Source: Butyrivibrio sp. FCS014 (GTDB lineage Bacteria > Bacillota > Clostridia > Lachnospirales > Lachnospiraceae). Taken from it: 64,000 nt of DNA. The stretch covers positions 496,001-560,000 of the forward strand of contig NZ_JAHA01000003.1 in the NCBI RefSeq assembly GCF_000526935.1. Reading direction: 5' to 3'. Shown here piece after piece: positions 1 through 64,000 of this stretch. Within the stretch, counting starts at the first letter, position 1. Every line of letters starts with the position of its first letter. Made by a program: the position numbers and the translations under genes. The notes beneath the pieces are model-generated. The model worked only from the letters and a program-made list of their open reading frames with translations. It was not told the origin of the DNA and ran no database searches.

Positions 1-96
1 TTCCTTTTTGTTATCCTTTTCCTGTTCTACTATAAGGAAAATGACTTCAATTTCTTGAGCTTCAGACAGCAGAAGAAATTCAGGGAAATCAAGTGA
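1..96 (+). CDS. lspA: C-terminal fragment, probable signal peptidase II (LspA)
   Basis: Frame 1 is open from the window edge to a TGA. It encodes about 31 residues: a hydrophobic stretch rich in Phe, Leu and Ile, then a basic tail. This is what the last membrane helix and cytoplasmic end of a small polytopic protein look like. The stop overlaps the start of the following RluD-family gene (TGATG). The gene just before rluD in Firmicutes is commonly lspA, the lipoprotein signal peptidase. The naming rests on that context and the membrane-helix tail only, since the catalytic Asp residues lie outside the window. Confidence 0.45.
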   Translation, partial: FLFVILFLFYYKENDFNFLSFRQQKKFREIK

Positions 97-1028
97 TGGA
101 AAAAGAGAGCACTATCTTTGAATTTACAGTTTCAGATGAATATGACGGTTTCAGGATCGATAAGCTTTTAAGTGAGCTTATCGATTCTGTTTCAAGAAGC
201 TATATCAAAAAGCTGATCGATGACGGCAAGGTTACCTGCAACGGCAAGAGCGTCAAGGCCAGCTTATCCGTCAAGGAAAATGACAGGATATCGCTGGAGA
301 TTCCTCCCGTGGAAGCTCCGGAGATCCTGGCTCAGGATATTCCTTTGGATATTCTCTATGAGGACAACGATGTCCTTGTGGTAAATAAGCCCAAGGATAT
401 GGTTGTACACCCCTCAGCCGGGCATTATTCCGATACTCTAGTAAATGGGATAATGTATCATTGCAAAGACAATCTCTCAGGTATAAACGGCGTAATGCGC
501 CCCGGTATTGTTCACAGAATAGATAAAGACACAACGGGCTCGGTCATTATCTGTAAAAATGATAAAGCACATCAGAATATTGCGGATCAGCTCAAAGAAC
601 ATTCCATAAACAGGGTATATTACGCAATTTGTCACGGAGTGATAAAAGAAGATGAGGGTGATGTAGATGCTCCCATCGGTCGAAGCGCCAATGATCGTAA
701 GAAAATGGCTGTTGTCAAAACCGGAGGAAAGAATGCATTTACCCATTATAAAGTGTTACAGCGCTTTCCTGTTGATGGATTCACTCTCATTGAATGCAGA
801 CTTAAGACCGGCAGAACACACCAGATAAGGGTACATATGGCCCATATCGGGCATCCTCTTTTGGGAGATGAGGTGTATGGTCCTTCGAAAAAGAGCCGTT
901 TTAAAACAAACGGACAATGTCTGCATGCAAAGACTCTCGGATTTATCCATCCTACAACCGGTGAGTATGTAGAAGTAGATGCACCTTTGCCGGAATATTT
1001 TTTACATTTGATTGAGATACTCAAATAG
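96..1028 (+). CDS. RluD/RluA-family 23S rRNA pseudouridine synthase
   Basis: Converts specific uridines in large-subunit rRNA to pseudouridine. An N-terminal S4 RNA-binding domain covers roughly residues 15-70, with the catalytic domain after it. The catalytic Asp is in the HRIDKDTTG motif near residue 143, and the RTHQIRVH motif typical of the family lies near residue 250. About 310 residues is the usual RluD length. A GTG one codon upstream is in frame, but the ATG overlapping the preceding stop (TGATG) suggests coupled translation and is preferred. The family is certain; the exact target uridines (RluD versus another RluA type) cannot be read from the sequence. Confidence 0.9.
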   Translation: MEKESTIFEFTVSDEYDGFRIDKLLSELIDSVSRSYIKKLIDDGKVTCNGKSVKASLSVKENDRISLEIPPVEAPEILAQDIPLDILYEDNDVLVVNKPKDMVVHPSAGHYSDTLVNGIMYHCKDNLSGINGVMRPGIVHRIDKDTTGSVIICKNDKAHQNIADQLKEHSINRVYYAICHGVIKEDEGDVDAPIGRSANDRKKMAVVKTGGKNAFTHYKVLQRFPVDGFTLIECRLKTGRTHQIRVHMAHIGHPLLGDEVYGPSKKSRFKTNGQCLHAKTLGFIHPTTGEYVEVDAPLPEYFLHLIEILK

Positions 1029-1080
1029 TTTACAATATAATTAAGACCAAGAAGTATTACATCTGTAAAGGGGTGAGCGT

Positions 1081-1719
1081 ATGAACACTATCGTTACAAT
1101 CGGCCGTCAGTTCGGCTCAGGTGGAAGAGAAATAGGGGAGAAGGTAGCTGAGCATTTTGGAATCAAATGCTACGACAAGGAGCTTCTTTCAAGAGCTGCC
1201 AAGGAAAGCGGCTTCTGCGAGGAGATGATCCAGAACCACGACGAGAGACCCACCAATTCATTTCTCTACAATCTGGTAATGGATACATATTCCTTCGGTT
1301 ATAATGCATCCAGCTTTGTTGATATGCCAATAAGCCATAAGGTTTTCCTTGCTCAGTTTGATACAATTAAGAAAATTGCTCAGGAAGGCCCCTGCGTTAT
1401 CGTAGGAAGATGCGCTGACTACGCTCTTACGGATTTTGATAATGTGATCAATCTCTTTATCTACGGCAATGAAGAGTGCAAGATAAAGAGGATCAAAGAG
1501 AGATTTGACGATGTCAAGACCGATGATCAGGCCAAAGACATGATGAACAAGAAGGACAAGCAGCGTCAGAGCTACTACAATTACTATTCCTCCAAGAAAT
1601 GGGGAAGAGCTGACAGCTACGACCTTTGCATCAATTCAAGTGTTCTTGGAATTGACGGAACAGTTAAATTCATCCTTCAGTATATCGAGGATTTTGAGAA
1701 AGCAAGAGGAATACAGTGA
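1081..1719 (+). CDS. Cytidylate kinase-like family protein
   Basis: A P-loop nucleotide kinase-like protein of 212 residues. The N-terminus has a glycine-rich phosphate loop (GRQFGSGGREIGE, residues 8-20), and the rest has the all-alpha/beta layout of small nucleoside monophosphate kinases. It belongs to the family annotated 'cytidylate kinase-like' in Clostridia, which is distinct from Cmk proper, so CMP phosphorylation is only an inference. AAAGGGGTG precedes the ATG as ribosome site. It follows the pseudouridine synthase by about 50 bp and is closed by a good terminator, so the two probably share a transcript. Confidence 0.75.
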   Translation: MNTIVTIGRQFGSGGREIGEKVAEHFGIKCYDKELLSRAAKESGFCEEMIQNHDERPTNSFLYNLVMDTYSFGYNASSFVDMPISHKVFLAQFDTIKKIAQEGPCVIVGRCADYALTDFDNVINLFIYGNEECKIKRIKERFDDVKTDDQAKDMMNKKDKQRQSYYNYYSSKKWGRADSYDLCINSSVLGIDGTVKFILQYIEDFEKARGIQ

Positions 1720-1730
1720 TTATGTAATTT

Positions 1731-1768
1731 ACTTCCAGAGAGACATTTGTCTTTCTGGAAGTTTTTTT
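1731..1768 (+). terminator. Rho-independent terminator
   Basis: ACTTCCAGA pairs with TCTGGAAGT around a short interior, followed directly by a run of seven T. It closes the rluD/cytidylate-kinase-like unit. Confidence 0.9.
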
Positions 1769-1801
1769 CATTTTGGACTAAATTTAATACATATTTAATA
1801 A

Positions 1802-1810
1802 TGTTATAAA
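1802..1810 (+). promoter_or_regulatory. Possible extended -10 promoter
   Basis: TGTTATAAA fits an extended -10 (TGn-TATAAA) about 115 bp before the next gene. There is no convincing -35. A second candidate, TATACT, lies at 1822-1827. The rest of this gap is AT-rich with nothing else recognised. Confidence 0.35.
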
Positions 1811-1923
1811 ATAGTGGGTGTTATACTAAAATCCACAACAAGTATAAAACCTGGAGAAGCATAAGTTTTTATAATTTTTGCCGCAGAATGGATTCTGTGT
1901 GTAGTATTCAAGGAGGAACGCAT

Positions 1924-2511
1924 ATGGCAACTAATATCAACGCCGGCATTAACCAGTATAACAATGTCCGGCAGGCCGGCAGCATGAAGAGTGCCACCGG
2001 TGCTGGCAATGCCAGAGGGCCTTCGAAAGCAAAGGCACCGCAGCAAAAACAGGTAACCGATAAACTCTTTGGAGAGAGTGCAAAATTCGAACTTTCACCG
2101 GAAGTTGAGAAATACGGGAAAGTGGTAGATCTTTTGCAAAAGAAATATGATAATGCCGAAGTATTCGTGGCAGGCCCGGGAGATGATCTTTCACAGATCG
2201 GCGGCGACCTGGAATACAGCATTATCCTATCGGAGGATGAGCTGAATCTTTTGGCCTCCGAGGATCCCAAAGACAAGGAAGCAAAGGATAAGCTTCTTGG
2301 CCAGATTGATGATGCAATGAAGACAATCAGTGATATGAGCGAGAAGATCGGTGAAAGCACCGGGGATGAAGATGAGATCTCGAACTTCGGCATTACAATC
2401 GGAAAAGACGGCAAAATGAATTTCTTTGCGGATATCAACGGCAATTCTCATAAGGCAGATTCACTGGATGGCATTATCCAGAGCCTTGCAGCCGCAAAAA
2501 GTCAGGGATAA
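1924..2511 (+). CDS. Hypothetical protein, Gly/Asn-rich N-terminus
   Basis: I do not recognise this 195-residue protein with certainty. The first ~45 residues are low-complexity (Ala, Gly, Asn, Lys). Residues ~50-150 are acidic and helical, with a segment resembling LSPEVEKYGK and many Asp/Glu. A small C-terminal part has GITIGKDGKMNFFADING, which may form a beta hairpin. There is no signal peptide or membrane segment. It may belong to a Lachnospiraceae family of uncharacterised cytoplasmic proteins (DUF6033-like), but I could not check that. An upstream in-frame ATG at 1888 is rejected because AGGAGG lies seven bases before the ATG chosen here. Monocistronic, with its own terminator. Confidence 0.65.
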   Translation: MATNINAGINQYNNVRQAGSMKSATGAGNARGPSKAKAPQQKQVTDKLFGESAKFELSPEVEKYGKVVDLLQKKYDNAEVFVAGPGDDLSQIGGDLEYSIILSEDELNLLASEDPKDKEAKDKLLGQIDDAMKTISDMSEKIGESTGDEDEISNFGITIGKDGKMNFFADINGNSHKADSLDGIIQSLAAAKSQG

Positions 2512-2548
2512 TATCTAATATCAAAAACATTATATACGGAATACAGAT

Positions 2549-2579
2549 AAGAAGCGGGTTTCACGACCTGCTTCTTTTA
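2549..2579 (+). terminator. Rho-independent terminator
   Basis: AAGAAGCGGGT and ACCTGCTTCTT form an 11-bp stem (one G-T pair) with a TTCACG loop and trailing T-rich sequence. It ends the hypothetical gene. Confidence 0.8.
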
Positions 2580-2666
2580 TTGTGATATAAATACAAGAAT
2601 TACCATTTAATTAACTGCTTAATTAGTAATTAATGCTATTATAAATATAGATTTTCTCTTAATATT

Positions 2667-2675
2667 TGTTATAAT
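2667..2675 (+). promoter_or_regulatory. Extended -10 promoter of the dha operon
   Basis: TGTTATAAT is a perfect extended -10, about 48 bp upstream of the dhaL start. The -35 region is poor, as is common with a TGn motif. The surrounding 100 bp is very AT-rich. Confidence 0.6.
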
Positions 2676-2722
2676 AGTCTATACAGATATAAATTTTTTC
2701 TAAACAGGAGGGCAAATTGCAT

Positions 2723-3343
2723 ATGTCAACAAGAGTTTACGATTGTTTGAAAGCTATAGGTGAGAAGATCATTGAGAATAAAGACTTTCTTACAGAACTG
2801 GACAGGGAGATCGGAGATGCCGATCACGGAGTAAACATGGCAAGAGGTTTTCAGTCTGTTATAGAAAAGGTTTCTCAGGATGATCCCGACATCGGAGCAG
2901 CTCTTAAAAAGACCGGCATGACTCTTTTGTCTACAGTGGGCGGAGCCTCAGGCCCTCTTTACGGTACAGCATATATGGAAGCCGCAAAGGTTTTTGCAGA
3001 TAAACAGACTGTTACTGCCGAAGATTTCAAGGCAGCTCTTGAAGCCGCTATTGCAGGTATCCAGAAGAGAGGAAAGGCCGAAAAGGGAGAGAAGACCATG
3101 CTTGATTCGCTTCTTCCTGCTCTGGACGCATATTCAGAGAAGATTGCTGCAGGCGGAAGTATTGTAGATGGACTTGATGCAGCCTGCGCAGCAGCAAGGG
3201 AAGGTATTGAATTTACCAAGACAATAGCTGCAACCAAGGGACGAGCAAGCTACCTTGGAGACCGCAGTATCGGTCATCAGGATCCGGGTGCTACTTCAGC
3301 AACCATGACCCTTGAAGTAATCAGAGATTTTTTAAAAGGCTAA
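2723..3343 (+). CDS. dhaL: PTS-type dihydroxyacetone kinase, ADP-binding subunit DhaL
   Basis: DhaL carries a tightly bound ADP that is rephosphorylated by DhaM and passes phosphate to dihydroxyacetone held by DhaK. The Mg-nucleotide site is visible as EIGDADHGVNMARG near residues 29-42, with the second signature GRASYLGDRSIGHQDPGA near the C-terminus. Length is 206 residues, normal for DhaL. TTG at 2717 is an in-frame alternative, but the ATG here sits ten bases after AGGAGG and is preferred. First gene of dhaL-dhaM-dhaK, an unusual order since dhaK usually leads. Confidence 0.93.
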   Translation: MSTRVYDCLKAIGEKIIENKDFLTELDREIGDADHGVNMARGFQSVIEKVSQDDPDIGAALKKTGMTLLSTVGGASGPLYGTAYMEAAKVFADKQTVTAEDFKAALEAAIAGIQKRGKAEKGEKTMLDSLLPALDAYSEKIAAGGSIVDGLDAACAAAREGIEFTKTIAATKGRASYLGDRSIGHQDPGATSATMTLEVIRDFLKG

Positions 3344-3358
3344 AACGGGGGATTGTAT

Positions 3359-3751
3359 ATGGTAGGAGTTGTAATTGTTTCCCACAGTTGGAAAATTGCT
3401 GATGGCATCAAAGATCTTACAGACCAGGTTGCGGCACAGGTACCTAACATTATTGCCTGTGGCGGAATGGAAGATAAGGAGATAGGAACCGACGCTATCC
3501 GTATCGAGGAGGCTATCGTAAAAGCAAATCAGGGAGATGGAGTTGTTGTACTTGCGGATCTTGGAAGCGGAGTAATGAGTGCGGAGACAGCCAAGGATCT
3601 TCTTGAGGATGAGAATATTGACATCAGAATAGCAGATGCTCCTCTTGTTGAAGGTGCAATCGCAGCAGCTGTTGCAGCAGCCTGCGGACTTGATATCGAT
3701 AAGGTACAAGCAGCCGCCGAGCAAGCGCGGACTGTAAACAAAATAAACTAA
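3359..3751 (+). CDS. dhaM: Dihydroxyacetone kinase phosphotransfer subunit DhaM (IIA-like domain only)
   Basis: Accepts phosphate from the PTS (HPr) and hands it to ADP on DhaL. The N-terminal VVIVSHSWKIADG holds the phospho-accepting His near residue 9. Small Ala-rich repeats towards the C-terminus are typical of the EIIA-mannose-like fold. About 130 residues means only the IIA domain is present; the HPr and enzyme-I-like domains fused to enterobacterial DhaM are absent, so general HPr must supply phosphate. TTG at 3353 is a weaker alternative start. Sixteen bases separate it from dhaL. Confidence 0.9.
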   Translation: MVGVVIVSHSWKIADGIKDLTDQVAAQVPNIIACGGMEDKEIGTDAIRIEEAIVKANQGDGVVVLADLGSGVMSAETAKDLLEDENIDIRIADAPLVEGAIAAAVAAACGLDIDKVQAAAEQARTVNKIN

Positions 3752-3773
3752 TAACATTATAAGGAGGCGGAAC

Positions 3774-4769
3774 ATGAAGAAACTAATCAATGGGGTCGAC
3801 AACATCGTTGACGAGATGCTGGATGGTATGATCGCAGCTTATCCTAAGTATCTTAAGAGACTCGATGGCTTTGATGTTGTTGTAAGAGCCGGCGGCTCAG
3901 ACGGCAAAGTTGCTCTTGTTTCCGGTGGTGGATCAGGTCATGAGCCTGCACACGGCGGATTCGTTGGCAAGGGAATGCTGGATGGCGCTATCGCAGGTGC
4001 TGTATTCACATCACCTACACCCGATCAGATCTTTGAGGCTATCAAAGCTGCTAACGGTGGAAAGGGTGTTCTCCTTGTTATCAAGAACTATACCGGTGAT
4101 GTTATGAACTTTGAAATGGCTGCTGATATGGCCAGAGATGAGGGCATCGAGGTAGATCAGGTTATTACAGCCGATGACGTTGCTGTTGAGAATTCAACCT
4201 GGACAACAGGAAGAAGAGGAATCGCAGGAACAATCTTTGTACACAAACTGGCAGGCGCTTGTGCTGAGGCAGGCGGAGACCTTGCTGAGGTTAAGAGAAT
4301 TGCCGAGAAGGTTATCGCTAATGTTCGTTCAATGGGTATGGCAGTTGATGCCTGCACAGTTCCCGCAGCAGGAAAGCCCAGCTTTGATCTTGCAGAAGAT
4401 GAGATCGAGATCGGTATCGGTATCCATGGCGAGCCCGGTGTAAACCGTGAGAAGATCGGTTCTGTAAATGATATTGCTGATAAGCTTCTTGCTAAGATTT
4501 TTGCAGAAGGCATCTATAATGCAGGAGATGAGGTTGCTGTTATGGTTAATGGCATGGGCGGAACTCCTCTTATGGAGCTGTTTGTAGCCAACAAGCACAT
4601 CTCTGAAGTCCTTGCAGGCAAGAATATCAACGTATATAAGACTCTTGTAGGCAACTACATGACCTCCCTTGATATGGAAGGATTCTCCATCACACTTCTT
4701 AAGGTTGATGATGAGCTCAAGAAGTTCCTTGATGCTCCCGCTGATACACCTGCATTTGTTCAGGTATGA
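3774..4769 (+). CDS. dhaK: Dihydroxyacetone kinase, substrate-binding subunit DhaK
   Basis: Binds dihydroxyacetone covalently through a His as a hemiaminal, for phosphorylation to DHAP. The early GGGSGHEPAHGGFVGKGMLD signature lies near residues 43-62, and the substrate-binding His is in GIGIHGEPG near residue 218. Length of 331 residues is normal. GGAGG lies a few bases upstream of the ATG. Together with dhaL and dhaM this is a complete soluble kinase feeding glycolysis from dihydroxyacetone or glycerol. No glycerol dehydrogenase or DhaR/DhaQ regulator is seen nearby. Confidence 0.95.
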   Translation: MKKLINGVDNIVDEMLDGMIAAYPKYLKRLDGFDVVVRAGGSDGKVALVSGGGSGHEPAHGGFVGKGMLDGAIAGAVFTSPTPDQIFEAIKAANGGKGVLLVIKNYTGDVMNFEMAADMARDEGIEVDQVITADDVAVENSTWTTGRRGIAGTIFVHKLAGACAEAGGDLAEVKRIAEKVIANVRSMGMAVDACTVPAAGKPSFDLAEDEIEIGIGIHGEPGVNREKIGSVNDIADKLLAKIFAEGIYNAGDEVAVMVNGMGGTPLMELFVANKHISEVLAGKNINVYKTLVGNYMTSLDMEGFSITLLKVDDELKKFLDAPADTPAFVQV

Positions 4770-4807
4770 TAAGTAGTAAAACCAAATAATATTTCTTTTC
4801 CATATTT

Positions 4808-4852
4808 AAACTCCTCCGAAGCCTTCTTCCGGGCTTTTCGGGGGAGTTTTTC
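4808..4852 (+). terminator. Rho-independent terminator of the dha operon
   Basis: AACTCCTCCGAAGCC and GGGCTTTTCGGGGGAGTT form a long imperfect stem followed by TTTTTC. It sits 38 bp after the dhaK stop. Confidence 0.85.
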
Positions 4853-4895
4853 ATTTAATTTCATTTAATAGACTTAATAGACTTAATAGGGTCAC

Positions 4896-4962
4896 ACATA
4901 CAACTATTCGCAAAACACAGGTTTAACGAATAGTTAAACCTGCGTTTTGCGAATTCATATGT
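4896..4962. repeat. Long inverted repeat between convergent genes
   Basis: Arms at 4906-4927 and 4933-4954 pair over 22 bp with a single mismatch around a 5-base loop. The pairing resumes further out (ACATA at 4896-4900 with TATGT at 4958-4962). The core reads GGTTTAAC-GAATA-GTTAAACC. There is no T-run on either strand, so it is not a standard terminator. It lies between the dhaK terminator and the 3' end of the convergent carboxypeptidase gene. Confidence 0.85.
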
Positions 4963-4975
4963 ATTTACTCCGTAC

Positions 4976-4997
4976 GGTTTAACTGATTCGTTAAACC
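4976..4997. repeat. Second, inverted copy of the palindromic core
   Basis: GGTTTAAC-TGATTC-GTTAAACC. Read on the minus strand it matches the core of the larger repeat at 4919-4940 except for one extra base in the loop. The two palindromes are therefore inverted copies of each other about 36 bp apart. Confidence 0.8.
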
Positions 4998-5014
4998 TGG
5001 AAATATTCTATATA

Positions 5015-6148
5015 TTAGCTCGTGTACGTTTCGTAGATGTCTACATGATCGTAAATGCATCTCCAGGAGCTCCAGGCGTCTGCTGTTACGCAGATATAAT
5101 GTGATCCGTCGTTTGAAACCTGGTAACTTGCTCCGCAGCATCCTGACTGATTTACAAAACCCGTTTTAGCTCCAACAACTTCACCGTGAGTATCTTTATC
5201 CTCAATTCTTCTAAGAAACCAGTTTGAAATCTGGATTCCTTCCGGATGCTGAGCTGTTGATGTTGTAAGGTATGTTCTTGCGTTTAAAACCTCGTGACAC
5301 AGCTTGTTTTCTTCGGCTGCCTTCAGTATCATGGCCATATCCATCAATGTACAGTAATGATCCTTGTCGTAAACACCCACACAATTGGTAAAATGCGCTG
5401 TATCTGAAAGTCCGAGTTCTTCGAGTTTTTCATTCATAAGCTCTACAAAAGCTTCCTGTGAACCGGCAACATATTCAGCAAGGCATAATGCCGCATCAGC
5501 TCCTGACGGAAGGATTGTTCCGTAAAGAAGATCTCTTATGGTAACAGTTTCTCCAACTTCAAATCCCACCTGGCTGCAATCGTTGGAAAATACGTAGTCT
5601 CCTATTTCTCTGGTCATTGTGAAAGTATTATCAATGTCATCAAGATGCTCCACAGCCACCAATAATGTAAGGATTTTGGTCATTGAGGCCGGATTTATTC
5701 TCACATTTCCATCTTTTGACGCAACAACCTTGCCGGTATCCAAATTAATTAGTAGACCGTAATTACTTTTCACATTATCGCTTGAGATATATGCGGTATT
5801 ACTGTCCTGCTCAACGATATAACCATCAAAAAAGCTGGCTGATTCATCGGATCTATCCTGATATTTGCTGATCTGGGACAGATCGACATCATTCACGATG
5901 GTATCAACTATTTCTATCTGCTGAGGTACCTCTTCAATGGTAACTTCAGTAGAGGCTTCATCAAGCTTAGAATTTCTTGATTTGCTGATTCCGTGAATAA
6001 TAAAGACAGTTCCCACTGTAACCGCCAAAAGCACGGTTGCAAGCGAACTTAGATGAATGATTATTTCCTTTTTTCTTCTGGATCTATATTCTGACGCAGT
6101 AAGTCTTTTACCGTCCTTCCTGCGATAATTAGCTCTTGAATTCCCCAA
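5015..6148 (-). CDS. D-alanyl-D-alanine carboxypeptidase (DacF/PBP5-like), membrane-anchored
   Basis: Trims the terminal D-Ala of peptidoglycan pentapeptides outside the cell. Counting from the upstream ATG at 6178: a basic cytoplasmic N-terminus, one membrane helix at about 43-62, a linker, then the penicillin-binding fold with SMTK (catalytic Ser ~165), SGAD (second motif, Ala where SxN has Asn, ~225) and KTG (~338-340). The anchor is N-terminal rather than the usual C-terminal amphipathic helix. The TTG start chosen here has GGGAG eight bases upstream, and a promoter (-10 at 6183-6188) would put the transcript start at about the upstream ATG, which has no ribosome site. Confidence 0.85.
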   Translation of the reverse strand: MGNSRANYRRKDGKRLTASEYRSRRKKEIIIHLSSLATVLLAVTVGTVFIIHGISKSRNSKLDEASTEVTIEEVPQQIEIVDTIVNDVDLSQISKYQDRSDESASFFDGYIVEQDSNTAYISSDNVKSNYGLLINLDTGKVVASKDGNVRINPASMTKILTLLVAVEHLDDIDNTFTMTREIGDYVFSNDCSQVGFEVGETVTIRDLLYGTILPSGADAALCLAEYVAGSQEAFVELMNEKLEELGLSDTAHFTNCVGVYDKDHYCTLMDMAMILKAAEENKLCHEVLNARTYLTTSTAQHPEGIQISNWFLRRIEDKDTHGEVVGAKTGFVNQSGCCGASYQVSNDGSHYICVTADAWSSWRCIYDHVDIYETYTS

Positions 6149-6182
6149 CTTTGAATCTCCCGTAAAAAAAATATGCATTGTT

Positions 6183-6212
6183 ATCTTACCATTTTTTTAA
6201 AGGGTACATCAA
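6183..6212 (-). promoter_or_regulatory. Promoter of the carboxypeptidase gene
   Basis: Minus strand TTGATG (6207-6212), 18-bp spacer, TAAGAT (6183-6188). The predicted transcript start, about 6176, lies at the upstream ATG, which favours the downstream TTG start at 6148. Confidence 0.55.
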
Positions 6213-6214
6213 GG

Positions 6215-6244
6215 TTAAAACAATACAATATTTAGTGGTATAAT
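6215..6244 (+). promoter_or_regulatory. Promoter of the Xer-type recombinase gene
   Basis: TTAAAA (6215-6220), 18-bp spacer, perfect TATAAT (6239-6244). The predicted transcript start is about 6251, on the second in-frame ATG of the gene. It is nested back-to-back with the carboxypeptidase promoter. Confidence 0.5.
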
Positions 6245-7339
6245 ATGTACATGCAGACCAATGGAAATGACGCAAAATATTATAACGAACAGGACAGAAT
6301 AAATACCCTTAAGATGCGTGAAGTCTTAAGCTGCCTTCCCTCTTTTTGTAAGCAGTATTTCAGAGGAATTGAGCCTACTACCTCAGCCAGGACAAGACTT
6401 GGCTACGCATACGATCTGAGGGTGTTTTTTGAGTACCTTCATAATGTGAATCCTTCTCTTAAGAATATTGAAGTTAAGAATTTCAAGCTGGATGTTCTTG
6501 AGATGATCGAGCGCGAGGATATTGAGGAATATCTTGAGTATCTCTCACTTTATGAGAAGCAGGAAAAAGAAACAACGAAGGAAAGGACCAATACAGAACA
6601 GGGTAAAAAACGTAAAATGTCAGCCCTTCGTTCCATGTTTTCCTACTTTTATAAGGCCGAGCTTATCAGTAAGAACACTCCCGAGCTTGTGAACATGCCC
6701 AAACTGCACGAACACGAGATCATAAGACTTGAGCCAAACGAGGTAGCTATACTTCTTGATCAGGTTGAAGCCGGTGAAAAGCTCACTAAATCACAGCTTA
6801 AATATCATGAGAAGACCAAAGTAAGGGACGTAGCTCTTCTTACTCTCCTTTTAGGCACCGGAATCCGTGTTTCGGAATGTGTTGGCATAGATATCGAAGA
6901 TATAGATTACGATACCAACGGACTGAATATTCACAGAAAAGGCGGCTATAATACAATTGTTTACTTCCCTGATGAAGTAAGACAAGCTCTTCTTGATTAT
7001 TATGAGGAAAGAAAAACCATAATACCCGTAGAAGGCAATGAAAACGCCTTTTTCCTGTCTCTTCAGAATAAGAGGATATCTGTAAGAGCCGTTGAAAAAC
7101 TGGTGAAAAAATACGCCAGAAACGTCACTACACTTAAGAAGATAACTCCCCATAAGCTTCGCAGCACCTTTGGTACCAATCTTTATAAGGAATCCGGAGA
7201 CATTTACCTTGTTGCGGATGTTCTTGGCCACAAGGATGTTAATACTACAAGAAAGCATTATGCCGCTCAGGATGACGAAAACCGTCGCAGAGCTGCCAGA
7301 ATGGTCAAATTAAGAGAAGACATTGATGATAACAAATAA
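6245..7339 (+). CDS. Tyrosine recombinase, XerS/XerC-like
   Basis: Site-specific recombinase of the Xer type, probably resolving chromosome dimers at dif. An N-terminal SAM-like core-binding domain covers about residues 25-150, and the catalytic domain follows. The full catalytic set is visible: Arg in GIRVSE, Lys in RKGGYN, His and Arg in PHKLRSTF, His in LGHKDV and the nucleophilic Tyr in RKHYAA. Its 364 residues and long N-terminus resemble the stand-alone XerS type more than the ~300-residue XerC/D. No phage or transposon genes and no att-like repeats border it, so a housekeeping role is favoured. ATG 6245 or 6251 could start; neither has a good ribosome site. Confidence 0.8.
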   Translation: MYMQTNGNDAKYYNEQDRINTLKMREVLSCLPSFCKQYFRGIEPTTSARTRLGYAYDLRVFFEYLHNVNPSLKNIEVKNFKLDVLEMIEREDIEEYLEYLSLYEKQEKETTKERTNTEQGKKRKMSALRSMFSYFYKAELISKNTPELVNMPKLHEHEIIRLEPNEVAILLDQVEAGEKLTKSQLKYHEKTKVRDVALLTLLLGTGIRVSECVGIDIEDIDYDTNGLNIHRKGGYNTIVYFPDEVRQALLDYYEERKTIIPVEGNENAFFLSLQNKRISVRAVEKLVKKYARNVTTLKKITPHKLRSTFGTNLYKESGDIYLVADVLGHKDVNTTRKHYAAQDDENRRRAARMVKLREDIDDNK

Positions 7340-7343
7340 AAAA

Positions 7344-7371
7344 GCGCCGGCTGCAAAGATGCAGTCGGCGT
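7344..7371 (-). terminator. Terminator between convergent genes
   Basis: CGCCGGCTGC pairs with GCAGTCGGCG (one G-T pair), with loop AAAGAT. A run of A on the plus strand gives a T-run on the minus strand, so it mainly ends the DHH gene and may also stop transcription from the recombinase gene. Confidence 0.8.
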
Positions 7372-7386
7372 ATTATTGTGCCAAAA

Positions 7387-8910
7387 TTACACTATCGTAT
7401 AGGTCTTTTTAAATATCTTCTTTTCTATGATGAATACGTTATTGGGATCATCTACGCTGACACATAGAAAATCTCCGCTTCTTCCAATCATATAATTCTC
7501 GCTGTCCCAGTACGGGAAGACTTTCGTGGTCCTTGTCAGCTTCCTGGCATAAACGTTCATGTCTCCCGTTGATATACAGCCTTTGACATTCTTCATAAGT
7601 GAATAGGTCTTGCCGTTATCGGCATCCTTTATAGTAGGCGTATAGTCCAGGTTCAATGAAAACTTCTTGCCGGTCTTGATGTAAGCACTCTTGAATTCCT
7701 CATCAGTAATGGCTGATACATCGCCCTTTATGCCGATAATAAGAACTGTATTGCTCTTTATCTCCAGATTGTTGTCCCCGGAAAGGGTTCTGACTATGGC
7801 CATATTCCCTTCAGGAACAAGATCCTGAGGCCTTACATAACCAACTACAAGAGGACTCTTCACATATTTGGTCATGTCAGATAAATCTATTTTGGTCTTC
7901 CTGGCATAGATAATGTCTGAATTTTCAAAGTAATCCTTCATCCTCATCCTAATAATATTGGATGTGGAATACTTGGCAGATTCATCATCTATTTCCGTAT
8001 AGGAGGGATAAACCTTCTTTAAAAGCTCTGTCTTAATTATTCCGCCGGCCTTTTCCTTGTGACCGCCGCCTGATCCTATCTTATTGGCAATAAATGAAGC
8101 AAGTTCATCAGCTTTGGTCTCTGATACGCAGCTCCTAACGGAGAATTTAACGCCAAAATTCAGCTTGCTGTAAACAAGGCAGACATCTACGGAATCTACG
8201 GCAACTATAAAATCACCGATAAGTCCCAGAATATTGGGATCGCAGGGATCGGACTTAAGTATCGCATAGTTATTGTCCTTGTGATACTCAACTCCAAGCA
8301 TAGCTACACCGGCTATTCTGGCTTCCTTAAGAGTCAGGTTCATATTCTTAAGTCTTAGTATCAGGGCATGGTCATAATCAAGATCCTCGATCATATCCCT
8401 GTCCAGAGGGTGCGAAATCTCGGAAAAAGCATTGGTATCGGAATATAATCCATAGTAAAGCGCTGTAGCAATCTTCTTATCAATAAAATCAGCTTCATTT
8501 TCTATCTTAAGAAGATTCCATATAACAGTACAGCAGCTTCCAAGGTTACTTCTTACTTCGTTGAGTTTAGGGAGGTTACCGGATACCTGGTGATGATCTA
8601 TTACGGCGACTTCTGTGGCATTGAACTTACGTACATTGCCTTCTCCGTACTGACAATCGGTCAAAAGAAGCAGCTCGGGCTTTGAACGCAGCTTCTCAAC
8701 ATATTCGATCTCTATCCCAAGCTTCTTTATAAGATAAACAAGATTGCTCTTACTGATCTCAAAATTACCGGAATAAATGAATCTGACCTTAACACCATGC
8801 TTCTCAAAATATCTATACAAAACATATCCTGAGCAGATAGCATCTGCATCAGGATTATCATGGCACTGTATGGTGATTGATTTGTGATCCAATAAACTGG
8901 AAAGCTTCAT
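7387..8910 (-). CDS. DHH-family phosphoesterase
   Basis: A DHH/DHHA1 protein of 507 residues. The metal-binding motifs are HDNPDADA near residue 17, an Asp in LLLTDCQYGEG near 110, VIDHHQ near 127 and GLYSDT near 175. The DHHA1 substrate-binding motif GSGGGHKEKAGG lies near 280-290. The last ~170 residues have no domain I recognise. Related short proteins (NrnA type) cleave nano-RNA or pAp/cyclic-dinucleotide products, but the extra C-terminal part makes the substrate uncertain. There is no membrane segment, so it is not GdpP. Its leader is embedded in the terminator of the upstream gene. Confidence 0.8.
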   Translation of the reverse strand: MKLSSLLDHKSITIQCHDNPDADAICSGYVLYRYFEKHGVKVRFIYSGNFEISKSNLVYLIKKLGIEIEYVEKLRSKPELLLLTDCQYGEGNVRKFNATEVAVIDHHQVSGNLPKLNEVRSNLGSCCTVIWNLLKIENEADFIDKKIATALYYGLYSDTNAFSEISHPLDRDMIEDLDYDHALILRLKNMNLTLKEARIAGVAMLGVEYHKDNNYAILKSDPCDPNILGLIGDFIVAVDSVDVCLVYSKLNFGVKFSVRSCVSETKADELASFIANKIGSGGGHKEKAGGIIKTELLKKVYPSYTEIDDESAKYSTSNIIRMRMKDYFENSDIIYARKTKIDLSDMTKYVKSPLVVGYVRPQDLVPEGNMAIVRTLSGDNNLEIKSNTVLIIGIKGDVSAITDEEFKSAYIKTGKKFSLNLDYTPTIKDADNGKTYSLMKNVKGCISTGDMNVYARKLTRTTKVFPYWDSENYMIGRSGDFLCVSVDDPNNVFIIEKKIFKKTYTIV

Positions 8911-8913
8911 AAA

Positions 8914-8959
8914 AAAATCTCCCTGCGAGTTTATTATAGCTTAACAGCAGGGAGATTTT
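8914..8959 (-). terminator. Terminator of the LysM gene, overlapping the next gene's leader
   Basis: Two 13-base arms pair perfectly (AAAATCTCCCTGC and its complement) around a 20-base loop. On the minus strand the hairpin is followed by a T-run. The 3' arm also contains AGGGAG, eight bases before the DHH gene's ATG, and so doubles as its ribosome site. Confidence 0.85.
8933..8938 (-). promoter_or_regulatory. Possible -10 inside the terminator loop
   Basis: TATAAT on the minus strand lies in the loop of the hairpin. The -35 (TTAAAA) is weak. Transcription would start near 8926 and give the DHH gene a leader of about 16 bases. Confidence 0.4.
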
Positions 8960-8966
8960 AAGTGTT

Positions 8967-9383
8967 TTATTTGAATTCAGATGAATAATAAGGAACAATA
9001 AGGGCTTCACCGGCCTTGAGATCATCTCTGTCAAATATTCCGTTGATATTGCAAATCTCATTGATATAGGAATTCATATCATGGTAATGCTCATCGGAAT
9101 AATTGGCCTGTGCGATGTTCCACATAGTATCATCGGCGTGAACTGTAATTGTCTTATAGTACTTGTATTCAAAGGTAGCATCATCAGCCTGAGCATTTAT
9201 AAGCAAAGATGATGCTGCAAAAACACCGCCAAATACAATAAAAGCAGCGATCAGGCTTACCAGAAGAAGCTGTCTTCTGTAAATCTTCTGCCTTCTGATC
9301 TTATTCCTGCGAATACGAATCTCACTCTCGCTGAAATATCTGGGATTGTTGTATAAACTTGCTGCTCTCATTGCCTCGCTCAT
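8967..9383 (-). CDS. YneA-like LysM protein, probable SOS cell-division inhibitor
   Basis: A small single-pass membrane protein of 138 residues: a basic cytoplasmic N-terminus, one membrane helix at about 40-60, then an extracellular LysM peptidoglycan-binding domain (TITVHADDTMWNIAQ to about the C-terminus). This is the architecture of YneA, which delays septation during DNA damage in Bacillus. The functional reading is strengthened by LexA boxes around its promoter and by lexA lying 5.5 kb away. GAGG precedes the ATG chosen here by seven bases; the ATG two codons upstream abuts GAGGT and is less likely. Confidence 0.75.
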   Translation of the reverse strand: MSEAMRAASLYNNPRYFSESEIRIRRNKIRRQKIYRRQLLLVSLIAAFIVFGGVFAASSLLINAQADDATFEYKYYKTITVHADDTMWNIAQANYSDEHYHDMNSYINEICNINGIFDRDDLKAGEALIVPYYSSEFK

Positions 9384-9417
9384 ATCCATACCTCACAGAA
9401 AAGCCAAACAAATGTTA

Positions 9418-9431
9418 CGAACAACTGTTCT
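9418..9431. promoter_or_regulatory. LexA box A, downstream of the yneA-like promoter
   Basis: CGAAC-AACT-GTTCT fits the Firmicute LexA consensus CGAAC-N4-GTTCG with one mismatch. It lies just after the -10 element. Confidence 0.75.
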
Positions 9432-9437
9432 GAAATT

Positions 9438-9466
9438 ATATTAACAAACGTCTGTTCTGTTGTCAA
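9438..9466 (-). promoter_or_regulatory. Promoter of the yneA-like gene
   Basis: Minus strand TTGACA (9461-9466, perfect), 17-bp spacer, TAATAT (9438-9443). LexA box B fills the spacer, so a bound repressor would block polymerase. Confidence 0.75.
9445..9458. promoter_or_regulatory. LexA box B, in the promoter spacer
   Basis: Minus strand AGAAC-AGAC-GTTTG, matching CGAAC-N4-GTTCG at 8 of 10 positions. Confidence 0.65.
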
Positions 9467-9470
9467 TAAA

Positions 9471-9500
9471 TTTCGAACATATTTTCCGAACAAATATTCG
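9471..9500. repeat. Left copy of a 30-bp direct repeat carrying tandem LexA boxes
   Basis: It contains CGAACATATTTTCC (9474-9487, good left half only) and CGAACAAATATTCG (9487-9500, one mismatch to consensus). It matches 14796-14825 at 28 of 30 positions on the same strand, the first 24 without a difference. The two copies bracket the four-gene operon between them. Confidence 0.85.
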
Positions 9501-9539
9501 TGACGCTTTCTTATAAAGATATGTATATGTAAAGCTTAT

Positions 9540-11201
9540 TTATTCTGATTTATACTTGAGGCACAGCATCGTGATGTCATCAAACTGAGGCGCATCGCCA
9601 ACAAAGGCATCGATGTCATTCTTAACATTCTTGATTATATCTTCTACATTCGCATCCGGATCCTTATTAAGGGCAGCCAGGAGTCTGTCATTTCCAAAGA
9701 GCTCATCGTTCTTGTTGGTTGCTTCCGTAACGCCGTCTGTATAGCACATAAGCGTATCTCCGGGATGAAGCTCAAATTCATGCTCTCTGAACCGCATTCC
9801 CTCCATGGTAGCAACAGCCGGTGAATGCTTGTACACAACAAGCTCAAAGCTTCCGTCAGCTCTTCTGAGCGCAGGATGCTCGTGGCCTGCGTTTGCCGCA
9901 ATTCCTTTTCCTGTTCTTATATCAAGAATTGCAAGCCAGACGGTTACGAAAAGCTCAGCCTCGTTGCCTTCACAAAGCTGTTCGTTGGCATAGCTCAATA
10001 TTTCCGAAGGAGTACCTCCCGTAATAGCTCTGTTCTTGATAAGAGTTTTCGCAATGACCATGAAAAGAGCTGCCGGAACACCTTTACCCGAAACATCAGC
10101 CACTACCAGTCCAAGATGATCATTGTCAACCATAAAGAAATCATAGAAGTCTCCACCCACTTCCTTGGCAGGATCCATGGAGGCATACAGATCAAAGGAA
10201 TCGATATCAGGGAACGGCGGGAAGATCCTGGGAAGCATATCGGCCTGGATCTGGGTAGCAACATTAAGCTCAGCGCCAATCCTCTCCTTCTCGGCTGTGA
10301 TACTGGTGATATCGTTGATATAGGTCTCAATGTCTTTTTCCATCTGTTTCATGGCATCAGACAGGTTTTCTATCTCGTCACCGGTATGAATCTCAAGCTT
10401 TTCGAATACATTCTTGTTCTCGGATTCCGTATAGCTTAATGCTGCATCTGAAAGTGAATTGATGGGCTTAACAACAGTTCTTCTTATGAAGTGTATGTAG
10501 ATCAGACTGAATACCAGAACAATAATAACGGTTGTTCCAAGAAGAATTGCTGCAAATGCGGCAACTATAGCCTTAACATCATTCATTGAGATGTCAACAA
10601 AGCTGTAGGCAAACACGTTTCCGTCGTCATCATATATGGGAGCTCCTGCTGATACCAGCCACCCGTATTCCTGGGTATTGGTTATATATGCGGGAAAACC
10701 GGTATCGGGATTATCCAGAATGAACATATTGCTTTCGTACAGATCATCAAAATCACCGGGAACACAGGGGTCACCTGAACCGTCAGCTATATATATGGTC
10801 TTCAGCACGTCGGCGTCCACATAGATAAGATAGACCGATTCCACATCGTTTTTGATCCTGATAGTATCCAGCTGATATAAGAGTTCCTTATAATCAGGAT
10901 CCTCCAAAAGAGCCGAGAAGTTGGAAATATATGCCTCATATCCGGCATCATCCATATCTTTTTTATAGGAAACAGCAAAAATGTCTGCCACTTTCTCTTT
11001 TAACCGCAGGGCTGCATTCCTTGTAATTGCCACACTTACGGTCTCAGCTAGATTAGTGACATTCTTCTCATACTCCGCATTGATTGTCTTATCAAAAATG
11101 ATCTTTGCAATGGATCCTTCTATGGCACTTAAAAGGACCACCATGATGAGAATAGAAATAACAGTTTTAAAACCTAATGATAACTTTTTTACCTTCTTCA
11201 T
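9540..11201 (-). CDS. Membrane-bound sensor PP2C phosphatase (SpoIIE/RsbU type)
   Basis: Predicted Ser/Thr phosphatase that would dephosphorylate an anti-sigma-antagonist-like partner. Layout of the 553 residues: membrane helix ~12-35, extracellular sensor ~36-215 (dCache-like size), second helix ~216-238, HAMP linker ~240-300, a short coiled coil, then a PP2C/SpoIIE catalytic domain ~320-550. All metal-binding Asp motifs are present: EVGGDFYDF, VADVSGKG, YTDGVTEA and FDDITM. Its start overlaps the stop of the MATE fusion gene by four bases (ATGA). Last gene of the operon; I see no terminator after it. Confidence 0.88.
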   Translation of the reverse strand: MKKVKKLSLGFKTVISILIMVVLLSAIEGSIAKIIFDKTINAEYEKNVTNLAETVSVAITRNAALRLKEKVADIFAVSYKKDMDDAGYEAYISNFSALLEDPDYKELLYQLDTIRIKNDVESVYLIYVDADVLKTIYIADGSGDPCVPGDFDDLYESNMFILDNPDTGFPAYITNTQEYGWLVSAGAPIYDDDGNVFAYSFVDISMNDVKAIVAAFAAILLGTTVIIVLVFSLIYIHFIRRTVVKPINSLSDAALSYTESENKNVFEKLEIHTGDEIENLSDAMKQMEKDIETYINDITSITAEKERIGAELNVATQIQADMLPRIFPPFPDIDSFDLYASMDPAKEVGGDFYDFFMVDNDHLGLVVADVSGKGVPAALFMVIAKTLIKNRAITGGTPSEILSYANEQLCEGNEAELFVTVWLAILDIRTGKGIAANAGHEHPALRRADGSFELVVYKHSPAVATMEGMRFREHEFELHPGDTLMCYTDGVTEATNKNDELFGNDRLLAALNKDPDANVEDIIKNVKNDIDAFVGDAPQFDDITMLCLKYKSE

Positions 11202-12955
11202 ATTTTCACCACCATTGTATTGAATCCTTGATATCTCCTATAGTAAAAGGACTTTGCCTTTTGCTTTATAACATCCATGCCAAGGGCATTGAAATCCGTC
11301 TCAGAATCTTCATCGTCATTAACAACAGCTTTTTCCATACTAAAAGGGTCGAAGGTTGTTGCATTGTCCCTTATATGAAGCGAGAACTCACCTTTATCCG
11401 ATGCGACCACCGTAAGCTGTATCTCCCCGGGTACAGGCATTTTCTGAGAAAATCCTTTTGCCATAATGGCTGAGCACATCTCTTCCACAGTCATCTGTAC
11501 ATAATATTGCTGTTTGACATTGGCATCCCACTTCTCGCAAAAGCCGTCTATCTGCTCGGTAACCGTGCCGATTTTCTCAGGTTCGTTAAATAGTGTTGCT
11601 GTAAATATTCTCTCCGGCTCAAGACGCTTTGTCTTTTTCATGATAAAAGAGATATAAATTAATATGATCAGGAACGATACGCACTCGGTGATCGGGTATA
11701 CAAACCAGAAAGCGTCTCTTCCGATGGCAATACAAATAAAAGTAACAGGAAGAATTATGGCAACGCCTCTTAAGGTAGAGAGTATAAATGCCGGTACAAA
11801 TATGCTCCTTGATGTATAGTAATTTGCAATGACCATGTTCAGCCCCACAAATATGATGCACAGACTGAATATCCTTATGGCAAATGTGCCCATTGCAATG
11901 GCATAATTCAGCTGGATTCCGAACAGCCGGCAGATCCACGGTGCCAGTATCCAAATCAGAGCTGTATAAAATATAGCATTTCCTGCAGCGATAACTCCTG
12001 CCCTTGCCTGCATTCCGTCACACTCGCTGTAGTTGCATTCTCCTTCATAAGTGCTGAGAATGGGCTGCGTTGCCTGATTAAGTGCTCCGAATATATAGAT
12101 CATCAGATTGCTCAGATTCTGAATGATATCAAATATAGCAACACCTGTTTCTCCAGCAAGCCTTACCATGGCGTTGTTTCCGATCCATATGAAGGCGAAG
12201 GAATAAATATAGCTGATACAGGATGATATTCCCGTTTTAAAGCTCTTTCCAATATCGAAGAATCCGGGTCTGAAGGGGAAAAACCTTAGATGAGATTTCT
12301 TTTGCAAAAGAAATACGAACTGTACGCAGCTTGTCAGCACAACTCCGATAAAAGTCGCCAGGCCAGCTCCGAAAACGCCCATGTTTAGGAAAAGGACCAG
12401 TATTATATTCAGGGAAAAATCGGTGATATTTCCAATTGTGGAACATATCGATGCCTCTTTTTCCATATCATCGTTTCTAAGATAGTAACCAAGGCTGTAG
12501 TCAAAAAAGAAAAACGGTGCCGCGGTTAGAATGAGCTGTAGATAGGTCCTTGCGGCTTCCTTTAGGAAATCTCCCGAGGCCTTGGCTCCCAGGATAAAGA
12601 GCACGTCATCGATAAAAATATTCCCAAGGACCGCTATTGCTATGCTTATGACCATAAGCACGGCGAAAACTCCCTGGAAGGATTTCACAGCCTTTTCTTC
12701 GTCGCCTTCCGCCATCCTTCTTGCGTACATGATGGATCCGCCCATTCCAAAGGAGTGCATGATCACATTAAAAAACATGTACACGGGAATGGAAAAAGCT
12801 ATGGCAGCAAGGCCAAGCGTTCCCATTCTGTTTCCCACAACCAGCGCATCCGCCATATCGGCGATGGCAAAAACGATCGCGGAAATGATCGCAGGAATAT
12901 ACTGCCTTACAAACATCTGCCTTGTGAAGTTTGAAACTTTACCCTTTATTATCAT
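11198..12955 (-). CDS. MATE-family transporter fused to an RsbW-like ATPase domain
   Basis: Residues 1 to ~450 form a polytopic MATE transporter with about twelve hydrophobic segments; such proteins export organic compounds with Na+ or H+. The last ~130 residues are a cytoplasmic GHKL ATP-binding domain of the anti-sigma kinase (RsbW/SpoIIAB) type: TVEEMCSAI holds the N-box Glu, IRDNATTFDP the G1 region and ALGMDVI the G2 region. Such domains normally phosphorylate an STAS antagonist, which PP2C phosphatases reverse, and a PP2C gene follows with an ATGA overlap. The ATG used here overlaps the preceding stop by four bases; a TTG three codons upstream is in frame. Confidence 0.88.
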   Translation of the reverse strand: MIIKGKVSNFTRQMFVRQYIPAIISAIVFAIADMADALVVGNRMGTLGLAAIAFSIPVYMFFNVIMHSFGMGGSIMYARRMAEGDEEKAVKSFQGVFAVLMVISIAIAVLGNIFIDDVLFILGAKASGDFLKEAARTYLQLILTAAPFFFFDYSLGYYLRNDDMEKEASICSTIGNITDFSLNIILVLFLNMGVFGAGLATFIGVVLTSCVQFVFLLQKKSHLRFFPFRPGFFDIGKSFKTGISSCISYIYSFAFIWIGNNAMVRLAGETGVAIFDIIQNLSNLMIYIFGALNQATQPILSTYEGECNYSECDGMQARAGVIAAGNAIFYTALIWILAPWICRLFGIQLNYAIAMGTFAIRIFSLCIIFVGLNMVIANYYTSRSIFVPAFILSTLRGVAIILPVTFICIAIGRDAFWFVYPITECVSFLIILIYISFIMKKTKRLEPERIFTATLFNEPEKIGTVTEQIDGFCEKWDANVKQQYYVQMTVEEMCSAIMAKGFSQKMPVPGEIQLTVVASDKGEFSLHIRDNATTFDPFSMEKAVVNDDEDSETDFNALGMDVIKQKAKSFYYRRYQGFNTMVVKI

Positions 12956-13824
12956 CGCAAGCAACCTGTATACATATCGAGCATTCTGACGGGCCTCATA
13001 AGCTCTTTTGCCCGCCGAAGCCCCTCAACCCCAAGGTCTTCTTCCCAGTTAAAAAATCTTACGTTTTCTGCGTGAGACTTTGCATATTCCTGCCTTAGAT
13101 AATAGGACAGGCCCTGAACATTCTCCTTGCACTTCTGAAGGCAACAGTCAACCAGCTCCTCATCCAGCGCAAATCCGGCTATTACCGCATAGGGCTCATC
13201 ATCCATGATTATGGCTATTCCCTTAAGGTCAAGCTCATCCATGTGACTTATGATGGTGGTAGTGGCCGATCTGTCTATTACTTCTTCATAATTTCTCTTG
13301 TTTTTGTCCCAGGTCCTCGTAATATCCAAAAGCTCATCTTTGGAAATGGAATGTATGTCTACCGTCCTTAGCTCATGTCCCTTAACAAACTTGTTCACGT
13401 GCCCTCTGTCCTTGGCAAAATGCTTTCCGGGAAGGCTCTCCATGATCTGTCTGTCCATGATATATTCGCTGTTATCGGGAGCAGGGATTATCTCAAACTT
13501 CCCGGGGAAATATTTCTCGAGAAAAGAAACATCACCTTCCGTTACGTACTCAAAAACCAGCCTTTCCCCCGTTGAAATGAGCCTTTCAATAAACTCTTTT
13601 TTGGCCTCATCACTTCCTACGGGAAAGAACCAGAATCTGTCCTCCTGGGTGGATTTGACGGCGTAAATATCATTTCCTGTGTATATGGAAAGTTCCATGT
13701 CCTTTTTCCAGATAAAAAGAGATTTGAAGGAGTGAGCCGCATCATGGGCGGAATACTTATAATAAATCTCTCCCACAATGTCAGCCTGACTTAAGTCAAT
13801 CTCCGCTGTTTCTATATGTGACAT
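12952..13824 (-). CDS. DUF2156 domain protein (GNAT-like, MprF C-terminal relative)
   Basis: A soluble protein of 290 residues related to the DUF2156 family, a tandem GNAT-like fold also found as the catalytic part of lysyl-phosphatidylglycerol synthases (MprF) and in aminoacyl-tRNA-dependent transferases. Matching features are the early HDAAHSFKSLFIWK region, a central RRATD-like segment (KDRGHVNKFVKGHE) and the C-terminal NWEEDLGVEGLRRAKE motif. With no membrane part it is a stand-alone acyl- or aminoacyl-transferase candidate of unknown substrate. It starts three bases after the formyltransferase stop and overlaps the MATE gene by four bases. Confidence 0.8.
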   Translation of the reverse strand: MSHIETAEIDLSQADIVGEIYYKYSAHDAAHSFKSLFIWKKDMELSIYTGNDIYAVKSTQEDRFWFFPVGSDEAKKEFIERLISTGERLVFEYVTEGDVSFLEKYFPGKFEIIPAPDNSEYIMDRQIMESLPGKHFAKDRGHVNKFVKGHELRTVDIHSISKDELLDITRTWDKNKRNYEEVIDRSATTTIISHMDELDLKGIAIIMDDEPYAVIAGFALDEELVDCCLQKCKENVQGLSYYLRQEYAKSHAENVRFFNWEEDLGVEGLRRAKELMRPVRMLDMYTGCLR

Positions 13825-13827
13825 AAT

Positions 13828-14634
13828 TTAGATCTTTCGAATCCTTTCACAGACAATGTAGCCGTCTTTTATTTTTAGTGCGCCCTCCGGGATATTTTGA
13901 GCATCTCCTTCTCTGAAGGCAGCGGCATCTATCATTTCAAATTCTTTGCCGGTTTTTTTGTCGATATAGAATACCTCATAGCTTCTGAAAGCCCTCAGGA
14001 TAAGATCTGCCCTGTCAAAAGAGCTATCGCTTGCAACCGTGAAGTCTTCTTTGGTGGGCATTTCCCAGTATTCGGCTTTTCCCTCCTGGGGATAGGCATT
14101 ATCCCATAGGTTGTCAAAATCTGAAACCAGGCGTTTTACCATGTCAGGAATAAGACTCCACTGACGTTTTGTTAAAGATATAAGATCATCTTTATCAGGG
14201 TACACAGGGCATTTTTCCTGAAGAAGTATCTTTCCCGTATCCAGTTCTTTTTCCATCTGATGCATGGTAACGCCGCTCTCATCAAGGCCTTTTAATATGG
14301 TCAGGGGCATTGGCCAGGCTCCTCTTCCGAAGGGCAAAAGAGCGGGATGCGTATTTACAATCTTAAGCTCCGGAATTACAGGAACCTTGTGATAATAGCC
14401 TCCGAATAAAACAAATTTGCACCCCATGTTTACTAACTCGTACAGATCATCTGTTGTAAGCTTTTTGATCTCATAGGGAATATTGTGCTCTTTGGCAAAT
14501 TCAATTGTCTTTGTATTAAATTCCGTATAATTGTCTGTCTTGCAGGTGAAAATTTTGATAATTTCGCATCCGGTATCATAGAGGCTTGTAAGAACCGGAT
14601 AGAGAATATCTATTCCAACATATGCGACTTTCAT
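13828..14634 (-). CDS. Formyltransferase-family protein
   Basis: A 268-residue enzyme of the 10-formyl-tetrahydrofolate formyltransferase fold (Fmt, PurN, sugar N-formyltransferases). The catalytic triad is intact: Asn94 and His96 in VNTHPALLPFGRG and Asp132 in ELDTGKILL. It lacks the usual length and C-terminal tRNA-binding domain of Fmt (~310 residues); instead ~90 C-terminal residues resemble the small OB-like tail of sugar formyltransferases. It probably formylates an amino group on a small molecule or sugar. First gene of the four-gene operon. I could not find a convincing promoter in the 160 bp upstream. Confidence 0.8.
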   Translation of the reverse strand: MKVAYVGIDILYPVLTSLYDTGCEIIKIFTCKTDNYTEFNTKTIEFAKEHNIPYEIKKLTTDDLYELVNMGCKFVLFGGYYHKVPVIPELKIVNTHPALLPFGRGAWPMPLTILKGLDESGVTMHQMEKELDTGKILLQEKCPVYPDKDDLISLTKRQWSLIPDMVKRLVSDFDNLWDNAYPQEGKAEYWEMPTKEDFTVASDSSFDRADLILRAFRSYEVFYIDKKTGKEFEMIDAAAFREGDAQNIPEGALKIKDGYIVCERIRKI

Positions 14635-14795
14635 ATTAAAACCTGGTCCTTATATATTTATACGAACAAAAAAAGATAAATGACATATATTTAATTGTAT
14701 CATCTGCGATAGGAAAAAATCATAGTGAAATGCCGCATTTTTCTTAAGTTTTTCTAAATATTGTCAAAATTGGAAACAATTTATAAAAAGGATAC

Positions 14796-14825
14796 TTTCG
14801 AACATATTTTCCGAACAAACATTTG
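14796..14825. repeat. Right copy of the 30-bp direct repeat with tandem LexA boxes
   Basis: It carries CGAACATATTTTCC (14799-14812) and CGAACAAACATTTG (14812-14825). Only two of 30 positions differ from the left copy at 9471. The second box overlaps the -35 of the lexA promoter, the expected arrangement for LexA autoregulation. Confidence 0.85.
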
Positions 14826-14852
14826 CATTATAAGGCTCCCGTATGCTATACT
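14823..14852 (+). promoter_or_regulatory. lexA promoter
   Basis: TTGCAT (14823-14828), 18-bp spacer, extended -10 TGC-TATACT (14844-14852). The leader to the start codon is about 30 bases and contains GGGAGG as ribosome site. Confidence 0.6.
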
Positions 14853-14890
14853 TAAGAAAAGTATTTGTTTGATAATAAGGGAGGTAAAGT

Positions 14891-15508
14891 ATGTCCAAGG
14901 GTAAGATATCACCTAAACAGAAGGAAATACTAGACTTTATCAAAGAGCAGACTCTTCAAAGAGGCTTTCCGCCTGCAGTAAGAGACATCTGCAAAGCCGT
15001 TAATCTTAAATCCACTTCTTCTGTTCACTCTCACCTGGAAACTTTAGAGAAGAACGGATATATCAGAAGAGATCCAACCAAGCCCCGTGCCATTGAGATC
15101 TGCGACGACGGCTTCAATATGGTGAGAACCGAGATTGTCAGCATACCGGTTGTGGGCCAGGTTGCCGCCGGTACACCCATTCTTGCTGAAGAGAATATCG
15201 ATTCCTATATTCCCATTCCTGCAGAGATGTGTCCCAGAGGGGCAGATGCTTTCATCCTCAATGTTAAGGGCGATTCCATGATCAACGCAGGTATTTACAA
15301 TGGTGACAAGCTCTTCGTTCAGGTTTGCAACACTGCCAAGAACGGCGATCAGGTTGTAGCTCTTATAGATGACTCCGCTACAGTTAAGACCTATTATAAG
15401 GAGAAGGACCATATCAGACTTCAACCGGAGAACGATTCCATGGATCCCATCATCGTAGATGACTGCAAGATCCTTGGTAAGGTATTCGGAGTAATGAGAT
15501 TTTATTAA
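14891..15508 (+). CDS. lexA: SOS-response transcriptional repressor LexA
   Basis: Represses DNA-damage genes and cleaves itself when RecA is activated. The N-terminal winged helix covers ~1-70 (PAVRDICKAVNLKSTSSVHS as recognition part). The autocleavage Ala-Gly is in GQVAAGTPI near residue 94, the catalytic Ser in VKGDSMINAG near 130 and the catalytic Lys in SATVKTYY near 167. Length of 205 residues is typical. Two tandem LexA boxes lie upstream. The yneA-like gene, usually its divergent neighbour in Bacillus, is here 5.5 kb away beyond a four-gene operon. Confidence 0.96.
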   Translation: MSKGKISPKQKEILDFIKEQTLQRGFPPAVRDICKAVNLKSTSSVHSHLETLEKNGYIRRDPTKPRAIEICDDGFNMVRTEIVSIPVVGQVAAGTPILAEENIDSYIPIPAEMCPRGADAFILNVKGDSMINAGIYNGDKLFVQVCNTAKNGDQVVALIDDSATVKTYYKEKDHIRLQPENDSMDPIIVDDCKILGKVFGVMRFY

Positions 15509-15514
15509 ATAATA

Positions 15515-15540
15515 AAACCCGAGGTTCACGCCTCGGGTTT
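15515..15540. terminator. Bidirectional terminator
   Basis: AAACCCGAGG-TTCACG-CCTCGGGTTT, flanked by A-rich sequence before and T-rich sequence after. It ends lexA on the plus strand and the rsfS unit on the minus strand. Confidence 0.9.
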
Positions 15541-15582
15541 ATTATTTCTTGATATGTTTTATCTATCTTTTTCTTATTGCGA

Positions 15583-15951
15583 TTACTCGCTCTTAAGGTC
15601 TGCAGTGTCGATCATCTTACCATCGCGCCAGATTCTCTCAAGATCGTAGAACAGTCTGTTCTCACTGTCGAATACGTGAACGATGATATCGCCGAAATCA
15701 AGAAGGATCCAGTTTGCTGAGTCGTACCCTTCCACATTCTTGGTCATATGACCTGCTCTTCCAAGCTTCTCCTGAACGCTGTCAGCAAGAGCCTGAACCT
15801 GATTTCTGTTGGTTCCTGCAGCAATGATGAAGTAATCAGCAAGTGTAGAGATCTCGCTGATATCAATAACTCTTATATCTTCACCTTTTCTGTCTTCAAG
15901 AGCATCTATGGCCATTGCAGCCATCTTTTTTGAAAGTTCGATATCTGACAT
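15583..15951 (-). CDS. rsfS: Ribosomal silencing factor RsfS
   Basis: Binds ribosomal protein L14 and blocks subunit joining under nutrient stress. The family signature runs from DIRVIDISEISTLADYFI through TNRNQVQALAD to the GDIIVHVF(D) segment near the C-terminus. Length of 122 residues is normal. Last gene of the yhbY-nadD-yqeK-rsfS run; three bases separate it from yqeK. Confidence 0.93.
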   Translation of the reverse strand: MSDIELSKKMAAMAIDALEDRKGEDIRVIDISEISTLADYFIIAAGTNRNQVQALADSVQEKLGRAGHMTKNVEGYDSANWILLDFGDIIVHVFDSENRLFYDLERIWRDGKMIDTADLKSE

Positions 15952-15954
15952 ATA

Positions 15955-16545
15955 TTATTTTCCCTCTTTATAGTATTTTTTATAAAACTCGTAAGCATTC
16001 ATTGTGGTTTCATCAATCTCTTTATCGATGGTCTTAAGATAACACACCGAATCATGGAGAATATGAGCAAGGCATCTGTCTATATCCTTATAAGCCTCCT
16101 GCCTTATTATGTCCATGTTTTCCAAAGGCTTTCTGCCGGGCTCAATGAAGTCTGCGATATATACGATTTTGTCAAGAAGAGTCATATCCTCTCTTCCCGT
16201 GGTATGCCATCTTATGGCATTAAGTATCTCCGTATCGTATACATCATATTTGGTCCTGGCAAGGTACATTCCAACCTTTGCATGTAAAAGAGAATGATTT
16301 CTTCGCTCTACATCTGTGATATCAATGTTGTTCTTCTCACAGATCTTGATCTGTTCCTCATGGGAAAGAGACTTTGCACAGTCATGCAAAAATCCGGCGA
16401 TCAGAGCCTTTTCAACATCTGCTCCATGGGCCATTGCAAGACTTGCGGCGGTATAGGCAACTCCAATGGTGTGCTCATATCTGTCGGGTTTGAGTTCCTT
16501 TTCCAGTGCCTTTCGAAACTTTTTGGAAATCTCTATGGTCTTCAT
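15955..16545 (-). CDS. yqeK: HD-domain hydrolase YqeK (Ap4A hydrolase type)
   Basis: The YqeK family hydrolyses diadenosine tetraphosphate symmetrically to ADP. The HD metal-binding residues are seen as RYEHTIGVA, GFLHDCAK and LLHAKVG, with IADFIEPGR as the later signature. The start used overlaps the nadD stop by four bases (ATGA) and has AAGGGG eight bases upstream; an in-frame ATG twelve codons earlier lies inside nadD and is rejected. That gives 196 residues, the usual size. Neighbouring nadD and rsfS is the standard Firmicute order. Confidence 0.9.
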   Translation of the reverse strand: MKTIEISKKFRKALEKELKPDRYEHTIGVAYTAASLAMAHGADVEKALIAGFLHDCAKSLSHEEQIKICEKNNIDITDVERRNHSLLHAKVGMYLARTKYDVYDTEILNAIRWHTTGREDMTLLDKIVYIADFIEPGRKPLENMDIIRQEAYKDIDRCLAHILHDSVCYLKTIDKEIDETTMNAYEFYKKYYKEGK

Positions 16546-17150
16546 CTGTAAAGCCCCTTTATGCACATGAATTCTATACATTCATCCGGCATAAGATATC
16601 TTACGGATCTGCCGGTCTTAACTCTTTGTCTTATCTCCGTTGATGAAATATCCAGACGGTTAAAGGTCAGAATACGTATATCTGCCCCAAAGCGTGTATT
16701 TAATTCTCTGCGTTTTTTGTCCAGAGCCTGAAGATCGTCCTCTTCCCTTACTGCTGCAAGGATTGTGCAGGATTTCAAAAGTTCATCGGCCTTATACCAG
16801 GTGTCTATACCGATTACGGAATCTCCGCCAAGGATAAGGAACAGCTCATCTCCGGGATACATAAGTTTCAAGCTGTTGATCGTATCTACGGTGTAAGTGC
16901 CTTCTTCCTTGTCTATCTCTATTCTTGAGCAGGTGAAATAAGGGTTGTCAGAAATGGCCATTTTAACCATCTGGTACCTTATATCACCGGGTGTTATCTC
17001 GGTGCGGTTCTTAAGATGCTGCAGGTTATTGGGGATATAGATAACTCTGTCCAGTCCGAACTGCTCTCTTGCCGCTTCTCCAAGCAAAAGATGAGCGTTG
17101 TGGATTGGATCAAAAGTGCCGCCTAATATACCAATTTTTCTGCATTCCAT
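16542..17150 (-). CDS. nadD: Nicotinate-nucleotide adenylyltransferase NadD
   Basis: Joins ATP and nicotinate mononucleotide to form deamido-NAD in NAD synthesis. The nucleotidyltransferase HxGH-type motif is GGTFDPIHNAHL (residues 10-21), and the C-terminal ISSTEIRQRV motif near residue 175 is present. Length of 202 residues is normal. It overlaps yqeK by four bases, so the two are translationally coupled. Confidence 0.95.
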   Translation of the reverse strand: MECRKIGILGGTFDPIHNAHLLLGEAAREQFGLDRVIYIPNNLQHLKNRTEITPGDIRYQMVKMAISDNPYFTCSRIEIDKEEGTYTVDTINSLKLMYPGDELFLILGGDSVIGIDTWYKADELLKSCTILAAVREEDDLQALDKKRRELNTRFGADIRILTFNRLDISSTEIRQRVKTGRSVRYLMPDECIEFMCIKGLYR

Positions 17151-17177
17151 AATTGAGCCTCCGTTTGGTATTGGTTT

Positions 17178-17489
17178 TTAGGAATTCTTTTTAGCCTTGG
17201 GAAGGATGATCTTGGGTTCGTCCTTGAAAGGTTTGTAAAGAACAAACTTCCTTCCGATAACCTGAACAAGATCTGACCTTGTTCTCTCAGATACGGTGAT
17301 CGCAACTTCCTTGACATCATCAAGACAGTTCTTGAGTACCGTTATCTTAATAAGTTCATGTGTATTAAAAGCCTCTTCAATGGCGGTTGTCACTTCTGGA
17401 GTAACACTTGACTTGCCGATCTGGAAAACCGGTTCAAGGTCAGCCGCAAGGCTCTTTAAATATGCTCTCTGCTTGCTTGTAAACTGCAT
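17178..17489 (-). CDS. yhbY: YhbY-type CRM RNA-binding protein
   Basis: A 103-residue CRM-domain protein that associates with the pre-50S ribosomal subunit. The start MQFTSKQRAYLKSLA, the KxTVL segment (LIKITVLKNC) and the GRKFVLYKP motif are all family hallmarks. Three bases separate it from obgE upstream, which fits a ribosome-assembly operon. Confidence 0.92.
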   Translation of the reverse strand: MQFTSKQRAYLKSLAADLEPVFQIGKSSVTPEVTTAIEEAFNTHELIKITVLKNCLDDVKEVAITVSERTRSDLVQVIGRKFVLYKPFKDEPKIILPKAKKNS

Positions 17490-17492
17490 TTA

Positions 17493-18857
17493 TCAATCCT
17501 CATCTTCATCATCAAAATCATCATCTTCATCTGCATCGTAATCCGGCATTGTCTCTACGTTTTTGTAGTACTCAAAGCTGAATCCGTACATTCTTACTGT
17601 ATCGCCTTCACCAATATGGAGCTTCTCAAGCTCATCCAGGATACCATTATCCTTAAGGAAGTTCTGGAAGAACATGAAGCCCTTCTCGGAATCCAGATTG
17701 GTGTAACCAAGCATCTTCTCAATCTTGGGACCTTCAATAACATATTCCGCAGCATCCTGATCGTAATATACGGAGAATGCCTCGTCATTGCCCCTTGCCA
17801 TTGTCTCGGGGAAGAATTCCTGTTCAAAGGTAACAGGTTCTGTCTTGATCTCAGAAAGGGTCCTACTTACATAGTATAACAATTCCTTGAGCCCTTTTCC
17901 AGTCAGTGTGGAAATGGCAAAGACTTTAACCCCGAGAGGTTCGTATTTGTCCCTGATCTTCTGAATGATCTCGGAATCCTCTCCCTCAGGAAGCATATCT
18001 ATCTTATTAGCTGCAATTACCTGAACTTTCTGCGTTATGTCAGCGTTGTAATTAGCCAGTTCCTTGTTGATGGCTTCAAGATCCTCCAAAGGATCTCTTC
18101 CTTCCGTTGAAGCGGCGTCCACCACATGGATCATCATCCTGGTTCTCTCGATATGGCGAAGGAACTCATGTCCAAGACCTGCGCCCTCGGAAGCACCCTC
18201 AATAAGACCCGGAATATCTGCTACAACAAAGCCGGGAGCCCCATCAAGGTCAACAACACCCAGCATAGGTGAAAGTGTTGTGAAATGGTAGTTGGCAATC
18301 TTGGGCTTTGCATTGGATACCTTGGAAAGGAAAGTTGACTTTCCGACATTGGGGAAGCCCACAAGTCCTACATCCGCTATAACCTTAAGCTCAAGAAGAA
18401 CTTCAAGCTCTATGGCCGGCTGACCGGGCTGGGCATACTTGGGAGCCTGCATTGTGGATGTTGCGTAATGCATGTTTCCGTTTCCGCCGTGTCCGCCCTT
18501 AAGCACGATCACTTCTTTATTGTCGCCGCTCATATCGGCAATAACCTTGCCTGATGCGGCTTCCTTTATAACGGTTCCCTCGGGAACCTTGATAATGAGA
18601 TCTGCTCCGTTCTTGCCGTGGCAGCGTCTCTTGTTTCCATCCTGACCATTCTCGGCCTTATATTTACCGCCGTAATGGAAATCGGCAAGGGTATTGATTC
18701 CCTCGTCAACTTTAAAGATAATATCTCCGCCGTTACCGCCGTCACCGCCATCGGGGCCGCCGTTGGGAACATATTTCTCTCTTCTGAAGGAGATGTGTCC
18801 ATCTCCGCCTTTACCACTCTGTATAAAAATCTTAGCTTTATCTACGAATACAGGCAT
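17493..18857 (-). CDS. obgE: GTPase Obg (ObgE/CgtA)
   Basis: A GTPase of late 50S assembly and stress signalling. The N-terminal glycine-rich Obg fold (~1-158) is clear in GGPDGGDGGNGGDIIF. The G domain (~160-330) has GFPNVGKST (P-loop), DIPGLIEGA (switch II) and NKID-type ANKIDML. The C-terminal OCT domain (~340-430) is followed by an acidic Asp/Glu tail. Length of 454 residues is slightly above the E. coli protein and usual for Firmicutes. It follows a terminator after rpmA, so readthrough or a promoter I could not identify must feed it. Confidence 0.96.
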   Translation of the reverse strand: MPVFVDKAKIFIQSGKGGDGHISFRREKYVPNGGPDGGDGGNGGDIIFKVDEGINTLADFHYGGKYKAENGQDGNKRRCHGKNGADLIIKVPEGTVIKEAASGKVIADMSGDNKEVIVLKGGHGGNGNMHYATSTMQAPKYAQPGQPAIELEVLLELKVIADVGLVGFPNVGKSTFLSKVSNAKPKIANYHFTTLSPMLGVVDLDGAPGFVVADIPGLIEGASEGAGLGHEFLRHIERTRMMIHVVDAASTEGRDPLEDLEAINKELANYNADITQKVQVIAANKIDMLPEGEDSEIIQKIRDKYEPLGVKVFAISTLTGKGLKELLYYVSRTLSEIKTEPVTFEQEFFPETMARGNDEAFSVYYDQDAAEYVIEGPKIEKMLGYTNLDSEKGFMFFQNFLKDNGILDELEKLHIGEGDTVRMYGFSFEYYKNVETMPDYDADEDDDFDDEDED

Positions 18858-18900
18858 ATTGTACCTCTTTACGATAATCCAAACACATTAAGTAAAAAAT

Positions 18901-18930
18901 AGGCTTCAAACATAGATTGTTTGAAGCCTG
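18901..18930 (-). terminator. Terminator after rpmA
   Basis: On the minus strand CAGGCTTCAAACA-ATCTA-TGTTTGAAGCCT, with a run of six T. The stem is long, so transcription of the rplU-prp-rpmA unit should mostly end before obgE. Confidence 0.88.
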
Positions 18931-18941
18931 ATAAAAACCAA

Positions 18942-19229
18942 TTACTTATTCTCTACAGGATGAACGCTGGCCTGCTTTTTGTCTCTGCCCTTGCGCTCAA
19001 ATCTGAGAACACCATCAACAAGTGCGAATAATGTGTCATCGCTGCCGATTCCAACATTAACGCCGGGATGAATGTGTGTTCCACGCTGTCTGTATAAAAT
19101 ATTACCAGCCTTTACGAATTGTCCGTCAGCTCTTTTTGCTCCAAGTCTCTTGGACTCTGAATCTCTACCGTTCTTGGTTGATCCAACACCCTTCTTATGA
19201 GCAAAAAATTGAAGGTTCATATTCATCAT
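18942..19229 (-). CDS. rpmA: 50S ribosomal protein L27 with Prp-cleaved N-terminus
   Basis: An L27 protein of 95 residues with the Firmicute N-terminal extension MNLQFF just before AHKKG, the site cut by the protease Prp encoded directly upstream. The body [20 protein letters not shown] and the C-terminal [13 protein letters not shown] are typical. AGGAGG lies nine bases before the first ATG; the third Met (before NLQFF) is where homologues usually begin, so the true start could be up to three codons further in. Confidence 0.97.
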
Positions 19230-19232
19230 GAC

Positions 19233-19562
19233 TTATTCCCTCCTAAATTTAATGTTCAAAAACTTCTTACCGTACTGCTTAGAAATACTTGTGACACCAA
19301 GTTCAAAGGATCTTAACAGTAAATCCGCCTCACTTGAAGGGGTATCCTTAAACTCCAGTGTGATCAAACCCTTTTTCTCATCCTGCTCTATGACTATTCC
19401 GTCATCAGTAAACTTCTCTATAGAATTAAGAAGATTGATCGTGAGAACGGAAACCGCCGCACATACAATATCTTCGCCGCTATCCGCAAATCCTGCGTGT
19501 CCGCTGCATTCTACCTTTTTGAAGTTGTCATCGGATGATTTTGTGATTGTGATCGTTGTCAT
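19233..19562 (-). CDS. prp: Ribosomal-processing cysteine protease Prp
   Basis: Removes the N-terminal extension of L27. The catalytic dyad is visible as His in CSGHAGFADSG (near residue 21) and Cys in GEDIVCAAVS (near residue 33). Length of 109 residues is typical. It lies between rplU and rpmA with only a few bases to rpmA, the canonical Firmicute arrangement. Confidence 0.95.
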   Translation of the reverse strand: MTTITITKSSDDNFKKVECSGHAGFADSGEDIVCAAVSVLTINLLNSIEKFTDDGIVIEQDEKKGLITLEFKDTPSSEADLLLRSFELGVTSISKQYGKKFLNIKFRRE

Positions 19563-19582
19563 CGTATTTCGTTTAAATCTGA

Positions 19583-19891
19583 TTACATTGTGATCTTGTC
19601 GATCTTAACAAGTGTGAAAGGCTGTCTGTGGCCGTTCTTCTTGTGGTAGCCGGTCTTTCTCTTGTACTTGTAAACAACAACCTTCTTGAACTTACCCTGC
19701 TCAAGTACTGTAGCGTTAACCTTAGCGCCCTTTACATCATCAGCAACCTTGAGGGTGTTGTCATCACTAACTGCAATAACATTGTCGAATACTACTTCTT
19801 TTCCAGACTCAACATCAAGCTTCTCGATCTTGATCTCATCGCCTTCGGAAACTTTGTACTGCTTACCACCAGTTACAATAATTGCGTACAT
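19583..19891 (-). CDS. rplU: 50S ribosomal protein L21
   Basis: A 102-residue L21. MYAIIVTGGKQYKVSEGD at the start and YKRKTGYHKKNGHRQPFT near the end are family hallmarks. GGAGG precedes the ATG. First gene of the rplU-prp-rpmA operon, with a strong promoter and a structured leader in front. Confidence 0.98.
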   Translation of the reverse strand: MYAIIVTGGKQYKVSEGDEIKIEKLDVESGKEVVFDNVIAVSDDNTLKVADDVKGAKVNATVLEQGKFKKVVVYKYKRKTGYHKKNGHRQPFTLVKIDKITM

Positions 19892-19967
19892 AAGTTATCC
19901 TCCTTCTTCAAAAACTCGCTAACGTCGGCGGGGCTGGGCCCACTTATGCCTGGTTATGCGGCATACC
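19892..19967 (-). promoter_or_regulatory. Structured leader of rplU (candidate L21 autoregulatory leader)
   Basis: About 75 nt of untranslated leader follow the promoter. Visible structure: TATGCC-GCATAACCA-GGCATA hairpin (19945-19965) and a GGGCCCAGCCC segment next to it, then the ribosome site. Firmicute L21 operons often carry a leader element (Rfam L21_leader). I recognise position and compact structure but could not compare with the model. Confidence 0.5.
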
Positions 19968-19972
19968 ATAGA

Positions 19973-20001
19973 ATAATATCACTACAAATCGATATTGTCA
20001 A
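19973..20001 (-). promoter_or_regulatory. Strong promoter of rplU-prp-rpmA
   Basis: Minus strand TTGACA (19996-20001, perfect), 17-bp spacer, TATTAT (19973-19978). It lies just after the stop of the RNase G-like gene. Confidence 0.8.
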
Positions 20002-20010
20002 CAAATTATA

Positions 20011-21147
20011 TCAAAAAAGCTCTCGAAGTGACTTACTATTTTTATTTCTGGTCAGTTCCATGATCCCAAGGCCTGTAATATCAATGAATTCCGTGTGCAT
20101 CGAATCCTTCAGTGCAAGGGCCTTTATCTTTGATATCAGTTCCTCTGATGCCGTGTTGTTTTTCATATTTATGAAATCGATGAGGATCATTCCCGTAAGG
20201 TTTCGCAGCCTTATCTGTCTCATGATCTCCTCTGCCGCCTCAAGATTTACTTTTTCGATGATATTGTTTTTGCCCTGAATGGCTTTTCCTGTATTAACAT
20301 CAATGGCGTTGAAGCTCTCAAGCTGTTCGATAATTAGAAAAGCACCGCTTTTTAGCCATATCCTGTTCTGGAAGAGCTTGTCCATATCGGAGTTAATGCC
20401 ATGGATACCGTTATCCTCCGTGACTCTGATCTCTTCTTCCGGGCAAAAGACCTTTAGAAAGCCCTTAGCTCTGCTGATATGAGAATCAATGTCTTCGGAA
20501 CTGTTCTCAAATACGCAGGAACCGACAGTTCTTGTGGAAGCCTCTTTGATGATATTTGAAAGCTTATTGATGCACTCCTCTATATCGGCAGTTATTACAG
20601 ATACCGCTGTATCCTCATCAAGTCCCATAGACTCTGTTCGTATGATAACACCGTAGGATGAACCTCGAAGCATATCAGTAAATCTGTCTTTGTCTTCCTG
20701 ATATCTTTCCTTAACCTCAGCGATAAGCCGCTTTCTCTTTTCCACAGGAATCTTTAGACTTGCGCCAACTCCGATCCTTCCCAGAGTTACAACGCAGTAT
20801 TTGCCCGATATTGATATCGCAGTGGACATCTTGGCCTTCTTGGTCTTGATGGCATCGGCCTCCATCTGAAGAAGGATCTCGTCTCCTGATTTGAGAGTTT
20901 CAAAGGTTTCGAAATCTCTGTTTAGCACCATGGAAGGGTTTATGTTCTTAAGGGAAACATAGCCGGTTTCTCCATCCCCGAACTTAACAAAAGCGGAGCC
21001 AATGTTCTTAACGATATTATCTACCCTGCAAAGGTAAATGTTGCCCACATTATTCTTACTGACAACAGAAAGATATTCCATCCTGCCATCCACGTATGCG
21101 GTAACAATCGGAATATCTTTATATGTTGAGGTATAAATATCAGCCAT
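20011..21147 (-). CDS. Ribonuclease G/E family protein, lacking the Zn-link
   Basis: A 378-residue endoribonuclease-type protein. The N-terminal S1-like part runs to ~120 (NIYLCRVDNIVKNIGSAFVKFG). The catalytic Asp pair is seen as FNAIDVNTGKA and GMILIDFINM in the DNase-I-like domain. It stops at LTRNKNSKSLREL, exactly where E. coli RNase G continues into the zinc-link CPxCxG and the small domain, so tetramer formation through zinc seems impossible. The stop is followed at once by the rplU promoter, so it is a natural end, not a frameshift. It overlaps the DUF2344 gene by eight bases. Confidence 0.88.
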   Translation of the reverse strand: MADIYTSTYKDIPIVTAYVDGRMEYLSVVSKNNVGNIYLCRVDNIVKNIGSAFVKFGDGETGYVSLKNINPSMVLNRDFETFETLKSGDEILLQMEADAIKTKKAKMSTAISISGKYCVVTLGRIGVGASLKIPVEKRKRLIAEVKERYQEDKDRFTDMLRGSSYGVIIRTESMGLDEDTAVSVITADIEECINKLSNIIKEASTRTVGSCVFENSSEDIDSHISRAKGFLKVFCPEEEIRVTEDNGIHGINSDMDKLFQNRIWLKSGAFLIIEQLESFNAIDVNTGKAIQGKNNIIEKVNLEAAEEIMRQIRLRNLTGMILIDFINMKNNTASEELISKIKALALKDSMHTEFIDITGLGIMELTRNKNSKSLRELF

Positions 21148-21868
21148 TTATATACACTCTTTCGTTTTCTGAAGCCGGTATGAAGGGTTCGATATACAAA
21201 CCATTATCATCAGTACCGGATCTGTAAATATCAAGCCTGTGAATATCCAATGCTCCCTGAGCAAGCTCTTTTCCCAGGTCTTTAAAGAAGGTCTCAAATA
21301 AAAGTGCGGGCTTAAGAGTCGCAGAGCTGCTCATGGCAAGAAGAAAGGTCGCTTCTTCCTTATTACGATCGAGACTGTAATTGAAGATCATCTCCTTCAT
21401 ATTGATCTCTTTTTCCCCGCTCTTGGTCTTCTTCATGGTGGGAAGCTTGTCACGGGAAAGGTAGTTGTCGAGCTCCGTGATCCAGTCAAAATCAGGCTTA
21501 AGGCTCTGCCTGAATTTTATTCTGTATCCCGCGGCATAGGATAAGGTCATGGCCTTCTCTTCCTTCTCGGGAAGCTCGGTTACCGCCTCAATCTTGATGC
21601 CTTCATTCATAACTTCGTTAAGGCTGTCCATGATATCCTTGGTACTTGTCATTGAGTTGACTGTCATATCAAGGTACTCTCCGTCACTTGTTGCGCCAAC
21701 CGAAAGGGGCTGGGCAAAGGATAACAGCTGATGAGGGCTAAAGCCTTCCGAATATTTGATATCTATGTTGGCCCTTCTTATAGCTTTCTGGAAATATCGC
21801 ATTACATCCAGATGGCCGATGAACTTTATGGGGCCGTTCTTTGAAAATTTCAAACGCAGTTTAATCAT
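21140..21868 (-). CDS. TIGR03936-family (DUF2344) radical-SAM-associated protein
   Basis: A 242-residue protein always found next to or fused with the TIGR03960 radical SAM enzyme. The start IKLRLKFSKNGPIKFIGHLD and later YSEGFSPHQLLSFAQPL are hallmarks. The molecular role is unknown. A longer reading frame extends 33 codons upstream into the preceding gene, but homologues begin at this ATG, which overlaps that gene by eight bases. Confidence 0.85.
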   Translation of the reverse strand: MIKLRLKFSKNGPIKFIGHLDVMRYFQKAIRRANIDIKYSEGFSPHQLLSFAQPLSVGATSDGEYLDMTVNSMTSTKDIMDSLNEVMNEGIKIEAVTELPEKEEKAMTLSYAAGYRIKFRQSLKPDFDWITELDNYLSRDKLPTMKKTKSGEKEINMKEMIFNYSLDRNKEEATFLLAMSSSATLKPALLFETFFKDLGKELAQGALDIHRLDIYRSGTDDNGLYIEPFIPASENERVYING

Positions 21869-23741
21869 TATTCTTACTCTCCAGACAAACGCCAACGCCG
21901 TAAGCAGCAGCTCCGCAGCCCAGGCATCCCTTTCTGCAGTTGGTTGAAGGCTTTCCTTCAAGGGCATTGTGCCACTCCCTCAATAGGAACTTCTTGGTAA
22001 CTCCGCAGTTTAATATATCCCAGGGGAAGATCTCGTCGTCAGATCTTTCTCTTGTTGTATAGAAGAAAGGATCAACGCCGCACTCCTTAAAGGTTTCCAT
22101 CCATACATCGAACTTGAAGTACTCGCTCCAGGCATCATAGATGCATCCCTTTTCATAGGCCTTTAAGATAACGGGAGCAAGCCTCCTGTCGCCTCTGGCA
22201 AATATGCCCTCCATCATGCTGGCATCAGCCTCATGCCAGTTGTACTTGATGTGCTTCTGATTGAGCTGGGACATGATTCCTTTTCTGGTCTTGTTGGCCT
22301 TTTCAAGAAACTCCTCTTTGGTGTTCATGGGAGCCCACTGGAAAGGTGTAAAGGGCTTGGGAACAAAGAAGGAGGTGCTGGCCACTATGTCTATGGATCT
22401 TCCGTTTCTATTTTCCTTGGGAACGGTCTCGAAATACTCCTTGGCAACCTTATTGGCTATATCACCGATGCCGTAGATATCCTCGTCGGTCTCGGTGGGA
22501 AGTCCAAGCATAAAGTAGAGCTTGACCTTGTTCCAGCCTCCAAGAAAAGCATCGTGGGAGCCCTTTAAGATGTCCTCTTCGGTGAGCCCCTTGTTTATAA
22601 CATCACGCATTCTCTGGGTTCCGGCTTCGGGAGCAAAGGTAAGACTGCTCTTTTTAACATCCTGAACCTTGCTCATTACATCAAGGGAAAATGCGTCTAT
22701 TCTAAGGGAAGGCAGTGAAATATTTACTTTCTTGTCCTTGCAGCTCTCAATAAGGAAATCCAGAAGCTCGGGAAGCTTTGAATAGTCGCTGGAACTTAAG
22801 GAACTTAAGGAAATCTCCTCGTAGCCTGTATTATTCAGTGCCTCAATGGCCAGTTCTTTAAGATGTTCAACATCCTTCTCGCGAAGGGGCTTGTAGAGCT
22901 GACCCGCCTGGCAGAAGCGGCATCCTCTTATGCATCCGCGCATGATCTCAAGAACTACTCTGTCCTGAGTAACCTTGATATAGGGAACTACAGGTTTTGT
23001 GGGATAGAAAGCAGATGAAAGATCTGTGCACATCTCCTTTTCAATTACCTTTGGAATATCGTCCACCACAGGTTCAATTGAGGAAACGGTCCAGTCCTCA
23101 TTGTATTCAACCTTGTAGAGTGAAGGAACGTACATTCCGGGGACCTTCGCACATCTGTGAAGAAATTCCTGTCTGGAAATGCCCTCTTTTCTGGCCTCTT
23201 TATACATGTCGAAAAGCTGCCTGTATCTGGTCTCGCCCTCACCTATATAGAACAGGTCAAAAAAGTCTGCTATGGGCTCAGGGTTATAGGTACAGGGGCC
23301 TCCACCGATAACGACCGGGTCATCCCAGGTTCTTTCACCGGACATAAAGGGAATACCTGAAAGGTCCAGAACCTGCAGAATATTGGTGTAACACATCTCG
23401 TATTGGAGTGTAAATCCGAGGAAATCAAACTCTTTTACCGGATCCTGGGATTCCAGGGCAAAAAGAGGAATATGGTCCTTTCGCATGAGTCTGTCCATAT
23501 CCATCCAGGGAGAATAAACTCTCTCGCACCACACATCCTCGTAGGAATTAAAGAGACCGTAAAGTATCTGAATGCCAAGATGAGACATTCCTATCTCATA
23601 GACATCCGGGAAGCAAAAGGCAAATCTTATGTCAACAGCGTCCTTATCTTTGGTGACGCTGTTAACCTCGTTGCCTATGTATCTCTCCGGCTTTTCTATA
23701 CCAAGGAGTGTCTCATCTGAAAGTGCTAAATTATAATTCAT
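21861..23741 (-). CDS. TIGR03960-family B12-binding-like radical SAM protein
   Basis: A 626-residue radical SAM enzyme. The N-terminal half resembles a cobalamin-binding domain. The [4Fe-4S] site is CIRGCRFCQAG (CxxxCxxC, near residue 268). A C-terminal Cys-rich tail (CRKGCLGCGAAAYG) may hold a further cluster. Substrate unknown. It stands before the DUF2344 gene and the RNase G-like gene, the usual clostridial trio. Confidence 0.88.
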   Translation of the reverse strand: MNYNLALSDETLLGIEKPERYIGNEVNSVTKDKDAVDIRFAFCFPDVYEIGMSHLGIQILYGLFNSYEDVWCERVYSPWMDMDRLMRKDHIPLFALESQDPVKEFDFLGFTLQYEMCYTNILQVLDLSGIPFMSGERTWDDPVVIGGGPCTYNPEPIADFFDLFYIGEGETRYRQLFDMYKEARKEGISRQEFLHRCAKVPGMYVPSLYKVEYNEDWTVSSIEPVVDDIPKVIEKEMCTDLSSAFYPTKPVVPYIKVTQDRVVLEIMRGCIRGCRFCQAGQLYKPLREKDVEHLKELAIEALNNTGYEEISLSSLSSSDYSKLPELLDFLIESCKDKKVNISLPSLRIDAFSLDVMSKVQDVKKSSLTFAPEAGTQRMRDVINKGLTEEDILKGSHDAFLGGWNKVKLYFMLGLPTETDEDIYGIGDIANKVAKEYFETVPKENRNGRSIDIVASTSFFVPKPFTPFQWAPMNTKEEFLEKANKTRKGIMSQLNQKHIKYNWHEADASMMEGIFARGDRRLAPVILKAYEKGCIYDAWSEYFKFDVWMETFKECGVDPFFYTTRERSDDEIFPWDILNCGVTKKFLLREWHNALEGKPSTNCRKGCLGCGAAAYGVGVCLESKNND

Positions 23742-23750
23742 ATCTTTTCC

Positions 23751-25046
23751 TTATCGTCTTGACAGTTCGTCGGTTATATCCTCCCAGCTGACATTTTTTT
23801 CAGCCATGAGTACCATCATATGATACAGGAAATCGGACATTTCGTAAACAATCTCGTTGCTGTTAGGGTTCTTGGCGGCGATGACCATCTCGGTGGCTTC
23901 CTCGCCAACCTTCTTAAGGATCTTATCAAGGCCCTTGCTGTAGAGATAGTTTGTATAGGAGCCCTCTCTGGGATTGACCTTGCGGTCTTTGATGACTTCA
24001 AAGACGCTGTCCAGCACCTTTTGAGGGTTCTTTTCGCTGTAGTCTTTTTTTGCGATCTCGTTAAAGAAGCAGGAATAACTGCCGGTGTGGCAGGCGGCTC
24101 CAACCTGTTTGACTCTTGCAAGGATCGTATCAAGATCGCAGTCAGCGGTAAGTTCCTTTACAAATTGGAAATGGGAACTGGTCTCTCCCTTAAGCCAGAG
24201 CTGATTTCTGCTGCGGCTGAAGTACGTCATCTTACCGGTCTGAAGGGTCTTGTTATAGGCCTCCTCGTTCATATAAGCAAGCATCAGCACCTGGTCTGTT
24301 CTGTAATCCTGAACAATAACGGGAACCATTCCATCGGAATTTTTCTTGAGCTGTTCCCAGGTAAAGGCAGGCTCCAGGGCGCATATCTTAAGGCCCTTCT
24401 CCAGGCAGTTCTTCTTGCATTCATCTATCGCTGAAAGATTCTCATAGATGATGTTTCCTGTTACGCCGCTTACAAATTCGTTTTCGTAGAAAACATTATC
24501 CGGAAGCTTATCATAGTCGTTCTTATCAAGAAGTACGGTCAAAGGAATTTCTGCAGCGATAGCCGATATTTCTTTTCCCCTGGCAAAAAAGACAGCTTCG
24601 GAAGCATACTTCTCGATCTGCTCTTTATTATCCTCTAAAACCTTTCCATCGTCGTAGCAGATAACAATCTTGTCTTTGCCGAATTTCTTGCTTACTTCCT
24701 GCAGGATATCGGCGTTTTTGGCATCTTTGTAGTTGAGGCATGCCCTTTTGCAGCCTGCGTAAAGGAGCTTTTTGATGTCCTCCATGCGCTTTACGTTGCC
24801 GGCTCCGGTGACATTGACATCAACTGCCTTGCAGATGTCTTTTATCATATCAAGAGCTGCCTCGTGAGCCTTATCGTCTCCTGAAGGTGAAAGGTCAAAG
24901 ACCATTATTTCATCCACGTTAGAATTCGAAAGAGCACAGGCAAAGGACACGGGATCCTCGGAAATAACGTTGTTTCCGGGGATGCTGTCTACAACTTTCA
25001 GGTCCTTAAGATAAATGGCTCCAATAAATCTTTTTGCGTTTGACAT
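23751..25046 (-). CDS. hisI: HisIE with an extra N-terminal HisA/HisF-like domain
   Basis: Catalyses steps 2 and 3 of histidine synthesis. Residues ~225-330 form the PRA-CH domain (HisI): VQDYRTDQVLMLAYMN, WLKGETSSH and the metal-binding DCDLDTILARVKQVGAACHTG. Residues ~340-431 form the PRA-PH domain (HisE): VGEEATEMVIAAKN. The first ~220 residues look like a degenerate HisA/HisF barrel (GAGNVKRMEDIKKLL resembles their GGG-R-ED phosphate loop), but the first catalytic Asp motif is replaced by FIGAIYLKD. The start chosen follows the hisB stop by one base, with AAGGAGC upstream. Confidence 0.9.
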   Translation of the reverse strand: MSNAKRFIGAIYLKDLKVVDSIPGNNVISEDPVSFACALSNSNVDEIMVFDLSPSGDDKAHEAALDMIKDICKAVDVNVTGAGNVKRMEDIKKLLYAGCKRACLNYKDAKNADILQEVSKKFGKDKIVICYDDGKVLEDNKEQIEKYASEAVFFARGKEISAIAAEIPLTVLLDKNDYDKLPDNVFYENEFVSGVTGNIIYENLSAIDECKKNCLEKGLKICALEPAFTWEQLKKNSDGMVPVIVQDYRTDQVLMLAYMNEEAYNKTLQTGKMTYFSRSRNQLWLKGETSSHFQFVKELTADCDLDTILARVKQVGAACHTGSYSCFFNEIAKKDYSEKNPQKVLDSVFEVIKDRKVNPREGSYTNYLYSKGLDKILKKVGEEATEMVIAAKNPNSNEIVYEMSDFLYHMMVLMAEKNVSWEDITDELSRR

Positions 25047-25047
25047 A

Positions 25048-25638
25048 TCAAAGTGCTCCTTTGGTGCTGAGTACATCAGTTATTCTTGGGTCGTAGGAAG
25101 TAGCTTCATCCAGGGCTTTTGCAAAGGCCTTGAAAATGGCTTCTATCTTGTGGTGATCGTTGAGCCCCGATAAAACCTTGATGTGAAGGTTCATGGCTGA
25201 GGCATAAGAAATTGTATAGAAAAACTCTCTCACAAGCTGTGTGTCGAATTCTCCCACCATAGGGGATGAAAACTCCGCTTCCATTGAGAAATAGGGCCTT
25301 CCGCAAAGGTCGATGGCACAAAGAACAAGTGCATCATCCATGGGAAGTATCATGCTTCCGTATCTCTTTATACCCTTTTTGTCCCCCAAAGCCTTGGAAA
25401 TGGCCTGTCCAAGCACTATTGCGGTGTCCTCCACGGAATGATGACCATCTACCTCAACGTCTCCGTTGCAGGTGACATCAATGTCAAAAAAGCCGTGTTT
25501 GGCAAATCCGGTGAGCATATGATTGAAAAATCCGATGCCTGTTTGGACCTTTGAGGTGCCGCTTCCGTCAATGTTGATGTCAACTTTAATGTCGGTCTCT
25601 TGCGTTTTTCTCTCCACTGTGGCCCTTCGATTTTCCAT
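25048..25638 (-). CDS. hisB: Imidazoleglycerol-phosphate dehydratase HisB
   Basis: Mn-dependent dehydratase of histidine synthesis, 196 residues. Family motifs: GIGFFNHMLTGFAKHG, DVEVDGHHSVEDTAIVLG (metal-binding HHxxED) and the later NDHHKIEAIFKAFAKAL. It is a monofunctional HisB with no phosphatase domain. One base separates it from the hisIE fusion. Confidence 0.97.
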   Translation of the reverse strand: MENRRATVERKTQETDIKVDINIDGSGTSKVQTGIGFFNHMLTGFAKHGFFDIDVTCNGDVEVDGHHSVEDTAIVLGQAISKALGDKKGIKRYGSMILPMDDALVLCAIDLCGRPYFSMEAEFSSPMVGEFDTQLVREFFYTISYASAMNLHIKVLSGLNDHHKIEAIFKAFAKALDEATSYDPRITDVLSTKGAL

Positions 25639-25697
25639 AGCTTGTATCTCCTTTTAAAACAATGCTATATATGGTTGTTTGTAATTATAAACATTAT

Positions 25698-25713
25698 GTA
25701 AACTTGCATTTTA
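25698..25713. repeat. Direct repeat unit 1 upstream of hisB
   Basis: GTAAACTTGCATTTTA, repeated almost exactly 31 bp away. It lies 60 bp upstream of the hisB start in a 185-bp AT-rich gap that otherwise holds no clear terminator or promoter. Confidence 0.6.
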
Positions 25714-25728
25714 TAGGTATTTTAGAAA

Positions 25729-25745
25729 GTTAACTTGCATTTTTA
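25729..25745. repeat. Direct repeat unit 2 upstream of hisB
   Basis: GTTAACTTGCATTTTTA. The 31-bp start-to-start distance from unit 1 equals about three helical turns, so both would face the same side of the DNA. Confidence 0.6.
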
Positions 25746-25823
25746 AAACAATTTTTAACAATTCAAAGTGTTATTTAATCCGCGTTTACCATATCAGTCA
25801 TTATATTAATCTTAAATTATGCT

Positions 25824-27113
25824 TTATTCAAACCTTACTGCTATGGAATTTGCGTGTGCAGTTAATCCTTCCTGCTTGGCAAAAAGCTCAATATCCTTGT
25901 GTACGTTGTAAAGAGCCTGCTCTGAATAGGAAATAATGCTGGTTTTCTTTACAAAGTCATCAACAGATAAAGGTGAGAAGAATCTTGCAGTTCTGTTGGT
26001 GGGCAGAATGTGATTGGGGCCTGCAAAGTAGTCTCCAAGAGGCTCTGAGGAATAATCTCCAAGGAAGATCGCTCCTGCATTTTTGATCTTTGTCATGGTC
26101 TCATAAGGGTTTCTTGTGATTATCTCAAGGTGCTCGGAAGCTACGGCATTGGCTGCTTCTATGGCATCTTCCATATTATCCGCAACAAAGATATATCCGT
26201 AATTATCAAGGGACTTCCTTATGATCTCTGCTCTTGAAAGAGTCTTCAAAAATCCTTCGATCTCCTCTGATACTTTATCTGCGATCTCCTGTGATGTTGT
26301 AACAAGGATCGCGCTTGCCATCTCATCGTGCTCCGCCTGGGAAAGCAGATCTGCGGCCACATATCTGGGATTTGCGGTCTCGTCGCAAAGAACAAGGATC
26401 TCGCTGGGGCCCGCAATGGAATCGATTGAAACATGTCCGAAGCATGCCTTCTTGGCAAGGGCTACGAAAATATTTCCGGGGCCTGTTATCTTATCAACCT
26501 TAGGGATGCTCTCTGTTCCAAAGGCCATGGCAGCGATAGCCTGGGCTCCGCCCACTTTATAGCTCTCTGTAACGCCTGCTATATCGGCCGCTACCAGTGT
26601 TCCGGGATTTACTTTACCGTCTTTTCCGGGAGGTGTGCACATTACAATGCGCTCAACTCCTGCAACCTTGGCGGGAACAACATTCATAAGAACGCTGGAA
26701 GGATACGCAGCCTTGCCTCCGGGAACATAAACACCTGAGATCTCAATGGGAAGGATTCTCTGTCCCAGTATGCTTCCGTCCTCTTTGGTGTCGATCCAGG
26801 TGTTCCTCTTCTGCTTCTCGTGAAATACCCTGATATTCTCGGCACTCTTTTTCATAACCTCGATGAACTCGGGATCAAGGGCAGCATAAGCTTCCTTGAT
26901 CTCTTCCGGTGTGATCCTTACTGTGTTTGCATCAAGAGTGCACTTATCGAACTTCTCAGTGTACTCAAAAAGGGCCTTATCCCCGTTTTTGCGGATATCA
27001 TTGATGATTCCGTTAACTGTATCTTCGTATTCTGTATAGCTTCCGGGATTCCTGTTGAGGAGATTTCCGAGAAGCTCTTTTTTGGTCTCTTCTGTTAATC
27101 TTAATGTACGCAT
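25824..27113 (-). CDS. hisD: Histidinol dehydrogenase HisD
   Basis: Oxidises histidinol to histidine with two NAD. Characteristic motifs are YVPGGKAAYPSSVLMN, the GTESIPKVDKITGPGNIFV segment and DSIAGPSEILV. Zn ligands and the C-terminal NHILPTNRTARFFS are present. Length of 429 residues is normal. The start shares one base with the hisG stop (TAATG). Confidence 0.97.
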   Translation of the reverse strand: MRTLRLTEETKKELLGNLLNRNPGSYTEYEDTVNGIINDIRKNGDKALFEYTEKFDKCTLDANTVRITPEEIKEAYAALDPEFIEVMKKSAENIRVFHEKQKRNTWIDTKEDGSILGQRILPIEISGVYVPGGKAAYPSSVLMNVVPAKVAGVERIVMCTPPGKDGKVNPGTLVAADIAGVTESYKVGGAQAIAAMAFGTESIPKVDKITGPGNIFVALAKKACFGHVSIDSIAGPSEILVLCDETANPRYVAADLLSQAEHDEMASAILVTTSQEIADKVSEEIEGFLKTLSRAEIIRKSLDNYGYIFVADNMEDAIEAANAVASEHLEIITRNPYETMTKIKNAGAIFLGDYSSEPLGDYFAGPNHILPTNRTARFFSPLSVDDFVKKTSIISYSEQALYNVHKDIELFAKQEGLTAHANSIAVRFE

Positions 27114-27751
27114 TAGTCAAGATTCTCCTTAATATCATTGATGAGCTTTCTGATACGCTCAGTTTCCATCTGCATGCTAACCTGGTTAACTATCATCCTT
27201 GCGGAAAGGGGACATATCTCCTCAAGTACTTCAAGTCCGTTCTCTCGAAGAGTTGATCCGGTCTCCACGATATCAACGATGACATCCGACAGGTTTACTA
27301 TAGGTCCAAGCTCCACGGAACCGTTAAGCTTAATAATATCAACGGTCTGATGCTTGCGGTTAAAGAAATAATCCTTGGCTATATTGGGATATTTGCTGGC
27401 TACTCTGATCATCTCCCGATGCTCCAGCAGCTCTTTTGCCTCATGAGGTCCGCAGACACACATTCTGCATTTACCAAATCCCAGGTCCAGAACTTCATAT
27501 ACCCTTCTGTTCTCTTCAAGGATGGTATCTGCACCTACAATTCCTATATCAGCTGCGCCGTACTCCACATAAGTGGGAACGTCCGGCCCCTTTGCCAGGA
27601 AGAATTTGAGCTTTAGCTCCTCGTTGGTAAATATAAGCTTTCTGGTCTTCTTGTCCAGTATCTCTTCGCATTCAATGCCGCATTTTTTAAGAATTTCCAT
27701 TGTGGAATTTACAAGTCTGCCCTTTCCCAGAGCAAATGTAAGATATCTCAT
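27113..27751 (-). CDS. hisG: ATP phosphoribosyltransferase, short form HisG
   Basis: First and committed step of histidine synthesis. Its 212 residues mark it as the short form, which lacks the C-terminal regulatory domain and works with HisZ, encoded four bases upstream. The start LTFALGKGRLVNSTMEILKK, the central YVEYGAADIGIVGADTI and the PRPP-binding DVIVDIVETGSTLRENGL are visible. Confidence 0.96.
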   Translation of the reverse strand: MRYLTFALGKGRLVNSTMEILKKCGIECEEILDKKTRKLIFTNEELKLKFFLAKGPDVPTYVEYGAADIGIVGADTILEENRRVYEVLDLGFGKCRMCVCGPHEAKELLEHREMIRVASKYPNIAKDYFFNRKHQTVDIIKLNGSVELGPIVNLSDVIVDIVETGSTLRENGLEVLEEICPLSARMIVNQVSMQMETERIRKLINDIKENLD

Positions 27752-27755
27752 AGGT

Positions 27756-28877
27756 TCACCCTTTTGTCTTTCTAAAACTTAACGAAACCTTTTTGCCTTC
27801 TTTTCTCAAGCCTTCAGCCTCTGACAGCTTCTCTGAAAAGTTATCCTCGTTGTATTCGATATCGATAACCTCCTCTTCATGCTCGATCTCTACATTCTGT
27901 CTGTAAAGAGCCGACATGAGATCATCGATTATGATTACAAAACCAATGGCGGGAGCATCCTTGCCGTACTTGCCAAGGAGGGAATCGTAGCGTCCGCCTT
28001 TTGCGATGGCATCGCCTACACCATAGGTATAAGCACTGAAAATGACACCTGTGTAATAATTAAATTTGCTCAGCATTCCAAGGTCAAAGGATACATACTG
28101 ATTGCATCCGTATTCCTTAAGGACCTGATAAAGCCTCTTAAGTCTTGCTATTGCGACAAGGGACCTCTCGTTGGTGACCTCTTTTTCAGCGTTATTAAGA
28201 GCTTCGTCCGAGCCTATAAACTCAGAAACCTTCACAAGAAGATCCTTGTATTTATCAGGGATCTCACGCTCGGTCATAATACTCTCAGCAGCAAAGTAGT
28301 TCTTCTGGACTATCTGGCCCCTTATCAGCTCCTCAGTCTCCTCATCGATACCGGCTGCCTCGCAGATACCCTTGTAATAATCGGCATCTCCGATGCTAAC
28401 CTGGAAGTCTGAGAGCCCCGAAGCTTTGAGGGATTCTATCAAAAGAGCTATCATCTCAGCGTCGGCATATACAGAATCCTCGTTAAAAAGCTCGACACCG
28501 ATGTCGCAATTCTCTTTGAGCTTGCCCTGAAGGTTTGATGTATTAAGGAATGACTTGCCCTGATAAACAACCCTTACAGGATCGCCGTTCTCAAGCATAA
28601 CCTTCGAAGCGCATCTTGCTATGGAAGGAGTAAAATCCGGTCTGAGGACCAGTGTATTGCCCTCTTTATCGAAGAATTTGTAAAGCTCCCTTGCATCTGT
28701 GGCATTGATCTCTTCCGCAAACACATCAAAATACTCAAAGGTGGGAGTATCGATATCCAAATAGCCGAAACTCTTCATTTTGTTATGAATCCTGTTCCGG
28801 ATAAGAAGCCTGTCGCTGCACTCCGATCCGTATATATCTCTGACACCGTCCGGCGTATGTAATAAGACTTTGTTCAT
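27756..28877 (-). CDS. hisZ: ATP phosphoribosyltransferase regulatory subunit HisZ
   Basis: A histidyl-tRNA-synthetase-like protein with no aminoacylation role, which makes HisG active and feedback-sensitive. Class II motifs remain in LRPDFTPSIAR and the GGRYDSLLGKYG segment, but there is no anticodon-binding domain (373 residues). First gene of the his run, directly after its own promoter. Confidence 0.92.
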   Translation of the reverse strand: MNKVLLHTPDGVRDIYGSECSDRLLIRNRIHNKMKSFGYLDIDTPTFEYFDVFAEEINATDARELYKFFDKEGNTLVLRPDFTPSIARCASKVMLENGDPVRVVYQGKSFLNTSNLQGKLKENCDIGVELFNEDSVYADAEMIALLIESLKASGLSDFQVSIGDADYYKGICEAAGIDEETEELIRGQIVQKNYFAAESIMTEREIPDKYKDLLVKVSEFIGSDEALNNAEKEVTNERSLVAIARLKRLYQVLKEYGCNQYVSFDLGMLSKFNYYTGVIFSAYTYGVGDAIAKGGRYDSLLGKYGKDAPAIGFVIIIDDLMSALYRQNVEIEHEEEVIDIEYNEDNFSEKLSEAEGLRKEGKKVSLSFRKTKG

Positions 28878-28935
28878 GCTTACCTCACTTTAGTAATGCG
28901 CAGTGCTAATTTGTTAATTCGCTATCATAGAAAAG

Positions 28936-28964
28936 AGTTTACAGTATATCCCCTGCCATGTCAA
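28936..28964 (-). promoter_or_regulatory. Promoter of the his operon
   Basis: Minus strand TTGACA (28959-28964, perfect), 17-bp spacer, TAAACT (28936-28941). It gives a leader of about 50 bases to hisZ. No T-box or His-rich leader peptide is visible. Confidence 0.7.
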
Positions 28965-28969
28965 CGTTT

Positions 28970-29509
28970 TTATTCTCTGCCGTCAAGATCCGTCTGAAGG
29001 GCATCAAGATAAGGAATGAGAATCCCTGTTTCTCCGGGAGTCTTAATAAAGAATTCCTCTTCTAGCTCCTCGTGCCTGAAGCTCTTCCTGCCTCCGGCTT
29101 CCGATCTGTCCCAGAACTCCTTGAGCTTTCTGAAGGTCAGGTAATAATATTCATTTTCTTCGGTGTAATAAATAAGAAAAAAGGCAACACCGCCCTGCTT
29201 TTCAAAGCTCTCCATGAACTTCACCTGGTGGGGGTGGATATTCTGGAGAGAAAAGGTTTTGGCAGCGCTTTCTTTTGCATCAAAACAGACAGGAATCCCC
29301 TGCACGACACCGATGTAGTCAACGGTACTCTTCTGGTCAAAATAAGCCAGTGTTATATGCCGGGTCTCCTTTTCGATATTTATGGGAGTGATAGGTGTAG
29401 GTATTTTCTGGATCAGTGCCAGTCCCAGTTCCAGATATCTCTCATTGGTTCTGTTGATCAGTTCTTCTAATGTGGAACCTCTAAGTCCCCTGGATTTCCA
29501 TGTGGGCAT
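28970..29509 (-). CDS. recU: Holliday junction resolvase RecU
   Basis: A Firmicute structure-specific endonuclease that resolves recombination intermediates. Hallmarks: SRGLRGSTLEELINRTNERY near the start, KIPTPI, STVDYIGVVQG (catalytic Asp) and PVCFDAKESAAKTF (Asp/Glu-x-Lys). Length of 179 residues is normal. It is not paired with a ponA homologue as in Bacillus; it follows a pseudouridine synthase gene by seven bases. Confidence 0.9.
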   Translation of the reverse strand: MPTWKSRGLRGSTLEELINRTNERYLELGLALIQKIPTPITPINIEKETRHITLAYFDQKSTVDYIGVVQGIPVCFDAKESAAKTFSLQNIHPHQVKFMESFEKQGGVAFFLIYYTEENEYYYLTFRKLKEFWDRSEAGGRKSFRHEELEEEFFIKTPGETGILIPYLDALQTDLDGRE

Positions 29510-29516
29510 AATAACC

Positions 29517-30500
29517 TCACTTAACGATTTTTTCGAATAATTCAGGAAGTTCAGCCGTAAATTCTTTTCCCGCTATCATTTCAAAAGGCGGCTCAAGGTC
29601 TTTGGGAAATACCAGTCTGTAGCTGTGAAGGAGCTGATAGTTAAGTCCCGGCACTTTCCTTCCGTCGTATTTAGCATCTCCTATAATGGGGTGCCCTATA
29701 CTTGATAAATGGGCCCTGATCTGATGGGGCTTGCCTGTAACCAGCTTCACCTCCAGTAAGGTAAGATCCTCGTCCTTAATGTAAGAAACAGGCTCATATT
29801 CGGTCTCTATATATGAATAGCGATCATCCCCCGGGTCCTGATCCTTGATATATACCTTATTGCGGGCTTCATCCTTGTACAGGTATCCTTTTAAAGAAAC
29901 TCTGTCTGTTAATCTCCCGCTGACAATAGTCCTGTAGTACTTGTCTACTTCCCTTGTCTTAATAAGCTGAGTCATCTTTCTTGCTCCTGCAAGGGATTTT
30001 GCACAGATCACAAGGCCGCTTGTATTGCGGTCAAGTCTGTTGCAAACGGATGGTCTGTAGGTTTCAAGACTTTCACTTGTAATTTCTCCGGTACTAAGAA
30101 GATATCCTATAAGCCATTCGTTAAGGCTGATATCCTTCCTATCTGCCTTCTGGGTCAGTATTCCGGCAGGCTTGTTGACCAGGAGAATATTCTCATCCTC
30201 ATAAATGATGGGTAGATTTCCAATGGTCTTAAAGGCTTTCTTATCATCCTCCGCAGCATTTGAAACGGCATTATTGTCCCTTCCTCTGAATTTATCAAGG
30301 GTCTCATCCGCAAAGAAAATCTTGATGCTGTCTCCGCTTTTTAATTTCTCTGTTCCTTCGGCTTTTTTGCCGTTAAGGGTTATATTCTTTTTCCTGAGCA
30401 TCTTATAGATAAAGCCGCCGGAAGCCTCTTTCAAATATGATTTCAAAAATGCATCCAGCCGCTTATCTGCTTCATTTGCTCCTATAATGATCTCTTTCAT
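29517..30500 (-). CDS. RluA-family pseudouridine synthase (RluC/D-like)
   Basis: A 23S rRNA pseudouridine synthase with an N-terminal S4 domain (RLDAFLKSYLKEASGGFIYK) and a catalytic domain with Asp in CNRLDRNTSGLVICAK and the GKPHQIRAHL motif. The frame runs 25 codons further upstream, but that part overlaps the previous gene; the ATG used starts the standard protein (about 327 residues), with GTGAGG upstream. It is the second member of this family in the window. Confidence 0.9.
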   Translation of the reverse strand: MKEIIIGANEADKRLDAFLKSYLKEASGGFIYKMLRKKNITLNGKKAEGTEKLKSGDSIKIFFADETLDKFRGRDNNAVSNAAEDDKKAFKTIGNLPIIYEDENILLVNKPAGILTQKADRKDISLNEWLIGYLLSTGEITSESLETYRPSVCNRLDRNTSGLVICAKSLAGARKMTQLIKTREVDKYYRTIVSGRLTDRVSLKGYLYKDEARNKVYIKDQDPGDDRYSYIETEYEPVSYIKDEDLTLLEVKLVTGKPHQIRAHLSSIGHPIIGDAKYDGRKVPGLNYQLLHSYRLVFPKDLEPPFEMIAGKEFTAELPELFEKIVK

Positions 30501-30513
30501 TATACCAAACGCC

Positions 30514-31116
30514 TCACAAGGATATGGACAAAAGAACTGACGCAGGAGTCTCCAATGTTCCGGGAACCCATGCATCTTCTATGGCTTTGGGATCGATGTT
30601 TCTGTCTGCGCGAAGCTTCTCCAACTGATCAAGTCTTTCGCAGTACTTATCAATATTGTTAAAAAGCTTTATGCTGTAATCCGAATATCCGATCTGGGCC
30701 ATCATCTTTTTAACATGCTTCTCAAGATCTGAGGCATCAAAGCTGTCATCATCACTGTAAAGACAGATGTTCTTATCAAGAACAGTGGATGCATGAACGT
30801 TGAAGTTCTTGTCGTAGGAGGTTATCACATGATCGTAGTGAATAAGCAGATCCCCGCAGTGCTTTAAGATCTTGTCGTGGTCTTCGTCCTTGCAAAAACC
30901 GGCCCGCAGAAACATTATCATGTTAACTGCACTAAGGCCTGCAGGCAGACAGCATAAAGCTGCGATTATACTTAATACATTCTTCTGGGATCCGAAAATG
31001 ATAAGTCCTGCCACAAAGAATCCTACAGCTATTGCAAGCATGATAAGCGTTCTTATGACAGCAGCCTTTCTGCGGTATTTGACGTATCCGAATTCCCCTT
31101 TATATACTTTCTTCAT
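30514..31116 (-). CDS. Hypothetical membrane protein
   Basis: I do not recognise this 200-residue protein. It has a basic start, two hydrophobic helices at about 21-43 and 48-70 forming a hairpin, then a soluble ~130-residue domain rich in Asp and Lys. No catalytic motif is evident. Its start overlaps the HAD hydrolase stop by four bases, so it is translated as part of that operon. Confidence 0.6.
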   Translation of the reverse strand: MKKVYKGEFGYVKYRRKAAVIRTLIMLAIAVGFFVAGLIIFGSQKNVLSIIAALCCLPAGLSAVNMIMFLRAGFCKDEDHDKILKHCGDLLIHYDHVITSYDKNFNVHASTVLDKNICLYSDDDSFDASDLEKHVKKMMAQIGYSDYSIKLFNNIDKYCERLDQLEKLRADRNIDPKAIEDAWVPGTLETPASVLLSISL

Positions 31117-31772
31117 ATCAAAAATCCCCGGTAATCTTCAATATAGCAATCGGCCAGCTCCTTCTTCAGATCATCGCTGTGCCTGGAATAATCATCACTT
31201 ACGGCAACAACAGTCATACCTGCGTTCTTGCCGGCTCTTATACCGTCCACAAGGTCCTCGAAAACAAGGCACTTCGAGGGCTCCGCTCCAAGTTCATCCG
31301 CTACAGCAAGATAAACATCGGGGGCGGGTTTGCCTTTAAGAATCTCAGTCCCTGACTTAACGCTTCCAAATCTACCTTTTATCCCGTGGGAAGCAAGGAC
31401 CTGTTCAATAAGCTCCGTGGAATTGCTTGATGCAATGCCAAGCTTAATATTTTTATCATCGCAAAGCCCAAGGAACTCAAATACTCCTTCCTTTAAAGGA
31501 ACTTCATTAGTATATTTGTCCCAGGCCATTCTGTTCCAGTCATCGCCGATCTGCTCAATGGAATCTTCTATGCCGAATCTTTCTTTAAAGTACTCTGCGG
31601 TCTCTATAAAGCTCCTTCCTCCGATATCCTTCTGAAGTGTGTCAGGAGCTTCTATTCCGTGCTTTTTAAGATATTCTATATCAATGGCCTTCCACATCCA
31701 CATGGAATCAACCAAAGACCCGTCAAGGTCAAAAATCACTGCTTCAAAATCATCCAAATGTATATTATTCAT
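31113..31772 (-). CDS. HAD-superfamily hydrolase (phosphoglucomutase/phosphatase type)
   Basis: A haloacid dehalogenase-like phosphatase of 219 residues. Motif I is FDLDGSLVDSM, motif II the Ser in IASSNS, motif III the Lys in LKGKPAPDVYL and motif IV VFEDLVDGI. The helical cap sits between motifs I and II. This subfamily includes beta-phosphoglucomutase and sugar-phosphate phosphatases; the substrate is not readable. Confidence 0.85.
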   Translation of the reverse strand: MNNIHLDDFEAVIFDLDGSLVDSMWMWKAIDIEYLKKHGIEAPDTLQKDIGGRSFIETAEYFKERFGIEDSIEQIGDDWNRMAWDKYTNEVPLKEGVFEFLGLCDDKNIKLGIASSNSTELIEQVLASHGIKGRFGSVKSGTEILKGKPAPDVYLAVADELGAEPSKCLVFEDLVDGIRAGKNAGMTVVAVSDDYSRHSDDLKKELADCYIEDYRGFLI

Positions 31773-31784
31773 TCACAAATACCG

Positions 31785-32513
31785 TTATTTCTTAAGATTA
31801 TCTATTTCCTCTTGTGTAAGAGGCCTGTACTCACCGGGCTCAAGCTCTTCATCAAGAACAAGACTTCCCATGGAAAGCCTTTTAAGGAATACCACTTCAT
31901 TTCCCACAGCCTCAAGCATTCTCTTGACCTGGTGGAATCTGCCTTCTCTTATGGTGAGATGGATCACGGGATTTCCCTCTTCATCCTCTCCCATTAAAAG
32001 AACTTTCGCAGGAAGGGTCTTGTCCGGGGAGCCGTCGTTTCTTTTGTCCCCGATATCAATGCCTTCCTCAAGCCGGGAAATATCCCGTTCCGACAGGTCT
32101 TTGGCAATATGCACCTCATAGACCTTGTCCACGTGCTTTTTGGGAGAAAGGAGCCTGTGAATAAGCTCTCCGTCGTCTGTAATAAGAAGAAGCCCCTCGG
32201 TATCAATATCCAGCCTTCCGCAGGGGCTTAGATCCTTAACATTCTCATCTTTGAGAATATCGATCACGGTCATGGTCCGCCCGTCCTTGGTGGAACTCAC
32301 AACCCCGTCGGGCTTATTGAGCATATAGTAGTGGAATTTACTGTAGGTAAGCTCAATGTCATCAAAGGCGATAACATCTGTCTCCGGATTGATGTGTATA
32401 TCTGCCTTGGAGGCAACTCCTCCGTTGACTTTGCATCTGCCGTTCTTTACATATTCTCTTATCTGTTTACGGGTTCCGATATTCTGGTCCCCAAGAAATT
32501 TATCTAGTCTCAA
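31785..32513 (-). CDS. RsuA/RluB-family rRNA pseudouridine synthase
   Basis: Modifies a uridine in 16S or 23S rRNA. N-terminal S4 domain (MRLDKFLGDQNIGTRKQI), then the catalytic domain with Asp in GRLDIDTEGLLLITDDG and the IREGRFHQVKRML motif. 242 residues. Clostridial homologues are called 16S pseudouridine synthase, but the target is inferred. Confidence 0.88.
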   Translation of the reverse strand: MRLDKFLGDQNIGTRKQIREYVKNGRCKVNGGVASKADIHINPETDVIAFDDIELTYSKFHYYMLNKPDGVVSSTKDGRTMTVIDILKDENVKDLSPCGRLDIDTEGLLLITDDGELIHRLLSPKKHVDKVYEVHIAKDLSERDISRLEEGIDIGDKRNDGSPDKTLPAKVLLMGEDEEGNPVIHLTIREGRFHQVKRMLEAVGNEVVFLKRLSMGSLVLDEELEPGEYRPLTQEEIDNLKK

Positions 32514-32524
32514 TATTCTTACCT

Positions 32525-33595
32525 TTAGTAGTTAAAAGAGCCTGTGACCTGCACGGGAGTGCTCTCACTCATTTTCTCGTAATTGTTGTAGGATCTGCAG
32601 ACTACAACAGGATTATTTGTTCCCGAGGGAACTTTGATATTAAAGGACTGGGTATCCTTGGTTCTGTCCCACATCTGAAGGGTGCAGAACGTCCTGCCTC
32701 CATCGTAGCTGTAGCTGAAATATATAACAGGGCTCTGGCTGTCGTGGGTGGTCATCTCCACCAGAATATTTCCGCTGGCGGCATCCTGGGCAAGAACCTT
32801 TATGCTGCAGGTCTCAGGTCCTGTCTCATCCTGATATAACCTGCCATAGGGTTTCTTGGCATGAGTATAGGTAAAGCCTGTGTAATCTGCTCCCGTTGCT
32901 GTAGATTTAAGATTAAAATACTTGGCAATGGCAGTAGCGTCTGAAACAGCCAGTTTATTGATAAATCCGCTTGTTCTTAAGAGCGATACATCATAATCAT
33001 GATCAAGATATGCATGTTCCATTATGACACAGGGAACGCCTCTTTCAACGCATCCACGGATGATCCCGTAGTAGTCCTGTCCCTTGCTGCCGATCTTGGT
33101 TTTAACACCCTTTTGATAAAGTCCAAGCTTATTCCACTCGCCGGACACGATGCGTCCGAAATCAGTGCCCTTTTGATAATAATTGCCAAAGGTGGAGGTC
33201 CATACCTCTGAGCCATAAAATTCATGCTCATTGGAGGCATTAAAATGAATACTGAATACAAAATCAGCACCCACATTCTTGGCGTACTGAGCTCTGCTGT
33301 CCAGACTTAAGATGGTGTCCGTGGTTCTGGTAAGAAGAACGGTTACATTGTCATATTTTTCCAATTCGGCTTTGAGAGCTGTTGCAAGCTGCAATGTCAG
33401 TTCTTTTTCGGAAAAACCGTTGTACTGGGCCCCAAGATTCCTGTCGCCTACACCGCCGTGACCAGGGTCGATCACAATGGTGATGGGGGTTGCGGCCTTG
33501 GCCTTAACAGGAACAGCAGTAAACGCTGTAAGGATCATAACTAACATGCTTACCGATACCATTAAAACGGAAAGTATTCTTCTCCCAGTCTTCAT
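32525..33595 (-). CDS. Secreted N-acetylmuramoyl-L-alanine amidase
   Basis: A zinc amidase (Amidase_3) that cleaves the peptide from muramic acid. A signal peptide of about 30 residues (basic start, long hydrophobic core, AKA end) is followed by the catalytic domain with IVIDPGHGG (first Zn His), the ligand Glu in the NGFSEKELTLQLA region, SIHFNA and the catalytic EHAYLDHDYD. The C-terminal ~110 residues look like a beta-rich domain. A GTG eight codons earlier is possible, but the ATG used has GGAG ten bases upstream. Confidence 0.9.
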   Translation of the reverse strand: MKTGRRILSVLMVSVSMLVMILTAFTAVPVKAKAATPITIVIDPGHGGVGDRNLGAQYNGFSEKELTLQLATALKAELEKYDNVTVLLTRTTDTILSLDSRAQYAKNVGADFVFSIHFNASNEHEFYGSEVWTSTFGNYYQKGTDFGRIVSGEWNKLGLYQKGVKTKIGSKGQDYYGIIRGCVERGVPCVIMEHAYLDHDYDVSLLRTSGFINKLAVSDATAIAKYFNLKSTATGADYTGFTYTHAKKPYGRLYQDETGPETCSIKVLAQDAASGNILVEMTTHDSQSPVIYFSYSYDGGRTFCTLQMWDRTKDTQSFNIKVPSGTNNPVVVCRSYNNYEKMSESTPVQVTGSFNY

Positions 33596-33648
33596 CCGGA
33601 TTCGTCTCCATTCTTTCACAATGAGTTTTGCACAATGGTTATTATCAA

Positions 33649-33677
33649 AAAAGCTGTCGCAATCTGCGGCAGCTTTT
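33649..33677 (-). terminator. Rho-independent terminator
   Basis: On the minus strand AAAAGCTGCCGC-AGATT-GCGACAGCTTTT, followed by T. It ends the coaD-side operon before the amidase gene. Confidence 0.85.
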
Positions 33678-33691
33678 GTTTTTCTGTAGGA

Positions 33692-34396
33692 TCAGCCAAG
33701 CATATCGAGATTTATACCCTCGCCCTGACCGGCATCAGATCCGCCGTTACCGCTTTTGGAAGATCCGCCGGATGTAGGCTGTGATACAGCTGTGGGCGGA
33801 TTAAGGTCGGCACGGTTTGACTTGATAACCTCGCTATACTGTGTAAGAGCTGACAGAATGTCATCGTTATTGGCTGCAACCTCTTTAATGGCCTCCTGAC
33901 TGCTCTGCTTTATGGATTCAATGATATTCTCGTTGTGCTTGTTGGTGACATCCATTGACTGATTGATAATGGACTCAACATCAGCAAGAAGCTGGTCTGT
34001 ATAAGCAACAGCCGCAGCCTTCATGTCATTGGCCTCTTTCATGGCATCATCAAGAATTCCCTGAGCCCTTGTTGCTGCCTGAGAAATAAGGTCATTGGCC
34101 TGAGCATAGGCCTGCTGCATGATCTCGTGTTCATTTATAAGCTCATTGGTATGAGCTGTTGCCTCTTCGATAAGCTCCTGAGCCTTCTTCCTGGCGTCAT
34201 TGAGGATGGCTTCCTTGTTGCTGATGATCTTCTGATATCTCTTGATCTCATCGGGAGTCTTGCTTCTAAGCTCTCTTAAAAGCTCGTCGATCTCCTCCTT
34301 GTTGACAATGATCTTGGTCTGAGAAAGAGGCTGAGGCTTACAGTTATCTATATAGGTCTCAATCTCATCAATAAGCTGTTCTATTCTGCTGGTCAT
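33692..34396 (-). CDS. Coiled-coil protein, DivIVA-like or V-ATPase-subunit-H-like, role unknown
   Basis: A soluble 234-residue protein. Residues ~1-60 are helical, ~60-190 form a long Ala/Glu/Gln-rich coiled coil with repeats similar to EATAHTNELINEHE, and the last ~40 are Ser/Gly-rich and disordered. Such coiled coils are annotated ATP-synthase-subunit-H-like or DivIVA-like; neither is secure. The ATG used has GGGGG eight bases upstream; a TTG five codons earlier is unlikely. It follows coaD by 18 bases, as in many Lachnospiraceae. Confidence 0.65.
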   Translation of the reverse strand: MTSRIEQLIDEIETYIDNCKPQPLSQTKIIVNKEEIDELLRELRSKTPDEIKRYQKIISNKEAILNDARKKAQELIEEATAHTNELINEHEIMQQAYAQANDLISQAATRAQGILDDAMKEANDMKAAAVAYTDQLLADVESIINQSMDVTNKHNENIIESIKQSSQEAIKEVAANNDDILSALTQYSEVIKSNRADLNPPTAVSQPTSGGSSKSGNGGSDAGQGEGINLDMLG

Positions 34397-34414
34397 AGGA
34401 TTGTCCCCCAAACT

Positions 34415-34900
34415 TTATTTATGTCCGAACTTTTTGTAGAGTCTGTCGGCAACGGATTCAGGAACGCAAGGGGTTATATCACCGTTATAACTTGCGATCT
34501 CCTTTACTACAGAACTGCTAAGATATGAATATATCAGGCTCGTTGTAAGGAATACCGTGTCAACCTTGTTATGTGAAAGCTCTTTGTTGGTCTGCGCTAT
34601 CTGGAGCTCATACTCAAAATCTGTGATCGCTCTAAGTCCCCTGATCACGATATGAATATTCTCCTTGTTACAGTAATCAATGAGCAGACCGTCAAAGGAC
34701 TCAATCCGCACATTATCAAGGTCTTTCAGACTTTCCTCTAACATTTTAACACGTTCATCAAGGGTAAACAATGGAGTTTTAGCGGAATTGCACATGACAG
34801 CCACTATAACTTCATCAAACATCAGGGATGCGCGCTTTATGATATCCAGATGTCCGTAAGTTACGGGGTCAAAGCTTCCCGGGTAAACAGCAACCTTCAT
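34415..34900 (-). CDS. coaD: Phosphopantetheine adenylyltransferase CoaD
   Basis: Penultimate step of coenzyme A synthesis. The nucleotidyltransferase motif YPGSFDPVTYGHLDII sits at the N-terminus, and VIRGLRAITDFEYELQIA and the ISSTLVR-equivalent YSYLSSSVVKEIA are present. Length of 161 residues is normal. It overlaps rsmD by four bases, the usual pairing. Confidence 0.97.
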   Translation of the reverse strand: MKVAVYPGSFDPVTYGHLDIIKRASLMFDEVIVAVMCNSAKTPLFTLDERVKMLEESLKDLDNVRIESFDGLLIDYCNKENIHIVIRGLRAITDFEYELQIAQTNKELSHNKVDTVFLTTSLIYSYLSSSVVKEIASYNGDITPCVPESVADRLYKKFGHK

Positions 34901-35454
34901 CCGTTCTCCTTTCTGTAGAGAAATACGTGCTTGTTGGTCTTATAGTTCTTCTCTCTTCTGACTTCCAGTCCATAGCCTTCAGCAAAAGAAAAGTCCATAT
35001 CCCCGGCACTCTCTACAATGATCATGGTGTTCTTTGTCACATAAGGCATCTGCGCAAGCTGTGACAGAGTTCTCTCATACAGTTCCCCGTGGTAGGGCGG
35101 ATCCACAAAGATAATGTCCACCTCTTCCTCATGGATATTCCTAAGGCCCAGGACAACATCCTGTTTGAGGACAGTAGATACCTCCTCAAAATGTGTGGTC
35201 TTAAGGTTCTGCAAAATGCACTTATAGGCATTTTGGGCATTTTCGATAAAATATGCCCTGTTTGCACCTCTTGAAAGAGCCTCTATTCCGATTCCGCCGC
35301 TGCCTGCAAAAAGGTCGACAAACACCGCTCCCGGAACCTGATTCTGTATCATGTTAAACAGAGTCTCTTTGATCCTGTCCTGTGTGGGCCTTGTATCATT
35401 GCCATCCGGCGTAACAAGGCGAAGCCTTCTGGCACTTCCGGCTATTACTCTCAT
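34897..35454 (-). CDS. rsmD: 16S rRNA (guanine-N2)-methyltransferase RsmD
   Basis: Methylates G966 (E. coli numbering) of 16S rRNA with SAM. Motifs: DLFAGSGGIGIEALSRGA (SAM binding) and IIFVDPPYHGELY (catalytic DPPY). 185 residues. It overlaps both coaD and parC by four bases, so the three are coupled. Confidence 0.95.
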   Translation of the reverse strand: MRVIAGSARRLRLVTPDGNDTRPTQDRIKETLFNMIQNQVPGAVFVDLFAGSGGIGIEALSRGANRAYFIENAQNAYKCILQNLKTTHFEEVSTVLKQDVVLGLRNIHEEEVDIIFVDPPYHGELYERTLSQLAQMPYVTKNTMIIVESAGDMDFSFAEGYGLEVRREKNYKTNKHVFLYRKENG

Positions 35455-37688
35455 ACTCTCACCTTTGTTCCCTTTGTATCTCTGCCTGTCACCTTAAGGT
35501 GCCCTAATGACAGCTCTTTTCCGTTATGTTCTATCACCTTATTCTCCATGTCTTCCAGGTAAAAGACATCACGAACAAAGTCATTCTTAGTAAGACGCAT
35601 ACCTCTTACGCCGACTGCCGCCTTTTTCTTCTCGGGAACCTGCTCTATAAGGAAACGCAGGAAATATCCCTCATTCGATCTAAGGATCACTGTTTTCTGG
35701 GTGTGAAGGATCTCAACACTTACAACCTCATCACCATCCATAAGTTTGGTTGCGGCTACTGTCCTCTTGGATACGTCAAACTCTCCGCCGTCCACTATCT
35801 TCATCATGGACATCTTGGTGGTAAACAGTATCCTGAAGAGATTAAGGTCAGACTGGCTGGCAGCCATGACGATCATCTCCTTGGAGGTATCGAAATTACT
35901 TACATTATCAAGAGGTACACCCTTGTCACGCATCTTGCACTGAGGAAGATCCATGGCCTTCACAGTGTGGAGGTTACCTGTGTTGGTAAAGAAGCATACC
36001 TTTCCGGTGTTCTTCATGACAAAGGAGAACCTGAATTCATTCTCAATGGTCTCTTTGTTCTTTTCATAGGTGTTGACATCAATGGTCTTTGCATAGCCGA
36101 ATCTGTCCATGATAAAGGCAACATCTGTCTCTTCTACGGGCTTCTCCTCGTATACGGCAGTTTCTCTGTTGTCGATCTCGGTACGCCTCGGTCTCTGATA
36201 CTCCTTCTTGATCTTAAGAAGCTCATCCTGAATGACCATGGACATTGAGTCGTGGCTCTCAAGAATATCCTCGTATCTGAAAATATTGGCAACAGTCTGC
36301 TGATGCTCCTTGATAAGGGCTTCAAGCTCAAGACCAATGAGTTTATAAAGCCTCATCTCCAGAATAGCATCAGCCTGTGCTTCTGTAAAAAGAAGCTGTG
36401 CGGCCATAGCCTTGGATTCTCTTGACTTGAAGTTAATGCCTTCTGTATTGCCGTTTACAAGGCAGTCCTTGGCCATTGCTCTGTCCTTGGAGCCTCTTAA
36501 TATCTCGATTACAAGGTCTATAACATTGCAGGCCTTGATAAGGCCTTCCTGAATCTCTTTCTTATTCTGTTCCTTCTGAAGAAGATTCTGATATTTCCTT
36601 GTGGTGATCTCAAACTGGAAGTCGGCACAGGCTCTCATGATCTCGCGAAGAGACATGGTCTCGGGCCTTCCGTTGTCAATGGCCAGCATGTTCACACCAA
36701 AGGTGTCCTCCAGCTTGGTCTTCTTGTAGAGAAGGTTTGTGAAGTTCTCAATATCCGTATCCTTCTTGAGCTCTATAACGATACGGATTCCCTCCTTCGA
36801 AGACTGGTTCGAAATATCCACGATGTCATTGGTGATCTTCTTCTCGGCAAGCTCGGCTACATCTGCCATAAATTTGCCGATACCCATACCTATCATGGTA
36901 TAGGGGATCTCTGTGATAACAAGGTTTGTATGTCCGCTCTTGCCCTTTTCGACCTCTACCTTGCCCCTGATCTTGATCTTGCCGGTTCCGGTCTCATAAA
37001 TGGAAAGAAGCTCATCCTTGTTTATGACAACTCCTCCGGTGGGGAAATCAGGGCCTTTCACGTATTTCATAAGGTCCTTCGTTGTCAGGGTGTCGTCCTT
37101 CATAAAGGCGATCTCGGCATCTATTACCTCCGCAAGATTGTGAGGAGGTGTGCTGGTTGCCATACCTACCGCGATACCCTCTGATCCATTAATGAGGAAA
37201 TTGGGAATCTTTACCGGCAGTACCGATGGCTCTTTTTCCGTCTCATCAAAGTTGGGCAGGAAGTCCACTACGTTCTTATCAAGGTCTTCAAGGAAATTCT
37301 CCTGGGTAATCTTGGAGAGCCTTGCCTCTGTGTAACGCATGGCGGCTGCACCGTCGCCCTCGATATTGCCAAAGTTTCCGTGACCGTCAACAAGAGGAAT
37401 GGCCTTTTTGAAGTCCTGGGTCATTACCACAAGACACTCATAGATGGAGCTGTCACCGTGGGGATGATATTTACCCATGGTATCGCCCACGATTCTGGCG
37501 CTCTTTCTGTAGGGCCTGTCGTATCTGATGCCAAGTTCATACATATCGTAGAGGGTTCTTCGCTGAACGGGCTTAAGTCCATCCCTTATATCCGGAAGGG
37601 CTCTTGCGATGATAACGCTCATGGCATAGTCGATAAAGGACTTCTGCATTACCTCGGAATATTCGGTTCGTATGATTCTGTCTTCCAT
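35451..37688 (-). CDS. parC: Topoisomerase IV subunit A (ParC/GyrA family)
   Basis: DNA-cleaving subunit of a type IIA topoisomerase. The winged-helix region with catalytic Tyr is in AAMRYTEARLS near residue 120, and the quinolone-resistance region HPHGDSSIYE near 80-90. Then come the tower/coiled-coil part and the C-terminal beta-pinwheel from ~500. I see no GyrA-box (QRRGGKG-like), which favours decatenating topoisomerase IV over gyrase. 745 residues. Thirteen bases separate it from parE. Confidence 0.9.
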   Translation of the reverse strand: MEDRIIRTEYSEVMQKSFIDYAMSVIIARALPDIRDGLKPVQRRTLYDMYELGIRYDRPYRKSARIVGDTMGKYHPHGDSSIYECLVVMTQDFKKAIPLVDGHGNFGNIEGDGAAAMRYTEARLSKITQENFLEDLDKNVVDFLPNFDETEKEPSVLPVKIPNFLINGSEGIAVGMATSTPPHNLAEVIDAEIAFMKDDTLTTKDLMKYVKGPDFPTGGVVINKDELLSIYETGTGKIKIRGKVEVEKGKSGHTNLVITEIPYTMIGMGIGKFMADVAELAEKKITNDIVDISNQSSKEGIRIVIELKKDTDIENFTNLLYKKTKLEDTFGVNMLAIDNGRPETMSLREIMRACADFQFEITTRKYQNLLQKEQNKKEIQEGLIKACNVIDLVIEILRGSKDRAMAKDCLVNGNTEGINFKSRESKAMAAQLLFTEAQADAILEMRLYKLIGLELEALIKEHQQTVANIFRYEDILESHDSMSMVIQDELLKIKKEYQRPRRTEIDNRETAVYEEKPVEETDVAFIMDRFGYAKTIDVNTYEKNKETIENEFRFSFVMKNTGKVCFFTNTGNLHTVKAMDLPQCKMRDKGVPLDNVSNFDTSKEMIVMAASQSDLNLFRILFTTKMSMMKIVDGGEFDVSKRTVAATKLMDGDEVVSVEILHTQKTVILRSNEGYFLRFLIEQVPEKKKAAVGVRGMRLTKNDFVRDVFYLEDMENKVIEHNGKELSLGHLKVTGRDTKGTKVRV

Positions 37689-37701
37689 ATTTATCTCCGG
37701 T

Positions 37702-39624
37702 TTATACGTCTAAATCAGCATCTGTCGCATGCTGATGAATGAATTCTCTTCTGGGTGGTACATCCACGCCCATCAAAAGCTCTGTCATCTGAGAAGCCAT
37801 CTTGGCATCCTCGATCTCCACAAGCTTAAGAAGTCTTCTCTCGGGGTCAAGGGTGGTCTCCCAGAGCTGCTCGGGATCCATCTCACCAAGACCTTTGTAT
37901 CTCTGCAGAGTAAAACTTGTTTTGTGGGTCTTCCTGTACTTTGCAAGCTCTGAATCGTCATACAGATACTCTTCCTTGCCTCTTGAAGGCATAGCCTTAT
38001 AAAGAGGAGGCATTGCAAGATACACATGTCCCTGATAAATAAGTTCAGGCATGAATCTGTAGAAAAGAGTCAGCAAAAGCGTGGAGATATGCTCACCGTC
38101 CACGTCCGCATCCGCCATGATGATGATCTTGTCGTAGCGAAGCTTGGCTATATCAAAGTCGTTGCCGTAACCTTCGGAAAATCCGCAGCCGAAAGCATTG
38201 ATCATGGTCTTGATCTCGGCATTGGCCAAAACTTTGTCGATACTGGCCTTCTCAACGTTAAGTATCTTACCTCTAATGGGCAGGATTGCCTGATAATTAC
38301 GGTCTCTTGCCATCTTGGCGCTGCCGCCGGCGGAATCTCCCTCTACTATGAAGATCTCACACTTGGAAGCGTCCTTACTGATGCAGTTAGCCAGCTTTCC
38401 GTTGGAATCAAAGGAATACTTCTGCTTGGTGAGCATGTTGGTCTTGGCTTTTTCCTCTGTCTTACGGATCTTGGCTGCCTTCTCCGCGCAGCCTATGATG
38501 GCCTTCAAAGTCTCAAGATTACGGTCAAAAAATCTTGTGACTTCATCTCCGGTAACCTGGGAAACTATCTTGGCTGCATCCTGGTTGTCCAGCTTGGTCT
38601 TGGTCTGTCCCTCAAATCTGGGATCCGGGTGCTTGATGGAAACCACGGCTGTCATACCGTTTCTTACGTCGGTTCCGGTAAAATTGTTGTCCTTATCCTT
38701 GAGGATATTGAGTTCACGGGCATATTGATTGATAAGGTTCGTGAACATGGTCTTAAAGCCGGTAAGATGAGTACCGCCTTCGGCGTTGTAAATGTTATTA
38801 CAGAATCCCAGAACTTCTTCGTGGAACTCGTTCACATACTGGAAGGCAACCTCTACCTCTACGCCCTCGCTCTCTCCGGAAAAAGAGACAACGTCGCAGA
38901 CCGGTTCCTTGGACTTGTTCATGTCACGGATAAAACCTGTTATTCCGTCAGGCTCATGAAACTCTATATACTCCTCAACACCGGGCCTTTTGTCCTCGAA
39001 AATAATGGTAAGTTCGGGATTGAGATATGCAGTCTCATGAAGCCTTGATTTAATGTCGTCTTCACGGAATCTGGTCTTCTCAAAAATAGTGTCATCGGGA
39101 AGGAAATTGATGGTGGTACCGGTTTCCTTTGTTGTTCCCACGGGCTTAAGAAGTCCTCCCTCAAGCTCTGTTGTGGGATATCCACGTTCATAGCTGTCTT
39201 CATAAATGAAGCCGTCTCTTTTAATACGGACATTCATCCTTGCTGAAAGCGCGTTAACAACGGAGGAGCCTACACCGTGCAAACCTCCGCTGGTCTTATA
39301 CGAATTATTGTCAAATTTACCGCCTGCATGGAGCATGGTAAGAACCACACGCTCAGCTGTAATACCCTTAGCGTGCATACCGACAGGAATGCCTCGGCCG
39401 TTATCTTCTACGGTAGCAGAGCCGTCGGCTTCCAAAGACACATGGATCCTGGAGCAGAAACCCGCCAGATGTTCATCCACCGCGTTGTCCACGATCTCAT
39501 ATACAAGGTGATTGAGTCCCCTTGTGGTAACACTTCCGATGTACATTCCCGGCCTTTTACGAACTGCCTCGAGTCCTTCAAGGACGGTAATGCTGGAAGC
39601 GCCATATTGTTCCTGTGTTGCCAT
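37702..39624 (-). CDS. parE: Topoisomerase IV subunit B (ParE/GyrB family)
   Basis: ATPase subunit partnering ParC. The GHKL ATPase domain shows IVDNAVDEHLAG and GLHGVGSSVVNALS, the transducer follows, and the Toprim domain has IVEGDSAGGSA and DADVDGEHI. 640 residues. Its pairing with a GyrA-box-less A subunit supports topoisomerase IV; a separate gyrAB should exist elsewhere. Confidence 0.9.
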   Translation of the reverse strand: MATQEQYGASSITVLEGLEAVRKRPGMYIGSVTTRGLNHLVYEIVDNAVDEHLAGFCSRIHVSLEADGSATVEDNGRGIPVGMHAKGITAERVVLTMLHAGGKFDNNSYKTSGGLHGVGSSVVNALSARMNVRIKRDGFIYEDSYERGYPTTELEGGLLKPVGTTKETGTTINFLPDDTIFEKTRFREDDIKSRLHETAYLNPELTIIFEDKRPGVEEYIEFHEPDGITGFIRDMNKSKEPVCDVVSFSGESEGVEVEVAFQYVNEFHEEVLGFCNNIYNAEGGTHLTGFKTMFTNLINQYARELNILKDKDNNFTGTDVRNGMTAVVSIKHPDPRFEGQTKTKLDNQDAAKIVSQVTGDEVTRFFDRNLETLKAIIGCAEKAAKIRKTEEKAKTNMLTKQKYSFDSNGKLANCISKDASKCEIFIVEGDSAGGSAKMARDRNYQAILPIRGKILNVEKASIDKVLANAEIKTMINAFGCGFSEGYGNDFDIAKLRYDKIIIMADADVDGEHISTLLLTLFYRFMPELIYQGHVYLAMPPLYKAMPSRGKEEYLYDDSELAKYRKTHKTSFTLQRYKGLGEMDPEQLWETTLDPERRLLKLVEIEDAKMASQMTELLMGVDVPPRREFIHQHATDADLDV

Positions 39625-39667
39625 TTAAATAACCCCTTTATACTTAATTCACACCACTCCCGTGGTC

Positions 39668-40537
39668 TTAGAAATGAACTTTCCTTGTAACGGTTACGGC
39701 CAAAGCGCCGGGTCCGATGTGGCAGGCAACCGATAAAGACAGAGGATCAAGGTGCATCTCGTGACCCGGGAATGCCGCCTCAACTTCCTTCTTCCATTCT
39801 GTTGCTGCATCTAAATTATTGGTATAGGCACCTGCAATCCAGAAATCTCCGGCTTCCATGCCTCCAAATCTGTTCTCGATATCAGCCTTGATGGCATTTA
39901 TCATAATGCTCTTGCCCTGAGCTGTAGTCCTTGCCTTTGCAAAAGCATCAAGCTTCTCGCCCTGTATCTGAAGAACGGGTTTAAGACGAAGAAGTGTACC
40001 CAGCGCAGCAGCTGCAGGAGTAATTCTTCCGCCTTTCTTAAGGTAATGGAGAGTGTCCAGCATGATATAGATACTGGATTCGAATTTGGTGTCCATAAGC
40101 TTACTTACGATATCTTCCGCAGAAAGCCCGGCATCAGCCATAGCCTTGGCATCGAGAGCCGATTGCCTCTGTGTAACCGAGATTCTCTGGTTGTCTACCA
40201 CGAATACCTTGCCCTCATACTCCTCACGGGCGATCATAAAGGCGCTCTGGCAGGCTCCCGAAAGGCCGCTGCTCATGGGAATATAGATGATCTGGTCATA
40301 TTCCTTAAGAGTGTTGTCCCACAGGGTCATAAGAGAGTCCGGAGTGGGCTGACTGGTGGAAACATTGGCATCCTGGGCCAGCTTCTCGTAAAACTCCTGC
40401 TGAGTTAAATTGATATCCTCGAAATAATCCTCATCGTTGATCATAAAGGGCATTGGAACCACGAATATACCAAGTTCCTGTCCCTGCTTCTGAGTTATTC
40501 CGCTGTTACTGTCCGTGATGATAGCAATCTTTGACAT
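39668..40537 (-). CDS. DegV-family fatty-acid-binding protein (FakB type)
   Basis: Binds a fatty acid for phosphorylation by FakA, a candidate for which is encoded 2 kb upstream on the same strand. The start MSKIAIITDSNSGI, SQPTPDSLMTLW and the MSSGLSGACQSA lipid-site loop are family hallmarks; 289 residues is normal. Its own promoter lies in the end of recG. AGGAGG is about 30 bases before this ATG, with no in-frame start nearer, so initiation here is unusual. Confidence 0.88.
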   Translation of the reverse strand: MSKIAIITDSNSGITQKQGQELGIFVVPMPFMINDEDYFEDINLTQQEFYEKLAQDANVSTSQPTPDSLMTLWDNTLKEYDQIIYIPMSSGLSGACQSAFMIAREEYEGKVFVVDNQRISVTQRQSALDAKAMADAGLSAEDIVSKLMDTKFESSIYIMLDTLHYLKKGGRITPAAAALGTLLRLKPVLQIQGEKLDAFAKARTTAQGKSIMINAIKADIENRFGGMEAGDFWIAGAYTNNLDAATEWKKEVEAAFPGHEMHLDPLSLSVACHIGPGALAVTVTRKVHF

Positions 40538-40597
40538 AACACCAATATCGACAAAATGCCGACAATCCTCCTATTTTCTACCTAATTACATACAATA

Positions 40598-40626
40598 ATC
40601 TTACTTTTATAAAGTAGTAAAGTCAA
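40598..40626 (-). promoter_or_regulatory. Promoter of the degV gene
   Basis: Minus strand TTGACT (40621-40626), 17-bp spacer, TAAGAT (40598-40603). It overlaps the recG stop codon region. Confidence 0.6.
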
Positions 40627-42676
40627 CAAAATTTGCAGATTTTGTACTAAGGAGCCCTCTTAATACATTATATTGTGGAGATGACAGATCAGGGTCCTCT
40701 GATAGTATCCTGTCAGCATCATTTGCGGCAGCCTTGATAAGGTCGCTGTCGTGATATATATCCCCTATCCTGAAGATCATCTCTCCGCTTTGCCTTACTC
40801 CGAAAAGATCTCCGGGGCCTCTCTGCCTCAAATCCTCCTCGGCGATCTTAAAGCCGTCATTGGACTTGTTCATAATACCAAGCCTTTGTGCAGCTTCCTC
40901 GCTGTCTGAACTGTTGATAAAAATACAGTAGGACTGATTCTCGCCTCGTCCTACACGGCCCCTCAGCTGATGAAGCTGTGAAAGCCCGAATCTCTCCGAA
41001 TTTTCAATCATCATAACTGTGGCATTTGGAACATTGATACCTACCTCTATAACCGTTGTGGAGACCAGTACATCAATATCTTTTGCCGCAAAAGCTTCCA
41101 TTATCCTGTCCTTAACAGCAGGCTTCATCCGTCCGTGCAGCACCTCAACCCTTATGGAATCCGGAAGGGCTGCCTTAAGCTTCTGGGCATAATCCGTTAC
41201 ATTCTCAACCCCGTCCAGTTCTCCCTCTTCCACCATGGGACATATCACATAGGCCTGTCTTCCCTGTTCAACCTGATCCTTAATGAATTTATAGGCTGTA
41301 GGCCTGTAGGAGGTTCCCACCACGCAGTTCTTTATGGGGAGTCTTCCCTTTGGCATCTCATTGATCACTGAAATATGCAGATCTCCGTAGAGAATAATTG
41401 CAAGAGTTCTCGGGATCGGCGTAGCACTCATGGCAAGAACGTGGGTATTCATTCCTTTTCCCGCCAGAGCTTCACGCTGCCTTACTCCGAATCTGTGCTG
41501 TTCATCGGTCACAACAAGAGCCAGGTTCTTGTAATTAACCTTTTCCTGAATCAATGCATTGGTGCCGATTATGCAATTAACTTCTCCTTCGCTTATCTGC
41601 CGCTGAGCTTCCTTCTTGTCCTTAGCAGACAAAGCTCCGGTAAGAAGCACGGGCTTAAGGTTTACAAGCCCGTATTTTTCTATCATTTCCTTAAAGCCTT
41701 CAAAATGCTGGGCCGCCAGAACTTCCGTTGGTGCCATCAAAGCTCCCTGATACCCGTTTGCTGCCGCGGTCAAAAGAGCCATCATTGCCAGGATGGTCTT
41801 GCCAGAGCCCACGTCTCCCTGAATGAGCCTGTTCATTACACTCTTTCCCGAAAGGTCATTCATAATATCATTCCAGGCATCACTTTGGGCTTTGGTAAGC
41901 TTGTAGGGCAGCTTTTCAAGAAGTCTTTTTACATCCGCAACTTCCATCATCACTGCAGTATTCTCAATGGTTTCCGAACTGAGCTTTAAGAGCCTTAGCC
42001 TTAACAAAAATGCAAGGAACTCATTATACGCAAGTCTTCTTCTGGCTCTTTCCAGGATCTCTTCATCAGCCGGGAAATGAATGCCTCTTGCTGCCTCAAA
42101 ATAAGACATAAGGCCAAGACTTTTAAGAAGATTTTCAGGAACGGTTTCTTCCATTTTCCCGACATTTTTAAAAGCCTGCTCCACGGCCTTGATAACCGCA
42201 TTATTGGTAAGGCCCTTGGTGAGCGGGTACCTTGGCCACAATGTTCCCATCAGGGAATTATATTCCTCGGGTTTTATCATTTTGGGATGATCCATGGAAA
42301 AGAAATTGCCCTTTTTACGGACAACTCCTCTGAAAATATAGGTAGTTCCGCTTTTGATGGAACTTGCAAGATATGGGGCGTTAAAGAAGGTCATCTTAAC
42401 TCTGCCTGTCTGATCTGCCGCCTCAAAGGCCACTATAGACAGATTGCGGACATGACGTCTTGTGACATTTCCGATAATGGTAAGTCTGCAGCTGTTTACA
42501 ATGCCTTCCTTAAGATCGCAGGCCCTTACGGGAGCTTCATATTTATCATATCCCCTGGGGTAATATGTAATAAGGTCGCCGCATGTATATATGCCGCACT
42601 TATTAAAGAGCTTGGCGGTTTTGTCGCCAATCCCCTTCAGGCCGGTTATGTTTTCGCTAAGATAAACGTTACTCAC
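40607..42676 (-). CDS. recG: ATP-dependent DNA helicase RecG
   Basis: Branch-migration helicase that remodels stalled forks. The N-terminal wedge OB domain covers ~50-160, helicase motif I is RLIQGDVGSGKT, motif II VVTDEQHRFG, motif III AMSATPIPRTL and motif VI QLRGRVGRG. About 689 residues. The GTG chosen has GGGGG five bases upstream; an in-frame TTG four codons earlier overlaps that ribosome site. Confidence 0.95.
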   Translation of the reverse strand: MSNVYLSENITGLKGIGDKTAKLFNKCGIYTCGDLITYYPRGYDKYEAPVRACDLKEGIVNSCRLTIIGNVTRRHVRNLSIVAFEAADQTGRVKMTFFNAPYLASSIKSGTTYIFRGVVRKKGNFFSMDHPKMIKPEEYNSLMGTLWPRYPLTKGLTNNAVIKAVEQAFKNVGKMEETVPENLLKSLGLMSYFEAARGIHFPADEEILERARRRLAYNEFLAFLLRLRLLKLSSETIENTAVMMEVADVKRLLEKLPYKLTKAQSDAWNDIMNDLSGKSVMNRLIQGDVGSGKTILAMMALLTAAANGYQGALMAPTEVLAAQHFEGFKEMIEKYGLVNLKPVLLTGALSAKDKKEAQRQISEGEVNCIIGTNALIQEKVNYKNLALVVTDEQHRFGVRQREALAGKGMNTHVLAMSATPIPRTLAIILYGDLHISVINEMPKGRLPIKNCVVGTSYRPTAYKFIKDQVEQGRQAYVICPMVEEGELDGVENVTDYAQKLKAALPDSIRVEVLHGRMKPAVKDRIMEAFAAKDIDVLVSTTVIEVGINVPNATVMMIENSERFGLSQLHQLRGRVGRGENQSYCIFINSSDSEEAAQRLGIMNKSNDGFKIAEEDLRQRGPGDLFGVRQSGEMIFRIGDIYHDSDLIKAAANDADRILSEDPDLSSPQYNVLRGLLSTKSANFVDFTTL

Positions 42677-42698
42677 TCTAGCCCCCAATAAAAACTAA

Positions 42699-42720
42699 AC
42701 CGGACACTGATGGTCCGGCT
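42699..42720 (-). terminator. Terminator after fakA
   Basis: Minus strand AGCCGGAC-CATCAGT-GTCCGGTT, followed by TAGTTTTT. It separates the gls24-fakA unit from recG. Confidence 0.8.
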
Positions 42721-42738
42721 TAGAGATAGTTTTAATGA

Positions 42739-44532
42739 TTATTCTGCAGAAACAATGTAGTAATAGATGGGCTGTCCGCCATACTGAAGGTCAACATCGC
42801 AGGAAGGATATTCCTTGGAAACCTTCTCTCTTAAAGCTTCGGCGCTGCTCTCCTCAACCTCATCACCGTAGTAGATACTGATGAGCTCCAGGTCTTCATT
42901 CATCATCTTGCCTATCATGTCAAAAGTAACATCTGCAATATCGCTTCCGACACCGAGGATACCGGAATCACCGATTCCCATGTAATCGCCCTGTTTGATG
43001 GCAACATCATCTATCATTGTATCTCTGACAGCATAGGTTACTTCACCGGTCTTTACTGTAGAAAGAGATTCTGTCATTGCTGCCACATTATCTTCAACAG
43101 CTACATCAGGTACATAATTGATGATAGCTGTGATACCCTGAGGAACTGTCTTTGAAGGAACAACGATGATCTTCTTGTTATCATCACTGTCTTCAGACAT
43201 TATCGCTGCCTGGTTGGCTGCCAGGATAATGTTCTTGTTGTTGGGAAGAACAATTACAGTGTCAGCATTTACCTTGGCTACTGCATCAAGGATATCTGCT
43301 GTACTGGGGTTCATTGTCTGACCGCCTTCTATAACATAGTCAACACCAAGTCCTCTGAATATCTCAGCAAGACCGCCTCCGGCGCAGACAGTAACAAATC
43401 CCACATCTTTTCTGGGAAGAGCTTCCTCCGGAACTGTATCCTCGGGAGCTGAGTCCATATCTACCTTGTCACCAAGAGGGATCTCATCACCTGCTGAATA
43501 TGTAGGTGTAAGTTCGGCGGCGCCGTTGATCTCTGTCTGTATCTCTGACCAGGAGCCGTCTGCATTCTCATGGAAGAGCTTCTCTCTGTGCTCCATCCAC
43601 ATGTTATCAATCTTCATATTGGAAAGCTGACCGTACATGAGAGCTCTCTGGATTGCAAGTCCGGGATCGTTGGAGTGAACGTGGACCTTACAGATCTCAT
43701 CATCAGCCACCATAACGATACTGTCTCCGATAGACTCAAGGAATCCCTTGAAATCAATCTCCTGCTTTACATTTAAAGGCTTGTTAAGAAGAACAATAAA
43801 CTCTGTACAATAGCCAAACTTGATGTCCTCCTCTGTCTGAGCCTGACCTTTTGATTTGATCCTTGCTCCGGGAGTTACATCATCTTCATGGATTGAAAGA
43901 TCTATCTCTTTGCCAAGGAAGCCGTCAAAAGCGCCTTTAAGTACCTGAACAAGACCCTGTCCGCCTGAATCCACAACGCCTGCCTGCTTAAGAACAGGGA
44001 GCATATCGGGAGTCTTGGCAAGAACTTCCTCTGCATATTTGATAACTTCTTCGCAGAACTGCTTGATATCATCGCAGCCTTCCATTGCAAGCTCATGAGC
44101 CTTCTCACTTGCGCCCTTGGCAACGGTAAGGATTGTTCCTTCCTTGGGCTTCATAACAGCCTTGTAGGCAGTCTCTACAGCCTTATCAAAAGCCTGTGAA
44201 AGAACATTTACATTTATCTCATCGTGCTCTTTAACAACCTTTGTAAAGCCTCTAAGAAGCTGTGAAAGGATAACTCCTGAGTTACCTCTTGCGCCTCTTA
44301 AAGAACCTGAAGAAATAGCCTTGCAGATTGCCTCCATATTGGCACTGTCACCAAGACCCTGAACCTCTTTGGCTGCTGACATGATAGTCATGGTCATGTT
44401 TGTTCCTGTATCACCGTCGGGAACAGGGAACACATTCAGCTCGTTGATCCATTCTTTTTTGGCGTCAAGATTCTTAGCACCGCTAAGAAACATCTTGGCA
44501 ATCAGCTTTGCATCAATAGCATTATTACTCAA
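42739..44532 (-). CDS. fakA: Fatty acid kinase catalytic subunit FakA (DAK2/YloV family)
   Basis: Phosphorylates fatty acids presented by FakB/DegV proteins. The N-terminal DhaL-like ATP domain (~1-200) shows PVPDGDTGTNMTMT and the GARGNSGVILSQ segment. A middle domain and a C-terminal ~EDD-rich FakB-binding domain complete 597 residues. It is paired with an upstream Asp23/Gls24 gene, the typical Firmicute arrangement. Its fold is shared with dhaL at the other end of the window. Confidence 0.9.
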   Translation of the reverse strand: MSNNAIDAKLIAKMFLSGAKNLDAKKEWINELNVFPVPDGDTGTNMTMTIMSAAKEVQGLGDSANMEAICKAISSGSLRGARGNSGVILSQLLRGFTKVVKEHDEINVNVLSQAFDKAVETAYKAVMKPKEGTILTVAKGASEKAHELAMEGCDDIKQFCEEVIKYAEEVLAKTPDMLPVLKQAGVVDSGGQGLVQVLKGAFDGFLGKEIDLSIHEDDVTPGARIKSKGQAQTEEDIKFGYCTEFIVLLNKPLNVKQEIDFKGFLESIGDSIVMVADDEICKVHVHSNDPGLAIQRALMYGQLSNMKIDNMWMEHREKLFHENADGSWSEIQTEINGAAELTPTYSAGDEIPLGDKVDMDSAPEDTVPEEALPRKDVGFVTVCAGGGLAEIFRGLGVDYVIEGGQTMNPSTADILDAVAKVNADTVIVLPNNKNIILAANQAAIMSEDSDDNKKIIVVPSKTVPQGITAIINYVPDVAVEDNVAAMTESLSTVKTGEVTYAVRDTMIDDVAIKQGDYMGIGDSGILGVGSDIADVTFDMIGKMMNEDLELISIYYGDEVEESSAEALREKVSKEYPSCDVDLQYGGQPIYYYIVSAE

Positions 44533-44561
44533 AACAAAATCCTCCTGAACTTAGAAATCGA

Positions 44562-44924
44562 TCAATCAATGACACGGACGCCCTCGACATAGATGTTAAT
44601 CTTTTCGATTTCAAGCCCCGTAAACTCTTCTACTTTGTATTTAACGTTATCAATAAGGTTGTTGGATACAGCTGAAATGCTAACGCCGTAAGCAACAATA
44701 ACATGAAAGTCCAGCTTAAGCTTATTGTTCTGATCAAGAGATACATTGATTCCTCTTGTCATAGAATCAAGCTTCAGAAGACTAACCAGTCCATCTTTAA
44801 CATTAACGTTGGCCATTCCGACAATACCGAAGCACTCCATGGCAACTGCGCCAGCATACTGGGCAATAACTTCATTGTCAATTGAGATATTTCCCATGTG
44901 AGTATTCATTGAAGAACTCTTCAT
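44562..44924 (-). CDS. Asp23/Gls24-family envelope stress protein
   Basis: A 120-residue alkaline-shock-type protein. GNISIDNEVIAQYAGAVAME at the start, LDFHVIVAYGVSISAVSNNL in the middle and VNIYVEGVRV at the end are the family pattern. It is encoded just before fakA with 29 bases between, as in Bacillus yloU-yloV. Confidence 0.92.
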   Translation of the reverse strand: MKSSSMNTHMGNISIDNEVIAQYAGAVAMECFGIVGMANVNVKDGLVSLLKLDSMTRGINVSLDQNNKLKLDFHVIVAYGVSISAVSNNLIDNVKYKVEEFTGLEIEKINIYVEGVRVID

Positions 44925-44983
44925 GTTTATCCTCCTTTAATTGCCATTTTTTAAACGAACTCAAAAAGCCGCATACTTTTGTT

Positions 44984-44989
44984 ATTATA
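44984..44989 (-). promoter_or_regulatory. Possible -10 of the gls24-fakA operon
   Basis: TATAAT on the minus strand about 60 bases before the gls24 start. No good -35 at 16-18 bp. The rest of this gap up to the rpmB terminator is AT-rich without further features. Confidence 0.4.
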
Positions 44990-45069
44990 ATATCAGTTTC
45001 CAAAAAAATAAACCATTATTTTTTATTGCAGTCCACTAATTAAATTGTAGACTGTAATGGAAATAAAAA

Positions 45070-45093
45070 ATCGTCCGGCGTTAACCGGACGAT
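45070..45093 (-). terminator. Terminator of rpmB
   Basis: Minus strand ATCGTCCGG-TTAACG-CCGGACGAT with TTTTTT following. It lies 15 bp after the rpmB stop. Confidence 0.9.
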
Positions 45094-45107
45094 CATAAGT
45101 CTTAAGA

Positions 45108-45293
45108 TTAAGCTCTCTCAACTTTGTTGGATCTAAGGCAGCTTGAACAAACGTGCATTCTCTTTGTAGCTCCGTTAATCTTAACTGCTACGTGCTGAAC
45201 GTTAGACTTCCAAACTCTGTTAGATCTTCTATGAGAATGGCTTACGTTGTTTCCGAAATGAACGCCCTTGCCACAAACTTCACATTTAGCCAT
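45108..45293 (-). CDS. rpmB: 50S ribosomal protein L28, zinc-binding (C+) form
   Basis: A 61-residue L28 with CEVCGKG at the start and HVCSSC near the end. The two CxxC pairs mark the zinc-containing paralogue type, rather than the Cys-less form induced in zinc starvation by some bacteria. AAGGAGGT precedes the ATG. Monocistronic, with its own promoter, leader hairpin and terminator. Confidence 0.97.
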   Translation of the reverse strand: MAKCEVCGKGVHFGNNVSHSHRRSNRVWKSNVQHVAVKINGATKRMHVCSSCLRSNKVERA

Positions 45294-45341
45294 TTTGACA
45301 CCTCCTTATAAGCCATGTAATCAATTCTGATAGCAATTTAG

Positions 45342-45357
45342 TGCGGATTTTTCCGCA
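45342..45357 (-). promoter_or_regulatory. Small hairpin in the rpmB leader
   Basis: TGCGGA-AAAA-TCCGCA, a perfect 6-bp stem right after the promoter. It may stabilise the 5' end of the mRNA or bind a regulator; too small for a known ribosomal leader class. Confidence 0.5.
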
Positions 45358-45365
45358 ACATTGAT

Positions 45366-45394
45366 ATATTATCAAATAAATTCTAATATTGCAA
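45366..45394 (-). promoter_or_regulatory. Promoter of rpmB
   Basis: Minus strand TTGCAA (45389-45394), 17-bp spacer, TAATAT (45366-45371). Confidence 0.6.
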
Positions 45395-45429
45395 GCAAAA
45401 TCTTAAAAAAACCATATTTTTTAATACTT

Positions 45430-45846
45430 TTAAATTGAAAATGCAAAAAGAGCCAGCTTGGAAAGTACCAGTTCCCTGACGATCATTCCCTGACTTTCCT
45501 TCTCACTGACAGGGATTTTCACAAGCTGTTCTATGGTAAGAAGCTTTTCTTTAAATCCCTTTTCACGTTTTGAGGGATCCTTGTAGAGAACCACTCTTAC
45601 TCTGGCCTTCAGCTGTTTATAGACCTCATAATCGAAGCCTTCCTTTTCCATATAATAGAGGTGGCTCTCCAATGTGGTGTCATAGTCCACGCTGTCCTTT
45701 AGATATTTGGTTATAACGGACTTGAATTTAAAAGGGACATTCTCGTTGTCAAGAAGATATCTGTAGCTGCTTCGGCATCCAAAGTAATGTCTCTCTATAT
45801 CCTGCATGTAATATTTAAAATCATTTTCTCCGGAGATACCGTACAT
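45430..45846 (-). CDS. Hypothetical protein, last gene of the sigma-like operon
   Basis: I do not recognise this 138-residue soluble protein. It is helical, rich in Tyr, Lys and Glu, with a basic stretch (KARVRVVLYKDPSKREKG) and a hydrophobic C-terminal helix (VLSKLALFAFSI). There is no Cys cluster, signal or catalytic motif. Its start shares a base with the sigma-like gene's stop (TAATG), so it is probably made together with that protein and could be its partner. Confidence 0.6.
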   Translation of the reverse strand: MYGISGENDFKYYMQDIERHYFGCRSSYRYLLDNENVPFKFKSVITKYLKDSVDYDTTLESHLYYMEKEGFDYEVYKQLKARVRVVLYKDPSKREKGFKEKLLTIEQLVKIPVSEKESQGMIVRELVLSKLALFAFSI

Positions 45847-46610
45847 TACTTCTTCTTATCCTCGCCGCTTTCAAGGTCTTCTATATTATCCCCGCTGAAT
45901 TTAATGGCCGTTCTGATCTTGTCCTCATCCCAACCGGTTTCTTCCATAAGTTCTGCTACCGTCACCTTTCTTCTTAGGTCCTCCGACAGCTCTTTTGCCT
46001 TATCCGCAACTTCCTGGACGAGCTTAAGAACCTTCTGTTGTCCCGCATCTTCTGCAAGATTGTCTTCTATAACAGCTTCCATGGCATCAAGCATCATTTT
46101 ATAAAGGAAGCTCTCCACCTCATCAGGCTCACCCACTGCATCAAGCATGGTAACGCCTCTTGTAAGGGCCACATTGCCTTCTCCGATAAGGTCTTCAAGG
46201 TAAACGCCCTGCTCGGTATACATTCTGGCGACATCCACCACCAAGGGCAGATAATTGTTTATAAGCTTCTGCTGAGCATCCCTGTCTCCGGCGATTGCAG
46301 CCATTGAGACAGCTCTTTTCTCTCCGTCAGATAAAACAGGAAGGTCCTTTAATTCCTTGAGGTACTCTTCAAGGTAGTTAGTCTCTTCCTCCGTAAGGTC
46401 GTCTTCTATCTCTGCGGGGGCATCGATACCAACCTTATGTTTCTCAAGATAGTCAAAAACCATGGCCATCTGTGAGTCATCAAGCTCAAGCTCCGAGAAG
46501 GCATCCATAACCTCCTGCTTTGAGATGACATTTTTATTCTCTCTTGCAGTCCTTGTCACAAACTTAAGGATCTGTGCAAACTCTTTTTCCTTATTCTCTA
46601 AATTACCCAT
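45846..46610 (-). CDS. Primary-sigma-like protein lacking region 4
   Basis: A 254-residue protein that aligns by eye with vegetative sigma factors. Residues ~29-62 resemble region 1.1 (FSELELDDSQMAMVFDYLEK). Residues ~77-150 resemble regions 1.2-2.2 (YLKELKDLPVLSDGEK, then LEDLIGEGNVALTRGV, the beta-prime-binding helix), and ~216-240 region 3 (VTVAELMEETGWDEDKIRTA). Region 2.3-2.4 should contain the promoter-melting aromatics (FSTYATWWIRQAI); here it reads ESFLYKMMLDAMEAVI, without the Trp pair. Region 4 is absent. It may bind core polymerase without recognising promoters. Confidence 0.7.
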   Translation of the reverse strand: MGNLENKEKEFAQILKFVTRTARENKNVISKQEVMDAFSELELDDSQMAMVFDYLEKHKVGIDAPAEIEDDLTEEETNYLEEYLKELKDLPVLSDGEKRAVSMAAIAGDRDAQQKLINNYLPLVVDVARMYTEQGVYLEDLIGEGNVALTRGVTMLDAVGEPDEVESFLYKMMLDAMEAVIEDNLAEDAGQQKVLKLVQEVADKAKELSEDLRRKVTVAELMEETGWDEDKIRTAIKFSGDNIEDLESGEDKKK

Positions 46611-46619
46611 AATATCCTC

Positions 46620-47507
46620 TTATTGAACGTGCTGATGTGTGAAAAGATGATCCTGGCAGTACTCATAATTGCCGTTGCACTTGGAGCAGAAACGGAATTC
46701 AAGATTTGGATTGTCCTTCTCTGTCCTGCCGCAAACAGCACATTTATGCCTTGTAACTCCGGGAGGTGCCATCTTTACATTTCTCTTAAACTCCTGCCTG
46801 CGCTTAATCTCTTTGGGATTAAGGTGACTTGCTCTGCCGGTTGACAGATAAAACAGGAAAAGATTTATGAACTGTGAAAGGATCGCAAAAAGCACTCCGT
46901 AAACGCCCTGGATAAGTCCTGTGTAGATAGCATCAAAGGCAAGGAAAGCTGCGTATATGATTCCAAGCCACTTAACCTTAACAGGAATAATGAACATGAG
47001 AAGCAGCTGCATATCAGGATAACTGATGGCAAAGGTCAGAAATACCGCCATCTGAATATAATATGTAGAAAAGATCGGTGCCATAAATCCTGAATATGCC
47101 GCAAGCAGCGCACCGTTACCTTTAAGTACGATGGCATGCACGCCGAAGGTAACAAATGCTGCAATGATCATGAAAAGAGCTCCGCCAAAGATGAACACAT
47201 TGTACTTGAATGTGCCGATGGTACGCTCCATGGTGGTTCCGATGAAATAGTAAAGGTACAAGGTAATGATGATCCAGATACTAAGTGCTACGGGAGGGAT
47301 CAGGATCCAGGTCACAAGACGCCATACCTGTCCGTGAAGTATCTGATACACATCAAGAGTAAGATAATCCGTCAGATTAAAGGGAAGCACTCTTCCAAGA
47401 AGCTGAAGAACAAATCCCGCAACATACAGGATCAGTATGTTTCTGGTAAGGTTCGGGATTGCATATTTCCCGAATTTTCGTTCCAGATTATAAAGAAAAT
47501 TATTCAT
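46620..47507 (-). CDS. Rhomboid-fold membrane protein with C-terminal zinc ribbon
   Basis: A 295-residue protein with about six membrane helices followed by a cytoplasmic tail. The helices and LHGQVWRLVTWILIPP (like the rhomboid WR loop) suggest a rhomboid fold. The usual GxSG appears as AYSG in LLAAYSGFMAPIF, and I find no His in the last helices, so protease activity is doubtful. The tail has two zinc-binding pairs, CAVCGR and CSKC, plus a further Cys and His residues. It starts two bases after the sensor gene's stop. Confidence 0.65.
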   Translation of the reverse strand: MNNFLYNLERKFGKYAIPNLTRNILILYVAGFVLQLLGRVLPFNLTDYLTLDVYQILHGQVWRLVTWILIPPVALSIWIIITLYLYYFIGTTMERTIGTFKYNVFIFGGALFMIIAAFVTFGVHAIVLKGNGALLAAYSGFMAPIFSTYYIQMAVFLTFAISYPDMQLLLMFIIPVKVKWLGIIYAAFLAFDAIYTGLIQGVYGVLFAILSQFINLFLFYLSTGRASHLNPKEIKRRQEFKRNVKMAPPGVTRHKCAVCGRTEKDNPNLEFRFCSKCNGNYEYCQDHLFTHQHVQ

Positions 47508-47509
47508 TG

Positions 47510-49795
47510 TTAAACCTCTGCGTTTTTAAATATTGATGTAAATACCTCTGTCATTGAGTCGATATCATAGGGCTTTCTGATAACACCTGTGACAATCTTC
47601 TCCTCAAGATATTCTTCAAGATCTTCGGTCTCACCGGAGGACAGAACAACAATCGGGATAAGAGCTTTCCCGTCATTATTGAGAGTCCTTATCTTAACGG
47701 CATCCTCAAGATCTCTGCCTTCGTTTATGTCCGTATCGATTATGACCGCATCAAAATACCCTTCCGGAGCGGCATTTAATTTATCATAGGCTTCTTTGCC
47801 ACTGGTTGCAACCTGAATTTCAAAGCCGAACTGCTTTAATATTCTTCCTGTGATCATCTGATTCTGAAGGGTATCCTCAACGATAAGCATGCGCTTACCC
47901 CTGAAATGTCTGGAGATGTTTTTGTCTTCTATATGGATCTGACCACTCTCAAACCGGCTCATATTGAGGATATTATTGATGATGCTGCTAAGCTCTCTGC
48001 TATAGGAGGATATTTCACCAAGGTATCCCTTGATGGCTGATGCATCCTCGGATTTCCCGGCAAGGTCCACAAGATTGTCCATACTCCTCACGGGATCCCT
48101 CATATAGTTGGCCATTTTGTTCACAAATACAAACTTATCCTGATTGGCCTTTTCTATCTCCAACTGAGCTTTTTCCTTCTCGCGAAGTCTCTTTTTATTG
48201 AACTTCACATCCCTTATCAGGGCCAAAACAATCAGAACGGCAATGATAAAAGTTGTCAATATGAACACCCAGGAGTACTGATCGTAAAAATCCTTAAAGG
48301 TATATACATTCATCTGCTCCGAATATCTGAATGCCATGTTCTGGGCATAGTCATCTCCCATAACACTTATTCCGCGGTTGAGAAGCTTTAACAATCCGCT
48401 GTCTCCGATCTTAACTCCAAAGCAGGTGTCATCCTCATAGGGAAGCTGCATGAAGGAAAGATCTTCATAATCATCCTGCCGAAGGAATGAATTGGTCCTT
48501 AGTCCGCTTAATGTTGTATAGGAAACCTCGCCCCTGATAACTGCATTAAGGCAGTCCTCGATGGATCTGTATAATTTGATGCTGGAATCGGGATAGTTAT
48601 TCTTAATGTAGTAATATTGAATCTTATTGTTCTCATTTACGGCAAAATCCATCGCACCGCCGCCCGGATGGTTCTCCTTATATACAAGGTCCGTAAGCGT
48701 GGAGGTAAGGGGATCGGATAAAATAAGTCCGTCTTCCTCGGAATAAAACAGTCCGCCGCCCACAGGAAAGGCCACGTCAATCTTTCCTGCATCAACAGCC
48801 GCAACCATGTCGTCATAATTATCGAAACCTTCATATGAAAAAGACATGGTGCTGATGCCAAGATCCTTGAACATCTGAGGAAATACCTCGGAAACCATAC
48901 CTATAGCAGACCCATCCTTATCTGTAGCGCTGAAAGGCAGATAATTATTCAGGTACCCGATATTGATCTGACCGTTATTGGTCAGCCACTCATGCTCTGC
49001 ACTTGTTAAAGCACGGCTTGAAAGAGATGTGGTGTAATATTTGTTACGTAAAAAGCTAAGATAATCGGGATTATCGGAAAAGAGCTGATCCTGTCCCGCA
49101 TTCAGATCATCAAGAAGATCAGTTCTTTCCTTATTAACACAAAGATAATAATCGGATTGTCCGAAGGAATAAAGAACCTGCGCGTGATGCCTGTCGTATA
49201 TTCCGTCAATCTCTGCCGCCATTACATCGATATCTTTTTTGTCAAAGGCAGAAAGAAGGTTCTCATAGTCGTTGTAAGTAACTACATTGCAGATGATTTC
49301 CCGCTCTTCAAGAAAACCATTCAGGACTTCAACTATAGCAGAATCCAGAACTCCGATTGTCTTTCCCTGCAGAGTGTTAACATCTCCCGTAATGGAGGCG
49401 TCCATCTCATGCTTAACTATACCGTATCTTTCGGAACCCATGGCCCTGTCAGGATAAAGAATAATACCTTCCCTTTCAGGTGTATAGGCAAGCCCGGCAA
49501 CCAGGTCCACCTCGCCATTAAGAAGCATCTTATAGATAGTCACAAAATCGCCGTATACATACTCATAGTCCCAGCCTGTATACTCGGAAATCTTACGATA
49601 GTACTCGTAGGCATAACCTTTCTTGACAGCACCGTCAGAAGCTCCGTCCTCAAAAACTTCATTTTGATAGTAACCTACTCTTACAGGTTTGGGATCATTG
49701 GTTGAAGATGCCTTTACTGAAACAGGATAAAGACATAGCAATAGAAATATTCCGATCAGACAAATGGCAGTAAAATTTTTAACTTTTTTAAACAT
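47510..49795 (-). CDS. Double solute-binding sensor with degenerate kinase part and receiver
   Basis: 761 residues. Signal/anchor 1-29, solute-binding domain 1 (~36-250), solute-binding domain 2 (~275-495), membrane helix ~508-527, a DHp-like helical pair (~552-617) and a C-terminal receiver (~634-755) with Asp687 in VIIDTDI and the switch Lys in IRKPYD. Standard kinases have MSHEIRTP at the first DHp helix; here it is MANYMRDP, so the phospho-accepting His is Asn563. No GHKL ATPase lies between DHp and receiver. It resembles hybrid kinases (EvgS/BvgS layout) that lost kinase function. Confidence 0.85.
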   Translation of the reverse strand: MFKKVKNFTAICLIGIFLLLCLYPVSVKASSTNDPKPVRVGYYQNEVFEDGASDGAVKKGYAYEYYRKISEYTGWDYEYVYGDFVTIYKMLLNGEVDLVAGLAYTPEREGIILYPDRAMGSERYGIVKHEMDASITGDVNTLQGKTIGVLDSAIVEVLNGFLEEREIICNVVTYNDYENLLSAFDKKDIDVMAAEIDGIYDRHHAQVLYSFGQSDYYLCVNKERTDLLDDLNAGQDQLFSDNPDYLSFLRNKYYTTSLSSRALTSAEHEWLTNNGQINIGYLNNYLPFSATDKDGSAIGMVSEVFPQMFKDLGISTMSFSYEGFDNYDDMVAAVDAGKIDVAFPVGGGLFYSEEDGLILSDPLTSTLTDLVYKENHPGGGAMDFAVNENNKIQYYYIKNNYPDSSIKLYRSIEDCLNAVIRGEVSYTTLSGLRTNSFLRQDDYEDLSFMQLPYEDDTCFGVKIGDSGLLKLLNRGISVMGDDYAQNMAFRYSEQMNVYTFKDFYDQYSWVFILTTFIIAVLIVLALIRDVKFNKKRLREKEKAQLEIEKANQDKFVFVNKMANYMRDPVRSMDNLVDLAGKSEDASAIKGYLGEISSYSRELSSIINNILNMSRFESGQIHIEDKNISRHFRGKRMLIVEDTLQNQMITGRILKQFGFEIQVATSGKEAYDKLNAAPEGYFDAVIIDTDINEGRDLEDAVKIRTLNNDGKALIPIVVLSSGETEDLEEYLEEKIVTGVIRKPYDIDSMTEVFTSIFKNAEV

Positions 49796-49809
49796 CAGAA
49801 TTTCCCCTT

Positions 49810-49824
49810 GTTGTTATCAACAAC
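49810..49824. promoter_or_regulatory. Perfect palindrome, candidate operator
   Basis: GTTGTT-ATC-AACAAC, placed just downstream of the -10 of the sensor operon and 40 bp from the divergent promoter. Position suits a repressor site. Confidence 0.5.
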
Positions 49825-49825
49825 T

Positions 49826-49853
49826 ATCATAACATATTTGAACTTTTCTGCAA
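49826..49853 (-). promoter_or_regulatory. Promoter of the sensor/sigma-like operon
   Basis: Minus strand TTGCAG (49848-49853), 16-bp spacer, extended -10 TGT-TATGAT (49826-49831). Confidence 0.55.
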
Positions 49854-49863
49854 TTTCTCTTCG

Positions 49864-49892
49864 TTGATTTTTAAAACGAGGTGCATTATAAT
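49864..49892 (+). promoter_or_regulatory. Promoter of the activase/dehydratase gene
   Basis: TTGATT (49864-49869), 17-bp spacer, perfect TATAAT (49887-49892). The predicted transcript start near 49899 lies downstream of the first in-frame start codon, which supports the later ATG. Confidence 0.7.
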
Positions 49893-49934
49893 CTTATAGA
49901 TTGTCATTTTTTAGCACTTTATCGAGGTATTGCA

Positions 49935-52900
49935 ATGATTTCTAAAGATTACACATTAGGTATTGATATCGGTTCCACTACTGTTAAGATCGCAGTTCTT
50001 GACAGTGGCAGGAATATTGTCTTTTCGGATTACAAAAGACATTTCGCCAACATCCAGGAGACTCTGGCAGAGCTACTGACCGAAGCCAAAGATTCTGTCG
50101 GCAATGTCACACTTCATCCTATCATAACCGGATCCGGCGGACTTACCCTTGCCAAGCACCTTGGAGTTCCATTTGTACAGGAAGTGGTAGCCGTATCAAC
50201 ATCTTTAAAAGAGCTTGCTCCCAAGACCGACGTAGCAATTGAGCTTGGCGGTGAAGATGCCAAGATCATCTACTTTGAGGGCGGCAATGTTGAACAGCGT
50301 ATGAACGGAATCTGTGCCGGAGGTACAGGATCATTTATTGACCAGATGGCTTCTCTTCTTCAGACAGATGCCACAGGTCTTAATGAGTATGCAAGAAATT
50401 ACAATTCACTTTATACCATAGCAGCCCGCTGCGGCGTATTTGCAAAGTCTGATATCCAGCCCCTTATTAATGAAGGAGCAACAAAGGAAGACCTTTCCGC
50501 TTCCATTTTCCAGGCTGTTGTAAATCAGACAATTTCAGGACTTGCCTGCGGTAAGCCCATCCGCGGGCACGTTGCTTTCCTTGGCGGACCTCTTCATTTC
50601 CTTGACCAGCTCAAGGCAGCTTTTGTAAGAACCTTAAGCCTTGATGAAGAGCACACCATCGATCTTGATAATTCACATCTTTTTGCTGCCATCGGTTCAG
50701 CCATGAATGCTGAAGAAGACACCTTCTATTCCATGGATGAGATGGTAGATAAGCTTTCCGGCAAGATTGTCATGGAGGCTGAAGTTTCAAGGCTTGATCC
50801 CCTCTTTACATCAGAGGAGGATTACAAGGCTTTCAAGTCAAGACAGGACAACTATCGTGTTAAGACAAGAAAGCTTGACGACTATGTAGGAAATGCTTTC
50901 CTTGGAATCGATGCGGGCTCCACCACAACAAAGTGTGCACTTATAAGTGAAGACGGAGATCTTCTCTACTCCTTCTATTCAAGCAACAACGGAAGCCCTC
51001 TTAAGACTGCCATTTCCTCAATTCAGGAGATCTACAAACTGATGCCCGAGGGAGTTCACATCTCGCGCTCCTGCTCCACAGGTTACGGCGAGGCTCTTCT
51101 TAAGTCAGCGCTTCTTCTTGATGACGGAGAGGTTGAAACCATCGCCCACTATAATGCCGCTGCCTTTTTTGACCCTAAGGTAGACTGTATTCTTGATATC
51201 GGTGGACAGGATATGAAATGCATCCATATCAAGAACAGCTCCGTTGATTCCGTTCAGCTCAACGAGGCTTGCTCCTCAGGCTGCGGATCCTTTATCGAGA
51301 CCTTTGCCAAGTCCCTTGATTACAGTGTTCAGGACTTTGCCAAGGTAGCTCTTTTTGCAAAATCACCGGTGGATCTTGGAACAAGATGTACCGTATTCAT
51401 GAATTCAAGAGTTAAGCAGGCCCAGAAGGAAGGCGCAGATGTTGCCGATATTTCCTCCGGCCTTGCATATTCAGTTATTAAAAACGCTCTGTTTAAAGTT
51501 ATCAAGGTTTCAGATGCCAAGGATCTTGGAGAGCACATCGTTGTTCAGGGAGGAACCTTCTATAATGATGCCGTTCTTCGCGCCTTTGAGAAGATCTCCG
51601 GAGCTGAGGCAATAAGACCTGATATCGCTGGTATTATGGGTGCTTTCGGTGCTGCCCTCATTGCCCGTGAGCGTTTCTTTGAGACCGAAGGCTACAAGAC
51701 CACAATGCTTTCCATCGACCAGATCAATAACCTTCAGTACTCCACCAGCATGACAACCTGTCAGGGATGTACAAACCACTGCCGTCTTACAATCAACAAG
51801 TTTACCGGCGGACGTCAGCACATCTCAGGAAACCGCTGCGAGCGCGGAATCGGCAAGGTTAAGAACGCCGATAACATTCCTAACCTCTATGATTACAAGT
51901 ATAAGAGGCTCTTTGGCTATAAGCCTCTTGAAGATATTGATGCCAAAAGAGGCAGCGTTGGAATCCCCAGGGTTCTTAATTTCTACGAGAACTATCCCTT
52001 CTGGTTCACCTTCTTTACAAAGCTTGGATTCAAGGTTGTTCTTTCACCAAGATCAACACACCAGATCTATGAGCTTGGTATTGAATCCATTCCCAGTGAG
52101 TCAGAGTGTTATCCCGCAAAGCTCTCTCACGGTCATGTGGAATGGCTCATAAGGAACAAGGTTGATTTCATCTTCTATCCCGGTCTTTTCTATGAGCGCG
52201 AGGAAGTTGAGGGAGCCACAAACCATTACAACTGCCCCATTGTTACTTCCTATTCAGAAAACATCAAGAACAATGTGGAAGCCATAACCGGCGGCCAGAT
52301 GAAGCTTCGTAACCCCTTCATGGCCTTTACGAACCTTTCTACCGTTACGGAAGCTCTGGTAAAAGAGTTTTCCGAGATCCCTGCTGAGGAGATCATTGCC
52401 GCAGCAAAGGATGGCTGGGATGAAATGGCAGCCGCAAGAAAAGATATCCAGATCAAGGGCGAAGAGACCCTTAAATGGATGGAAGAAAACGGAAGGCACG
52501 GAATTGTTCTTGCAGGACGTCCTTATCATGTGGATCCCGAGATCAACCATGGTATCCCTGATATGATCTGCTCCTACGGCGTTGCGGTTCTGACAGAGGA
52601 CAGCATCTCACACCTTGGAAAACCCGAAAGACCTCTTATCGTCTCCGATCAGTGGATGTATCATTCAAGACTTTATGCTGCAGCCAGCTACGTAAGAGAA
52701 AGAGACGATCTTGACCTTATCCAGCTCAACTCCTTCGGATGCGGCCTGGATGCAGTTACAACAGATCAGGTAAATGATATCCTTTCAGGCTCTGATAAGA
52801 TCTATACCTGTCTTAAGATCGATGAGGTAAACAGCCTTGGAAGTGCAAGGATCAGAGTAAGATCTCTTCTTGCAGCGATTCGTGTTAGAAAGCAAAAGAA

Positions 52901-54206
52901 TCAGCAAAGAACCATCAGATCAACTGCCAATAACAGAGTACTTTTCACTGAGGAAATGAGAAAGAATTACACTCTCCTTTGTCCTCAGATGTCGCCCATA
53001 CATTTCGATATCCTGGAACCTGCCTTTGCTGCCTGCGGCTACAACTTTGTGGTAATGCAGAATGACAACAGGCACGCCATTGATATGGGACTAAAATATG
53101 TAAATAATGATGCCTGCTATCCTTCCCTTTGGGTTGTCGGCCAGATCATGGACGAGCTCCATTCCGGCAAATATGACCTTAACAGGACCGCAGTTATCAT
53201 GTCACAGACAGGAGGCGGCTGCAGAGCCACCAACTATGTGGGCTTTATCAGAAGAGCCTTAAAGAAAGCAGGCATGGAGCAAATTCCGGTTGTATCACTG
53301 AACCTTTCCAAGCTTGAGGCTAATCCCGGATTTCACATCAACCTGGAAATGCTTCAAAGAGCTGCTTACGGTGCCATCTTCGGTGACATATTTATGAGAT
53401 GTGTTTACAGAATGCGTCCTTACGAGAAGATTCCGGGATCAGTAAATGCATGCCACGAGAAATGGAAGGAAGTCTGCAAGGAATTTGTAACCGCTAAGCA
53501 CATGAGCTTTGGTAAGTTCCAGAAGATCTGCCGTGACATCATTGAAGATTTCGACAGAATTGAGCTTACGGATATTGTTAAGCCCCGTGTTGGAGTTGTA
53601 GGTGAGATCCTTGTTAAGTTCGCTCCCGCCGCCAACAACCATCTTGTAGAACTTCTTGAGGCTGAAGGCGCAGAGGCTGTTGTTCCCGATCTTATCGACT
53701 TCATGCTCTATTGCTTCTACAATCAGATCTATAAGGCAAAAGAGCTTGGAACCTCCAAGAAGACAGCTGCTTTAATGCGAGTTGCCATCTGGGCTATAGA
53801 GAAGCTTAGAAGCGGTGCTGCCAAAGCCTTTGAAAAGAGTAAACATTTCGATCCACCCACAAGCATCTACAAGCTTGTTGAATATGCTAAGCCCATCGTA
53901 TCAATCGGTAATCAGACCGGTGAGGGATGGTTCCTTACAGGTGAAATGGTTGAGCTTATCATGGAAGGTGCCAACAACATCGTTTGTACACAGCCCTTCG
54001 GATGTCTTCCCAACCACGTTGTGGGTAAAGGTGTTATCAAGCAGATGCGCCATATGTATCCCGGCTGCAATATCGTAGCCATCGACTATGATCCCGGCGC
54101 TTCCGAGGTTAACCAGCTTAACCGTATCAAGCTGATGCTCTCTACCGCTCAGAAAAAGGTAAGAGAAGAAAATAACGCCGAAGAAAGAAAGGCAGATGCC
54201 AGCTAA
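49935..54206 (+). CDS. Giant fused 2-hydroxyacyl-CoA dehydratase activase/dehydratase-like protein
   Basis: 1423 residues. Two ASKHA ATPase domains of the HgdC/BcrA-D type come first: LGIDIGSTTVKIAVL (~7) with CAGGTGSFIDQ, and LGIDAGSTTTKCALI (~325) with SSGCGSFIETF; each Cys motif can hold a shared [4Fe-4S] cluster. Then a Cys-rich segment (CQGCTNHCRL), a DUF2229-like region and a C-terminal part like the HgdB/FldC dehydratase subunit. Activases use ATP to inject an electron into a dehydratase; here both are one chain. The substrate is unknown, and no acyl-CoA pathway genes are beside it. An upstream GTG lies inside the promoter and is rejected. Confidence 0.88.
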   Translation: MISKDYTLGIDIGSTTVKIAVLDSGRNIVFSDYKRHFANIQETLAELLTEAKDSVGNVTLHPIITGSGGLTLAKHLGVPFVQEVVAVSTSLKELAPKTDVAIELGGEDAKIIYFEGGNVEQRMNGICAGGTGSFIDQMASLLQTDATGLNEYARNYNSLYTIAARCGVFAKSDIQPLINEGATKEDLSASIFQAVVNQTISGLACGKPIRGHVAFLGGPLHFLDQLKAAFVRTLSLDEEHTIDLDNSHLFAAIGSAMNAEEDTFYSMDEMVDKLSGKIVMEAEVSRLDPLFTSEEDYKAFKSRQDNYRVKTRKLDDYVGNAFLGIDAGSTTTKCALISEDGDLLYSFYSSNNGSPLKTAISSIQEIYKLMPEGVHISRSCSTGYGEALLKSALLLDDGEVETIAHYNAAAFFDPKVDCILDIGGQDMKCIHIKNSSVDSVQLNEACSSGCGSFIETFAKSLDYSVQDFAKVALFAKSPVDLGTRCTVFMNSRVKQAQKEGADVADISSGLAYSVIKNALFKVIKVSDAKDLGEHIVVQGGTFYNDAVLRAFEKISGAEAIRPDIAGIMGAFGAALIARERFFETEGYKTTMLSIDQINNLQYSTSMTTCQGCTNHCRLTINKFTGGRQHISGNRCERGIGKVKNADNIPNLYDYKYKRLFGYKPLEDIDAKRGSVGIPRVLNFYENYPFWFTFFTKLGFKVVLSPRSTHQIYELGIESIPSESECYPAKLSHGHVEWLIRNKVDFIFYPGLFYEREEVEGATNHYNCPIVTSYSENIKNNVEAITGGQMKLRNPFMAFTNLSTVTEALVKEFSEIPAEEIIAAAKDGWDEMAAARKDIQIKGEETLKWMEENGRHGIVLAGRPYHVDPEINHGIPDMICSYGVAVLTEDSISHLGKPERPLIVSDQWMYHSRLYAAASYVRERDDLDLIQLNSFGCGLDAVTTDQVNDILSGSDKIYTCLKIDEVNSLGSARIRVRSLLAAIRVRKQKNQQRTIRSTANNRVLFTEEMRKNYTLLCPQMSPIHFDILEPAFAACGYNFVVMQNDNRHAIDMGLKYVNNDACYPSLWVVGQIMDELHSGKYDLNRTAVIMSQTGGGCRATNYVGFIRRALKKAGMEQIPVVSLNLSKLEANPGFHINLEMLQRAAYGAIFGDIFMRCVYRMRPYEKIPGSVNACHEKWKEVCKEFVTAKHMSFGKFQKICRDIIEDFDRIELTDIVKPRVGVVGEILVKFAPAANNHLVELLEAEGAEAVVPDLIDFMLYCFYNQIYKAKELGTSKKTAALMRVAIWAIEKLRSGAAKAFEKSKHFDPPTSIYKLVEYAKPIVSIGNQTGEGWFLTGEMVELIMEGANNIVCTQPFGCLPNHVVGKGVIKQMRHMYPGCNIVAIDYDPGASEVNQLNRIKLMLSTAQKKVREENNAEERKADAS

Positions 54207-54242
54207 AGCAAACTTCCGGATTTAACAGGAAGGCATAAAAAA

Positions 54243-54269
54243 GACCCGCAGCGACAATGCTGCGGGTTT
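54243..54269. terminator. Bidirectional terminator
   Basis: GACCCGCAGC-GACAAT-GCTGCGGGTTTT, with an A-run on the left. It serves the giant gene on the plus strand and the Tudor-like gene on the minus strand. Confidence 0.9.
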
Positions 54270-54285
54270 TATGATTCATATCAGT

Positions 54286-54768
54286 TTATTTAAGTTTAGC
54301 GTTAAGTCTCTCAATCGCATCCTCATGGCGCTGGATAGCATAGATTGCTGATTTGATCTTGAGCTCAACAGCCATCTTCTTTTCATGGATCTCATTGGAC
54401 TTTGCATAGTAATCCAGAATGCTGTCATCTTCAACTTCCAGGAATTTGTCTGCAATACATCCCGGAAGAACAAACTTCTTAACAACATCGGAGAACTTAA
54501 CCTCTATGTATTTGCCGTCCTGCTTGCTGATGACGCCCTCACCGAACTTCTTGTGAGATACCTTCATCTTAAGGGCAGACTTCTCGCCAAGAGCAGCCTC
54601 TTCTTTTTCAAGGCCCTTAAGCTCCTCCTCAAGACGAACCTGTTCTGCCTGAAGCTCTTCAATCTTTTTAGCGTTCTCGTCAAGCATTTCCTTGGTCTTT
54701 TTCGTAGGTTTTTTCTTAAGATCAGAGTTCTTTACTTCAACGTCATCGTTTTCAATATTAAGAGGCAT
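54286..54768 (-). CDS. Coiled-coil protein with a UvrD/PcrA-tail-like Tudor domain
   Basis: 160 residues. Basic start, coiled coil at ~25-62, then a small beta domain at ~69-102 (VSHKKFGEGVISKQDGKY, ending in KKFVLPG) that matches the C-terminal Tudor-like tail of PcrA/UvrD helicases (V-H-x-KFGxGxV ... KxFLP), and a second helical stretch. In PcrA this tail docks on RNA polymerase. Here it stands alone without helicase. No function can be assigned; a polymerase- or DNA-associated adaptor is a guess. Own promoter and terminator. Confidence 0.65.
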   Translation of the reverse strand: MPLNIENDDVEVKNSDLKKKPTKKTKEMLDENAKKIEELQAEQVRLEEELKGLEKEEAALGEKSALKMKVSHKKFGEGVISKQDGKYIEVKFSDVVKKFVLPGCIADKFLEVEDDSILDYYAKSNEIHEKKMAVELKIKSAIYAIQRHEDAIERLNAKLK

Positions 54769-54809
54769 AGGGGTTTCTCCTTTTTGAAAATTAACGACTT
54801 AACATATAT

Positions 54810-54838
54810 ATTTTAACTTATTAAAATGAAAATTACAA
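54810..54838 (-). promoter_or_regulatory. Promoter of the Tudor-like coiled-coil gene
   Basis: Minus strand TTGTAA (54833-54838, over the deacetylase stop), 17-bp spacer, TAAAAT (54810-54815). AAGGAG follows before the start codon. Confidence 0.55.
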
Positions 54839-55669
54839 CTCTGTTGTAGCTCCCCCTTTAAGCTCCACGGACTTCTTATCCACTTCCAGCCATACACTTT
54901 TTGCGTTTGGATTGTAGGCGAAATCCCCGTCAACAGAGACTTGCACGCGACTTACATCGTCAAGGTAATCAACGATCTCAATATTGGTGGCGTACCATAT
55001 ATCCGATTTGTTTCCAATCTTTTTAGAAAATTTTTCGATTATATTCCAGTTATCATCCCGGTCAAATTCATAGCTGTGTCCCCATACATAGAGCATATAA
55101 AGATACTGGGTTTTATGGAATTTAATGAACTCCTTGTAGATATCCTCGAAGGCCTCATCACCATGCCTGCAGGTTGGATTCCAGCGAAGGTAATCAGAAG
55201 GAAGATCAAAAGAGTGTGTGGCATTGACGGTTCTTGCATGTCTGATGCCGCAGGCCTTAAGAGCATCCACAACCTCATCGGAAAAAGAACCGTTTGGGTA
55301 AGCAAGGCCTCTTACGGTATAGCCCATAACCTCTTCCAGTGCTCTTCTGTCCTCAATAACCTGTCTTACTATCTGCTCCTTGGGGCATCTTGCTATAGTT
55401 GGATGGGTTACGCTGTGACAGGCAACCTCGTGTCCTGCATAGAGCTTTTTATACTCCGAAAGAGGGATTCTCTCATCGTAGTCATGTTTAAAAGTCTCTT
55501 TTTCCAGCCCTGAATTGACATTGAAGGTTCCCTTTATTCCATACTCATTAAACAGCTCCACAAGTCTTCTGTCGGGTATTTTGCCGTCATCGTAACTTGT
55601 GGTCAGTACCTTATGTTTTCCTTCGGGAAAACAGGTATAGATCTTGCGGAGTTTCTTAGATTTGGCCAT
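54833..55669 (-). CDS. Polysaccharide deacetylase family protein
   Basis: A NodB-fold deacetylase of 278 residues. Motif 1 is TTSYDDGKIPD (Asp pair), the metal-binding HxxxH is in CHSVTHPTIA, and LAYPNGSFSDEV is the later motif. There is no signal peptide, so it may act in the cytoplasm rather than on wall peptidoglycan; several clostridial relatives of this type have unknown sugars as substrate. A small beta-like C-terminal extension of ~60 residues follows. Fifteen bases separate it from metA. Confidence 0.82.
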   Translation of the reverse strand: MAKSKKLRKIYTCFPEGKHKVLTTSYDDGKIPDRRLVELFNEYGIKGTFNVNSGLEKETFKHDYDERIPLSEYKKLYAGHEVACHSVTHPTIARCPKEQIVRQVIEDRRALEEVMGYTVRGLAYPNGSFSDEVVDALKACGIRHARTVNATHSFDLPSDYLRWNPTCRHGDEAFEDIYKEFIKFHKTQYLYMLYVWGHSYEFDRDDNWNIIEKFSKKIGNKSDIWYATNIEIVDYLDDVSRVQVSVDGDFAYNPNAKSVWLEVDKKSVELKGGATTEL

Positions 55670-55684
55670 AGCTGTCTCCTTTTG

Positions 55685-56656
55685 TTACTGCACTATTTTC
55701 TGAGTAAGATCCTTTCTTGCAAGAGTTCTCTTTTCCTCATCCAGGATCTGTCCCCATTTATAAGGCGTGTTCTGGTATACATAATAGTTAAGCCAGTTTG
55801 AATACAGGTTATTGGCGTGGCTTCTCCATACCAGATCAGGCTTATTGTCAGGATTATTCTCGGGATAATAGTTAATGGGCATATCGATGCGAAGTCCCTT
55901 TGACAGATCCCTTCTGTATTCGCTATCAAGTGTAAGTCTGTCGTATTCCGCGTGTCCCATTACAAAGATCTGGCTTCCGGACTTGTTCATGCAAAGGAAG
56001 ATTCCGGCTATCTTGGATTCAGCCAAAACCACCAGGTCTTCGCACTCATGTATCTTCTCGGAAGGAGTCTCGGTGTGTCTTGAATGAGGCATCATGAAAA
56101 TGTCATCAAACCCGCGGACAAGAGGCACCTTTCTGTTCATCACCCTGTGCTGATATATTCCGAATCTCTTGGTCTCCAGAGGCTCTTTATCTATTCCGTA
56201 GTGGTAATAAATACCGGCCTGAGCACCCCAACAGATATGAAATGTTGAGGTTACATTTACCTTGGACCACTCAAATACCCTGCAGAGCTCATCCCAATAG
56301 TCAACCTCCTCAAAGGGAAGCTGTTCAACCGGTGCTCCGGTTATGATAAGGCCATCGTAAGTATTGTCCTTGAGCTCATCAAAGGTGTGATAAAACCTGT
56401 TCAGATGGTTCGGCGATGTATTTGCATGATGATGGGTACTCATCTGCATGAAGGAAACATCAATCTGCAGCGGAGTATTGGACAGTGAGCGAAGAAGCTG
56501 AAGCTCCGTATCCTCTTTAAGGGGCATAAGATTTAAGATACAGATCTGAAGGGATCTGATATCCTGATGCATCGCCCTGTTTTCATCCACAACGAATATA
56601 TTCTCTTTTTCAAGTATGTCCCTTACGGGAAGGTCATTCTTTACTTTGATCGGCAT
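55685..56656 (-). CDS. metA: Homoserine O-acetyltransferase, MetA type
   Basis: Acylates homoserine, the first methionine-specific step. The catalytic Cys142 is in HICWGAQAG, with His and Glu further on (GHAEYDR region). Residue 111 is Glu (TGAPVEQLPF). From published work on Bacillus cereus versus E. coli MetA, Glu111 goes with acetyl-CoA and Gly111 with succinyl-CoA, so this enzyme should make O-acetylhomoserine. 323 residues, normal. Only 14 bases lie upstream to ligA, so there is no room for a SAM riboswitch. Confidence 0.93.
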   Translation of the reverse strand: MPIKVKNDLPVRDILEKENIFVVDENRAMHQDIRSLQICILNLMPLKEDTELQLLRSLSNTPLQIDVSFMQMSTHHHANTSPNHLNRFYHTFDELKDNTYDGLIITGAPVEQLPFEEVDYWDELCRVFEWSKVNVTSTFHICWGAQAGIYYHYGIDKEPLETKRFGIYQHRVMNRKVPLVRGFDDIFMMPHSRHTETPSEKIHECEDLVVLAESKIAGIFLCMNKSGSQIFVMGHAEYDRLTLDSEYRRDLSKGLRIDMPINYYPENNPDNKPDLVWRSHANNLYSNWLNYYVYQNTPYKWGQILDEEKRTLARKDLTQKIVQ

Positions 56657-56670
56657 TTTAGTATCTCCCC

Positions 56671-59428
<2,758 letters not shown>

Positions 59429-59480
59429 TTTTCCTGTTTATCTTTATGCCGGTTCGCATTTATTTCTGCCTGTCTCATAC

Positions 59481-59511
59481 TAAAAAAGGAACGGCCTTGT
59501 CTCATGCCGTT
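59481..59511 (-). terminator. Terminator of mecA
   Basis: Minus strand GGAACGGC-ATGAGACAAG-GCCGTTCC followed by TTTTT. It ends the hyp-mecA transcript ahead of the pseudouridine synthase gene. Confidence 0.85.
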
Positions 59512-59535
59512 CCTATATATGACCTTCCTCACCTG

Positions 59536-60417
59536 TTAGAGAGCTGCAAGAGCTTCGATGGCGTTGTCCTTGATGATACAGTCGAAGCTTTCAGTGATAT
59601 GGGCGATTACATGTGGGTTACTGGCCTGAAAATGTCCGAATTCATATGCCATTGTAAACAATGCAGCAAAGAGTTTGGGATCTTCGTTCTCTCTCTTAAG
59701 ATCCAGATAATACAGTCCGTCAGCTTCATTCTTGTAAAGGCAGCTTTTGATCTTCAGGAATTTGGGAGCCTTATTGCAGAAAGCCATAACTGTCTGCAGA
59801 TCGCCAAAGGAAAAGACATACTCATGGAACTTAAGTCTCTCCTGGTCCCTCTTCTTCCTGTTGTCATCCAAAGAGCGCTTCTTGGATGCGCCTGTGGAGA
59901 TCTTACCTGCTTTTCTTGCTGCGCTTTCCAAAGCTTCATTGTTATTAGCGGAAGGCTTGCCGTCTTTGCCTTTGCGGTTCTTATTAAGTCCGCTATCCTC
60001 AAGAATATCTCCAACCGTGTCGGATATCTTCTCATTGATGCTCTTCAAATACTCATGGAGCCTGTTGATACGTTCCTCATCAACCGACTCTCCGATATCC
60101 TCAAGTACCTTCTTGGGAATCTTGATTCCGGCCTTCTCTGTGAGGTTCTTAAGAATCTCTCCGAATGAAGCTCCGGCATTCTCAGAAAGTGTAAGAGAAA
60201 TGGAATGATCAGGAAGTACGGTGATCTGCATCGGCATAAATGCACCGGTGGGCTTGTAATCAACCTCTTCCTCGGCCTTCTTCATCACATCGTGAAGAAA
60301 ATCCATTGCCTCTTTTTTCTTTTCAAATAGATCCTCTAATTTAATACCCTGTTCAAACATGTCATCTTCAGTAATGATGCATGTTACAGTGTCTTTATTA
60401 ATACGTCTGAATTCCAT
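59536..60417 (-). CDS. mecA: Adaptor protein MecA
   Basis: Delivers substrates to the ClpC-ClpP protease. The N-terminal domain MEFRRINKDTVTCIITEDDM begins as in Bacillus MecA. A long charged linker (~130-195) and the C-terminal ClpC-binding domain (YVFSFGDLQTVMAFC ... AAFTMAYEFG-like) follow. At 293 residues it is longer than Bacillus MecA (~218), the extra being the linker. The frame extends 31 codons upstream into hypE, but AAGGGAT precedes this ATG. Confidence 0.85.
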   Translation of the reverse strand: MEFRRINKDTVTCIITEDDMFEQGIKLEDLFEKKKEAMDFLHDVMKKAEEEVDYKPTGAFMPMQITVLPDHSISLTLSENAGASFGEILKNLTEKAGIKIPKKVLEDIGESVDEERINRLHEYLKSINEKISDTVGDILEDSGLNKNRKGKDGKPSANNNEALESAARKAGKISTGASKKRSLDDNRKKRDQERLKFHEYVFSFGDLQTVMAFCNKAPKFLKIKSCLYKNEADGLYYLDLKRENEDPKLFAALFTMAYEFGHFQASNPHVIAHITESFDCIIKDNAIEALAAL

Positions 60418-60469
60418 GTTTATCCCTTTTATAAGTCCGAAAACAACCTGTTTAGATATTTTACCATAA

Positions 60470-61480
60470 CTAACAGATACGTGGAAGTCCTTCTCCGTAC
60501 ATAAGACCAACCACTCTTTTGCCGCCGATGTCAGTCAGTACTGACACATTAGTATTATCGGCATTATTCTCCTTCTTCTTGACACTGCCGATAATTGCAG
60601 CATTTTCGCCGTATTTGGAGCTTCTGATGGCTAAAAGTGCCTTATCTGCGTCATCTTTCGGTACTGACAGCACCATTTTTCCTTCATTTCCCATATAGAT
60701 GGGGTCAAGTCCAAGGATACCGCAAAAATCCTTCACCGCATTGGATACGGGGATATCAGATTCCACAAGTTCTATCTCGCAGCCCGAAGCAGCACCGAAC
60801 TCATTGAGCACGGTTCCAAGACCACCTCTTGTTACGTCTCTCATGGCGTGAACTCTTACACCTTCCTTGTAGAGATTTGAAACCATCTCATTAAGAGGCG
60901 CGTTATCTGAAACTATACTAGTCTCAATCCCCATTCTTGTGCCAAGAATGGCCGCATGGTGATCCCCGAGATTTCCCGAAACTATGATAACATCACCGTC
61001 TTCAAGCTTTGAAGGTCCGGGAGTAACAAGGTCCTCCGGTATAAAACCAACTCCTGATGTATTTATGATAAGTCCGGGCTCACCGCCCTTATTCTCGATA
61101 ACTTTGGTGTCTCCGGTAACCACCTTAACACCAGCTTCCTCTGCCGTCTTTGCCATTGATGCAATGACCTTATCCAGAATATCGATATCAAGGCCTTCCT
61201 CGAGTATGCAGCCACAGGTTATATACATGGGCTTTGCGCCGCTCATAAGAAGATCATTGACTGTTCCGCAAACCGACAGCCTTCCGATATCTCCTCCGGG
61301 GAAAAGAACCGGTGTCACCACGAAACTGTCTGTGGTAAAGGCAATTCTTCCGGCTCCCGGCAGAACTGCCGAGTCTTCAAGTTTTGAGAGATACTCGTTA
61401 TGAAAATGTTTGGAAAAAACCTGCTCTATAAGCCTGGAAGTGGATTCTCCGCCGCTTCCGTGAGCCATTGTAATCTTCAT
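60470..61480 (-). CDS. hypE: Hydrogenase maturation protein HypE
   Basis: Dehydrates the thiocarboxamide on its C-terminal Cys to thiocyanate, source of the cyanide ligands in [NiFe]-hydrogenase. MAHGSGGESTSRLIE at the start, SDGCGFTD-like FTTDSFVVTP and the ultimate PRIC end (carrier Cys) are visible. 336 residues. Five bases separate it from hypD. Confidence 0.96.
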   Translation of the reverse strand: MKITMAHGSGGESTSRLIEQVFSKHFHNEYLSKLEDSAVLPGAGRIAFTTDSFVVTPVLFPGGDIGRLSVCGTVNDLLMSGAKPMYITCGCILEEGLDIDILDKVIASMAKTAEEAGVKVVTGDTKVIENKGGEPGLIINTSGVGFIPEDLVTPGPSKLEDGDVIIVSGNLGDHHAAILGTRMGIETSIVSDNAPLNEMVSNLYKEGVRVHAMRDVTRGGLGTVLNEFGAASGCEIELVESDIPVSNAVKDFCGILGLDPIYMGNEGKMVLSVPKDDADKALLAIRSSKYGENAAIIGSVKKKENNADNTNVSVLTDIGGKRVVGLMYGEGLPRIC

Positions 61481-61485
61481 CTATA

Positions 61486-62532
61486 TTACCTTCTTCCGGA
61501 AATAAAGTAGTTGTAGCAGCTGCCTTCAGTGGAAACCATGCAGGCGCCGTGGGCATTGTCGGGAGTGCAGCTCTTTCCGAACAGTGGGCACTGATTAGGC
61601 TGTAATTTGCCAACCAGAACCTTGTCACAGCAGCACCCTGCAGGCATGTGATCCTCGTCAAGTCCAATGCTTCCGGCATCGAAATCTCTGTACTCTTTTC
61701 TAAGTACCATTCCCGAGCCCGGTATCTTACCCATGCCGCGCCATGAGGCGTCAGAAACCTCAAAGTATTTATCCACCAGCTCTTTTGCCTTGATATTTCC
61801 CTCTTCTGTTACTACATTCTTATAGAGGTTTTTATAGCCGGATGTTCCTTTCAGTTTAACAAGGGAGTAGATTGTAAAAATCAGCTCTTTTCCCTCAAAT
61901 CCTGATACTACAAAGGGAATCTGCAGCTCGTTGGCAAGGTCTTTGAAAAGGGCTCCTCCGGTAACTGCGCTAACATGTCCCGGTGCAATAAAGCCGTCTA
62001 TTCCGCCTCCGTTTGCCATAACCCATCTGATAACCTCAGGCATGGTTTTAAGTGAGGTCAGAAGCTTCAGATTTTTAATGCCTTCCTTTATGGCCTCCTC
62101 TACAAGAAGCGCGTATACGGGAGTTGTTGTCTCAAAGCCGATAGCCGCAAAAACATACTGTGTATCAGGATCTTCCTTGGCAAGCGCAACGGATTCCATG
62201 GGTGAGTATACCATCTTAACCGAGGCGCCCTCAGCCTTGGCATCCGCCAGTGACATTTTAGAACCCTTAACCCTTATAAGATCTCCAAATGTAAGTACCG
62301 TTGTCCCAGGCAAAAGAGACAGCTCAACAAGCCTGTCTATCACAGCCGTGACTGTTACGCAAACAGGACATCCGGGGCCGGAAATAAGTTTGATCTTTGG
62401 AGAAAGCATCGAAGGAATGCCGTTTTCAGAGATGGCTGCTGTATGGGTACCGCAGACCTCCATAAGCCTTACTTCCTCGCCGTCATATTCTTTTAGTTCT
62501 TTTACTATATCTTTCAGATCTGTAACACTCAT
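61486..62532 (-). CDS. hypD: Hydrogenase maturation protein HypD
   Basis: A Fe-S protein that scaffolds assembly of Fe(CN)2CO with HypC. Signatures: VCGTHTAAISENGI, SGPGCPVCVT, FAAIGFETTTP and the C-terminal Cys cluster CPLFGKSCTPDNAHGACMVS. 348 residues. Three bases follow hypC. Confidence 0.97.
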   Translation of the reverse strand: MSVTDLKDIVKELKEYDGEEVRLMEVCGTHTAAISENGIPSMLSPKIKLISGPGCPVCVTVTAVIDRLVELSLLPGTTVLTFGDLIRVKGSKMSLADAKAEGASVKMVYSPMESVALAKEDPDTQYVFAAIGFETTTPVYALLVEEAIKEGIKNLKLLTSLKTMPEVIRWVMANGGGIDGFIAPGHVSAVTGGALFKDLANELQIPFVVSGFEGKELIFTIYSLVKLKGTSGYKNLYKNVVTEEGNIKAKELVDKYFEVSDASWRGMGKIPGSGMVLRKEYRDFDAGSIGLDEDHMPAGCCCDKVLVGKLQPNQCPLFGKSCTPDNAHGACMVSTEGSCYNYFISGRR

Positions 62533-62534
62533 TA

Positions 62535-62750
62535 TCAGCCAAGATCCTCAATCTCTCTGAAAAGTTCTTCAATTTCATTGGCCATATCTTCATCCATGGT
62601 CTGAATGATACAACCTGCATGAACAAGAACTCTGTCTCCTATTTTTACATTGACAAGGCCTGCCTGGGCCTTTACTATATTGCCGCTAAAATCTACGCTG
62701 GCTTCTGTTCCTTCAAGCCCTATGACTTTTCCGGGTATTGCTACACACAT
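62535..62750 (-). CDS. hypC: Hydrogenase maturation chaperone HypC
   Basis: A 71-residue HypC/HybG-type chaperone. MCVAIPGKVIGLEG at the start places the essential Cys2. VLVHAGCIIQTMD is the second signature. It sits between hypF and hypD with spacers of one to two bases. Confidence 0.96.
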   Translation of the reverse strand: MCVAIPGKVIGLEGTEASVDFSGNIVKAQAGLVNVKIGDRVLVHAGCIIQTMDEDMANEIEELFREIEDLG

Positions 62751-62751
62751 A

Positions 62752-64000
62752 TCAATTCTCCCTGGTGTTCATTTCATTTCTGAATCCTGATTCGTTTGTC
62801 TTTAAAAGACCGTAATATGCCTGTCCCAAAGAAATACCGCCATCTCCCAGAGGGACCAACTGATTCCAGTAAGCCTCTAAGCCCTCATCTCTAAGAACAT
62901 CAATGGATTTCTCTAAAATAATCCTGTTATTAAAGCATCCTCCCGAAAGGCATACTTTGTGAATACCGGTAACATCTTTCATTCTCCTGCATCCAATCCG
63001 TATCATATCTAATACAGTTCTGTGAAATCGGTATGCCAATTTCGAAATCGAATACCGGCCGGTTTTTCTTAATGTGAATAAAGTTGAAAATACATTGACA
63101 GAATCAACTTCAAAGGAATCCTTATCGTAATAGAGTTCCGTTCCCAATCCATCATCACCTTCAAAATCAATGTTATTCTCTCTTATATACTTAGCGGCTT
63201 CCTGCTCCAGCATAATTGCACACTTACCTTCATAATCGTTGTAATTCGCTATTCCCAAAAGGGCGCAGGCAGCATCAAACAGCCTTCCCATACTGGAAGT
63301 TTCGAAGGTATTTATGTCATTATCAAGAGCTGAGTTTATAAGTTCCATTTCCGCTACTGTCTCGCCCTTAAGCGGGATAGCTGCATCTTCCCTGGAAATA
63401 TAGCCTCTTTTTACACACTCATGAATATAACATCTTGCAACGGATTTTGCATCCTTGGATGCCTTATCTCCTCCAACAAGCTTAATATACTCCAGATGCC
63501 CAAGTCTCTTAGTTTTGGTGCCATCACAATAGATAAATTCACCGCCCCATATATTTCCATCGGTTCCATATCCTGTTCCGTCAAAAGAAACGCCAAGAGT
63601 TCTTAACAAACCTTTCTCAGCCATAACGGAATAAATATGAGCAAAATGATGCTGTAATCCGATAAAAGGAATGTTCTCATTTTCACTTTTTCTTTTCCCG
63701 TAGGAAGTGGAATGATAACCGGGATGAAGGTCTCCAACTATAACAGTTGGCTTTTTTAAAAACACCTTCTCAAAATAATCTATTGTCTGTTTATATAGCC
63801 GGAATGTCTCTTCATTTTCAAGATCACCGATGTGTTGTGACAACATCGTCTTGTTACCGCAGGCTATTGCGGGACAAGCCTTAAGATCCCCGCCAAGAGC
63901 CAGAATAGTATCTATACTGAGATCGATCAGCTTTTTTATATAAGGGTCAAGGTTGTCAGGATCTATGAGTTCCTCTTTTACCCGGGGATAGAATGTTTGA
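62752..64000 (-). CDS. hypF: Carbamoyltransferase HypF, 5' end beyond the window
   Basis: Makes the carbamoyl group that becomes hydrogenase cyanide. The frame stays open to the window edge and continues past an internal ATG at 63846, with TILALGGDLKACPAIACGNK reading straight into LSQHIGDLEN, the HypF Kae1-like domain signature. Further motifs are GLQHHFAHIYS, FDGTGYGTDG and LSGGCFNN. Only the last ~415 of about 750 residues are seen. The part just before ILALGG is longer and less familiar than usual, so a domain split cannot be excluded. Confidence 0.93.
   Translation of the reverse strand, partial: QTFYPRVKEELIDPDNLDPYIKKLIDLSIDTILALGGDLKACPAIACGNKTMLSQHIGDLENEETFRLYKQTIDYFEKVFLKKPTVIVGDLHPGYHSTSYGKRKSENENIPFIGLQHHFAHIYSVMAEKGLLRTLGVSFDGTGYGTDGNIWGGEFIYCDGTKTKRLGHLEYIKLVGGDKASKDAKSVARCYIHECVKRGYISREDAAIPLKGETVAEMELINSALDNDINTFETSSMGRLFDAACALLGIANYNDYEGKCAIMLEQEAAKYIRENNIDFEGDDGLGTELYYDKDSFEVDSVNVFSTLFTLRKTGRYSISKLAYRFHRTVLDMIRIGCRRMKDVTGIHKVCLSGGCFNNRIILEKSIDVLRDEGLEAYWNQLVPLGDGGISLGQAYYGLLKTNESGFRNEMNTREN

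Follow-up and report, generated by a model that had tools for sequence, protein, structure and literature searches.

In Butyrivibrio sp. FCS014, a four-gene block was very probably inserted at the tandem LexA operator once shared by a divergent yneA-like gene and lexA, with duplication of the operator to each junction and, presumably, retention of SOS control by both arms. The locus was studied in a stretch of 64,000 nucleotides, referred to here as the window. This reading is carried by a near-identical operator repeat at the two ends of the block, by the compact, blockless arrangement of the same gene pair in most relatives, and by the alignment of both arms to the empty site of those relatives.

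The tandem operator and the flanking promoters

The repeat is present on the same strand at 9471-9500 (TTTCGAACATATTTTCCGAACAAATATTCG) and 14796-14825 (TTTCGAACATATTTTCCGAACAAACATTTG); its two copies agree at 28 of 30 bases, including all of the first 24, and differ at repeat positions 25 and 29. A preliminary description of this DNA had claimed this degree of identity, and the sequence confirmed it. It had also claimed two tandem LexA boxes per copy. Each copy indeed consists of two LexA-type boxes of the CGAAC-N4-GTTCG type, set at a 13-base period with one base in common: CGAACATATTTTCC and CGAACAAATATTCG in the left copy, CGAACATATTTTCC and CGAACAAACATTTG in the right copy. Every box of both copies has one or two mismatches to the consensus. 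A search of the whole 4.09 Mb genome for the 21-base core CGAACATATTTTCCGAACAAA, with up to three mismatches, gave exactly two matches; the reversed core, used as a control under the same conditions, gave none. It was tested whether other SOS genes carry the same operator. Only the two copies are present genome-wide, and recA, for which the RecA identity of the product was confirmed, has a different box, AGAACATCCGTTCG, located 14 bases from its start.

The yneA-like gene (8967-9389, minus strand) is a candidate SOS cell-division inhibitor. An N-terminal membrane segment was recognized by eye in its product, which has a C-terminal LysM domain (Pfam LysM, E 4.4e-05, 23.8 bits, cut-off 20.9); the match to the NCBIfam YneA model NF010723 (E 1.3e-10, 41 bits) is below the cut-off of 60. 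LexA, encoded at 14891-15508 on the plus strand, belongs clearly to its family, scoring 224.3 bits with NCBIfam TIGR00498 (cut-off 110.95), and also matches Peptidase_S24 and LexA_DNA_bind. The two genes are divergent in the window but 5.5 kb apart, not adjacent.

A candidate yneA promoter, TTGACA-17-TAATAT, was found at 9438-9466 on the minus strand, with the -35 TTGACA at 9466-9461. The promoter scan gave 2 sites in this region compared to 1.6 in shuffles, and the TTGTCAA of the promoter is conserved among relatives in the alignment. The predicted left operator copy lies upstream of the yneA -35, the repeat starting 4 bases and its first box 7 bases upstream of it. Box-like GAACAGACGTTTG is located within the promoter spacer. 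The yneA leader holds a separate LexA-type box, CGAACAACTGTTCT (9418-9431), which is alignable with relatives and is not a copy of the 30-base repeat. At the predicted right operator copy, the second box overlaps the lexA -35-like hexamer TTTGCA (14822-14827), after which comes an extended -10, TGCTATACT (14844-14852). This candidate lexA promoter was read by eye and is missing from the promoter scan output. The positions relative to the -35 elements agree with the earlier placing of the copies beside the yneA-like and lexA promoters.

The lexA-yneA region in other Butyrivibrio genomes

Of 79 Butyrivibrio genomes, 63 (48 + 15) have a lexA orthologue of 71% identity or more; in the other 16 the lexA match was absent or distant. 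At 52 of the 63 loci, lexA and a divergently oriented yneA homologue are 35-634 bp apart, as measured between the edges of tblastn matches, from which the true gene starts may differ, and no block stands between the genes. The block separates yneA from lexA at two loci, those of the window and of the MAG of Butyrivibrio sp. SIG346 (G051, SVGA01000020.1). Close relatives, tested for the presence of the four genes at this place, thus do not share them. The 11 non-compact loci include, besides these two, one with another insertion (G066), two with yneA and lexA on the same strand, and six where yneA was not found, two of these being near a contig end and three having only 1.5 kb upstream examined. 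As only two genomes show the insertion, one of them a MAG, it is taken to be a single event. An assembly artefact was rejected as the source of the repeat, since the two diverged assemblies agree.

A degenerate 27-base operator pattern, allowing up to two mismatches, was found in 33 of the 79 genomes and is uninformative for the 46 genomes without a match at that stringency. The window genome and SIG346, both carriers of the block, are the only ones with two separate copies; G019 has two overlapping matches, corresponding to an extra unit, and the remaining operator-bearing genomes have one. Wherever lexA was located the operator is within 150 bp upstream of it, except for the two left copies. 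The tandem operator of relatives shares bases with the lexA -35 and sits just upstream of the yneA -35, and further boxes are present in the promoter spacer and leader of yneA. Sister genomes show the ancestral state predicted in the preliminary description, with the two genes directly divergent and one copy of the repeat between them.

Both arms were compared by alignment with nine relatives that have an empty site, of which seven belong to the near clade. Homology of the left arm extends from the yneA start across TTGTCAA and the operator, beyond which it is no longer clear; homology of the right arm begins at the operator and runs through the lexA -10. Judged by this alignment, the two promoters seem intact, and the operator alone is clearly duplicated. 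The duplicated length of about 30 bp is a lower bound, since the outer parts of a longer duplication could have lost their similarity. Together with the single operator of the relatives, the alignment supports the earlier proposal that a shared ancestral operator was split.

The operators of the window and SIG346 (2 x 27 bases) have no mismatch in 54 positions, compared to 56 mismatches in 346 (16%) for the surrounding intergenic flanks; the P value of about 7e-5 assumes independent sites, and the comparison mixes functional and free bases. Both operator copies look kept by selection. The two positions that distinguish the left from the right copy are the same in the window and in SIG346; these differences have thus escaped erasure by gene conversion since the split. 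Repeat position 29 is T, so that the repeat ends in TTTG at the lexA -35, in 31 of the 33 lexA-side or single copies. In the exceptions, G059 and G077, a third box downstream of the operator carries the TTTG. Both left copies have C at position 29 (TTCG), giving ATTCG, which is nearer to the GTTCG half-site. An explanation for the closer half-site of the left copy could be its release from the lexA -35 constraint.

Content and descent of the inserted block

Four minus-strand genes, overlapping or nearly so, occupy 9540-14634 between the repeats. The first (13828-14634) encodes a formyltransferase-domain protein (Pfam PF00551, E 2.1e-17), the second (12952-13824) an LPG_synthase_C domain protein (Pfam PF09924, E 2.7e-27), the third (11198-12964) a MATE transporter (Pfam MatE, E 1.3e-24) with a putative C-terminal anti-sigma-type HATPase domain, and the fourth (9540-11201) a SpoIIE-type PP2C phosphatase (Pfam SpoIIE, PF07228, E 1e-48). 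The HATPase_c_2 match of the third protein (E 4.3e-06, 27.2 bits) is just under the cut-off of 27.4. A probable HAMP domain in the phosphatase (E 0.0011, 19.7 bits) is below the cut-off of 25, and its best NCBIfam match, SiaA, reached 76 bits compared to a cut-off of 700. The block holds no recombinase genes, and no STAS-like ORF was noticed by eye beside it among the ORFs listed. A defence system was considered as the nature of the block and rejected, as none of the four proteins had a PADLOC match at E 0.001.

A candidate promoter of the inserted operon, TTAAGA-17-TATGAT (14719-14747, minus strand), is located about 50 bp from the right operator. With 9 of 12 matches, and 2 sites in the scan compared to 2.5 in shuffles, it is weak alone; the stretch is well conserved in the alignment of the window and SIG346. 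The inserted operon is probably not LexA-repressed, direct repression being unlikely for an operon with its own candidate promoter at this distance, conserved in SIG346. The block genes are separated from the right operator by 160 bp on the formyltransferase side and from the left operator by 39 bp on the spoIIE side; by eye, neither spacer has an evident match in other block copies.

The descent of the block was compared to that of its surroundings. In a core tree of five neighbouring proteins, the window and SIG346 grouped with G004 and G064 (support 0.94), neither of which gave a block match. The tree built from the four block proteins placed them with Lachnospiraceae Rumen_Coassembly_mag_2069 and G062/G071 (support 0.994), apart from the blocks of the nearer relatives G067, G002, G006 and G022, which are situated at another locus common to these four. 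The core alignment had 1,249 columns with incomplete rows kept, namely G052 with 204 residues (lexA only) and G002, G024, G033, G062, G071, G067 and G064 with 709-969 residues; in the block alignment G017 and Rumen_Coassembly_mag_2069 were partial. The conflict between block tree and species tree is consistent with horizontal gain, and the block was probably acquired horizontally.

The MATE-HATPase protein was found in 13 of the 79 genomes (E 1e-60) and the formyltransferase in 11 (E 1e-20). In the named collection, 45 loci encode a formyltransferase relative, their record titles being those of Lachnospiraceae, Oscillospiraceae and other Clostridia; 33 of them match all four genes, and a separate STAS-gene match was found at 21. 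A family search detected the block at E 1e-150 in one of 397 genomes, the window's own, at a strict limit with at most three candidates scored per genome; weaker relatives exist. A tblastn search with the formyltransferase matched 177 of 72,556 plasmid records, with 24.7-29.9% identity among the ten matches listed. A plasmid source of the block was rejected, since every plasmid match had less than 60% identity.

History of the locus and comparison to known systems

The ancestor is proposed to have had a compact divergent pair, with yneA and lexA pointing away from one operator. In the common ancestor of the window genome and Butyrivibrio sp. SIG346 this pair would have been interrupted by the entry of a probably horizontal four-gene operon (formyltransferase, LPG_synthase_C, MATE-HATPase and SpoIIE phosphatase) at the shared operator, of which at least about 30 bp would have been duplicated, one copy per junction. 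The yneA arm would retain its own promoter and one copy, and the lexA arm its own promoter and the other. LexA is expected to bind both copies, by which each arm would keep its SOS control. Selection may keep both copies, as losing either would unbalance lexA autoregulation or free the division inhibitor. Once freed from its role at the lexA -35, the left copy may have shifted towards a closer LexA half-site, and the right copy could serve lexA as before the insertion. The duplication could be due to a staggered break with fill-in, a template switch, or integration, by single crossover, of DNA that had one operator.

Direct and inverted repeats across the block ends were analyzed for the window, SIG346 and eight other block copies, using 250 bp per side. 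A long direct repeat was observed only in the window and SIG346, with a score of 25 compared to maxima of 10 and 11 in 20 shuffles. L097 and L103 gave a direct match score of 12 compared to a shuffle maximum of 10, which was taken as chance. No inverted repeats across the insert ends were above shuffles.

As to how the duplication arose, a single crossover of the Campbell type is possible, though doubtful. In this mechanism, which belongs within the proposed history, DNA with the block beside a copy of this operator, circular or not, would have integrated at the operator by homologous recombination, yielding direct repeats at both junctions with neither arm lost, as observed. However, a homology of about 30 bp is short. 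A donor was not found either: when the flanks of the 45 formyltransferase loci (up to 9 kb, several shortened by contig ends) were searched with the window proteins at E 1e-5, only SIG346 had a match to lexA or yneA. It is improbable that a block already present elsewhere in the lineage was relocated rather than acquired. G067, G002, G006 and G022, relatives within the clade, do hold a related block at another common locus, but their MATE proteins are only 54-56% identical to that of the window, their blocks group apart, and the window genome has one MATE-HATPase copy only at E 1e-60. Re-evolution of the operator in one arm, with the ancestral operator kept in the other, can be set aside almost entirely. 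LexA boxes can evolve fast, which would favour such a convergence; the copies nevertheless share 24 consecutive identical bases, including the N4 bases, and match the single copy of the relatives.

Site-specific integration has to be considered in relation to the surroundings of the locus. The sign of the GC skew changes from positive to negative at about 5 kb of the window. A putative 28-base dif-like site at 4905-4932 has no second match in the genome when up to three mismatches are allowed, and it is identical in SIG346, G043 and G049. Near it is a XerS-like recombinase gene (6245-7339; NF003462, 193 bits, cut-off 267). XerS of streptococci is known to act at a nearby single-recombinase dif (PMC5357621, PMC2731167). 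The skew turn and the position of the putative dif place the SOS pair 4.5-10 kb from the probable terminus. A tyrosine recombinase could have used the operator as an attachment site, as in IMEX, leaving the 30-bp repeats as half-sites. The repeat has about the length of dif and is partly palindromic by eye, the XerS-like gene and putative dif are nearby, and the right-copy region matches the putative dif at 16 of 28 positions, a value reached by 21 of 500 shuffles. The left-copy region, however, agrees with it at only 14 of 28, no better than shuffles, of which 251 and 241 of 500 attained this value. Moreover, the block is without a recombinase, the repeat in relatives is explained as the lexA operator, and none of the eight other block copies tested has a comparable flanking repeat. 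Integration of this kind is very improbable. Insertion with duplication of the shared operator is the preferred account. The insert resembles both a transposon with its target-site duplication and an IMEX at dif in being bracketed by direct repeats, but differs from them in having no transposase or recombinase, no inverted repeats and little dif likeness. Target-site duplications of transposons are usually much shorter than this repeat.

The inserted operon runs towards yneA, and no rule-based terminator was found between the block and yneA. The strict stem rule gave a terminator at 0 of 10 loci and missed one evident imperfect hairpin, for which reason it was replaced by a folding scan. In the window and SIG346 the scan gave only weak hairpins (-5.2 and -6.7 kcal/mol), which are located within the yneA leader, a long way downstream. 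A strong hairpin with a T-run was found in L096 and L098, and weak or no hairpins in the six other blocks. The missing terminator is thus not peculiar to the window and SIG346; in the other blocks the next gene is not yneA. Since no clear terminator separates the operon from yneA, LexA bound to the left copy and to the boxes that follow might act as a damage-controlled roadblock to operon transcription into yneA, a rather unlikely reading. If it were true, yneA would be shielded in healthy cells, LexA cleavage would admit read-through, and an envelope operon would be coupled to SOS division arrest.

Divergent pairs of lexA and a division inhibitor are known. Pairs of lexA with a divergent, LexA-controlled division inhibitor or inhibitor-like gene are described for Bacillus subtilis (yneA-lexA; PMC6851548, PMC8457756), Clostridium thermocellum (Clo1313_1450-lexA; PMC8457756) and Staphylococcus aureus (sosA-lexA; PMC6851548). 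These have the same arrangement as 52 of the 63 loci studied here, whereas the window differs in its 5.5 kb gap, in the operon between the genes and in having the operator twice. The block is similar to SpoIIE/HATPase/STAS partner-switching modules in having, in one operon, a SpoIIE phosphatase and a putative anti-sigma-type ATPase domain, the latter just short of its cut-off. Unlike in those modules, the ATPase domain is fused to the MATE transporter, there is no adjoining STAS gene, and the formyltransferase and LPG_synthase_C protein belong to the unit. A limited literature search gave no account of an operon inside a lexA/inhibitor pair with a doubled operator, though print may hold one, and nothing joining Butyrivibrio, LexA and the SOS response. 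The divergent arrangement is already known; the inserted operon and doubled operator are new as far as searched. Also new here are the descent of the block unlike that of its host, the conservation of both operator copies, and other insertions at the same place.

The locus offers a clean before-and-after case of a bidirectional control region split by incoming DNA with the control elements of both genes retained, in which ancestral state, event and outcome are readable from relatives. It also provides a case, open to testing, in which a duplicated operator would have specialised, with the copy that no longer overlaps a promoter element shifting towards a better repressor site. Comparison of the different splits between lineages could show which arrangements are tolerated by SOS autoregulation. 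At nine loci a conserved small-RNA-like element was found between yneA and lexA, and in G066 the same element is accompanied by a gene group, the whole spanning 4.4 kb. By eye, the tandem operator at the element-bearing loci looks split, with one box-like sequence on each side, and not doubled.

The four-gene unit in Clostridia

The unit made up of a formyltransferase, an LPG_synthase_C protein, a MATE protein fused to HATPase and a SpoIIE phosphatase was found to be widespread in Clostridia (loci L095-L103 and L152-L196). A STAS match accompanies the unit in 21 of the 45 loci that encode a relative of the window's formyltransferase. The four genes could possibly represent a transporter run by partner switching. 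At the relatives' shared locus, the block was flipped relative to the outer genes in L098 and L099 versus L100 and L101.

Variation between yneA and lexA

Another insertion between yneA and lexA was observed in genome G066 (L124, about 3440-7500). It holds a MATE transporter (184 bits against a cut-off of 147), an aldo-keto-reductase-like protein identified by weak matches only and a small protein for which no family match was obtained. No doubled operator was found at this insertion. By eye, the lexA operators of L040, L042, L044 and L045 contain three 13-base units and not two; the number of units differs between species.

A conserved small-RNA-like element of about 110 nt, single per genome, was present in 14 of the 79 Butyrivibrio genomes, allowing up to three mismatches (L059:3047-3229(-), L067:2978-3160(-), L124:7463-7645(-) and others). 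It contains C-rich CCCCCTCATAAGAAAA followed by a terminator-like hairpin. The element lies in the yneA-lexA interval in one clade and in other places in G008, G076, G077 and probably also G059. Searches of four loci against Rfam returned no family up to an E-value of 1. Covariation support from RNAalifold was slight, because both-sided changes occurred in just one of 18 pairs.

Xer recombinases and putative dif sites

In the window, a putative dif site, TATTCGCAAAACACAGGTTTAACGAATA (4905-4932), is located at the GC-skew switch near a XerS-like recombinase gene (6245-7339), and an inverted near-copy of the site is found at 4928-4955. Another Xer gene, with about 31-34% identity to the window's Xer, is present in relatives (L038, L039, L041, L049-L051 and L053-L058), near another dif-like site, TTTTCGCAAAATTCTAGTTTTACGAAAA or a close variant of it. 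One genus thus carries two alternative xer/dif modules, the dif sites being putative.
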